The notes beneath the pieces were generated by a model, which worked only from the letters and a program-made list of their open reading frames with translations, was not told the DNA's origin and searched no databases. A DNA stretch of 35,647 nucleotides, taken from positions 1 through 35,647 of IMG/VR virus record IMGVR_UViG_3300011114_000021; one strand, written 5' to 3'. This DNA comes from a virus. Shown piece after piece: positions 1-35,647 of this stretch. Made by a program: the position numbers and the translations under genes. Positions within the stretch are counted from its first letter, which is position 1. The number at the start of each line of letters is the position of its first letter.

Positions 1-158
1 CCACGGCGTCTCAAACCACGGCTCTGACAGCATCTCAAAGACGTTACGCTTAATCAGCATCACGCCCATGCCAATGGAGCCTACTTCCTCAATGCCGGTG
101 GATTCTGGCATGGTGTACACCAGCTCGCGCGTCCCATCAGGCTTGTAATTCTGTGCAG
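1..158. repeat. Left copy of 158-bp terminal redundancy
   Basis: Bases 1-158 match bases 35490-35647 in the same orientation, with one visible mismatch (A at 32, T at 35521). Joining the ends at this overlap restores one uninterrupted reading frame, so the contig is circular or circularly permuted with a unit length of about 35,489 bp. A true direct terminal repeat of T7-like length cannot be excluded, but it would cut a gene in two. Confidence 0.95.
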
Positions 159-471
159 TAGGTCCGGTAGGCATCCTGCGCCGTGCGCAGTTGGTGGCCA
201 CAATGTCCAGATCATGCTTTAGCAGCCTGCCGACCATGTCCTGCGGGAACGTCATATCCGAGTCAATAAACAAGATATGCGTGCAGCCCTCTGCCATCGC
301 GTCCAGCGCCAAGTCAGCACGCTGGTTTTGTATCAGCGTACCCTGCATGATCTTGAGTGATACAGCATCGGTTGTGCTGATAGTGTGATACGCCACCATG
401 TTCACCAGGCAATAGGTGAAATTGGTATGCACCATATCACGCGCTGGCGTGCAGACTGCTACATAGTTCAT
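1..471 (-). CDS. Glycosyltransferase-like protein, N-terminal 157 codons (crosses the contig joint)
   Basis: ATG at 471-469 opens a frame that runs off the left edge and continues at the right end of the window to a stop at 35304, giving about 218 residues in all. The start MNYVAVCTPARDMVHTNF and the motif HILFIDSDMTFP (D-x-D type, around residues 66-77) resemble GT-A fold glycosyltransferases of the GT2-like phage group, where the acidic pair binds a metal and nucleotide sugar. The start codon overlaps the stop of the upstream gene (ATGA), so it is probably translationally coupled. Its place between capsid and adaptor genes suggests virion or host-glycan modification, which is inference. Residue 147 is Met in this copy and Lys in the right-end copy. 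Confidence 0.75.
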   Translation of the reverse strand, partial: MNYVAVCTPARDMVHTNFTYCLVNMVAYHTISTTDAVSLKIMQGTLIQNQRADLALDAMAEGCTHILFIDSDMTFPQDMVGRLLKHDLDIVATNCARRRMPTGPTAQNYKPDGTRELVYTMPESTGIEEVGSIGMGVMLIKRNVFEMLSEPWFETPW

Positions 472-782
472 ACTTGTCCTGGTCGAGTTCTAAAGTATTG
501 GTTTTCGGGATCGTTGAGCCAGCGTTTCATGTACGCTTCATCCTCTAACTTGCCCTCTGCCTTGAGATTGAAGTAGACACTAAGTGGTATGGACGCCACG
601 CGGCTCCATTCGCCATACTTGTCGTGCTTCTCGCCCTGGTTATAGATGCTGCGGTTTTCTTCAATGATGGCCGTAACATCTTGACTTGTCTGTATTGTCG
701 CCTTGTCAGTTTCCTCGTCGTAGTGCCACGTCCGAGTAATTCCAAGGTCTGAATTTGTTTCAAATATTTTTGATTCGCTCAT
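468..782 (-). CDS. Conserved-type phage protein next to the capsid gene
   Basis: This encodes 104 residues, acidic and hydrophilic, with no membrane segment or signal peptide. I do not recognise a named domain. The ATG at 782 lies only a few bases after the U-tract of a strong terminator-like hairpin that follows the capsid gene, and no Shine-Dalgarno sequence is visible. There is no better internal start. Its stop overlaps the ATG of the glycosyltransferase-like gene (ATGA), so the two are probably co-translated. Position directly behind the capsid gene makes a head-associated or assembly role possible but unproven. Confidence 0.75.
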   Translation of the reverse strand: MSESKIFETNSDLGITRTWHYDEETDKATIQTSQDVTAIIEENRSIYNQGEKHDKYGEWSRVASIPLSVYFNLKAEGKLEDEAYMKRWLNDPENQYFRTRPGQV

Positions 783-784
783 TT

Positions 785-812
785 AAAAAAGGGACCAGGT
801 TTCCCTGATCCC
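785..812 (-). terminator. Rho-independent terminator after the capsid gene
   Basis: On the minus strand the stem GGGATCAGG pairs with CCTGGTCCC (one G-U pair) around a GAAA-type loop and is followed directly by six T residues. It lies 12 bases past the capsid stop codon. It would trim or attenuate the very abundant capsid transcript before the next gene. Confidence 0.85.
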
Positions 813-824
813 TTCCATGCTTGA

Positions 825-1787
825 TTACGAAGTAATCAGGTCAGCAGCCAGGCCGTGGGCATTCTCAGCCAAGACCTTGTGACCCCATTCAACGATCAAC
901 ATACGCTTCTCAGCATCGCCGGTCTTAGCCAGCTCAATCTGCTGGTAAGGACGCAGGGTAGTCATCTTTGCGTACTCAGGATCAATCACCCAGGCATCAC
1001 GCTCGCGCTGGAAGCGGTTAGGAACCACTTGCACCTGGCCAAAGTCGCTGACATAGATGTCAGCAGCGCCAATGATGGTTGCAGGACGATCACCACCGTT
1101 CAGGTTGTAACGTGCAGAAGCAATGCCAGAGAAGCCAGAAACGCGCTGCTTGTTAACGGGGCCAGTCATCAAGATTTTTGGAGTACCGCCAGAAGTCCAG
1201 ACTTGCTGGATGACGTTCTTCAAAATTGTCTCGGTGAAGGTACGCACGTTACCGTCAGTACGGGCGCTGTTTGGCAGCGTCGTGTACGAAGGATTCGCGC
1301 CGTTAGTCTGCATATCCACGTTGGTCTTGATAAACGCACCAAGCGAAGCAGTACCGCGTGCGGTGGTAGTGTTACCAGCGGCAGCAACTGCACCATTGAG
1401 CATGGAAAACTCTTGGTCACGCTTCAACTCAGAGCCGCGCTTGGCGATCTGATAAGCCAGTTCAGAACGGCGACCGGCCTTGTTAACCACTTCCTCAGTT
1501 GCGGACAGGACGATAGTCTTGCGCGAAATCTGAGCATAGTTTTGCAGACGCACAGTAGCAGTAACAGCGTCATAGGATGCAACATCGTCGCCCTCTAACT
1601 GCTTGTTGGCTGCGGCTGCTGCCAGGGTGTCGGTTTGCCACTCAAACAGAGAATTGCTGACCGACTCGCGGCCAATGTTGCTCATGTACGGTGTTTCTTC
1701 CGGTGCAATGTTGGTGATTACATTGCTCAAATCTTCACGGATACCCTTGGCATCAAAGGTGGTGAAGGTATTAGTTACGATTGCCAT
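825..1787 (-). CDS. Major capsid protein (SU10/DUF5309-like)
   Basis: The product has 320 residues, a normal length for an HK97-fold capsid protein. The N-terminal stretch (FDAKGIREDLSNVI, then APEETPYMSNIGR, then FEWQTDTLAAA and an EGDD motif near residues 66-69) matches what I recall of the SU10-type major capsid family (formerly DUF5309). It is the building block of the icosahedral head. The scaffold gene lies 7 bp upstream and the portal two genes further, the standard head-operon order. A strong terminator follows. The ATG at 1787 has only a weak GTGAG-type ribosome binding site. Confidence 0.9.
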   Translation of the reverse strand: MAIVTNTFTTFDAKGIREDLSNVITNIAPEETPYMSNIGRESVSNSLFEWQTDTLAAAAANKQLEGDDVASYDAVTATVRLQNYAQISRKTIVLSATEEVVNKAGRRSELAYQIAKRGSELKRDQEFSMLNGAVAAAGNTTTARGTASLGAFIKTNVDMQTNGANPSYTTLPNSARTDGNVRTFTETILKNVIQQVWTSGGTPKILMTGPVNKQRVSGFSGIASARYNLNGGDRPATIIGAADIYVSDFGQVQVVPNRFQRERDAWVIDPEYAKMTTLRPYQQIELAKTGDAEKRMLIVEWGHKVLAENAHGLAADLITS

Positions 1788-1794
1788 GATTTAC

Positions 1795-2781
1795 TCACTT
1801 CAATAAAAGTTCAATTGCAGAAGCCGCATCATTGATGCGACCAGTTTTTGCAAGACGCTGTTTTGCGCGAGTAGCTTCACTTGTTTGGGAGATACGACCT
1901 GCTGCACCTGGCTTGGCAGGACGTGGGCCATTGTTCGTCACCGGCTTGATGTTTTGCCTCTTGGCCATCATCTGCTCGTACAGTGCCGCCTTACGCAGCA
2001 CGTTAACGACGCGGTGGTCGAATATGTTCTTCAGTTCATCGGTGCTAAACCCAGCCTTCTGGCCAAAGTCAATGAGCAATTCCTTCTCTTTTTTCGCCTT
2101 GTTTGGGTCTTTCCAATCAGGCAAAACCTTCAGCAATTCCTCTTGCTGCTGCGCAAGAAAAGATTGCATCTGCTGAGCTTGCTCCTGCTGTGAAATTTCC
2201 GCTAGACGCTGCTTTTCAAATTGAATAGCCTGTGCCTTTGCTTGGTTTTCACGCATCACCTCTTTCTGCCGCACCCACTCGATGGGGTCCTCTTGGTAGA
2301 GGCGATCCCAATCAATATTAGGCTCTGCGGCTTGCTGAACCTGCGACTCCAATGCTCCTAACAACTGAGCGTACTGACTACGCTCGGCGCGAATGGTCTC
2401 TGCTTCCGACTCGACTTGGCGTCGAATTTCGGCAATTTGCTGAGTCTTTCGCGTGTAGTCCTGAGTCCGCGAATATCCCTTCTGAAGTTCGTCCAGGGTT
2501 ACAGTAACCTCAGTGCCGTCTACTTTGACGGTAAAGGTCTGATCCGGCTTTTCTTCCTCGGAATCTTCACTTTCCTCTAACTGTTCGCCATCCGTGACAT
2601 CATCGGCTGCGTCTGCATCTTCCGCTGATGTTTCGGCTGGCGCCGCCGACTCGCCTTCCAGCGAATCGTCAAACGTCTCCTCAATTGACTGTTCTCCCTC
2701 ATCGGGCAGCATTGCAGAGAGTGCCTGGGCCGCTTGGTCCAGATTCATGGGTCCCGCAGAACCCGTTTGTGCTTGTTGCAT
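1795..2781 (-). CDS. Capsid scaffolding protein
   Basis: The product has 328 residues. Residues 1-80 are extremely acidic (runs of E and D), the middle (about 115-235) is Gln/Glu-rich predicted coiled coil, and the C-terminus is basic and rich in K and R. This charge layout and the position immediately upstream of the capsid gene are typical of podovirus scaffolding proteins, which template procapsid assembly through a basic C-terminal capsid-binding helix and then leave. The ATG at 2781 has a GAGGA ribosome binding site. No protease gene is obvious nearby, so release rather than cleavage is the simpler model. Confidence 0.85.
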   Translation of the reverse strand: MQQAQTGSAGPMNLDQAAQALSAMLPDEGEQSIEETFDDSLEGESAAPAETSAEDADAADDVTDGEQLEESEDSEEEKPDQTFTVKVDGTEVTVTLDELQKGYSRTQDYTRKTQQIAEIRRQVESEAETIRAERSQYAQLLGALESQVQQAAEPNIDWDRLYQEDPIEWVRQKEVMRENQAKAQAIQFEKQRLAEISQQEQAQQMQSFLAQQQEELLKVLPDWKDPNKAKKEKELLIDFGQKAGFSTDELKNIFDHRVVNVLRKAALYEQMMAKRQNIKPVTNNGPRPAKPGAAGRISQTSEATRAKQRLAKTGRINDAASAIELLLK

Positions 2782-2790
2782 AAATGTCCT

Positions 2791-3045
2791 CTACTTATTC
2801 GCACGCTCGATAGCGCGTTGCGCCACCTTTGCGTTGTCAACAATCTTTTGCAATTCGATCTTTAGGTTATCGATTGCCTTTAGCATGGACCAGGCGATCT
2901 CTCGCTTGGCTGACTCCTCTGGTTTCGTTGACCGAAAGTACCAGAGCTGGTCGTTTTCCATTTTGTTGATTGCCATGTTGAAGGTTTCATCCTCCAGCAA
3001 CTGGCTTGCCTTTCGGCCCTTGCGTACAAGTTCTTCATTTTCCAT
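2791..3045 (-). CDS. Small hypothetical head-operon protein
   Basis: This encodes 84 residues, strongly charged and predicted largely helical, with no cysteine cluster or membrane segment. The ATG follows the portal stop codon with no gap (TAA then ATG), and the scaffold gene starts 9 bp downstream. A small helical gene between portal and scaffold is common in podovirus-type head operons. I do not recognise the family. A role as an assembly accessory factor is inference from position. Confidence 0.75.
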   Translation of the reverse strand: MENEELVRKGRKASQLLEDETFNMAINKMENDQLWYFRSTKPEESAKREIAWSMLKAIDNLKIELQKIVDNAKVAQRAIERANK

Positions 3046-5205
3046 TTATGCCATTCCGTATTGGTTGATGGGCGCAGCCGCTGACATCTGGCTCTGTGCC
3101 AGGGTAGTCTGCTGCTGCATTGCTTCTCGGTTGAGATTTTGCTGTGCTTCAATCTCAGCCGTAGAAATCTGTGCGTTGTACTTTAACTCAAGTTCGTATT
3201 TCTTTAAGTACAACTCTTGCGCCAAGGCATCACGCCGGTAATCGTCATCGCGGATCATCTGCTGGTGCTTGAGTTCCAGTTCTGCCGCCTTCTTCTGAAT
3301 ATCGGCCTCAATAGACTTGGCCTGCACCTGCGCCAGCACCTCCTCTGGAGTAGGTTTAGGTGCTGCTGGGGCTGGCGGCTGGTAGTCGGCAGGCACATCA
3401 TTGAAGTATTGCGAGGCGTCCTTAAACCCAGATAGCTGCACGATCTGGCGCAGGGTATGGGAATACTGAGACGGGGTCACCAGCGGGTTCTGTGGCCCCA
3501 ACTGAGTCAAAGCCTCCTGTTGCTTACCTAAGATCATCATCAGAGCCTGGATGCGCTCGTTGGTGTCGCCGTTACCCAAGCCGATATTGATGTGGACATC
3601 CATAGCGGTATTCCATGCACGCGGGTCCATCTGCACAAACTCGTTACGCAAACGAATCATGCGCGGCTTGTCCTGGTGCGTCACCAGCAAAAACAATATG
3701 CCCTTAAACAGTTTCTTCATGCCCTCGGCCATCAGGCGTGCCGTCAGCTCAATGCGACCCTGGCTTGCGCTGATGGTGGCCGCTACCGCTGCCTTGGTGC
3801 TCGACTGCAAGGCATCGGCATCCAATCCCATCGCGGCCTTGCTCATGCCGGTGCGATCCTCTTTGATCTGGTCGATGTAGTCCAGCATTGGGAATGCCGC
3901 CTGGCCAACAAATGGATTGCTAAACGGCTGCACCATTCCAGGCTGGCGCATACGGATAACGGCGCCGGTCTCGTTGTTGAGTACGTCGTCCATATTGACC
4001 ATGCCCTCAACCACCGCAGTGCGCGGGTGGATGCTTTGAGCCAGAGAGTCCAGCGTATTGCGCAAAATCTCCGACTTGATCTCCTGAATGTCGTGTGTAA
4101 TGTCAAAAATAGACATCGCCTCCAGGGGGCTGGTATGAGGCTCTGGGTCGCAGGGGAAGTCAACAAACGGAATATAGGACGCTGGCAGGTTGCGCACTAC
4201 CTTGTATCCAGAGCCAATGCAGCAAATCTTGCGCAGCTCTGCAATGCCATCGCCATCGTAGTCAATGCGCGAGTACGCCTCAATGTAGAGCACGCGCTGC
4301 TGCATCGGGTTAGCGCTGTCGTTCATGCCAAACGTAGTAGACAGGGGCTGGCGTGCCAGGTACTCCTCATTGCTGTCCAAATCTGTAGACGTGATGTTGT
4401 CGCGCACCTCGTCCTCGTCGTAGCCCATCGCCACCAGCTCCTCGACTGTGGCCATCTTGCGGTGGGCAATGATGCCAGCCTCATCGAATGACCTAGCACG
4501 CCGGTCAAGCAGCAATTCCTCTGGCGGCACTGCCATGATCTTGATGCGGCCATCCTTTATCACGCGCTTAATCTGCACGTCGTGCAGCATGGGCTGCTGC
4601 ATAGGTCCAGGTTGACCAGTCATTGGATCAATATTTTGAATTCCTGGTTGCATTGGGTCAGGGTAAGAGACGACAATCTTGACCTCGGCATCTTCTTGCG
4701 CAAGTATCTGCAATGTCTGGTCATCTAAGCCAGAATATTCCTCAATGCGGACAGACTCTGTCTCCTCCCACCAATACTTAGCAATTCCGCACTTACGCAC
4801 CAGGCTATCTTTGAAGATGGCGTAGGTGGTCATAAAACCATTGTTGTCATTGTTGAAAACAAAGTTTGCGTAGTCGGTGGCTTGTTTGTCAAAGCCAACA
4901 TCCTCTGGACCTTGTGGCAAATACTCCACTACGTTCTCGCTAGAGAAAAACACCCGCATCAGGCTGGGCATCATGGACGATACAGTGTCCCGCACCTCCA
5001 TCGCCACCACCTGTGACCGGCCATCTTCCTCATTGCCAAATGGGTCGCCCCGGTAATACTCCGTACCCTTGGCGCGAATAGGCGATAAATCGGAATCAAT
5101 ATAGCTGACGGCGTCAGTCAGGTCCTGGCCAATGATTGCCTCCAGCTCATCATCATCCATCGGCTCCATCGCCGACACATCGGTGGTTATCTCTAGGTCT
5201 TTCAT
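3046..5205 (-). CDS. Portal protein (podovirus/SU10-like)
   Basis: The product has 719 residues, a usual length for a P22- or SU10-type portal. The N-terminal half shows the expected layout: an acidic start, then MMPSLMRVFFSSENVVEY near residues 78-95, the YANFVF...NGFMTTYAIFKDSLVRKCGIAKYWW region, and a stem and wing domain. A long Gln-rich helical C-terminus follows (about 600-719), like a barrel or crown extension. The dodecameric portal forms the DNA entry vertex, docks the terminase and later carries the tail adaptors. It overlaps the upstream methyltransferase by ATGA and abuts the downstream small gene. Confidence 0.88.
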   Translation of the reverse strand: MKDLEITTDVSAMEPMDDDELEAIIGQDLTDAVSYIDSDLSPIRAKGTEYYRGDPFGNEEDGRSQVVAMEVRDTVSSMMPSLMRVFFSSENVVEYLPQGPEDVGFDKQATDYANFVFNNDNNGFMTTYAIFKDSLVRKCGIAKYWWEETESVRIEEYSGLDDQTLQILAQEDAEVKIVVSYPDPMQPGIQNIDPMTGQPGPMQQPMLHDVQIKRVIKDGRIKIMAVPPEELLLDRRARSFDEAGIIAHRKMATVEELVAMGYDEDEVRDNITSTDLDSNEEYLARQPLSTTFGMNDSANPMQQRVLYIEAYSRIDYDGDGIAELRKICCIGSGYKVVRNLPASYIPFVDFPCDPEPHTSPLEAMSIFDITHDIQEIKSEILRNTLDSLAQSIHPRTAVVEGMVNMDDVLNNETGAVIRMRQPGMVQPFSNPFVGQAAFPMLDYIDQIKEDRTGMSKAAMGLDADALQSSTKAAVAATISASQGRIELTARLMAEGMKKLFKGILFLLVTHQDKPRMIRLRNEFVQMDPRAWNTAMDVHINIGLGNGDTNERIQALMMILGKQQEALTQLGPQNPLVTPSQYSHTLRQIVQLSGFKDASQYFNDVPADYQPPAPAAPKPTPEEVLAQVQAKSIEADIQKKAAELELKHQQMIRDDDYRRDALAQELYLKKYELELKYNAQISTAEIEAQQNLNREAMQQQTTLAQSQMSAAAPINQYGMA

Positions 5206-5738
5206 ACGGGTATCTTTCGTAAAACGACGTACATGGAGTCAACCGCACGCGGCGTGCGCAATAACTCGTCTTGCTCTAATTCTAGGCTTTCGCCGTACTT
5301 TGACAGCCTGTACTCTAGGTGTTTCATCTCAAACCGGAAATCCTTCCAGTCCAAGTACCAGTGCCAGGCACAGTAATACACCCACGAATTCTCGTTAAAC
5401 GCACGCACATGGGTAGGGTCCTGCCACGCGCCAAGGGATAAGTCATACGGGACGTGGATGTGCATCTCGCCGCCAACGTCCAGTAAATCCAAGCAGTTCC
5501 TCATGCACTTGACCAGGTCGGGAACGTGCTCCAGAACGTCTTGCGCGAGTATCTTGGTGAATATCCCAGGCTCTACTGTGATCTCACCAGCGTGCGTCTG
5601 TATCTTCTGACCCCACTCAATGGTGCAAATATCACCATGCCAGTCTGGGTTCTTGTTCTCGTTAATGTCCATATTGACGCAGTCATCGCGCCAATCACGG
5701 CCCGATCCCAAGTTAAGAGTTAAACCACTGCGCTGCAT
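5202..5738 (-). CDS. SAM-dependent methyltransferase-like protein
   Basis: The product has 178 residues, the size of a minimal class I methyltransferase domain. LTLNLGSGRDWRDDCVNMDI (residues 6-25) looks like motif I plus the acidic end of strand 2, and ILAQDVLEHVPD followed by LLDVGGEMHIHVPY matches the later motifs of small-molecule or sugar methyltransferases. No DNA-methyltransferase NPPY or PCQ motif is present. It overlaps a glycosyltransferase-like gene by 26 bp and the portal by ATGA. The pair could decorate a glycan on the virion or host envelope. The substrate is unknown. Confidence 0.78.
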   Translation of the reverse strand: MQRSGLTLNLGSGRDWRDDCVNMDINENKNPDWHGDICTIEWGQKIQTHAGEITVEPGIFTKILAQDVLEHVPDLVKCMRNCLDLLDVGGEMHIHVPYDLSLGAWQDPTHVRAFNENSWVYYCAWHWYLDWKDFRFEMKHLEYRLSKYGESLELEQDELLRTPRAVDSMYVVLRKIPV

Positions 5739-6405
5739 ATTCGGGTCTGTTTTTAAGTAACCAGGGTATGGCCTGGTTCGTCAACTTCTCGGCATTTGTG
5801 CCAACTGTCTGGCTGCCAACGTGATGCACATAGCTGGTAGAGACGTAATGCTCAAAGCCTTTTGCATTCAAGTCCATGCAGTTAACGTCATCGGAGTACC
5901 AGTTCAGCGGTGGGAAATTGGCCTCTTTGAAGGTATCCCCATGTATCCACGCGAATATCGGACTAATTACTTCTGCTTGCCTGATCTTGGACTCATACTT
6001 AAACCTGCACATATCAATCGTCTCGCCATCAGGATTAAACCGAATGTTCTGCGCCTGGCGTGCCGCATCAGTCCTGGATGCAACCCAGCCAACGGGTAAA
6101 TCCATATCGCGCAATATGTCAACGTCCTCCATCAGCAGCTTGTAGCTGGTTGGAGTCAATACGATATCGTCATTGGCCACCACCACGGACTCAAAGTCCT
6201 CAAGTGCGCGGTTAATGATTGCGTTGTAGTCGTTTCCAAAGTTCGTAGGTTGCGCAAACACCTTAACGTCGGCATTGAAGTGCTCGATCACGGACTCGGG
6301 GCCGCGTAGGTAAATAGGTATCTCGGGACAGTATTGCTTAATGGATTCGAGCAAAACGCCCAGCCCCTTGCCGTGTACTGTGGATATGACAATAGGGCTA
6401 ATCAC
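5713..6405 (-). CDS. Glycosyltransferase-like protein (GT-A fold type)
   Basis: The product has 230 residues. Residues about 1-80 show alternating strands and helices ending in VVVANDDIVLTP, which resembles the DXD region of GT-A glycosyltransferases, with a later WYSDDVNCMDLNAKGF segment carrying more acidic residues. The GTG start at 6405 overlaps the upstream stop (GTGA) and has GAGG about 11 bases upstream. The 3-prime end overlaps the methyltransferase gene. The function is probably transfer of a sugar to a virion protein or envelope glycan. Family and substrate cannot be fixed from sequence alone. Confidence 0.7.
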   Translation of the reverse strand: MISPIVISTVHGKGLGVLLESIKQYCPEIPIYLRGPESVIEHFNADVKVFAQPTNFGNDYNAIINRALEDFESVVVANDDIVLTPTSYKLLMEDVDILRDMDLPVGWVASRTDAARQAQNIRFNPDGETIDMCRFKYESKIRQAEVISPIFAWIHGDTFKEANFPPLNWYSDDVNCMDLNAKGFEHYVSTSYVHHVGSQTVGTNAEKLTNQAIPWLLKNRPEYAAQWFNS

Positions 6406-6692
6406 TTTGACTTGTTCCTCGCCGATATCGCTTTAGCCTTGGCCTTGGCGTCAGCCTTGGAGCTTGCGCCCCAGGCCTTCAGACTCAGCAATAACCTGGT
6501 GGGCTTGCCGTCCTTGTACTCTGGGCCGTCATTACCCGCCATACGCGCAAGAAAGCTCGCGCGCCTGGGGTTGTCTCCAGACTTAACAGGCGGCTTCAAG
6601 TTCATGCCCTCTGCCTTGGCGCTTGCACGCCCCTTGGCATTCAACCCGCCAGCAGGGTTCTTACCCTCTTTGCGCTGCCAGGCTGCACTCAT
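6402..6692 (-). CDS. Small basic phage protein (DUF6321-like)
   Basis: The product has 96 residues and is rich in K, A and G. The start MSAAWQRKEGKNPAGGLN, then KGRASAKAEG and a GKPTRLLLSLKAWG stretch, match what I recall of phage family DUF6321, whose function is unknown. The ATG overlaps the upstream stop (ATGA) and the stop overlaps the downstream GTG. Clustering with two other small basic proteins between terminase and portal suggests a packaging or virion DNA role, which is inference. Confidence 0.78.
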   Translation of the reverse strand: MSAAWQRKEGKNPAGGLNAKGRASAKAEGMNLKPPVKSGDNPRRASFLARMAGNDGPEYKDGKPTRLLLSLKAWGASSKADAKAKAKAISARNKSK

Positions 6693-6844
6693 TTTTTCTT
6701 CACCGGCTTTGCCGTCTTAGCCGCCTGCTTGAAGTCGGCAGCGCTGGGCGCCGCCTTGCTACCAGGCTTGTTCATCTTCTCGCCAGAGCCAGCCGCGATA
6801 CGTTTTTTCTTGGCTGCAATGTTGGCATAGAGTCCAGGCTTCAT
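6689..6844 (-). CDS. 51-residue basic phage protein
   Basis: ATG at 6844-6842 gives MKPGLYANIAAKKKRIAAGS and ends in KPVKKK with a stop at 6689. It is strongly basic (many Lys) with a GEKMNKPGSKAAP segment. It overlaps both neighbours by ATGA, which strongly supports its being a translated gene despite its size. I recall similar short MKPGLYANI...GSGEKM proteins in many phage packaging modules. No function is established. Binding to nucleic acid is possible from charge alone. Confidence 0.8.
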   Translation of the reverse strand: MKPGLYANIAAKKKRIAAGSGEKMNKPGSKAAPSAADFKQAAKTAKPVKKK

Positions 6845-7329
6845 TCCTCAACCCCGCCTTCCAGTTGCGTATCCACTGGCTCCTCGTTGTCTTTGCTTCC
6901 GTCATTAGGGCCACCGACAACCCACGCATCGCACGTTCTGCTGGCCGCGCACTTGAAATCAAATATCTCGCAGTAACCCAAGTCAGCCAGGGCAATAGTC
7001 CCCCACGGGTCTGCCTCAGTACCGATACCCTTGGCGATGCACTCTTTAATGGAATCCTGCACATTGAACGCTGCGCAGTTACCGCACAGGCTCTGCTTGG
7101 CGTCTTGGATGCTCACGCTCCAGGTATTAGCCTTCTTCTTCCAGTAATCGGTATTTGGCAGCGCGGGATTCTCAGGGCCATACGCCGCAGTAGTAATCGC
7201 CTTGGCGCGGTTCTTTAGATTAAGCGTAATGTCCTGCGTTGGCAGCGGGCACTTGGTGCTGGTCTTACTCATCATCTGGTTCATCGCGCCCTGGTAACGC
7301 GCAGGCACGTCGCGCATACTGGTGGCCAT
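6841..7329 (-). CDS. Four-cysteine phage protein (possible iron-sulfur or zinc site)
   Basis: The product has 162 residues. The C-terminal half holds CGNCAAF, a Cys near ECIAKG, then GYCEIFDFKCAASRTCDAW, a dense set of cysteines with conserved aromatic spacing. This resembles HiPIP-like or zinc-knuckle phage proteins that I recall beside terminase genes. The last 25 residues are acidic and probably disordered. The ATG shares one base with the upstream stop (TAATG) and the stop overlaps the downstream ATG. The metal and function are unknown. Confidence 0.75.
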   Translation of the reverse strand: MATSMRDVPARYQGAMNQMMSKTSTKCPLPTQDITLNLKNRAKAITTAAYGPENPALPNTDYWKKKANTWSVSIQDAKQSLCGNCAAFNVQDSIKECIAKGIGTEADPWGTIALADLGYCEIFDFKCAASRTCDAWVVGGPNDGSKDNEEPVDTQLEGGVEE

Positions 7330-7499
7330 TACATCTTCCCTTTCATGGCTTTAGGCTTGACCTTGGCCTCGGAGAGCGCAATCGCAATCGCCTGCTTAGG
7401 GTTCTTCACTACCTTACCGCCTGGTCCAGAGTGCAGCTTTCCAGTTTTGTACTCGTGCATCACCTTGCCAACTTTCTTCTGTGCCTTGGTCATCTTCAT
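7329..7499 (-). CDS. Small basic protein (DUF6496-like)
   Basis: Starting at ATG 7499, which has AGGAG seven bases upstream, the product is 56 residues: MKMTKAQKKVGKVMHEYK, then GKLHSGPGGKVVKNPKQAIA and a lysine-rich end. The GKVMHE...GKLHSG...VKNPKQAIAIALSEA pattern matches what I recall of DUF6496, a small family common in phages and some bacteria. A longer upstream start is possible but has no ribosome binding site. It lies 30 bp after terL. Confidence 0.8.
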   Translation of the reverse strand: MKMTKAQKKVGKVMHEYKTGKLHSGPGGKVVKNPKQAIAIALSEAKVKPKAMKGKM

Positions 7500-7529
7500 G
7501 GTTTCACTCCTAGAAATTAAGTACGCCAA

Positions 7530-9053
7530 TTATGCTACGCGGGGTATGTTCCTGCGCAGTGACTGCCCCCACTTGTTGCTGGACGCAGAGCCAAACGCAC
7601 CAGTTATCGCATCACTAGCAAACGTCAAGCAAAACGCATCTGCCCTATCAGGACTAGCCAACCCGCGCTTCCTGATCTCGTCCTTGCCCTCAATCTGAAT
7701 CTTGCCGTTGCTGGTAAACGAATACCGCACGGTGGCCAGCTCGCTAATCAGCAAATCATCCTTGGGCATGGTGCAGTCACGCTGCTCCAGCCACGCCTTG
7801 GCCTTGTGCCACAGCTCAGCCTTCAGGTTCCTGTACGTCCCGCCCAGCGCTGGAGACTCGGAGACATTGATCCCGCGTGCCGGTAGATTCAATTCTCTTA
7901 ATCGGTCAACCACGCCAGCGCCCAGGCCGATGCTGTCCACCAGTATCTCGTGCGGACGCTGGCTGGGCATCAGGACCTCATATTCAGACACTATGGCGCC
8001 GGTCAGTTGCATCAGGTCCAAGTTCTTCCACGTCTTAATCGGCTCAGTGACCGCGTTACCCTGGCGCTTGCACAGCGCTGACCTGTCAGAGCCGAACCTG
8101 GCCACGTCCAAGCCCCACACTAACCTGGCGCTGACGCTGGGCGCCACGTCCCGCTGCGTGGCCATCTCCAGCAGCTCCATCGGTATCACCGTATCGTCAT
8201 CGCTTCTCGGAAACTCGCCCAGCACGCGAATCCTGTACGCATTGCTCTCCTCGCCATACCTAGACTTCATCTCCTCGATATAAGCCTCTGACACCCTGGG
8301 CGAGTCCGCGCAGCTAACCTTCATCGTGATCCAGTCACCCGCCAGCCGGTTGTGCGTGTCATAGAAGAACCCGCTAGACCGCACAGGGTTACCAAGTAAC
8401 AAAGTTACAGCGCTATGCCCCGACATGGAACCCGCCGCAGCCTCAAACACCTGCTCAGGGATACCGCTGGCCTCATCAGCCACCAGCATGACGTGCTCCG
8501 AGTGGACACCCTGTAACGCCTCGGGTTGCTCTGCCCTCGATGTCCTGGCCGAGATAAACGCCTCGTTGGGGTACTCCTTAAACTCAATCCGGTCTTGCTT
8601 AACCTCCAACTGGTTCTGTAACGTCTCGGGCAGCGCCTTCACCCAGCGCTTCAATTCCGCGAATAGCGCGTCATAGAGCTGGCTGCTGGTGGGCGCGGTG
8701 AGCACAATCTTGACCGGAAACCTCAAGAACGCATACCAAATAATCGCCCAGGCAGCCGCCGTGCTCTTGCCTACGCCATGCCCTGACCTCACGCTGATCC
8801 TGCGCTCACCCTTGGCTATGTGCATCAGAAAAGCCTTCTGCCACTCATCTGGCTCCGTATTAAGCACCTCCTGGACAAAGAGCACAGGGTTGCGGTAATA
8901 CTTCTTCGCCCACTCAATAAACGGGTTCTTGGCGTCTGCCGCCGACTGTGCTTGTGTCATCTCGGTGACAGTGGACTCAATAGTTGGCACAGTTTTTATT
9001 TTTTTTAGGGCGGTGGGCGGTATCTGGGACGAGGGTAGGGGGGGTGGGGTCAT
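7530..9053 (-). CDS. terL: Terminase large subunit (packaging ATPase and nuclease)
   Basis: The product has 507 residues. The ATPase domain has Walker A RSGHGVGKST (89-98) and Walker B VMLVADEA (188-195). The RNase H-like nuclease domain has acidic residues in WGLDVARFG (D316), ILVDSIG (D373) and SPDRADA (D469, D472). It pumps DNA into the procapsid through the portal and cuts the concatemer. The first 31 residues are Pro- and Ser-rich. Neither the ATG at 9053 nor the internal ATG at 8960 has a good ribosome binding site, so the start is uncertain. terS lies just upstream. Confidence 0.93.
   Translation of the reverse strand: MTPPPLPSSQIPPTALKKIKTVPTIESTVTEMTQAQSAADAKNPFIEWAKKYYRNPVLFVQEVLNTEPDEWQKAFLMHIAKGERRISVRSGHGVGKSTAAAWAIIWYAFLRFPVKIVLTAPTSSQLYDALFAELKRWVKALPETLQNQLEVKQDRIEFKEYPNEAFISARTSRAEQPEALQGVHSEHVMLVADEASGIPEQVFEAAAGSMSGHSAVTLLLGNPVRSSGFFYDTHNRLAGDWITMKVSCADSPRVSEAYIEEMKSRYGEESNAYRIRVLGEFPRSDDDTVIPMELLEMATQRDVAPSVSARLVWGLDVARFGSDRSALCKRQGNAVTEPIKTWKNLDLMQLTGAIVSEYEVLMPSQRPHEILVDSIGLGAGVVDRLRELNLPARGINVSESPALGGTYRNLKAELWHKAKAWLEQRDCTMPKDDLLISELATVRYSFTSNGKIQIEGKDEIRKRGLASPDRADAFCLTFASDAITGAFGSASSNKWGQSLRRNIPRVA
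9026..9049 (+). other. G-quadruplex-capable run at the start of terL
   Basis: On the plus strand four G-tracts of 3, 3, 7 and 4 bases occur with loops of 4, 2 and 1 bases. This fits the usual G4 folding rule. The complementary strand encodes the Pro-rich N-terminus of TerL. A further run of eight Gs is at 9114-9121. Any function is unproven. Confidence 0.5.
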
Positions 9054-9056
9054 GGT

Positions 9057-9248
9057 TTAGGGCGGCGGTGTCTGTTTAGGTGCAGCAGTTGCCGCCCCCG
9101 CTGCTGGCGAGAAGGGGGGGGTCGCGGCCGCTGGAGCCAGGCGCACCGGCCAGTAGCCAGCGTACAGGGCTAGGTTATCCACAGGATAGTCACAGGCTGA
9201 ACAACTTAACATAATGCCCGTTGTATAAAGTACAAATGCTTGAGGCAT
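9057..9248 (-). CDS. Possible 63-residue protein filling the terS-terL gap
   Basis: An ATG-started frame begins 2 bases after the terS stop and ends 3 bases before the terL ATG, so it fills the gap exactly. The first half has CSACDYPVDNLALYAGYWP, with a CxxC pair. The second half is low-complexity Ala/Pro (residues about 37-63). No ribosome binding site is visible and the region also holds a DnaA-box-like site and G-runs, so it could instead be non-coding DNA. I do not recognise a family. Confidence 0.4.
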   Translation of the reverse strand: MPQAFVLYTTGIMLSCSACDYPVDNLALYAGYWPVRLAPAAATPPFSPAAGAATAAPKQTPPP

Positions 9249-9259
9249 GGTTATCCACA
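9175..9259 (+). promoter_or_regulatory. Two DnaA-box-like sites between terS and terL
   Basis: TTATCCACA, a perfect match to the E. coli DnaA box consensus, occurs at 9175-9183 and again at 9251-9259 in the same orientation, 76 bp apart. The second includes the terS stop codon (TTA on the plus strand). The match to the consensus is direct. Binding by host DnaA is inference. Confidence 0.5.
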
Positions 9260-9688
9260 GACTTGCGGCACGTTGTCAGCGTCCTGCACCACCTCGACAT
9301 GGCGCAGCGCATCGAGGCGCAGGCCACCAATGCTGATGTTCACCGCAGGACCGCGCTGCTGGGCGTAGACGCTAGGCTTCCAGCGCTCCGCGATCCACTG
9401 CCTGGTCTGGATGCGCACGCGAGCCAGGTTAGCCTCCTCGGGCGCCGCCTGGTCAGCGATATCCAGCGTGTCGCATACCATCACATCTGCTGCTCGCGCA
9501 CGCGCCCGAGCAATTTTATGCTCGTTCTCGGGCATCTCGCACCAGATTTCTAGCGCACGTCTCCCGATTCCTAGTGCCTCGCATATCCGCGCCGTTGACT
9601 TGCCTGCCTCAAACATGGCCACGATTTGCTCAATCGGAACCGAGTCCAGCACCGCCAAGTCCTCGCGCTTTTTCTTTTGCCCAGCCAT
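9251..9688 (-). CDS. terS: Terminase small subunit
   Basis: The product has 145 residues. Residues about 16-55 form a helix-turn-helix (VPIEQIVAMFEAGKSTARIC then EALGIGRRALEIWCEM), which would bind the packaging site. The middle ARARARAADVMVCDTLDIAD and ARVRIQTRQWIAERWKPSVY match the helical oligomerisation part of phage small terminases. The ATG at 9688 has GGAGG eight bases upstream and overlaps the stop of a 26-residue frame (TAATG). It recruits viral DNA to TerL, encoded next. Confidence 0.85.
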   Translation of the reverse strand: MAGQKKKREDLAVLDSVPIEQIVAMFEAGKSTARICEALGIGRRALEIWCEMPENEHKIARARARAADVMVCDTLDIADQAAPEEANLARVRIQTRQWIAERWKPSVYAQQRGPAVNISIGGLRLDALRHVEVVQDADNVPQVCG

Positions 9689-9768
9689 TAAAACGCCCTC
9701 CAGCGCAAAACAGCGCCATGAAGCACCTTACCCATGCCCAGCCCCACATAATCGCTTCTACGCATCAT
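9688..9768 (-). CDS. Candidate 26-residue microprotein before terS
   Basis: ATG at 9768 overlaps the upstream stop (ATGATG context) and the frame ends in TAATG shared with the terS start, so it spans the gap exactly. The peptide starts MMRRSDYVGLGMGK and is basic with an amphipathic or hydrophobic middle. It contains the terS ribosome binding site, so it may act mainly in coupled translation. It is too short to assign. Confidence 0.45.
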   Translation of the reverse strand: MMRRSDYVGLGMGKVLHGAVLRWRAF

Positions 9769-10412
9769 TTAGCCCCTTTAAACGCCTTTGTGTCGAACAA
9801 TTTCGGCAGCGTGCTCGGTTTGCTCATGTCCAGGTCGTTGACCATGTCATCGAACCCGCTAGGCCCACCAACCGCTACCAGCTTACTCTCTGGCCATAGC
9901 CGCTTGATCTCGCCTAGTTGACCGCCTGCCTGCTTCTTGACGATTATCGCAATTTCCGCTGCCGTCCAGACATCCCTGTCTGTTGACCCTTGACACTGCT
10001 GGCAGTAGATTCGTTTTGAAATATCGTCTGGCACGATCACGAAAACCGTTCCGTCCTCGCGCTGGTGCTCGATCTGTCCCAGGTCCGGAAGTTCGCTGAC
10101 GCCGTTGGCCGCAGCCCATGCCTCCATCGCGTCGTAGGCTTTGCACATACCCCTGACCGCCTTGTCCAGCTTTTGGTCATCGCGCTGTTCTTGAGCCTGC
10201 CAAACGCGCTCCAGTTGCAGCCACACCTTTTCCCGCAACTCGCTATCCACCAGCCAGACCAGCCTATCAATACCCCACATTGCATCATGGGTATTCTTTC
10301 GGTTTACCAGCTCAACCATGACCGCGTTTTTAAACACCTCAAAACGATCTGCTGGAAAGCTCGGCATGGTCGGCTGAGTAATCGCCAAAGATTTAAGTTT
10401 TTTAGTAACCAC
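9765..10412 (-). CDS. Hypothetical protein upstream of terminase
   Basis: The product has 215 residues. It starts with GTG at 10412, preceded by GGAG six bases upstream. The N-terminal half is helical with many Trp (MWGIDRLVWLV, EKVWLQLERVWQAQEQR). The centre has a YCQQCQGSTDRDVW segment with a CxxC pair that could bind zinc. The C-terminus is basic. I do not recognise a family. It is the first gene after the large iteron-bearing gap and leads into terS, so it may be a packaging or late-control factor. This is inference from position only. Confidence 0.75.
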   Translation of the reverse strand: MVTKKLKSLAITQPTMPSFPADRFEVFKNAVMVELVNRKNTHDAMWGIDRLVWLVDSELREKVWLQLERVWQAQEQRDDQKLDKAVRGMCKAYDAMEAWAAANGVSELPDLGQIEHQREDGTVFVIVPDDISKRIYCQQCQGSTDRDVWTAAEIAIIVKKQAGGQLGEIKRLWPESKLVAVGGPSGFDDMVNDLDMSKPSTLPKLFDTKAFKGAK

Positions 10413-10475
10413 TTATCGCTCCATCAAAAAAACTAGAAACTGCCCACCTGGACAAAAGTTTGGGCATTGACTGAA

Positions 10476-10522
10476 ACGACGGAATGGGACGCGTACTAAG
10501 ACTTACGCGTCCATTCCGTCGT
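10476..10522. repeat. Long inverted repeat (cruciform or hairpin)
   Basis: Left arm 10476-10495 pairs with right arm 10504-10522 almost perfectly, with a single extra G in the left arm, around an 8-base loop. Each arm includes one copy of the 9-mer ACGGAATGG/CCATTCCGT. No T-run follows either side, so it does not look like a simple terminator. Confidence 0.85.
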
Positions 10523-10617
10523 TATTCCAGCCAATTTATGCCGAACGGAATGGGAAATTGGTGCTCTACCATTCCGTTTCCATTCCGTCTCCATTCCGTC
10601 CATTCCGTCCATTCCGT
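10479..10617. repeat. Iteron-like array, candidate replication origin or control site
   Basis: CCATTCCGT occurs on the plus strand at 10511, 10569, 10580, 10591, 10600 and 10609, and its reverse complement at 10479 and 10545, eight copies in 139 bp. The last five are spaced 11, 11, 9 and 9 bp. The array lies in the largest leftward-unit gap (10413-10635), directly behind the primase-helicase gene. Repeats of this kind bind initiator proteins in phage and plasmid origins. I see no gene here and no convincing sigma-70 promoter. A weak TGCCCA/TGGGCA hairpin lies at 10441-10466. Confidence 0.8.
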
Positions 10618-10635
10618 AAATTCACACAAAAAAGC

Positions 10636-12633
10636 CTAAAAGTCGCTACCATTTTGGTCACTATCATCCCAAATAACCCAAACCCAGGGTATATAAATAC
10701 CGATTCTTTTTGCCGCTAAAAGTGTTTTTTTGCTGTCGTTAAACTGCCTTTTTGTCAAAGATTTGGCTATGCAAGCCGCTTCCCACTGTCCCTCGTGAAT
10801 CACTTTATTGCGCTTTCCGTCAACTATTTGCATACTCCCATGCTCTTTAATTGCCTCGTGAAGTGCGTCCATTGCAATCAATTGGTTAGGCCCAGCAGCT
10901 GTCCTTGGCGGTGGAATCTTTGGTTTTTTGTACTGCTCGTCGATCATTTCCTGCTTCTCCTTGACCGCCAGTGAGACGTTTTCGTCCAGTCCGAGTCCGC
11001 TTCCCTGACCATGATTTATGTCTATCTGCACCATATCAAATCCGAATTTAAGGTTGTCCTGCCCATCCTTTTGCTTGCTGATGGTGATGATTCCTTGTCC
11101 TGCCACGCCATCCTTTTTGACTATCTGCTCAAGTTTTAAGAGTTCCAACTGCGTGTCCACGGCACCTAATAATGAGCTGTGACCGCGCAATCCTTTGGTC
11201 GCGTCCTTGCCTGAGTGGTGCAAGACCATCAAGGCGCAGTCCAATTTGCGCTGCAATCTGCCTGCGTTATGGATAAATGCGCCCATATCCTGGCTATCGT
11301 TCTCATTGCCGCCGCCAAAGGCTCTGGCCAGGGTATCTATCTGCACCAGGCGCAGCTCGATGCCTGTGCGCTCGATCAGGTCGTCTATTGACTCCATCAG
11401 CAGGTTGAAGTCGTCGGCGCTCGATCTCAGGTTGAGCTGGTAGCGGATGACGTAGATTTCTGCCCCATCCTGCGTCTGGTGGTTGATCTTGCAGGCTTTT
11501 ATTCGCGCCCCGATACCGCCGTGACCTTCACCGGCAATGTACAAGACGGCGCCAGGGTTTGTTACCTGGTTACCCATCCACGTCCTTCCGGTGGCCACAG
11601 CCTCGGCTATGTCCAGAGCAATGAAAGACTTGTAGCTTCCTGGCGGCCCGTACAGGGCTGCAAATCCCTTCTCCGGCAGCACGTTCTCGATGATCCACCT
11701 TACCGGCTCGTCCTTGATGGTGTCCCACGCCTCGATGTTGAGCAGTTGCGGCGTCGGGTTGTAGGCTTCCTGCTCAATTTCTGTTGTTTCTTTTGATTGT
11801 TCGCTGTCTGTGACTGCGAGTTCTTTCGTGATGATCGGCGCCTGCTTTGCCAGTTCCGCGAGTTCCTTGCGCGTACCCTTCATGTCATGCACCCACTCGT
11901 AGGCGTCGTCACCCTCCACCATCAAGTCCAGGTCCAGGTATCTAATTGACTTGGCCACAGGTAGCAGGTTCTGAATTGCACGCCTGGCGTACTGGCGTCC
12001 AGGCTCGTCGTGGTCAGGGATAACGACTATGTTGGCGCCTGCAAAGTATTGCGTAATCTCCGCTGGCCAACTGCCTGCTCCAGTGTGCGACGTGGTGGCA
12101 ATGGCGCCGATGCTGACCAGCGCGTCCGCTGCCTTCTCACCCTCCACCAGGTAGATTGCCCTGCCTGCTGTCTTAGCGTCCAGCAGTTCTGGTAACTGGT
12201 ACGGGACGATCCTTGTGTCCTTGAGTCCAGCAATGCGCTTGCCTTGCGCATCCACGCGGTGGATAGAGTACGTCTTACCCTTAGCGTCCGATGTCTTGTA
12301 CCGGCGCTTGGTGAACAGGATGTCGCCGTCCTCCGACCTGTACAGCCACTCCTTCTCCAGTATCGGCGCCTGCTGCTGGGTGAAACTGAATTCCTCACGT
12401 TTGGCTATGGTGGGCAGCAAGTCCCTGGCCCTGACAGCGTCAAACACGTCCCGCTGGTCGCAACCGCCGTGGCAGTGGAATAACACCTTGCCTTCAGACT
12501 CCGTGATAGATAGGCTAGGGTTTTTATCTCCGTTCCCTCTGCCGTGGCCAGGTACTGGGCAGCTGGCAACCCACTGCCCGTTGACCTGCTTGGCGTTACC
12601 CAGCGCCTTGGCTATTGTTTCTGTGTCTGGCAT
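10636..12633 (-). CDS. Bifunctional primase-helicase (CHC2 zinc finger, TOPRIM, RecA-like ATPase)
   Basis: The product has 665 residues. A zinc-binding region comes first (C25, H30, then HCHGGC at 53-58). A TOPRIM domain follows (YLVEGEKAAD, E164; then VVIPDHDE, D207 and D209). The RecA/RepA-like ATPase comes last (Walker A GPPGSYKS at 329-336, Walker B around D433, and LHHSGKDATKGLRGHS near 471-486). It probably primes and unwinds at the fork. No phage DNA polymerase is visible, so it would work with the host enzyme. Its start overlaps the methyltransferase stop by 22 bp. An iteron array follows it. Confidence 0.88.
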   Translation of the reverse strand: MPDTETIAKALGNAKQVNGQWVASCPVPGHGRGNGDKNPSLSITESEGKVLFHCHGGCDQRDVFDAVRARDLLPTIAKREEFSFTQQQAPILEKEWLYRSEDGDILFTKRRYKTSDAKGKTYSIHRVDAQGKRIAGLKDTRIVPYQLPELLDAKTAGRAIYLVEGEKAADALVSIGAIATTSHTGAGSWPAEITQYFAGANIVVIPDHDEPGRQYARRAIQNLLPVAKSIRYLDLDLMVEGDDAYEWVHDMKGTRKELAELAKQAPIITKELAVTDSEQSKETTEIEQEAYNPTPQLLNIEAWDTIKDEPVRWIIENVLPEKGFAALYGPPGSYKSFIALDIAEAVATGRTWMGNQVTNPGAVLYIAGEGHGGIGARIKACKINHQTQDGAEIYVIRYQLNLRSSADDFNLLMESIDDLIERTGIELRLVQIDTLARAFGGGNENDSQDMGAFIHNAGRLQRKLDCALMVLHHSGKDATKGLRGHSSLLGAVDTQLELLKLEQIVKKDGVAGQGIITISKQKDGQDNLKFGFDMVQIDINHGQGSGLGLDENVSLAVKEKQEMIDEQYKKPKIPPPRTAAGPNQLIAMDALHEAIKEHGSMQIVDGKRNKVIHEGQWEAACIAKSLTKRQFNDSKKTLLAAKRIGIYIPWVWVIWDDSDQNGSDF

Positions 12634-14048
12634 ATCGCGTCCACTTCTTGAATTCTTTTACCTATCCACGCCATCACAGGCACAGCCATAGAGTTACCCA
12701 GCGCCTTGTAGCGCGGCCCATCGGGAGTTGCCTTGCCCTTTGGCTTGATATCAGTGTAGTTATCGGGAAAGCCCTGCAAGCGTTCGCATTCTTTTGGAGT
12801 TAAGCGGCGTACTGCCATTGATGCTTGCAGTACCGAGTACACCTGCTGAGTTACTTCAGATGATTGAGGCGATCTGCTTGGGTCATTAGCGGCTGTCAGC
12901 GTTGGCGCGACTATTGCCATATACCCAGCCGCAGCATGATCTATGCTATTGCTAAACCCGCCCGATGTATTGCGGGAAAGCATTGTTCCTGCAACATCAT
13001 GGGTTGCTATCGCTGGTGGATGCGCTCCTGCCGCCAATGGATGACATGGGTCGCCTGCTTTTGGATTGTTTCCATTCTGCGGCGATGTAATCTGAGTAGT
13101 GTCAAATGGTATCGGCTGCGCCACACCTTGCGTTGCATGAGTGTCCACTGTGTACGCTGTGCCGTCATCATTCCATCCCCTGCCGTTTTGCATCTTCTCT
13201 ACTGCGCGGACATCTTGTAGGGAAATGGGTTGCAAAATCAATTGAGCATTATCCTTATCAGGCATTCTTTGATCGTCTGATTTGGTAGTAATGGTTGCAG
13301 CTAAATCTCCACCATTCCACCAAGTTGGCATCAAATGTCCCTGTTCTGCATCTTGCACGCTCCTGCTTTTTCCTGTTCTAGCGCATAAACTTCCAGTTAC
13401 CACCATTGCTTCTGCTTCTGCTCTGTCGTTGCCTATACGACCGACTTCAGCGCCTTCTCTAGCATTGGAGGCAGCACCTTCCCGCGCTTTTCTGCTCGGC
13501 GCAGGATGCCCTGACAGGCTGTGGCGCTCAAAAAGAACCGCTGCGGCAGGTCGCCAGTTTCCAAGGTATCCGACAACGAACACACGGCGGCGGCGCTGGG
13601 CCACTCCGAAGTACTGAGCGTCAAGAATTCGGTACGCGAACCCATACCCGAGTTCCCCCATCCCTCGAAGTAGGGAGGCAAAGTCGAGTCCTCCGTTAGA
13701 GGATAGGACGCCGGGGACGTTCTCCCAAACCAGCCACCTGGGCCGATATCTTGCAGCAATGGCAAGGTATGTAAGCATGAGGTTGCCACGCGGGTCATCC
13801 AATCCTTTTCTAAGTCCTGCGACGCTGAATGATTGGCAGGGAGTTCCTCCAACGAAAACATTGACATCTGCATCTGGCCACTCCTTAAACTTAGTCATAT
13901 CACCCCAGTTCTGGGTATCTGGGTAATGGTGCTCAAGCACCTGACAGGGAAACTTTTCTATCTCACCAAACGCCACCGGCTGCCACCCTAATGGATGCCA
14001 GGCAACTGTTGCAGCTTCAATTCCGCTGCACACTGATAGGTATTTCAT
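12612..14048 (-). CDS. Cytosine-5 DNA methyltransferase (orphan)
   Basis: The product has 478 residues. Motif I SVCSGIEAATVAWHPLGW is near the start. The catalytic GGTPCQSFSVAG places the nucleophile at C71. WENVPGVLSS (109-118) is motif VI, QRRRRVFVVG (151-160) is motif VIII, and the C-terminal RLTPKECERLQGFPDNY and GNSMAVPV are motifs IX and X. The region between about 170 and 410 is the target recognition domain and is long and Gly/Ala/Thr-rich. No restriction endonuclease lies beside it, so protection against host restriction or epigenetic control is likely. A terminator stands about 20 bp upstream and no clear ribosome binding site is seen. Confidence 0.92.
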   Translation of the reverse strand: MKYLSVCSGIEAATVAWHPLGWQPVAFGEIEKFPCQVLEHHYPDTQNWGDMTKFKEWPDADVNVFVGGTPCQSFSVAGLRKGLDDPRGNLMLTYLAIAARYRPRWLVWENVPGVLSSNGGLDFASLLRGMGELGYGFAYRILDAQYFGVAQRRRRVFVVGYLGNWRPAAAVLFERHSLSGHPAPSRKAREGAASNAREGAEVGRIGNDRAEAEAMVVTGSLCARTGKSRSVQDAEQGHLMPTWWNGGDLAATITTKSDDQRMPDKDNAQLILQPISLQDVRAVEKMQNGRGWNDDGTAYTVDTHATQGVAQPIPFDTTQITSPQNGNNPKAGDPCHPLAAGAHPPAIATHDVAGTMLSRNTSGGFSNSIDHAAAGYMAIVAPTLTAANDPSRSPQSSEVTQQVYSVLQASMAVRRLTPKECERLQGFPDNYTDIKPKGKATPDGPRYKALGNSMAVPVMAWIGKRIQEVDAICQTQKQ

Positions 14049-14068
14049 AGTTGTACTTTTTCGAGGGG

Positions 14069-14100
14069 AAAAAAAAGCCGGTGGAGATCAACCCACCGGC
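14069..14100 (-). terminator. Rho-independent terminator after the SSB-like gene
   Basis: On the minus strand a perfect 8-bp stem GCCGGTGG/CCACCGGC with an 8-base loop is followed by eight T residues. It separates the SSB-like gene from the methyltransferase gene and implies either read-through or a separate promoter for the replication genes. Confidence 0.92.
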
Positions 14101-14115
14101 GCGTTAGTCTAACGC
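14101..14115. repeat. 15-bp perfect palindrome next to the terminator
   Basis: GCGTTAGTCTAACGC (7-bp arms, one central base) sits between the SSB-like stop codon and the terminator stem. It could be a second small hairpin stabilising the transcript end or a protein-binding site. Confidence 0.7.
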
Positions 14116-14682
14116 TTAGAAAATCTCGTCGTCCTCCACCACGGCAGCTTTAACCGGCGCCTTGCGTACTGGCTTTGTCTCTGGCTCGTAGGCTACTTCC
14201 TCGGCCACCGCATCCAGACCCGCAGGACGATTAACCCAACCTGTTAGCTGAAACTTTGGTATGCGAGTCGTGCCCTTGCCGATCTTCTCTGCCTTGGAGT
14301 GCAGGTACTCAAACACCGGCAGCTTGCCAGGGTTAGCCTCACGCTCGGCAGCCGCTGCCTTGTACATAAGTTCCAGACCCATGTTCGGGCCTACGCCATT
14401 AGATGACCACTCGGCAGCGCCGATCTCTTTGTTGTACAGGACAACCTGGAAACCTCGTTTGTGCTCGGGGCTGGGCTGCGGACCCTTCTTGCCGACTGAG
14501 TCATCCTGCACCCAATCGCGTACACCGACACCCAGAAGCAGCCAGCCGGTGTGAATGTTGTCGATGTCGAATACGACTTTTTTGAGTTGGATTTCCTCGT
14601 TGTTGTTGTTGGTCCACATGTTGGCTTGTGGGGAGAAACGGATGTAGTTACCAGAGCCGTTAGATGAAGATAGATTTAGCAT
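14116..14682 (-). CDS. Single-stranded DNA-binding-like protein
   Basis: The product has 188 residues. The body resembles phage ssDNA-binding proteins of the OB-fold group, with IRFSPQANMW and VFDIDNIHTGWLLLGVGVRDW near residues 14-60. It ends in an acidic tail EDDEIF like the DDDIPF tip of bacterial SSBs, which recruits replication and repair partners. It lies between a nuclease gene and the methyltransferase/primase genes. Assignment rests on the tail, size and neighbours more than a clear motif. An unrelated DUF is the alternative. Confidence 0.65.
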   Translation of the reverse strand: MLNLSSSNGSGNYIRFSPQANMWTNNNNEEIQLKKVVFDIDNIHTGWLLLGVGVRDWVQDDSVGKKGPQPSPEHKRGFQVVLYNKEIGAAEWSSNGVGPNMGLELMYKAAAAEREANPGKLPVFEYLHSKAEKIGKGTTRIPKFQLTGWVNRPAGLDAVAEEVAYEPETKPVRKAPVKAAVVEDDEIF

Positions 14683-14704
14683 TTGCGTTTAGCTTTCAGA
14701 GTTT

Positions 14705-15790
14705 TTAAAGGGCTGTGCTCTCGCCTAGCCCACGGGATTTAGACAGCGTGAGTCCCGAAGATACCTTCGTTGTCACGCTATCCAAAACTTGTTTCCTGTC
14801 CTTGCCAAGCAGCTTTTCTGCGGCAGCAGGCGTAATGATTGATGTCTCGTATATCTGCGTCTCAGGCACACCAGCGGCCAGCAGCACCTTCACGGCATCG
14901 GCTTCCTTAGTCCACTGCCTGGTAGGGCGTTTAGGCGCCATCTGCCAGCCGCGAAGCACACCACCCTCTGTCAGAGTCTTGGTGGCATGTTTGCGCAGCG
15001 CGGCAATGAAGTCCTCCACCATCTCGGCCTTGTCCAACAGGTCAGATACCTGGTCAGGCGTCAGCGTTGTAACGTCGGCGGTGACGGGTACTTCTGCCAG
15101 CGCCTTGGTCTGCGCTGGGCAGATCATCTTAGCTGGGCAGTATTGGCAGGCATCCTTTGATGGCGTCGGCTCAGTTGTATCCTTGATAGCGGCGTTCACC
15201 GCAGGCATGAGCACATTGTCAGCCCAATCATGCAGCTCGTCTGCTGTCATAACGTGAGTACGGTTCTCGCCTGTAGTCGGCTGCACAATGGTCAGCCTGA
15301 TAGTTTCAAAGGACGCGCTCAGATACTTCTTGAGCACACCCAGCGCGTATATCTTCATCTGAGGAGAGTCGGCATCCACCCAGCCTCGTCCAGTTTTCAA
15401 ATCTGCAATCTCAAGTATCGACTTGTCCTCGTTGTACGCTATTACGTCCGCAGTACCGGCAACCCTAACAAGGTCGTTGGAGAATGCGACTCCTAATTGC
15501 TCCACCTTGATAGTGCCTAGTTCCTTCTCCAGCGCAGCCACTGTGCGGATATGCGCGAGTGCGAATTCAGCGTTCTCCCGCGTCATCACGATGCCTTCAA
15601 TCGTCTTACCGATAAAGTCCATAGGGTCCTGGTCGAGCTGCCAGCAAGTCTCAGATAGCGCGTGGATGGCAGTGCCTATCTTTGCCGCCTCACCTGATTC
15701 CTCTTTAGGTACTTGCAGGGACAGGCGTGCTGATGCTGGGCAGGCTATCCAGCGTGCTGCTGATGATGGACGCAGTAGTAATTGTTTCAT
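14705..15790 (-). CDS. PD-(D/E)XK nuclease (RecB/Cas4/DUF2800-like)
   Basis: Using the ATG at 15790, which overlaps the upstream stop (ATGA), the product is 361 residues. MKQLLLRPSSAARWIACPAS and GTAIHALSE open the fold. The catalytic core is AGTADVIAYN (D115) and LEIADLKTG (D130-x-K132), with QMKIYAL near 144-150 as the QxxxY-type motif. CQYCPAKMIC (215-224) with C18 gives four cysteines, like the iron-sulfur site of Cas4 and AddB. It resembles phage DUF2800 nucleases thought to act in recombination. A longer upstream frame exists but its extra N-terminus lies over other genes. Confidence 0.82.
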   Translation of the reverse strand: MKQLLLRPSSAARWIACPASARLSLQVPKEESGEAAKIGTAIHALSETCWQLDQDPMDFIGKTIEGIVMTRENAEFALAHIRTVAALEKELGTIKVEQLGVAFSNDLVRVAGTADVIAYNEDKSILEIADLKTGRGWVDADSPQMKIYALGVLKKYLSASFETIRLTIVQPTTGENRTHVMTADELHDWADNVLMPAVNAAIKDTTEPTPSKDACQYCPAKMICPAQTKALAEVPVTADVTTLTPDQVSDLLDKAEMVEDFIAALRKHATKTLTEGGVLRGWQMAPKRPTRQWTKEADAVKVLLAAGVPETQIYETSIITPAAAEKLLGKDRKQVLDSVTTKVSSGLTLSKSRGLGESTAL

Positions 15791-15984
15791 TTGTCGCTTT
15801 CGTTGATGAGTAATTGGTAGGCTAGGTTTCTTACTTCTGACGATACGCAGTGGCCCAAGTCCTCTGGATGTACCAGACGTTTTAGGAATGCAGTCTTGTC
15901 GCGGGATGCGTTGCGCTCGTTCTCCAATTGCGTGGCCAGGTACACGGCGTGCTCGCGTAGGGTTCGTAGGTCTTGCAATGACAA
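15787..15984 (-). CDS. 65-residue helical hypothetical protein
   Basis: A TTG start at 15984 has GGAG seven bases upstream and lies 2 bp past the stop of the PAPS-reductase-like gene. A longer TTG start at 16005 is possible. The stop overlaps the nuclease ATG (ATGA), a strong sign of translation. The product is charged and helical (LREHAVYLATQLENERNASR) with no metal or membrane motif. No family is recognised. Confidence 0.7.
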   Translation of the reverse strand: MSLQDLRTLREHAVYLATQLENERNASRDKTAFLKRLVHPEDLGHCVSSEVRNLAYQLLINESDK

Positions 15985-15986
15985 TT

Positions 15987-16814
15987 TCAGTCTCCGCAGA
16001 AGCAAGCAATTGCTTCCTCGTTAGGGTCAAACATATCGGATTGTTCTGCGGCATATTTAATCATTGACGCATAAGAAGGACGGTCGGAACGGAACACCGC
16101 ACCGCTTGGCTTGGACGCTAACGCTAACGCTAACGCTTCCATCCTCGCCCACCATACAGCACGTTCTGGCTTCTCCGCTATTAGGGATAACACCTGTGCG
16201 CCGCCTTTAAGAAAACATAGATCGCAGTTGCCGTGCATGGTCACGCCGTTGTTGTTTGGCAATCCAAGATCAAATGACTGTGCTCTCCAAAATGCGCCAA
16301 CATCATCTTTCGTAATTCCAGCAATCACCAATGGAATGCGAGATTTATCTGCAATTTTTGCGGCCCTGCGCTGCTCATCAGCTCTCATTCCAACCCAATC
16401 CATCGACTCATTGTGTTTCCATCCAAGCGACTTCAAATATTTATGAATGGTTCTAATCTTTAATTCCACAGTACAAAACCGAGTCACTGGATTAGGTAAA
16501 TAATTCCGCTTTTTTATCAACGCCTCAAACGGCTCACCCTGGCGGCTGGCAGTATCAAACGTCACGCGCTCAAAGGCTGGATCAGCATCACGATATTCAA
16601 GCCAGTGAATTTCCACATTCCACTGCTCAGAGCAATCTTGTACAAATTTCAAGGTTGCCTCATCTTCTTTGCCAGTGTTGGCAAAGCAAACAATTGCTTC
16701 TTCTGGCAAGCCGCCATTGCTTTGCAGCACACGCCAAAGCATATACGCTGACGTTCTGCCACCACTAAACGATATGCAGGTCGGCTCGGTAATCTTGAAA
16801 GGATCAAAGATCAC
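15987..16814 (-). CDS. PAPS-reductase-family (PP-loop ATPase) phage protein
   Basis: The GTG at 16814 overlaps the RuvC-like stop (GTGA) and has AGGGGA upstream, giving 275 residues. The PP-loop is SFSGGRTSAYMLW, followed by FANTGKEDEATLKFVQDC and NPVTRFCTVELKIR. A cysteine cluster CDLCFLKGG and the C-terminal CFCGD complete a known prophage-associated type within the adenine nucleotide alpha-hydrolase group. It may activate a substrate by adenylation and could bind iron-sulfur or zinc. Simple sulfate assimilation is unproven. It sits inside a recombination cluster. Confidence 0.82.
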   Translation of the reverse strand: MIFDPFKITEPTCISFSGGRTSAYMLWRVLQSNGGLPEEAIVCFANTGKEDEATLKFVQDCSEQWNVEIHWLEYRDADPAFERVTFDTASRQGEPFEALIKKRNYLPNPVTRFCTVELKIRTIHKYLKSLGWKHNESMDWVGMRADEQRRAAKIADKSRIPLVIAGITKDDVGAFWRAQSFDLGLPNNNGVTMHGNCDLCFLKGGAQVLSLIAEKPERAVWWARMEALALALASKPSGAVFRSDRPSYASMIKYAAEQSDMFDPNEEAIACFCGD

Positions 16815-17287
16815 TTGTTCCCCTTCAAAAACCAAGCGCCAATAAGAACGGCATCAGCGCGGCCGTCATCCTTGACGCGAGCAAACTGCTTCTGGTGGCT
16901 TGGATAGAGTTCGCAGGCTCGTGCGCGTGATGCGTCCTTGCCAGCACCTCTGCCTATTCCCTTTGTCCAGACTGATGGCATGACGTAGGTGGCGGGTATC
17001 TCAAAGGCCGCCAGGATGCCCTCAATCAAGCCAAAACTGCGCCCAAATGAGAACATGGACGTTACCCCTTGCCCTGGCATTGCGGTGACTTTTTCCACTA
17101 TGACGTGATGGGGCTTATGCGCACTAAAGATTCCTGCTAATCCAGACGCTGACACTTGGCGTTTGGCTTTCCCGTTGCGTGTTAGCTCATGCGTTGGCAT
17201 ATCAAATATACCGATCAGCTCGTGATCTGTATACCTAAACACAGCAATCGCACCACTCAGGCCTGGGTCAATGGACATAACAATCAT
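16811..17287 (-). CDS. RuvC-like Holliday junction resolvase
   Basis: Starting at the ATG that overlaps the regulator stop (ATGA), the product is 158 residues. The RNase H fold shows MSIDPGLSGAIAVF (D7), VIVEKVTAMPGQG (E65), and KDDGRADAVLIGAW with acidic residues D140, D141 and D145. These fit the metal-binding carboxylates of RuvC. Phage versions resolve branched DNA before packaging and may help replication. Neighbouring genes are a regulator upstream and the PAPS-reductase-like gene downstream. Confidence 0.87.
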   Translation of the reverse strand: MIVMSIDPGLSGAIAVFRYTDHELIGIFDMPTHELTRNGKAKRQVSASGLAGIFSAHKPHHVIVEKVTAMPGQGVTSMFSFGRSFGLIEGILAAFEIPATYVMPSVWTKGIGRGAGKDASRARACELYPSHQKQFARVKDDGRADAVLIGAWFLKGNK

Positions 17288-17493
17288 TGGGGCGCCTTTG
17301 CCGCTATCAGCGCGTCCACGGCCTGCTCCAGCTTCATGATGTTTGAGTACAGCGGGACAGTCTTGCCGGTGCTCCAACGCGATAGCTGGGCAGGGTCAAT
17401 GCCAGCGGCATACGCCAGGTCGTTCATCTTGAACCCTGCTTCCTTGGCTCTCAGGCGAATTGCCTCGATTGCTTGCTCTGTTGACGTAACCAT
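17284..17493 (-). CDS. XRE/Cro-like helix-turn-helix regulator
   Basis: The product has 69 residues. MNDLAYAAGIDPAQLSRWST (about residues 23-42) is a typical HTH, preceded by helix 1 (EAIRLRAKEAGFK) and followed by GKTVPLYSNIMKLEQAVDAL, the usual Cro/CI-like end. The ATG at 17493 has GGAGG about 10 bases upstream. It is the first leftward gene at a divergent promoter region, so autoregulation and control of the rightward small-gene operon are likely. No integrase is seen, so a classical lysogeny switch is not established. Confidence 0.85.
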   Translation of the reverse strand: MVTSTEQAIEAIRLRAKEAGFKMNDLAYAAGIDPAQLSRWSTGKTVPLYSNIMKLEQAVDALIAAKAPQ

Positions 17494-17526
17494 TGCTTAT
17501 TAACCTCCAAATTGACGAATGCGTCC

Positions 17527-17590
17527 ATTCTAGGCGCGTTTTTTGACTAGAAAAGCAACTTTTTTACGTTTATTAGGGAAAACACCTAGA
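17527..17590. promoter_or_regulatory. Divergent control region with TCTAG half-sites
   Basis: TCTAG or its complement CTAGA appears at 17529-17533, 17547-17551 and 17586-17590, and TCTAGG (17529-17534) with CCTAGA (17585-17590) forms a spaced inverted pair. A leftward -10-like TAGAAT (17532-17527 on the minus strand) overlaps the first half-site, but no good -35 is seen. Binding by the adjacent XRE regulator is inference. Confidence 0.4.
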
Positions 17591-17598
17591 TAAATCTG

Positions 17599-17626
17599 TT
17601 GATGAAGTAGTCAATTCATGTAAGAT
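17599..17626 (+). promoter_or_regulatory. Candidate sigma-70 promoter for the rightward small-gene operon
   Basis: TTGATG (17599-17604) and TAAGAT (17621-17626) are spaced by 16 bp, each sharing four of six bases with the consensus. It lies 47 bp before the first plus-strand ATG at 17673, which has AGGAG. It is the only reasonable rightward match I found in the gap. Confidence 0.5.
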
Positions 17627-17672
17627 GTGAGGCATCAACAACCAGCCAAATGGCATTTTTAGGAGAGCAACT

Positions 17673-17786
17673 ATGCGATACCGCGAGCACTACACCATCC
17701 AACCCGTTAACCGTAAATGGGCAGACCTTGCACTGGCCCTGGCCATCGGAGTCGCTCTGGCCTTTTTCTTATTCATGGGAGTCTGA
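17673..17786 (+). CDS. 37-residue single-span membrane peptide
   Basis: ATG at 17673 with AGGAGAG upstream encodes MRYREHYTIQPVNRKW and then a hydrophobic helix (about residues 18-35, ADLALALAIGVALAFFLF) ending MGV. The basic N-terminus suggests it stays in the cytoplasm with one membrane span. It is the first gene of the rightward operon and ends one base before the next ATG. Small phage membrane peptides can act in inhibition of host functions, exclusion or lysis timing. The function here is unknown. Confidence 0.72.
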   Translation: MRYREHYTIQPVNRKWADLALALAIGVALAFFLFMGV

Positions 17787-17787
17787 T

Positions 17788-18033
17788 ATGTCCGAGTCAA
17801 TGCAAAAAGAGATCGACGCGCTGGTGGCAGAGCTGTCACCCAAACCAGGCAGCCTTGGTATCCTGACCACGCATGAGATGGTGTCTCACCTGCGCATGGC
17901 GGCCACCAGGGGCACGCTAATCGGATGGGCTGCCGCTGAGAGGCTCACAAGCGCCAGGTACAAGCAGGAATATGACAACCTGGCGCAGCACTGCAAGCAG
18001 CTGGAGCTTGAGATCATGGAGCTAAAGCGGTGA
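17788..18033 (+). CDS. 81-residue helical hypothetical protein
   Basis: ATG at 17788 has GGGAG upstream in the end of the previous gene. The product starts MSESMQKEIDALVAELSP and has a long helical C-terminal half (YKQEYDNLAQHCKQLELEIM), likely coiled coil. A longer frame starts upstream but lacks a ribosome binding site and overlaps the membrane-peptide gene. The stop overlaps the next GTG start. No family is recognised. Confidence 0.7.
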   Translation: MSESMQKEIDALVAELSPKPGSLGILTTHEMVSHLRMAATRGTLIGWAAAERLTSARYKQEYDNLAQHCKQLELEIMELKR

Positions 18034-18500
18034 GAAAGCGCAGCAGTTACCGGCCAAAGCCGCAGCTACCAAATCCGGTGGCCTGGATCATTAACGGGTT
18101 CAAGCCTATATCGCAGGCTGGCATTGTCAACGTCCAGATCAAGAACCATAACGCCATCGACGCGCTGAGAAAGGGAGTTGCTGACCGAGAGGACATTGAC
18201 ACCATCATTGAGGCTCTGAACATTGCCGAAGCTCTCCAGCGTCTTAGTATTGGTGATGAGTACAAGGATGAGCTCAGAGCCGCCCAGGACGCGCTATACG
18301 CCGTCTCCAGGCGCGGGATAGACCGAGAGTATCGGTTCGTGCTCAAGGCGCAGGAATTGGCTGCAATCAATCTGGGCATGGAGATACATGATGCGCAGAT
18401 TGAGGTTACCACCGTTGAGCAAATGGAAAAGGCAATTGATATCGTGAAGTCAGAAATCAAGAACCGCAGGGCGCGGGTAATTATGGAGAAATCAGCATGA
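18030..18500 (+). CDS. 156-residue helical phage hypothetical
   Basis: A GTG start (GTGA overlap) gives 156 residues. The start is basic (MRKRSSYRPKPQLPNPVAW), then a long helical body (ALRKGVADREDIDTIIEALN and DELRAAQDALYAVSRRG) and a C-terminal helix rich in K and E. No metal site, membrane segment or HTH stands out. Overlaps at both ends show it belongs to the operon. I recall comparable proteins in betaproteobacterial phages but no function. Confidence 0.72.
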   Translation: MRKRSSYRPKPQLPNPVAWIINGFKPISQAGIVNVQIKNHNAIDALRKGVADREDIDTIIEALNIAEALQRLSIGDEYKDELRAAQDALYAVSRRGIDREYRFVLKAQELAAINLGMEIHDAQIEVTTVEQMEKAIDIVKSEIKNRRARVIMEKSA

Positions 18501-18688
18501 AATTTTTAAAGTTTTTGAAGGACTACTGGCGCGACCTGACGCCAGCAGAAGTCATAACGAAAGAGCTTGCACAAGCCCACTTAGACCGGCTTGAGGCTGA
18601 AGGTGCAGTCGAGTACGCCCAGGCTGTGCTTGACTTAAATTTGGCGCGTATAGATCGTCTGAACACACGTTTGGGAGAGTACAAATGA
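18497..18688 (+). CDS. 63-residue hypothetical protein
   Basis: The ATG overlaps the previous stop (ATGA). The product starts MKFLKFLKDYWRDLTPAEV, a basic amphipathic helix, and then forms a second helix (AQAHLDRLEAEGAVEYAQAV). There are no cysteines and no clear membrane segment. The stop overlaps the next gene's ATG (ATGA). No family is recognised. Coupled expression with its neighbours is the main evidence that it is real. Confidence 0.7.
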   Translation: MKFLKFLKDYWRDLTPAEVITKELAQAHLDRLEAEGAVEYAQAVLDLNLARIDRLNTRLGEYK

Positions 18689-18906
18689 ATTGCTGTAACG
18701 CAAACGGAGACTGCACACAGGGGCGTGACTGCCCTGTACGCAAGCAGCGTATCAAGGAAATCAATGATGCGTATATAAATGGTTACAACGATGCACATTT
18801 GGGCGACCCACTGGATGACCTTGCCGATACCTTTAAGGGCTTGGTTGTTTGGCTGGGATTAGCACTTGGCGTGTGGATTGTGTGCTTACTTTTATGGGGG
18901 AAGTGA
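18685..18906 (+). CDS. 73-residue Cys-rich membrane protein
   Basis: The product starts MNCCNANGDCTQGRDCPVRK, with five cysteines in the first 17 residues. A hydrophilic middle follows (INDAYINGYNDAHLGD), then a C-terminal membrane span (about 50-70, GLVVWLGLALGVWIVCLLL) and WGK at the end. A likely arrangement is a cytoplasmic Cys domain anchored in the inner membrane. The stop shares one base with the next ATG. The function is unknown. The Cys set may bind zinc. Confidence 0.72.
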   Translation: MNCCNANGDCTQGRDCPVRKQRIKEINDAYINGYNDAHLGDPLDDLADTFKGLVVWLGLALGVWIVCLLLWGK

Positions 18907-18989
18907 TGACAGGCTATCAATCTTATTGCGTCTACTGCAAACGACCTGTGTTTACGATACTAACAAAATGTCGGAGGTGCGGAAAATGA
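18906..18989 (+). CDS. 27-residue zinc-ribbon microprotein
   Basis: ATG at 18906 shares a base with the previous stop. The peptide begins MTGYQSYCVYCKRPVF, is followed by TILTKCRRCGK and then stops. Two CxxC knuckles separated by about a dozen residues are the signature of a zinc ribbon, here almost the whole protein. Its stop overlaps the next ATG (ATGA). Its first six residues, MTGYQS, and the 15 bases coding them recur exactly at the start of the next gene, which suggests a local duplication. Confidence 0.7.
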   Translation: MTGYQSYCVYCKRPVFTILTKCRRCGK

Positions 18990-19303
18990 CAGGCTATCAA
19001 AGCAAAAAGAAAGCGGCGCAGGACAAGCTGGCACAGCCAGCGCAGGAGCCGGTGGCGTGGATGCTTGAAACAGGCGCTCACATTGAGTTTGAACGAATGG
19101 ATTATCACAGTGGTGATGAATGGAAACCCCTCTACACCGCACCACCACAGCGCCCGTGGGTAGAACCCACTAATAATGAATGGTTTGAATGGTGGCGTGT
19201 ATCAAAAGTAGCAGATGAAACGGAAGCGGAAATTGATTTTGCTGACTTCTTAATTATTGCTCAGGCTGTATCGGCTAAATTAAAGGAGAAGAACAATGGA
19301 TAG
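18986..19303 (+). CDS. 105-residue phage hypothetical (MTGYQS...EPVAWM type)
   Basis: The chosen ATG (18986) has GGAGG about 8 bases upstream and overlaps the previous stop. An in-frame ATG at 18968 is less well placed. The product starts MTGYQSKKKAAQDKLAQP, then has EPVAWM, a WKPLYTAPPQRPWV segment and an aromatic-rich middle (NNEWFEWWRVSK). I recall many prophage proteins with the EPVAWM...PLYTAPPQ arrangement, especially in Burkholderiales, but no function. The 3-prime end overlaps the next gene. Confidence 0.72.
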   Translation: MTGYQSKKKAAQDKLAQPAQEPVAWMLETGAHIEFERMDYHSGDEWKPLYTAPPQRPWVEPTNNEWFEWWRVSKVADETEAEIDFADFLIIAQAVSAKLKEKNNG

Positions 19304-19472
19304 CAGAGAAGAATATTACAAAAAGTGGGATGACTTGTATGTCGTGTATTTAAACGGTGTATACGATGGCAAGAAAGCAGCACTAGCTAGTCTGGAGCAA
19401 AACCTTTGTCCCCTATGCGGCAAACGCACATGGAACATTCACACTTGCACACCACCACAGGAGAACAAATGA
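19296..19472 (+). CDS. 58-residue Cys-rich small protein
   Basis: ATG at 19296 has AGGAG upstream and lies inside the end of the previous gene. The product starts MDSREEYYKKWDDLYVV, is helical, and then shows CPLCGKRTW and HTC (residues 38-51), a likely zinc knuckle. Its stop overlaps the next ATG (ATGA). No family is recognised. It is the second zinc-ribbon-like product of this operon. Confidence 0.68.
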   Translation: MDSREEYYKKWDDLYVVYLNGVYDGKKAALASLEQNLCPLCGKRTWNIHTCTPPQENK

Positions 19473-19678
19473 CTATCGGACGTTTTGCAAATGGGAATGA
19501 CTCTAAGCGCAGAGTCCTTGGCCTGGCTGGTGAGTGGTCACCACGCGAGAAACTGCCAGGCGAGGCACAGCCTCCCGCTATCTCAATCTGGCGCCAGCCA
19601 GTGTATCAGCCGCCTAAGATGGATACGCCTAGACCTGGCGCCAGTGACCATCTCAAAGTCAGGAGCAGAGGTATATGA
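19469..19678 (+). CDS. 69-residue hypothetical, Pro-rich
   Basis: ATG at 19469 overlaps the upstream stop and has GGAG upstream. The product starts MTIGRFANGNDSKRRVLG and is rich in Pro, Arg and Gly (WRQPVYQPPKMDTPRPGASD), probably disordered. It has no metal site or membrane segment. The stop overlaps the ATG of the winged-helix gene (ATGA). A longer upstream start is not preferred because it would overlap the 58-residue gene heavily. Confidence 0.6.
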   Translation: MTIGRFANGNDSKRRVLGLAGEWSPREKLPGEAQPPAISIWRQPVYQPPKMDTPRPGASDHLKVRSRGI

Positions 19679-20046
19679 AGTCCATCAGAGAGCTGCGCAT
19701 ACTGGACATCTTGCAGCGCAAAGAGATGTCCACCTCCGAGCTGTGCGTCCTGGTTCACTGCACCCAGCGCTCTGTTCAGGATATTCTTACCAGGATGAAG
19801 CGCAAGGGGCTGGTGTATCGGTCAGGATGGAGACGCCAGCCCGATGGTATTGCGGCACTCTTTAAGGCAGGTATAGGGGTCGATGCCCCAAAGCCTCCAC
19901 GGACAACTGACAAGGAGCGACAGCAACGAAAACGCGCCAGGGAGACTCAGGAGGATAAAGAGTTTCGCCTGGCGCGTGAGAAGGCCAAGAGCATTAAACC
20001 AAGGCGCGATCCAATGATTAGCGCGTTTTATGGAGAGTACAAGTGA
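19675..20046 (+). CDS. Winged-helix DNA-binding protein
   Basis: The product has 123 residues. Residues 1-50 form a winged helix-turn-helix (MKSIRELRILDILQRKEMST then SELCVLVHCTQRSVQDILTR and MKRKGLVYRSGW), like MarR or ROK-type regulators that sense short operators. A basic tail (KERQQRKRARETQEDKEF and AREKAKSIKPRR) may add DNA affinity. The ATG overlaps the upstream stop and the GTG of the next gene overlaps its own stop. It probably regulates this operon or the late genes, and no operator is identified. Confidence 0.78.
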   Translation: MKSIRELRILDILQRKEMSTSELCVLVHCTQRSVQDILTRMKRKGLVYRSGWRRQPDGIAALFKAGIGVDAPKPPRTTDKERQQRKRARETQEDKEFRLAREKAKSIKPRRDPMISAFYGEYK

Positions 20047-20225
20047 CTGATAAAGACTTTGTAGATATGGCCTTGGAAAAGGCGCAAATTATTGAAGCAA
20101 ACCCATCAAATGATGAAGCATTTGAATTATGTCAAATCATTATCGGGCTTGTTGACGTTATTAATAAGTTGGAATTCCAGACCGAACCATTTGCTTCAAT
20201 ACTTCCTCTGGGTCCAATCCAGTAA
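20043..20225 (+). CDS. 60-residue protein at the convergent end of the operon
   Basis: A GTG start (GTGA overlap) gives MTDKDFVDMALEKAQIIEAN followed by an acidic helix. The last 21 residues lie inside the antisense end of the internal-virion-like gene (overlap 20161-20225), so the C-terminus may be a by-product of a recombination that replaced the original 3-prime end. No family is recognised. The N-terminal two thirds look like a normal helical protein. Confidence 0.6.
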   Translation: MTDKDFVDMALEKAQIIEANPSNDEAFELCQIIIGLVDVINKLEFQTEPFASILPLGPIQ

Positions 20226-21579
20226 TCCTACTGGTACGCTCAATGGCTTCATTGATATTTTGAATCATTGGTTTACCAGTCACTCCTTTTGCTCCAATCC
20301 ATGCAACGTCTTGCAGATTTACTGGCATTACTCCTTTAGATGCAGCGACATCATTCAAAACACTTTCTGCCAATCCATAAGTATTTGGATATGGCGCAAG
20401 TAGACCACCTTGAAACAACTGACTCATTTGCTCATCAATAGTTGGACGATCTCTATAACCTAAAAAGTTAGCTGAGAAATTATGTCTTTTTGGGTTTTGA
20501 ACAGTAAGACCTTGACCTTGATTGATGATCTTGTCATACAAAGCCATGTTTCCACTAGCAAATCTACCACCAATTGGGAATGGGAAATCCACTGCTGAAG
20601 TAGGTTGAGCAACTCCTTGTTGGCGCAAATAATTTCCGTATTGACCCATTAAGAAATTAGATGTTGGATCAGCACCACCAGTGGTGGCTGCCATCGCATC
20701 AGCAAATCTCTCTTTAAACAATCTGCGTCCATTTTCCTGGCCAAATTGATTTATATATTGATCTTCTAATTGCTTCATTGCATACCAGTTTTGAGCAAGC
20801 GGATCGTTTGCTGCTTTTTCATATGCACTAGATAAATTTGCTCTTGCTTGTGGTGTATCGTAAATGCCTTGATACTTTTCTATTGTTTGTTGTTTAGCAG
20901 GAACGATATCAGTTAATGTCCTACCTTGTAATGGATAGTTTGTTGGGTCAACATAGGAACGTTTTGATACATCAAAAAATGGTTCATAGTTCCCTTTTTC
21001 TATGTCTTTTTGAGCTGCTTTTCTAGCCTTTTGAACTGCTTCAGCTTCCGCAGATAATTGCTTAGCAATGTATTCTTTGCCTGTTTTAGGATCAACTGCT
21101 GGAACTCCAGGGGCAACTGTAGGATATCTTTGTGCCAATGTTTGCGGATCAAATCCCAAAACTTTTGTTGATGGAAGTCTCACTACATTTGACGTAGTAC
21201 CCTCTCCCATAGCACCCATCATCTCAGCAAGTAGACCACCACGATTCATCACTTGCGGGACAACACGCTCTGCTAAACGCTCACCAGCGCGTCCCAATGC
21301 CATTGCACCTCTTTGAGCTGGCGCAGCCGCAGGCAGTACACCAAGCGCAGTACCAACAGGGAACGTGTACTCAGCACCCTGGCGCACGGCTGCCGTATTA
21401 GGGTCCATGACGCTGCCAGCCATCTCATCAGGCGCAGTGCCAAGCAAACCACCCAAGGCGCCATATAACGTAGGGTAATCCTGGCGCAGATAAGGCTGGT
21501 CTGGACCCTTGACCATCTGCGTACCCATCAGGTTACGCTTTGGCTTTTGCGCATTCAGTAATTCGTCAAGCAGACCCAT
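20161..21579 (-). CDS. Large virion-associated protein (possible DUF7178-like)
   Basis: The product has 472 residues. The first ~95 residues are Gly/Ala-rich and GC-rich in coding. The rest has many conserved-looking aromatic segments (for example FMGQYGNYLRQQG-type and KRHNFSANFLGYRDRPTIDE), reminding me of DUF7178, a family linked to phage ejection proteins. This is recollection, not proof. It is the last gene of the leftward unit, and its 3-prime end overlaps a convergent gene by 65 bp. The coding GC drops sharply from about 60% to below 40% near 21.2 kb. Confidence 0.7.
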   Translation of the reverse strand: MGLLDELLNAQKPKRNLMGTQMVKGPDQPYLRQDYPTLYGALGGLLGTAPDEMAGSVMDPNTAAVRQGAEYTFPVGTALGVLPAAAPAQRGAMALGRAGERLAERVVPQVMNRGGLLAEMMGAMGEGTTSNVVRLPSTKVLGFDPQTLAQRYPTVAPGVPAVDPKTGKEYIAKQLSAEAEAVQKARKAAQKDIEKGNYEPFFDVSKRSYVDPTNYPLQGRTLTDIVPAKQQTIEKYQGIYDTPQARANLSSAYEKAANDPLAQNWYAMKQLEDQYINQFGQENGRRLFKERFADAMAATTGGADPTSNFLMGQYGNYLRQQGVAQPTSAVDFPFPIGGRFASGNMALYDKIINQGQGLTVQNPKRHNFSANFLGYRDRPTIDEQMSQLFQGGLLAPYPNTYGLAESVLNDVAASKGVMPVNLQDVAWIGAKGVTGKPMIQNINEAIERTSRITGLDPEEVLKQMVRSGIPTY

Positions 21580-21591
21580 CTCAGTTACTCC

Positions 21592-23511
21592 TTATTGACC
21601 GGCGCCAATTGCCGTACCCATACCCATCTGGATAGCCTTCTGACGTAGTGATGTGGCCAGTGGCTCCACCTTCATCATGTTGGCCTTGCTCATCATCACG
21701 GCAGCCAATTGCGGGTCGAGCATAGCCTCCACCAGCAACTGCTGCAACTTATCGTCTGGCAGCTTGTATAAAAAGTCCAGTGGCCTGGTCATGGTGCGCA
21801 GTGTCGTATTTGTGGCCAGGGACTCGCTGAATATCTTGCCTATTAGGTTGCCCATAGACATATTCTTGAAGGTATCAGAGCCTGGAACCTTGACGCCAGG
21901 CGCAGTAGCCGCCATGCCTCGATTGATTTCTGTGATGATGTTGTCAAGGCGGCGCTGTGCAGGTGCGGAAAGGTCAACTCCAATCTCATCAGCACGGTTT
22001 GCCAATTGACGGCGTAACTGTCCAGCGGCCAGCACCGGCTCACCAGTTACAACATTGGGTTGTCCTGTAGTAACGCGAGCCTCGATGTCTTGCAATAGAC
22101 GCATCTGGTCTATTGGCTTGGACATCTTGGCGTACTTGCTCATGTACGCATTAAACCCAGGCGCACCAGATTCAATTACGTTGTCAATGACAGGCATCAG
22201 GTCAGCCAATTCTCCACGCGCTAGGCGCAGGTTTGCCTTTTCACCTTGCAACTTGCCTGACATGATGTCAGATATGTCTTTACGCACGCTGTACAACGCC
22301 ACAGGGTCAATAGTCCCATCAGGTGCGGTACGCGCCTTAATCAGATTGCGCACCTCCTGCATGGCGCTTATAACCTGGGTGCGCTGCTTTGCAGGGTCGG
22401 CCAATGTGCTTTGAATCTGTGCCTCAATTGCGTCAATAGAAACAGGCGCACGATTATCAAAGGCATCGGTACGCATAGGGCCAGTAATGCTTGCACGCTT
22501 TGCTTCTGCTACTGGAATAGAACCAGGCCCACCAGATAGACGGCGATAGGCATCAAGCAAAGCCTGCTGGTTTTCGCTTAGACGCTGACCAAACTGAGAG
22601 CCTGCCACGTCAAGGCCGCGAATACTGGTTTCTGCCGCCGCAAGACCTGGGTCATAGGCAATACCTGCCGTAGTAGGTTTGACTCCAGGAACAAGCGGTG
22701 CAGCCTCTGCAAGACGTGCCTGCGCAGCCTGCGGGTTGGTGGCCAGCTTATTGAGTACGCTGCCAATCATTACCTGGCGACCTTCTTCCGTGAAAGGCTG
22801 AACCAGAGTCTTAGGAGCTGCAATCACGCGCTGAGTCAGCGGCAGCTTGGGACCGCCAGGTGCAACCATGCCAGCGGCCAACGAACCTGCCATCTGACCG
22901 GCAGTACCCACATCGCCCTCGCGCAGCATCCCACCAGCACCACCGGCCAGCGCAGCGCCAGATACCTGCTGCGCAGGATACTGAGCAAGCAGACCCAGCA
23001 CGTCAGGCGCAATACCGGCAGGCTGTCCAGCCATCTGCCGACCTGCAAGCATAGTAGCTCCCAGCTGGCCAGCCCCACGCGCAAAGCCTGTCGCGCTGGC
23101 TCCAGAACGAGTAATGTCTTGCACCACTCGCTCTGTTGGCGTTGCTGGCTCTGGCAGCCCAGCCTTAGTCATCAGGCTTTCCATCGACTGTGATGGCGTA
23201 GGCACGTTCGTACCCATTGCTCGGTTGTAGAGTCCAACCAGCGGGTCACCCACCATCTGGCCAAGTCCTACGCCCAAGGCTCCAACGGCAGCACCAGGTA
23301 AACCCGCTAAAGCACCACCAGTAAGAGCACCGGCTGCAACCGGACCCACTGCACGCGCAGTCAGTCCAGCCTGGCGCAGCAACTGGTCTGCTACTGATGG
23401 CGTGCCAGGATACTTATCAGGCAGCTGGCTGAGTGCGTATGCCATCTCCTGTTGAGTCATCCCATCGGGGAATATTACCGGCCCATAACCCAATACGTTT
23501 ACTGTTGGCAT
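21592..23511 (-). CDS. Internal virion/ejection-like protein
   Basis: The product has 639 residues. The N-terminal VLGYGPVIFPDGMTQQEMAY resembles a short motif shared by many podovirus internal proteins. A hydrophobic Gly/Ala region (about 55-88) could insert in a membrane. The rest is long and helical with mixed charge. It lies in the row of large low-complexity genes that follow the tail genes, where T7- and P22-like phages encode proteins ejected into the host to carry DNA across the envelope. No enzymatic domain is seen. Confidence 0.75.
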   Translation of the reverse strand: MPTVNVLGYGPVIFPDGMTQQEMAYALSQLPDKYPGTPSVADQLLRQAGLTARAVGPVAAGALTGGALAGLPGAAVGALGVGLGQMVGDPLVGLYNRAMGTNVPTPSQSMESLMTKAGLPEPATPTERVVQDITRSGASATGFARGAGQLGATMLAGRQMAGQPAGIAPDVLGLLAQYPAQQVSGAALAGGAGGMLREGDVGTAGQMAGSLAAGMVAPGGPKLPLTQRVIAAPKTLVQPFTEEGRQVMIGSVLNKLATNPQAAQARLAEAAPLVPGVKPTTAGIAYDPGLAAAETSIRGLDVAGSQFGQRLSENQQALLDAYRRLSGGPGSIPVAEAKRASITGPMRTDAFDNRAPVSIDAIEAQIQSTLADPAKQRTQVISAMQEVRNLIKARTAPDGTIDPVALYSVRKDISDIMSGKLQGEKANLRLARGELADLMPVIDNVIESGAPGFNAYMSKYAKMSKPIDQMRLLQDIEARVTTGQPNVVTGEPVLAAGQLRRQLANRADEIGVDLSAPAQRRLDNIITEINRGMAATAPGVKVPGSDTFKNMSMGNLIGKIFSESLATNTTLRTMTRPLDFLYKLPDDKLQQLLVEAMLDPQLAAVMMSKANMMKVEPLATSLRQKAIQMGMGTAIGAGQ

Positions 23512-23518
23512 ATCAGCC

Positions 23519-24892
23519 TCACTTGTTTACAAATTGCTTTTTGACGGGGTCCCAAGTAAGAGCACCACTTGAAACAGCCGCTGCCGGAGTAGATGGGACG
23601 TAAGGACGATAAGAGTTACCGGCATTGATTCGCATTGCATCGGTAGCGATACGTCGCGCTTCTGTCTTTTGTGCAATAACCGCAGGCGTATCACCAACTT
23701 GAGGGAAATAAGTTTTGAATTCTGACTCCATCTCATCCTTACCAATGGCGGCGCCTGATTCCTTACGCAACTTAGCACGAATCCAATCATCGGCTGCCTG
23801 CTTAAATTGCTGAGTCTGGGCAGGTTGAACCAACCTTTGAGCCATGCCACCAACTAAGGGAATAGCACCAGCAACAGATGATCCCAGACCAGGTTGCTGT
23901 CCAGCCAATGAGTTTGCAATGGTGTCTGCACGCTCCATACGCTGCGCAAATCCTGCTGCATTTTGCTCTGCTTCTGTAGCCTTTGGAGGCGCAGAACCTT
24001 TCAATGGTTCACCACCAGGACCAGAAATTGGGATAACCGGCAAGCCTGGCGTCTTAGGTACATAGAAAACACCTTGCTCATTGGTGAGCCTGTCATACCC
24101 ACCACGCGCAAATTCAGCTTGGCTAAGTCCCAAACGTTTTTGCTCAATACCTAGTCGCTGTTTCTCCATTCCAATACGCTGCTCATCAAAGCCAAGACGC
24201 TTTAACTCAGCGTCAATGCGTGCCTGGTCAACTGCGCTAATGCCAGTACCAAACTTCTCGCCGCCCTTAAGTGCAGATTTGTCAATGGCCGTCATCACTC
24301 CATCTACGTTTTGCAGAACAACCTCACGTTGCGGACCAAAACCCTCCATCGGGCGAATGGTTCCATCCTTAAATTGCTGTACAAGTATTGGCTGACCTTC
24401 AGCATTAGACACTTGGAATGGTTGACCAGTAACCTCTGCCCTTGGAGTAAGTTTCTGCGCCATCTCAAAGAATTTAGTTGCCTGCTCTGGATTGCGTGCA
24501 GCATAAAGATCAGCTAGTTTCATGTACTGCTGCGCTTTAAACTCTGTCGGTGACGCACCCTCTGGGGCAGGCTGACTTAAAAATGTGCCAACAGTCTGCT
24601 GCAATTCTTGAGCACGCTTTGCCTCATCTAGCTTTTGCTTTGTATTCATAGCAGACAATGCCTGCTGCTGCGCCTGCTGGTAGCCAGTCTGTCCAGCGCC
24701 ATACGCCTCGCCAAGAGCCTGTCCAATACCAATGGGAGTAGCGCTAGGACCGGATGCCTTCAATAGCGCCATAGCAGCCTGCATGACGCCCTGGTTACGC
24801 ATAGCTTTTAGCTGCTCTGGGTCTAAGTAGGACTCAAAGCCTGTAGCTGGCGCATTGCCAAACAGCAGGCCGCCTAAATCAAAATCTGCCAT
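23519..24892 (-). CDS. Internal virion-like protein with coiled coil
   Basis: The product has 457 residues. The start MADFDLGGLLFG is followed by Gln/Ala-rich coiled coil (QTGYQQAQQQALSAMNTKQK and onward, about 70-110 and 235-265) and a helical C-terminus with KDEMESEFKTYFPQVGD. There is no membrane span and no enzyme motif. Length, composition and neighbours fit a phage ejection or core protein. The stop of the previous gene lies 12 bp upstream of its ATG, so it is expressed within the same block. Confidence 0.72.
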   Translation of the reverse strand: MADFDLGGLLFGNAPATGFESYLDPEQLKAMRNQGVMQAAMALLKASGPSATPIGIGQALGEAYGAGQTGYQQAQQQALSAMNTKQKLDEAKRAQELQQTVGTFLSQPAPEGASPTEFKAQQYMKLADLYAARNPEQATKFFEMAQKLTPRAEVTGQPFQVSNAEGQPILVQQFKDGTIRPMEGFGPQREVVLQNVDGVMTAIDKSALKGGEKFGTGISAVDQARIDAELKRLGFDEQRIGMEKQRLGIEQKRLGLSQAEFARGGYDRLTNEQGVFYVPKTPGLPVIPISGPGGEPLKGSAPPKATEAEQNAAGFAQRMERADTIANSLAGQQPGLGSSVAGAIPLVGGMAQRLVQPAQTQQFKQAADDWIRAKLRKESGAAIGKDEMESEFKTYFPQVGDTPAVIAQKTEARRIATDAMRINAGNSYRPYVPSTPAAAVSSGALTWDPVKKQFVNK

Positions 24893-24904
24893 GATGTCAA
24901 TCCT

Positions 24905-26227
24905 TTAAAAGAGTCCAAGCAAGCCGCCCAGGGCAGCACCCCAAGGACCGCCTAACTGGTAACCGGCAGCAGCACCACCCAAAGCACCGGCGCCTACATT
25001 CCTACTATATGGCGTAGTCGTAGTCTGACCCAAGTTAGGAATACCTTGCCCCAAAGCAGATTGCGCAACCTGTAGCTTTTGCAGACCGATATTGCGCTGC
25101 GCGTCCATCTGTTGCTGCAATAGTTGCTGACGTGCTGCACCGGCCTGCATAGCAGCCGTAGCGCCACTCATGCGCAGACCTTGCTGCTGCGCTCCAAGAT
25201 TACCCAACTGGTTAGCAGCACTTAGTCTTAACTGAGCACCGGAAAGACCAGCGCCCTGATTAGCCAATGCAGCATTCTGGCCAAGGTTTGCATTAAATTG
25301 CGCCATCTGATTTCTTGATGCTGCATTAGCCAATTCAGCTTGATTCATTGCTCCAGCACCAAACTGTGATGCCGCATTTTGTGCCGCCATATTGCTCAAC
25401 CCAGCTTGTTGCAAATTGCCTGCATTAAATTGCGCCATCTGATTTCTTTGCATAGCATTAGCCAATTCAGCCTGGTTCATCGCTCCAGCGCCAAACTGTG
25501 ATGCCGCAGAACGTTGCGCAGCGTTCTGCATAGAAGCCTGCTGCTGGCGTGCAAGGTCTTGCTGCTGCGCAGCCATTGCCTGGTTGAATGCTTGCTCATT
25601 TAGCTGCGTAGATAGCTTTCCTGCCTGAGTACCAAAACCAAGGTTTGTCTGCGCCTCTGCAACACCCTGACGTGAACCTCCAAAGGCGCGTGCAGCACCA
25701 GCTTGTTGCGCAGTCTGACGTATAGCATTCTGACGTGCAGTCTCTAAATCAGCCAACGCATTCTGGCTAACTTGCTGCGTGTACGGGTTCATGTAGCTGC
25801 CGATACTCCCAGCGCCACTCATGCCAAGGTTTGCCTGTGCAGCATTCACGTCAGTGGCGCCATAACCCTGTGCGCGTGCATAGGCTGCTGGTCCTGCTGA
25901 TGCACCACCAAAACTAGCAGCTTGATAACCTCCTGCACCAGCCTGTGACGCTGGGCCTCCGCTAAAGCCTCCAACCATTGCAGGCTGATAGGTTCCCTCA
26001 ACACCAGTTCGGTATGCAGCCTCGTCAACGCTGGCAATACCAGGGCCAGCAAGACCAGTATTGATTAGCTGCTGCTCGCCAGCCTGGTACATGGGATTGA
26101 AGCCAGCAAACTGCTGCACTGGCAATGCACCAGCAACACCCTGCGCCTGCTCCAGATTAGCTAAGAATGCTTTCTTTAGATCGGGATCAATGCTCGTTGT
26201 CGCCGTCTGACTACCGCCTTTGCTCAT
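24905..26227 (-). CDS. Repeat-rich internal virion-like protein with glycine zipper
   Basis: The product has 440 residues, rich in Ala, Gln, Gly and Asn. An internal repeat of 44 residues carries SQFGAGAMNQAELAN and RNQMAQFNA in both copies. The C-terminus ends in a glycine-zipper-like hydrophobic stretch (GGAAAGYQLGGPWGAALGG), which could oligomerise or enter a membrane. It has the size and composition of an ejection protein, but no named family is recognised. It is flanked by similar large proteins. Confidence 0.72.
   Translation of the reverse strand: MSKGGSQTATTSIDPDLKKAFLANLEQAQGVAGALPVQQFAGFNPMYQAGEQQLINTGLAGPGIASVDEAAYRTGVEGTYQPAMVGGFSGGPASQAGAGGYQAASFGGASAGPAAYARAQGYGATDVNAAQANLGMSGAGSIGSYMNPYTQQVSQNALADLETARQNAIRQTAQQAGAARAFGGSRQGVAEAQTNLGFGTQAGKLSTQLNEQAFNQAMAAQQQDLARQQQASMQNAAQRSAASQFGAGAMNQAELANAMQRNQMAQFNAGNLQQAGLSNMAAQNAASQFGAGAMNQAELANAASRNQMAQFNANLGQNAALANQGAGLSGAQLRLSAANQLGNLGAQQQGLRMSGATAAMQAGAARQQLLQQQMDAQRNIGLQKLQVAQSALGQGIPNLGQTTTTPYSRNVGAGALGGAAAGYQLGGPWGAALGGLLGLF
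25290..25508. repeat. Two ~87-bp direct repeats, 132-bp period
   Basis: Bases 25290-25376 and 25422-25508 are near-identical, offset by exactly 132 bp (44 codons) within one gene. They encode the SQFGAGAMNQAELAN module twice and look like a tandem duplication that has started to diverge. Confidence 0.85.
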
Positions 26228-26238
26228 ACGTTTCCCCT

Positions 26239-27294
26239 TTACATTTCGAGCAAGCCGCGTAGCTTGCCCTTAGAAATCTTGCCACTATTGATGGCGTTCA
26301 TTAAGTCGATGCCGTACTTAGCAACAGCCTTGTCGTTGATGACAAACTCACCAGACTTTAGGGCGCCATATCCTTGATCTGGACCCGCAGGGTTTGGACC
26401 TTGTAGGTGTTGCATGGACACCTGTCCACCTTTAGCAAATCCTCCGCGAGTACCTCGGTCACCACCACCTGATGCATCACCATCACGGCCACCAGTAGCA
26501 GCACCACCGCCACCGTCTCCACCGCCTCCATAGCCACTTCCACCTCTGCCATATCCTTCATTGCTATAGTTATCGTTTGAAGCAATATCGTTGCTCACGA
26601 TTGGGCTATATGTCACAGGGCTTGATACTGCTACTGGTGTAGGTGCTTCTGGAGTAGGCGCTAGAGAGTAACTAGAGATAGGATTAAATCCACCTTCGCT
26701 TACTGCCGGTGCTGCTGGGCCTACAGAGTAACCAGAGATAGGATTAGGCTGGCTGATAGTTCCAATGTTTGAACCTTCTGCCGTGCCAAGTAAAGAATTT
26801 GGGTTTAGCGAATAACCAGATATTGGATTAGGCTGGCTGATGACCCCGCTATTTATTCCAGGCTGCGCTGCTTCTGCCTCTGCAACACTGCTAAATCCAG
26901 ATGTGTCAACAATTGGAGCCGGTTTCTGCTCACCTAAAAGAAAACGAAGTAAGCCACCTGTATAACTATTTGGGTCGTAGTTGAATGATCTATCACCATA
27001 ATATCCACTAGCCTCACCACGATCACGGCTACCGCCACCGCGAGTAGTGCTATCAATATCTGCAACTACTGGTGCAGCAGCCGGTGCTCGCTTGTACAGG
27101 TCAGGATTAAATCCCCCCATAGCACCACTACCAGCACCGCCATACAAATTACCACCACCATAGTTCCCCATCTGCGACATGATGGCCTGGTACGGACCCT
27201 GCTGTGCGTATTGCAAGTAAGGTATTGTGGATTGGTCTAATGGCGCAGAATTACCGCCAGGTTGCATATAACCAGATGCTCCACCAAGACTCAT
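26239..27294 (-). CDS. Gly-rich structural protein with NPISGYS repeats
   Basis: The product has 351 residues. Residues about 150-205 carry three copies of a NPISGYSL- or NPISSYSL-type motif, and residues about 245-285 are nearly pure Gly-rich linker (GYGGGGDGGGGAATGGRDGD). The C-terminal ~60 residues look folded, with GYGALKSGEFVINDKAVAKY and DLMNAINSGKIS, a segment I recall in phage virion proteins after a disordered region. A flexible tail or internal protein is likely. No enzyme motif is seen. Confidence 0.7.
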   Translation of the reverse strand: MSLGGASGYMQPGGNSAPLDQSTIPYLQYAQQGPYQAIMSQMGNYGGGNLYGGAGSGAMGGFNPDLYKRAPAAAPVVADIDSTTRGGGSRDRGEASGYYGDRSFNYDPNSYTGGLLRFLLGEQKPAPIVDTSGFSSVAEAEAAQPGINSGVISQPNPISGYSLNPNSLLGTAEGSNIGTISQPNPISGYSVGPAAPAVSEGGFNPISSYSLAPTPEAPTPVAVSSPVTYSPIVSNDIASNDNYSNEGYGRGGSGYGGGGDGGGGAATGGRDGDASGGGDRGTRGGFAKGGQVSMQHLQGPNPAGPDQGYGALKSGEFVINDKAVAKYGIDLMNAINSGKISKGKLRGLLEM

Positions 27295-27304
27295 ATTGTT
27301 CCCC

Positions 27305-27673
27305 TTACAAATTTTTGCTCAAAATAAACCACTTAGGTTCGTATCCTTCATCGCGCAGAAACGTCTTGGCCCAGCCCTTACGTCCTGCGAGAGTAACTCG
27401 CGTGCAACCTAAACTCTTGCCCCAACGCTCGATGTGTGGTCGCATCAGCTTGAGTTCATCTAGGTCGCCGCCAGCCAAGAAATAGTGCAAATTCTTGATT
27501 CGCGGGTAGACAATGATCTCGGTCACCACCACAGAATTGACTGCTGGCCAGAGCTGAAACCTATTACTGGCAACGCCCTGGGCTATATCGTCAAATGTGT
27601 GTGTGCCTTCAGAGTATTCTAAAGCCGATTCCACCTGCTGGCGCAGCCTGTTTAACTCGTCCAGGTCTGTCAT
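27305..27673 (-). CDS. Small tail-module protein, possibly GNAT-like
   Basis: ATG at 27673 overlaps the upstream stop (ATGA), giving 122 residues. A longer start at 27721 is less likely. The middle SVVVTEIIVYPRIKNLHYFL then LAGGDLDELKLMRPHIERWG and CTRVTLAGRKGWAKTFLRDE resembles the strand-helix layout of GNAT acetyltransferases, though the acetyl-CoA loop is not clear. Alternatively it is a small virion protein. The context is tail genes upstream and internal-virion-like genes downstream. Confidence 0.55.
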   Translation of the reverse strand: MTDLDELNRLRQQVESALEYSEGTHTFDDIAQGVASNRFQLWPAVNSVVVTEIIVYPRIKNLHYFLAGGDLDELKLMRPHIERWGKSLGCTRVTLAGRKGWAKTFLRDEGYEPKWFILSKNL

Positions 27674-29154
27674 CTGCGCCCACCAGCCGTAGCCTCCAGC
27701 CGCATAACCCCGATACGCCAATCTGCCAATGTATTACCCGTGACCTTTACCTCAACCTGGCGTCCAGAGAACCGGACGCTGGTAGGGTTAGCCGCCGTGT
27801 ACGGGCCATAAGTCGATTCCGCGCCGGTAGGATAAAACCTTGATGTGAACGAAACTACCGCCTCACCCAGCGTCTGCTCGTCAGGAATAACCTGCCTGAC
27901 GTTCATTATGTTTTCTCCGGTTCCAAGCTCAATGGGGCCAGATTGCGCGTACAGGGTTGCCGAGTCATAAGCAAATCCAACCTCATGCTCGTAGATATAG
28001 CCGCTGCTGTCTACCATCAGTGGATAGGTGAAAACTCCTGCATCCGTACCCGCAAGGCGCGACAGAGTACCTATGTTCCAGTGACCCTCTCGGTAGTTGT
28101 ACGTCACATAAGAATCGTTCTCATTGGAGTCATTAGACGGGTAAAACCACCATATCTCACCGAATTTACTGTTATGGACAGCATAGACTTTTGACTTCTG
28201 AGTCAAGTTTATATCGCCAAATATGTAGTCTGATACATCGCAAGGCAGTGGCTTGACGTACCCGTCGTACATCCAAAAACCGCTACTAGACATCCAGATG
28301 GCGGCAGTGTCTATGGCGGCCACTGACTGCGCTGAGATCAATCCGCAACCGCTACCTGCCTTCTCAAACCCATATACAAACGGCGCTCCAATGTACTGCG
28401 CGGTGTGTACGTCTACGTCAGTAAACAGTAGGTTTACACCCTTGACGCGCTTACCGGCCAGTAAAGTGCCTGGAGTGGCCAGCTCGTAGTCACCCGCCAA
28501 ATTGTCTATGGCGGCAGTCCAAACTGTATTGTTCTCCTGATCTGACCAGGCTACTTTGCGCGGATTACCGCTAGCACCCAAAGCAAACATAATCCTATCA
28601 GCAGTCACCATCACCGCCTTGCAGCTCGTAGGCGCATTGGTGATGGCCGCTGCGAGCGTAGGTGTTGTAAACCCTAGCTGCCACTCGTAGAGCTTTCCAT
28701 CCGCGCTTGAGCAAGCAACCAGGTACTCACCCCAGGTATCCATCGACCAGGTTGTCGCGCTGATAACGTCACCCAAGTCAGGGCGCTGTACTCCATACGC
28801 AAAGTTTCCATAGGCAGCGTACCCGTAGCCGGTGTATGAAGTTCCATCAGCAATTCCAGCCGTGAACCCTGTAGGCGTAATCTCTTTGAGAGTGCCAGAT
28901 TCATTCATTACATAAAGTTTAGTGTGCGTACCGGCTGCAACCCAACGGTCATTGGTGTTATCACGCCAGGTAATCAATCCCCTGCACTTGCCACTCATAG
29001 CCGTCTGACTGCTAAAACGCTTACGCCACCCGTTAATCGGGCGCAGAGTGTTCTCGTACCAGCGCACCAGGTTAGCGTCGTACCAGCGACCAGATGACTG
29101 GTACTCAGTCCCATTGCGGTAGATGCCTGGAGGTATTTTTAATGGTATGTACAT
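27670..29154 (-). CDS. Tail hub or stabilisation protein, beta-propeller-like
   Basis: From ATG 29154 the product is 494 residues. The start MYIPLKIPPGIYRNGTEYQS, the next SSGRWYDANLVRWYENTLRP and many short beta-strand blocks with W/G turns (TWSMDTWGEYLVACS, WIRD-like elements) fit a beta-propeller tail hub such as P22 gp10-type packaged-DNA stabilisation proteins. That fold assignment is inference. The ORF could start 14 codons earlier, but the extra N-terminus is Cys-rich and overlaps the upstream stop. It lies between a fibre-like gene and the small tail-module gene. Confidence 0.65.
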   Translation of the reverse strand: MYIPLKIPPGIYRNGTEYQSSGRWYDANLVRWYENTLRPINGWRKRFSSQTAMSGKCRGLITWRDNTNDRWVAAGTHTKLYVMNESGTLKEITPTGFTAGIADGTSYTGYGYAAYGNFAYGVQRPDLGDVISATTWSMDTWGEYLVACSSADGKLYEWQLGFTTPTLAAAITNAPTSCKAVMVTADRIMFALGASGNPRKVAWSDQENNTVWTAAIDNLAGDYELATPGTLLAGKRVKGVNLLFTDVDVHTAQYIGAPFVYGFEKAGSGCGLISAQSVAAIDTAAIWMSSSGFWMYDGYVKPLPCDVSDYIFGDINLTQKSKVYAVHNSKFGEIWWFYPSNDSNENDSYVTYNYREGHWNIGTLSRLAGTDAGVFTYPLMVDSSGYIYEHEVGFAYDSATLYAQSGPIELGTGENIMNVRQVIPDEQTLGEAVVSFTSRFYPTGAESTYGPYTAANPTSVRFSGRQVEVKVTGNTLADWRIGVMRLEATAGGRR

Positions 29155-29161
29155 GGCGTTC

Positions 29162-29800
29162 TCACATTGTGTTTGACACAAATTGCATTGTCGCAATCAG
29201 CGACGCGGTAGATGGGTAGTTGGACGCGGCAGCGTATGCCTGGATGCTGACTGTGGTGCTGTCAGTCTCCCACCAAAGCTCAATGTAGTCATTGGCGTTA
29301 AGTGATAGGTAATAGTTCCATCCAACTATTGCGTGGCCATTTGTGGCGCCATGCTTTGATGGAATTCCAGCATAACCAGTAGAGCCTACAAGGTTTGTCC
29401 CATTGACCTTAATCCACACCCTAACATCATCATCCTGGCTATTTGAATTTTCAAACTGCCCTGACCACTGAAGGTTATAGATACCTGAGTCACTGACTGT
29501 GATACGCGAGTTACTCACTACTGTCACGCCATTGGTGAAATCAGTCGTATTGAACGTCATCGCATACGCGGTGTTGATGGCCGCAGCAGTCTGGTCTACT
29601 GTACTCTCAAAGGCTCCATAGGGCGCGTTGATGTACCGGCTTCCTCTGATACCAAAGACAGAGCCAAGTACCGCTGTCAATTTCCTAAAGTAAGAATTTA
29701 GAGAGCCATTGGACTCATTGAAATTACGGCGCTCATATTCCTCTGGTGGATAGCCCAGATTTGGCGGTGTAGGAGTCTCAAGTTTTTGCTGGATGGCCAT
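29162..29800 (-). CDS. Fibre-like protein with C1q/jelly-roll-type domain
   Basis: The product has 212 residues. Residues about 1-60 form a connector (NLGYPPEEYERRNFNESNGS then LNSYFRKLTAVLGSVFGIRG). The C-terminal ~130 residues show the strand rhythm of a C1q/TNF-like trimer (TAYAMTFNTTDFTNGVTVVS, SRITVSDSGIYNLQWSGQFE, then GWNYYLSLNANDYIELWW). Such trimers sit at the tips of phage fibres or on heads. Host-surface binding is possible. It is placed between the lysozyme gene and the tail hub gene. Confidence 0.72.
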   Translation of the reverse strand: MAIQQKLETPTPPNLGYPPEEYERRNFNESNGSLNSYFRKLTAVLGSVFGIRGSRYINAPYGAFESTVDQTAAAINTAYAMTFNTTDFTNGVTVVSNSRITVSDSGIYNLQWSGQFENSNSQDDDVRVWIKVNGTNLVGSTGYAGIPSKHGATNGHAIVGWNYYLSLNANDYIELWWETDSTTVSIQAYAAASNYPSTASLIATMQFVSNTM

Positions 29801-29818
29801 AGTTTTATTGTGCCACCA

Positions 29819-30295
29819 TTAAGACAAAAATAGGACGCGCTCGTCCTTACGCCGATTCTGCAAACCCTTCAAAGGCTTTCCACCGGCCATGCAATACTTT
29901 AAAAACTCGTCCGCAGCGCCTTCCATATCCCCGCGCAGCAACTTTTGGCGTAGCGTACTACGCTGGAGTGTCCCAAGGCCCACGTTAAAAGAGAAACTGA
30001 CAAGACCATCAAACTGACCCTGTGTAAGAACAACAGGGCAGAATCGCTCCACGCCGCGCTCAAAGCGCTCCAGGTCTGCTGCAAGTATTCCATCTACCTC
30101 CTCCATACTCCATATCCGGTCATCCTCTGGCCTCAATGGGTATCCATTACGTTCTTCCAGCTTTAGCTTACCCTGGGCTGGGTACAGTACATGGCCAACA
30201 CCACAAGTCCAAAGCAGTGCTGGACAGCGATAGGGACGCTGCCTGATGCCCTCGTGGTGCTTAATCATGGACAGTGCCTTGGCTGAGACTTTCAT
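29819..30295 (-). CDS. Endolysin, GH24 lysozyme (R21-like)
   Basis: The product is 158 residues from the ATG at 30295, which overlaps the upstream stop. The catalytic layout is E15, C24, T30 within HHEGIRQRPYRCPALLWTCG then VGH, the E-8-C-5-T arrangement of R21/P1-type lysozymes rather than T4's E-8-D-5-T. Later DGLVSFSFNVGLGTLQRSTL and the NRRKDERVLFL end match the family. It cleaves peptidoglycan. The N-terminus has no clear signal-arrest segment, so export would depend on a holin. Confidence 0.88.
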   Translation of the reverse strand: MKVSAKALSMIKHHEGIRQRPYRCPALLWTCGVGHVLYPAQGKLKLEERNGYPLRPEDDRIWSMEEVDGILAADLERFERGVERFCPVVLTQGQFDGLVSFSFNVGLGTLQRSTLRQKLLRGDMEGAADEFLKYCMAGGKPLKGLQNRRKDERVLFLS

Positions 30296-30444
30296 TTCTT
30301 TTGCGTTTGCACGCACCCAACTTTGTAGCCCAGCTCACGCCACTCTTTAGCCGCCTTCTGGCAGGCAGACTCCATCTCAAAATAACCGACGATCATTATT
30401 GAATTCATGTTGATACCTGTAACCAGCACCAGGGTCCAGATCAT
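30292..30444 (-). CDS. 50-residue small protein in the lysis cassette
   Basis: ATG at 30444 overlaps the holin-like stop (ATGA) and the stop overlaps the lysozyme ATG (ATGA). It begins MIWTLVLVTGINMNSIMIVG and is followed by a charged helix (ESACQKAAKEWRELGYKVGC). The hydrophobic start could be a membrane or signal segment. A later ATG at 30408 is possible. Position between holin and lysozyme suggests a lysis accessory role. No spanin pair is recognised. Confidence 0.65.
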   Translation of the reverse strand: MIWTLVLVTGINMNSIMIVGYFEMESACQKAAKEWRELGYKVGCVQTQKK

Positions 30445-30956
30445 TTTCCAAAGGCTCGGCCACCAAAATGAAATGCTACGATAGAAGCAAAGAGAGCCTG
30501 GGTATTGCTATCCCACAACTTATCAGCCAGTGCTGGAAACGCCACGCCATTGTTGTACCCATAGATAAACATACCTACGTCAACAAACACTAAGAGAAAG
30601 AAAAACCCCATAGTTATGAAACTGCGCGTACCAGCACGCAAGTCCTTTATCCACTGTGACGTTCCCTCGTTCAAAGACTCGTCGTGCTTGTAGATGGCGT
30701 TCATCTCAGCCACCTGCGCGTTAACCAGGTTCTCATTAGCCTTAGCGCTTGTCTCTAACTCCAGTTGCTGGCTATGTATCTGCTCCACCCGTTCCTGCGC
30801 CTCAAAGCCTGCCTTGCGCAGCTCTAGTTCACGTTCAATCTGCATGGCGGCCAGAGCCAGCTCGTGCTTCTTGTCGTTGCGGTCTTGGAAGAAGTCCAGC
30901 AACTTAGGCAGGCCGCCCATCAGGAAAGAGATCAGTGTGGATAAGATAGTCAGCAT
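30441..30956 (-). CDS. Holin-like membrane protein (3TM holin/GTA-type)
   Basis: The product has 171 residues. It starts with a hydrophobic helix (MLTILSTLISFLMGG), then a long charged coiled coil (about 27-95), then a membrane span (about 112-134, SFITMGFFFLLVFVDVGMFI) and a C-terminal ASIVAFHFGGRAFGK. This resembles the 3TM holin family named for gene-transfer-agent release. Its start follows the previous stop with no gap. It is next to the lysozyme, as expected of a lysis cassette. Confidence 0.72.
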   Translation of the reverse strand: MLTILSTLISFLMGGLPKLLDFFQDRNDKKHELALAAMQIERELELRKAGFEAQERVEQIHSQQLELETSAKANENLVNAQVAEMNAIYKHDESLNEGTSQWIKDLRAGTRSFITMGFFFLLVFVDVGMFIYGYNNGVAFPALADKLWDSNTQALFASIVAFHFGGRAFGK

Positions 30957-31427
30957 TTATTTCCCCAAAAGTAGCGTTGTCCACCAAAAACAAAGACCCA
31001 GCAACAGCAGAGCAAGTGCGCCACCAATAAGCCAGGTCAGTAATTCATCTATTTCTTCCTTACGCTTCTTAGCGTGATTTGCTGCCAATATTTCCTCTAC
31101 CTTGCGCTTCTGGATGATGTTGTTGCGCTCTACAAGTAGTTGCTGCCAAAGATCAGCATGCCCACTCATCACCATCCAGTTATTCAATTCCCTTTCAGCG
31201 TCAGCCAACTGCTTGGCCTGCATCACTATCTCAAAAGCCTGCGCTGTATCTGACTTTGCAAAACTACTCTTAGGCTTGGACGCTTCCCTCTGGACAATGT
31301 CCTTTGCCTCGAAAAACTTCATCATCTCCCCGCCAATTGCGTGGATGTCCTTGCCCATCTTGATGGCGGCCTGCACCCCCTTTATCGCGGCTTGTGCAGT
31401 CGCAAAGGCGGTTACAGGGTCGATCAT
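30957..31427 (-). CDS. C-tail-anchored phage protein (holin-accessory or virion)
   Basis: The product has 156 residues. It starts MIDPVTAFATAQAAIKGVQA, has a helical body and ends in a membrane span (about 130-152, TWLIGGALALLLLGLCFWWT). I recall similar MDPITAFATAQAAVKGI proteins in podovirus lysis/virion clusters, without a settled function. The stop is directly followed by the holin-like ATG. The location suggests the inner membrane, either in lysis timing or as a virion component. Confidence 0.7.
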   Translation of the reverse strand: MIDPVTAFATAQAAIKGVQAAIKMGKDIHAIGGEMMKFFEAKDIVQREASKPKSSFAKSDTAQAFEIVMQAKQLADAERELNNWMVMSGHADLWQQLLVERNNIIQKRKVEEILAANHAKKRKEEIDELLTWLIGGALALLLLGLCFWWTTLLLGK

Positions 31428-31433
31428 TTTGAA

Positions 31434-31667
31434 TCACGGCTTGCCAAGTAGATGAGCAAAGTAACCTAACAGACTTCCTATAGCAGACACAATAACCATA
31501 CCCATCCAGAAACCACCCTTACCCTGGTTTGCCATAGCCACCAAAGTCTCTATAGACGTTTCCATCTTGTCAATCTTTGCGCTCATGTCATCAAACCGGC
31601 GCTCATAGTCCTGCACCTTCTGCCAGAGAACGCCGTACTTTACGGGGTCTATTTCTGGAACGTTCAT
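31434..31667 (-). CDS. Small coiled-coil membrane protein (XhlA-like topology)
   Basis: The product has 77 residues: a soluble coiled coil first (about 8-48, VLWQKVQDYERRFDDMSAKI), then a membrane span (about 53-72, GFWMGMVIVSAIGSLLGYFA) and a short tail. The layout resembles small XhlA-type lysis accessories. Its start shares a base with the upstream stop (ATG after TAA). It is one of three adjacent membrane proteins, which supports a lysis cassette. Confidence 0.68.
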   Translation of the reverse strand: MNVPEIDPVKYGVLWQKVQDYERRFDDMSAKIDKMETSIETLVAMANQGKGGFWMGMVIVSAIGSLLGYFAHLLGKP

Positions 31668-31957
31668 TACCAGGGTACTCCGGTTGCAGTCACTGGAGCC
31701 TTTTGCGCTGCAATGCTATTGGCAAGGCTTTCCTCTATTGCGTCCTTGTCCACGCCGTTAGCCCAGCACCAATCCAATACTTCCTGCATGGTCACGCTGG
31801 CGTAGGGGATAGCAGGGGTCGCAGCAGCAAAGCCGCAAGTGCCGTAGCTGTGCGCAAAGTATTCACCATCTCTTGCGTTGCAATTCCAATGTGCTGTGGT
31901 GATGAAATTGTCTGCGGTGAGGCGGTCGCATTGTGTGATTGACCAAGTTGTTTCCAT
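31667..31957 (-). CDS. Conserved phage protein (DUF7936-like)
   Basis: From ATG 31957, which has AGGA upstream, the product is 96 residues. METTWSITQCDRLTADNFIT, AHWNCNARDGEYFAHSYGTC and a C-terminal PVTATGVPW match what I recall of DUF7936, a short family found near phage fibre genes. There is no signal or membrane segment. The ATG at 31966 is an alternative start. The function is unknown. Being next to tail-fibre genes hints at an assembly role. Confidence 0.7.
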   Translation of the reverse strand: METTWSITQCDRLTADNFITTAHWNCNARDGEYFAHSYGTCGFAAATPAIPYASVTMQEVLDWCWANGVDKDAIEESLANSIAAQKAPVTATGVPW

Positions 31958-31959
31958 AA

Positions 31960-32145
31960 TTACCATCCTGCCATAGTTGTATATTTCTCACCATCCGCAC
32001 CACAGTCAGCAAGGAACTCGTCCTTCTGTTCTGCGCTGTAGTTGCGGCACTTTACTCGCTTGAGTTCAGTTTCCGTTTCTTCTAGCCATGTGGCTTCTAA
32101 GGTGTTGGATTTAATGTCGTGACACACTGCTGCTAAATAAATCAT
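31960..32145 (-). CDS. 61-residue hypothetical protein behind the fibre gene
   Basis: The ATG overlaps the fibre stop (ATGA) and has AGGAG upstream. The product starts [20 protein letters not shown] and is small, with cysteines and a C-terminal [15 protein letters not shown]. It could be a chaperone or assembly helper for the fibre, since such genes often follow fibre genes directly, but no family is recognised and the sequence gives no further clue. Confidence 0.65.
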
Positions 32146-33248
32146 GTTGTTGCTCCTTTTAATATGCCAAAGTTAAATACTACTGCGTCAGATAACGAAC
32201 CTGCTGTCTCATTTTTAAGAACAACAGTAAATTTTCCAGTAGATACATGACATTTAATTGTATATTGCAAAGAAGAAAAATTACTAATTGTTAACAATAC
32301 GTTATCTGTTGCAGCTACCAAAGAATCATTTACGTCAAAAAATACAGAAGTTCCCGCCGCCAATGCAGCAGCATTCATCGTTATCTGACCAGTAGGCTTG
32401 TTAAGCGTTACCGCTGTTGACTTGCTTGTTGCCTGTGTAACAGTACCACCAGAGCCTGTGCCGTAGCCAAGACCAGCGGGGTTAGTGACAAGCACGTTAC
32501 CGCTGGAGTCGATACGCATTTTTTCCGCATCGGCAATATAAAAGGTTATCTGAGATGCGTTTAATTGCAATGGATACGTTGCTGTAATTGGGTCGTTGTA
32601 GCTATCAATCCTGTTAGTGCCGGATAAATTACGCAAATACAAATTGCTTGTACCTGATACATAAGCCGCGCTAACTAATGGGGAATAAACAGACCCACTT
32701 GTTCCAGCCATCAATTGACCTGATACTTTGATGCCACCAGTAACGTCCAATTTAGCTGAAGGCGAACTTGTCCCTATCCCCACGTTCTGGCTTGCGTCTA
32801 TATAGACAGCGTTTGTGCCGTTGGTAGATAGACCCAGCGCATTAGCAGCAGGAAGGTACAAGCCGTTACCAGTTGCGCTAGAGCCAGTAGGGATTAGCTT
32901 TGCAGCCGTTGCCGTGCCGGTAGTGGTAAAGTTAGTACCGTCAAAAGTTAGCGCAGAACCAGTAGTCAGTACCTTGCTGCCGTTAAGGTAGGCTACCCCG
33001 TTGGCTGTGCCGCCTGAAAATGTTGGGTTAGCCGAGAAGGATGAAGTGCCAGTGCTTGTCAGCGTCCCAGCCACCGCCAACGTCTTGCCAGAGCCGACAT
33101 TGAGGCCGACAGAAGTGCCTGTCCCAGCCGCATCGAACACTGAGTCAATTAACCCCATATCCGTATTGATCTTTGTACCCCACGTATCAGTTGAAGCACC
33201 TACCTCTGGCTTGGTGAGTAGTAGATTTGTGGTTGTGGTATCTGCCAT
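32142..33248 (-). CDS. Tail fibre or receptor-binding protein
   Basis: The product has 368 residues. The start ([20 protein letters not shown], then [15 protein letters not shown]) is the common N-terminal anchor of phage fibre proteins. The middle has [20 protein letters not shown], typical of fibre shaft repeats, and DGNTFT-like segments. The C-terminal third is clearly more AT-rich in DNA and lower in repeats, as expected for a host-range tip exchanged by recombination. The start ATG has AGGAG. It is followed by small genes that may help assembly. Confidence 0.8.
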
Positions 33249-33257
33249 GATTTACTC

Positions 33258-33968
33258 CTATGCAGCAATCGCTTGCCAAGTTTCCGCGTTATCTGAAATT
33301 TCTGTCCATGATTCTGAAGTGTCTGTGCCTGGTGTCCAGCTCTCTGATGTATCAGAAATTGCTGACCAAGACTGAGAAGTGTCTGACTGACCTGACCAGG
33401 ACTCGGATGTGTCTGGTGTAGCACCCCACCCGAATCCCAGCATAGTCCCAACAGAACCCGATGCACTCACCCCAATTATCGCCACCGAAATGACGTTTGT
33501 GACGCTGCCGATATTTGATGTTGCTGCTACGCCAGTAATAGACTGGAATGTAAAGACCTCACCTGTCATAGTCCCAACAGACAAGGTTGAAGAATTACCA
33601 CTCAGAGCAAACGAAGTATTCCCGCGAGATACAGTACCAGCAGACAGGGTCGCAGCATTACCAGATACATCTACTGACCTGGATGGCGCAACAGTGCCAG
33701 CAGACAGGGTTGCAGCGTTACCAGTAACTGCCTTGGTGCTAGATACCGAAACCGATCCAGCGGACAAGGTTGCCGCGTTGCCGGTGATGGCCACCGTCCT
33801 GGACGTGGTGACAGTGCCTACATTGCCGGTGGCAATGACGCCGTCCTCTTGCTCGGATATGTTGACAAGCAAAGTGCCAACGGCGCCAGTTGCCTGGTTG
33901 CCGCTGACAACTACATTGCCTATGCCATAGACGCCCTTGCCGTAATAGCCTGTACCGTATGCAGCCAC
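33258..33968 (-). CDS. Repeat-built structural protein, two repeat classes
   Basis: The product has 236 residues made almost entirely of repeats. One class is a roughly 20-residue unit with a TGNAATLSAGTV-type core (cores near residues 62, 82, 102, 123, 145 and 165). The second is five 10-residue units of DTSESW type at 186, 196, 206, 216 and 226. The exact periods argue for beta-helix or fibre-like structure. No enzyme motif is seen. It lies between two fibre/virion genes. The reverse strand also stays open here because of the repeats, but that frame is rejected. Confidence 0.75.
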   Translation of the reverse strand: MAAYGTGYYGKGVYGIGNVVVSGNQATGAVGTLLVNISEQEDGVIATGNVGTVTTSRTVAITGNAATLSAGSVSVSSTKAVTGNAATLSAGTVAPSRSVDVSGNAATLSAGTVSRGNTSFALSGNSSTLSVGTMTGEVFTFQSITGVAATSNIGSVTNVISVAIIGVSASGSVGTMLGFGWGATPDTSESWSGQSDTSQSWSAISDTSESWTPGTDTSESWTEISDNAETWQAIAA

Positions 33969-33983
33969 GGCGCTGCCTCCAGG

Positions 33984-34427
33984 TTATGCCAGCCGAATCA
34001 GGCCGGTGCTGGAGTCATTGGTGGGCATGGTCAGGGTAAACGTACCTGCGGTCACTGTCTGTGACCCAAAGGTATGCACGCTGACTGCCTTGTTGCTCTG
34101 GCTTGAGTTATAGATAAGGCACGCATCAAACGCCGTAGTCAGCGTTACGCTGCTAAAGACAATGCTTGCGCTGGGAGTGATAAACGCTGTGGTGCTCGTG
34201 GATGACGGGGCGGTGCCAAACGTGACCGCAACACCCCCAGCGGTATATCCAGTCCCACTCACCTCATTGGTAGCGCTATAGGCCGTTGTAGCGGCTCCCA
34301 GGCTACCTGCTGTGGTGTACAAAGCCGCCTTGAAACTATCAGCAGTAGAAACAGTGTGCGCAGGCACTCCAGTGCCGTTAAACGCATGAACCGCGTTCAA
34401 TAGGTCAACCTTGAACGACGTACACAT
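33984..34427 (-). CDS. Phage structural protein (decoration or fibre-type)
   Basis: From the ATG at 34427 the product is 147 residues: MCTSFKVDLLNAVHAFNGTG, then SFKAALYTTAGSLGAATTAY and SATNEVSGTGYTAGGVAVTF, a pattern I recall in widespread phage structural proteins. Relatives usually start MAxTxAMCTSFK. In this frame the upstream codons read ATC-GCT-AAC-ACT-CAG-GCA before this ATG, with AGGGA about six bases before the ATC. An ATC start at 34445 (rare but known) or a small sequence error is therefore possible. Neither is proven. Confidence 0.7.
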   Translation of the reverse strand: MCTSFKVDLLNAVHAFNGTGVPAHTVSTADSFKAALYTTAGSLGAATTAYSATNEVSGTGYTAGGVAVTFGTAPSSTSTTAFITPSASIVFSSVTLTTAFDACLIYNSSQSNKAVSVHTFGSQTVTAGTFTLTMPTNDSSTGLIRLA

Positions 34428-34492
34428 TGCCTGAGTGTTAGCGATGATAGTTCCCTTCTTGGGTTAAACCCGATTCAAGTTTTGCCATTTCA

Positions 34493-34684
34493 TTATCCAA
34501 TCATCGCCGCGACACCCTCTGCCGCGACGTTCTTTTTCAACAGTACATGAACCGATCTATGAACCAGTTCCCCATCTAACCAGTATTCAGTCCAACTGGT
34601 TAGCTCGTTATCGTTCTCAATGGCGCCCTCTTGCTTCACCAGCAAAGAGTCATCCATATCGCCCTTGGTGGTCGTGACAATCAT
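34493..34684 (-). CDS. 63-residue conserved-type phage protein
   Basis: The ATG overlaps the adaptor stop (ATGA). The product starts MIVTTTKGDMDDSLLVKQEG and has a beta-rich middle (TSWTEYWLDGELVHRSVHVL). I recall near relatives beside adaptor and fibre genes in other phages, with no function. The following 65 bp hold only a small GGGTT/AACCC palindrome at 34461-34471 and a possible 16-codon frame (34486 to 34436) that I do not treat as a gene. Confidence 0.72.
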   Translation of the reverse strand: MIVTTTKGDMDDSLLVKQEGAIENDNELTSWTEYWLDGELVHRSVHVLLKKNVAAEGVAAMIG

Positions 34685-35304
34685 CCAAAGCCCCTTGCGC
34701 GTGCAGCCATAGCACCACCAGACGTAGAGCCACGATCATCCGCTGTCTGAACATCAGTCAATGCCCTATCGTACAGGTTTGACCATACGGGTATTCTCGC
34801 ATCATCCTGCAAGTATGGAGCAGCCTGCAATAGGCTCCCATATAGGTAAATATCGGGGCTGGATGTCAGAAGCCAGTTAGTCGCTACTGTGGATGACAAC
34901 TTGGTCAATTTGGCGTAGTACACCAACTCAGTGGTGTACGTTGCATCTGGAGCAGGCACTAGCCTGATCTGGCCACCGACAATGCCAAAGTATTTAGGAC
35001 GTGATGCGCTTGAGTACGTTCTTGATAGATCATCGAGTGCGTCAATAGTCTGGAACACCAACGGCGTGACGGGGTTTGTGCTCGTCAGCTTGAGTGATTT
35101 TGTCTCTAAAAAATCATCAGGGACAGCGCCGTACTCAGTAGAGAAATTGGCGGTTGACCTGGTAATCATCTGCCTGGTACGCAACTGGCGCTCAATCTGC
35201 GCCTCTGCCAGAGAGATAAAGTCGGCAATGGCAGACGTTAAATCGGTGCGGTTAAGCCAATCACCGATTGATGTCTTTAACTCCGTGTACGTTGTCAGAG
35301 CCAT
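34681..35304 (-). CDS. Head-to-tail adaptor-like protein
   Basis: The product has 207 residues. It starts MALTTYTELKTSIGDWLNRT, then SAIADFISLAEAQIERQLRT and RQMITRSTANFSTEYGAVPD with many helices, and ends in a helical tail. The pattern fits podovirus head-tail adaptors (P22 gp4 or T7 gp11 type) that ring the portal after DNA packaging and seal the head. The start shares a base with the glycosyltransferase-like stop (TAATG). The assignment rests on pattern memory and position. Confidence 0.75.
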   Translation of the reverse strand: MALTTYTELKTSIGDWLNRTDLTSAIADFISLAEAQIERQLRTRQMITRSTANFSTEYGAVPDDFLETKSLKLTSTNPVTPLVFQTIDALDDLSRTYSSASRPKYFGIVGGQIRLVPAPDATYTTELVYYAKLTKLSSTVATNWLLTSSPDIYLYGSLLQAAPYLQDDARIPVWSNLYDRALTDVQTADDRGSTSGGAMAARARGFG

Positions 35305-35647
35305 TACGTTGCCTTTTCCTTTTCTTCAAGATCGCGCATCACCCAGGTGTGGTCGTGCTTGAATTCAAACGTGCCAATGTGACCAATCTCTTTGCTTACG
35401 TCATGGTCAATGTGGATTTTAAACCCTGCCTCCTGCGCTTTACGGCAGAAGAAAATGTCCTCGCCAATGTAGCCGCGCTCCTTGGGGCGCCACGGCGTCT
35501 CAAACCACGGCTCTGACAGCTTCTCAAAGACGTTACGCTTAATCAGCATCACGCCCATGCCAATGGAGCCTACTTCCTCAATGCCGGTGGATTCTGGCAT
35601 GGTGTACACCAGCTCGCGCGTCCCATCAGGCTTGTAATTCTGTGCAG
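35304..35647 (-). CDS. Glycosyltransferase-like protein, C-terminal part (right-edge copy)
   Basis: This is the other end of the gene that begins at 471 on the left. The frame enters from the right edge and stops at 35304. It carries IGMGVMLIKRNVFEKLSEPW, then RGYIGEDIFFCRKAQEAGFK and a basic, acidic-rich end. The acidic GED motif and helical end are common in GT-A glycosyltransferases. Residue 147 is Lys here and Met in the left copy, caused by the single base difference in the overlap. The adaptor start shares one base with this stop. Confidence 0.75.
   Translation of the reverse strand, partial: AQNYKPDGTRELVYTMPESTGIEEVGSIGMGVMLIKRNVFEKLSEPWFETPWRPKERGYIGEDIFFCRKAQEAGFKIHIDHDVSKEIGHIGTFEFKHDHTWVMRDLEEKEKAT
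35490..35647. repeat. Right copy of 158-bp terminal redundancy
   Basis: Same sequence as bases 1-158 apart from the T at 35521 opposite A at 32. It closes the glycosyltransferase-like gene across the joint, so the genome is circular as assembled. Confidence 0.95.

Follow-up and report, generated by a model that had tools for sequence, protein, structure and literature searches.

A RepA-type phage primase-helicase and the iteron-hairpin array behind its gene as a candidate single-protein initiator replicon

Described self-recognising initiators and the present locus

The helicases of the SaPI Rep and SCCmec Cch2 initiators are of the DUF927 or D5/Primase_Cterm type (SF3/AAA+), and that of P4 alpha belongs to SF3. 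In SaPI Rep and Cch2, the C-terminal domain of the initiator helicase recognises short iterons located directly downstream of its own gene (PMC7581432). P4 alpha combines a TOPRIM primase, a helicase and a winged-helix domain in one protein, which binds origin repeats (as described in PMC4234260). In RSF1010 (IncQ), RepC, RepA and RepB' are three separate proteins and oriV carries iterons together with ssi hairpins; pRN1 ORF904 and phage BIP-1 have a primase-helicase with a C-terminal winged helix and an origin stem-loop just downstream of the gene (PMC4234260). Kazlauskas and colleagues proposed that the C-terminal winged helices of primase fusions, some of which carry RepA-type helicases, might recognise origins (PMC5862659).

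The locus analysed here belongs to a freshwater phage and lies in a DNA stretch of 35,647 nucleotides (hereafter the window). Like SaPI Rep and Cch2, it has several copies of a short word, eight in this case, directly downstream of a helicase gene, but the helicase is of the RepA/RecA type and fused to a TOPRIM-type primase, and two of the iterons lie in the arms of a long hairpin. Compared by description with P4 alpha, it likewise has a primase, a helicase and a predicted winged helix in one protein, with the difference that the helicase is RepA-type (SF4). With RSF1010 it shares a RepA-type helicase and iterons accompanied by hairpins, but the three roles seem to be united here in a single polypeptide. 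The predicted C-terminal winged helix on a primase-helicase and the stem-loop just downstream recall pRN1 ORF904 and BIP-1, which differ in having an archaeo-eukaryotic primase and an SF3 helicase, with no iterons found there. The PrimQH family (AEP primase plus RepA/DnaB helicase) similarly unites a primase, a RepA-type helicase and a C-terminal winged helix, but its primase is of another type and the available text of the source presents it without a demonstrated origin or covariation (PMC5862659).

A literature search of a partial open library returned no paper describing this arrangement for a RepA-type phage helicase. By this comparison, the logic of a self-recognising initiator is already known and does not make a new category, because it is that of SaPI Rep/Cch2, P4 alpha and pRN1, and the helicase belongs with RSF1010 RepA. 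What is new is the use of a RepA-type helicase for the proposed self-recognition, together with a hairpin whose arms carry iterons and a broad covariation of word and protein at residue level.

The iteron array, its hairpin and their conservation

The array sits in a leftward gene unit, between the primase-helicase gene and the gene for a 215-residue protein (Table 1), where the first-pass annotation had placed it. The eight copies counted there were recovered as exact CCATTCCGT/ACGGAATGG words at 10479-10617, a span of 139 bp; the chance expectation for the word in the 223-bp gap is 0.0018. Any other 223-bp segment of the 35.6 kb holds at most four copies of any 9-mer, and a single stray copy of the word occurs outside the array, at 3051. 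The last five iterons are spaced by 11, 11, 9, and 9 bp, about one helical turn. No distinct AT-rich unwinding element was found in the window's clade, and GC skew in the window tracks gene direction and gives no origin signal.

Table 1. Coordinates of the features of the candidate origin and the adjoining genes in the window.
Feature	Coordinates	Strand	Basis
Intergenic region with proposed replication origin	10413-10635 (223 bp)		Gap from helicase stop to start of the 215-residue gene
Imperfect 80-nt palindrome (hairpin) whose arms hold iterons 1 and 2; proposed opening/priming element	10463-10542		Folding
Iteron 1, in one hairpin arm	10479-10487	-	Exact match
Iteron 2, in the other hairpin arm	10511-10519	+	Exact match
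Iteron 3, in opposite orientation to iterons 4-8	10545-10553	-	Exact match
Tandem block, iterons 4-8 (at 10569, 10580, 10591, 10600, 10609)	10569-10617	+	Exact matches
Primase-helicase, 665 residues; proposed initiator	10636-12633	-	Profile matches
Predicted winged-helix domain at the C-terminus (residues 582-653), candidate reader of the iterons	10675-10890	-	AlphaFold2, Foldseek, word covariation
Predicted recognition helix, residues 628-640	10714-10752	-	Predicted secondary structure
215-residue gene behind the proposed origin; conserved neighbour, not word reader	9765-10412	-	No family match

The upstream neighbours encode a C5 methyltransferase, a RuvC-like resolvase, and a RecB-like exonuclease. 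Downstream of the 215-residue gene, whose product matched no family in profile searches, come the terminase genes, with the small subunit (9251-9688) 1 kb on from the array. Phage families are matched by the portal and head proteins; for the large terminase, the nearest relatives are Manatee Spring contigs and Sinorhizobium phage phiM5. Among the proteins searched, which cover part of the window's open reading frames, none had a DNA polymerase family as its best reading. A separate RepC-like initiator gene was likewise absent among the proteins searched, the primase being fused to the helicase.

The inverted repeat noted earlier is present, with arms at 10475-10495 and 10504-10523 that are perfect except for one bulged G. 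The arm length of about 20 bp given for it proved too short; bulged pairing extends the structure to 80 nt. Folded as single-stranded DNA, the segment 10440-10620 is 6.4 standard deviations more stable than its shuffles (z -6.4). In the close clade, the hairpin of about 80 nt folds in all 22 distinct sequences examined and keeps a TCTT loop, and 11 of the 22 consensus pairs have changed on both sides. Short AT-rich loop cores (CTTGCTTAATGCAAG, CCCTTTAGGG, CCTATATAGG, TCTTA) recur in the clade of locus L083 and in phages CRP-811, 16-3, RHph_N65 and 1N2-2, and may act as a signal for priming or extrusion.

Searching viral contigs with the helicase as query yielded 78 loci, a set that three further scans enlarged. 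An array was called significant when the best 8-mer behind the helicase stop had at least four copies and exceeded all 60 dinucleotide shuffles. By this measure, 132 distinct loci carry an array, and an array is present at this position in essentially all viral relatives; array and palindrome occur together behind the helicase stop in close and intermediate viral relatives. Same-strand neighbouring words in the relatives show spacing peaks at 9 and 11-12 bp, again about one DNA turn, and in the records scanned each genome has a single cluster of the word core. Bacterial genomes (GTDB) yielded distant homologues, mostly from planctomycete MAGs, and most of these have no array behind the gene, so the method is not positive everywhere. 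The scan of genome contigs found distant bacterial homologues only and no prophage with a close system. Among distant bacterial loci (from Streptomyces, Acidiphilium, and others), L102, L104, L135, L158 and L170 have repeated words (GATACACC seven times, AATGTCCC four times, CGTCACAC four times, ATGGACAA five times) and are possibly prophages or islands with the same system.

Isolated phages with a RepA-type helicase have this layout too, and their words are unrelated. Rhizobium phages 16-3 and RHph_X2_25 carry CGTGACA in 14 and 16 copies, RHph_N65 carries GCGGAGA in 12, Idiomarinaceae phage 1N2-2 carries CGGTACA in eight, and Roseobacter phages CRP-811 and CRP-821 carry CTACAAA in 11 and GTATAAA in ten; RHph_Y3_1 has nine copies of GTTCCCA. 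In several of them there is also a hairpin with words in its arms and an AT-rich loop, for example CCCTTTAGGG or CCTATATAGG. No array follows the gene in Upyo, Thonko, Mae-JY30 and MW202711, which encode RepA-like helicases; Vibrio phage 1.076.O and MW202879 were among the phages with RepA-type helicases examined and were counted neither way. A DNA-level search of the named phages with the array region gave no match.

The arrangement is conserved but the word is not, each phage having its own. Words in the window's clade include ACGGAATGG, ACGAAATGG, GGACAAATGG, GGTACAAATGG, GGGCAAATGG, GCCAAATGG and GAAAAATGG, and those in other relatives GTAAACAAATGG, TCAACGAATGG, CACCACAAA, GTGAATATGG, TAGCCGACTT, TAGGCAAC, CGTATAGT and more. 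The first-pass annotation had proposed a search for the 9-mer in related phages, with absence of the array from close relatives counting against an origin; the array is indeed kept at the same place, but the 9-mer itself gives way to other words. Absence of the 9-mer would mislead as a refutation of the origin reading, because the array is conserved while the word is replaced. The change is concerted within one phage and involves all copies, direct and inverted, and both palindrome arms, which points to one reader acting in trans. At L057 (also L069 and L084), the array is mixed, part CCTACAAATGG and part GTAAACAAATGG, in a lineage with one recognition-helix residue changed from K to R; the array is possibly that of an origin in transition from one word to another.

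Covariation of the iteron word with the helicase C-terminus

The N-terminal half of the primase-helicase matches primase-type profiles, and the helicase part matches Pfam AAA_25 (RepA-type helicase; E 4e-41). The sole PDB sequence relative of the helicase part is the hexameric helicase RSF1010 RepA (1g8y; profile match over residues 309-489, E 4e-6), a weak match indicating homology only. One protein thus contains primase profiles, AAA_25 and a predicted winged helix in a P4-alpha-type layout, with a helicase of the AAA_25/RepA type and not of the SF3/AAA+ type (DUF927 or D5). Searches of PDB and Pfam with the sequence of the C-terminal domain gave nothing significant, and folds were therefore compared. 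AlphaFold2, run on a 56-sequence alignment, predicted a winged helix at the C-terminus with a core pLDDT of about 78-89. The predicted elements are a helix (residues 582-598), a β-hairpin, a second helix (614-623), a third helix in the recognition position (Table 1), and a wing (644-653). Foldseek hits to this domain were mostly winged helices (MCM, KAT6A, CRP-type, plasmid initiator), all of them weak and none with E < 0.001.

For 25-residue windows of the helicase and of the downstream protein, protein distance was compared with word distance, helicase-core distance being held constant. For the last 75 helicase residues, the partial r was 0.78 in the window's own clade (25 loci), 0.61 in the L083 clade (44 loci) and 0.89 in the L070 clade (25 loci). 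The permutation p was 0.001 in each of the three clades; related loci were entered as separate points, so these p-values are not those of independent events. The word was tracked consistently only by the last ∼100 helicase residues and not by the helicase core. The L070 clade has one exception, in that the word there also follows the N-terminal third of the downstream protein, most simply through a shared recombination block. The first N-terminal helicase window is also high in that clade, in a poorly aligned stretch.

Pairwise comparison gave the same picture. Loci whose C-termini are at least 85% identical have the same word in 98-100% of pairs, against 0-2% of pairs below 60% identity, and core identity is similar in both groups. 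L263 and L281 share 94% of the core and 20% of the C-terminus and have unrelated words; L263 and L276 share 78% of the core and 96% of the C-terminus and have the same word. The helicase cores of L281-L285 and L288 are 91-94% identical to those of L262, L263 and L272, with C-terminal domains 20% identical and entirely different words; judged from the sequences, this is a clean case of a domain swap.

The columns that best follow the word include 626, 630, 633, 635 and 640 together with 646-650, and thus fall on the predicted recognition helix and wing. In near-identical backgrounds, L021 and L030 differ by two residues beside the recognition helix, QTDKTGIKRRF going with GGACAAATGG and QMDKAGIKRRF with GCCAAATGG. 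[P/T/S]KQISN occurs with CCTACAAATGG and SRQISN mainly with GTAAACAAATGG. The covariation of the word with the C-terminal tail suggests self-recognition of the start site by the enzyme, although part of the correlation could reflect shared recombination blocks, because the C-terminal codons adjoin the array.

Three candidate binders had been named at first pass: the 215-residue protein, a separate winged-helix protein and the primase. The evidence favours the last, as the primase-helicase, through a winged helix of its own: covariation with the word and a predicted winged helix coincide in its C-terminal domain, the putative iteron recogniser. The 215-residue protein was rejected as word reader, with a partial r of -0.02 in both the own and the L083 clades and no relatives in the named phages. 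The separate winged-helix protein (19675-20046) was also set aside; a recognisable match occurs in only eight loci of the combined clades and five of the own clade, the flanks being limited throughout. No word covariation was seen for the Cro-like protein HTH69. In the own and L083 clades, neither terminase subunit followed the word, nor did the SSB-like, RuvC-like and Cro-like proteins; together with the exonuclease, these proteins gave weak values at most.

A candidate origin and competing explanations

It is likely that 10413-10635 is a replication origin and that the upstream primase-helicase is its initiator, forming a single-protein initiator replicon. The repeat cluster with its long hairpin is very probably the replication start site. 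The proposal of an initiator-binding origin, made earlier from the array itself, has good indirect support in the position behind a replicative helicase, kept in essentially all viral relatives, the initiator-like covariation, the hairpin, and the single cluster per genome. Array, hairpin, conservation and covariation are direct sequence results and the winged-helix fold is a prediction; from these features we infer binding, opening, priming and a replication start at the array. The C-terminal winged helix would attach to the 9-bp words, as double-stranded DNA, just behind the gene that encodes it, and the tandem words, one helical turn apart, would concentrate and assemble one or more hexamers of the RepA-type helicase. 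The palindrome, with two words in its arms, would be extruded or melted to give the ring an entry to single-stranded DNA. The helicase would then unwind, the fused primase would make primers, and a host polymerase would take over.

The array might instead be bound by the helicase's winged helix but serve mainly as an operator for the downstream genes (the 215-residue gene and the terminases) and not as an origin, which we regard as unlikely. It does lie directly upstream of those genes, and initiators often act as repressors too. However, no sigma-70-like promoter was found in the array region, and the array is behind the initiator gene, not in front of it. The downstream genes also vary among phages of the same layout (16-3, CRP-811, RHph_N65), and 8-16 iterons plus a hairpin exceed the needs of an operator. 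Somewhat less likely still is an account of the covariation by linkage only, in which the C-terminal end and the array would be exchanged together in a single recombination block, with no functional coupling, and slippage or conversion would keep the copies alike. The two are adjacent, and the block in the L070 clade also takes in the start of the downstream gene. Yet the downstream protein on the array's other side does not follow the word in the own and L083 clades, and the signal peaks at the columns of the recognition helix and wing. Moreover, inverted copies with different spacers change together with both palindrome arms, and near-identical C-termini with different words differ at or beside helix residues.

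Since pac sites are often found in or next to small terminase genes and the terminase genes follow the array, a pac site read by the small terminase subunit was considered; it is very improbable, as the subunit's partial r against the word is 0.10, -0.14 and -0.06 in the three clades and the array stays behind the helicase in phages with other gene orders. We give hardly any credence to a structured RNA element of the operon transcript in which the hairpin acts as RNA. A strong conserved hairpin with compensatory changes would fit such an element, but the words outside the hairpin are direct repeats, inexplicable by RNA pairing. G-U pairs are not in excess among the mismatches (GT+TG 45 vs AC+CA 50 in 2044 pairs), no Rfam family was matched at gathering level, and the hairpin lacks a terminator tail.

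If the single-protein reading is true, an SF4/RepA-type helicase would join the self-loading initiators, a group known best from SF3/AAA+ proteins. Where a phage encodes a RepA-type primase-helicase but shows no obvious origin or initiator gene, the reading would name both, placing the origin right behind the helicase gene, and would provide a simple origin-finding rule for uncultured phages. The dozens of natural protein-word pairs would be a resource for winged-helix recognition. With more doubt than conviction, we also put forward that the C-terminal winged helix and the iteron/hairpin array may be an exchangeable origin-specificity cassette, swapped or re-tuned repeatedly among related phages while the remainder of the helicase stays almost the same. 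Neither co-infecting relatives nor origin-mimicking parasites and decoys could then share or hijack one another's initiator, and the natural helix/word pairs would form a readable recognition code for SF4-type self-loading initiators. Swapping of origin specificity between co-infecting relatives is a testable idea.

Two further observations concern other parts of the window. Two CTGGCGCCAG palindromes, 47 bp apart, lie at 19588-19645, just upstream of the small winged-helix (MarR-like) gene at 19675-20046, and are a possible operator of the MarR-like protein. A PAPS-reductase-like gene (15987-16835) lies in the replication/recombination unit, and phages CRP-821 and C72C1 have genes annotated as similar close to their replication genes.
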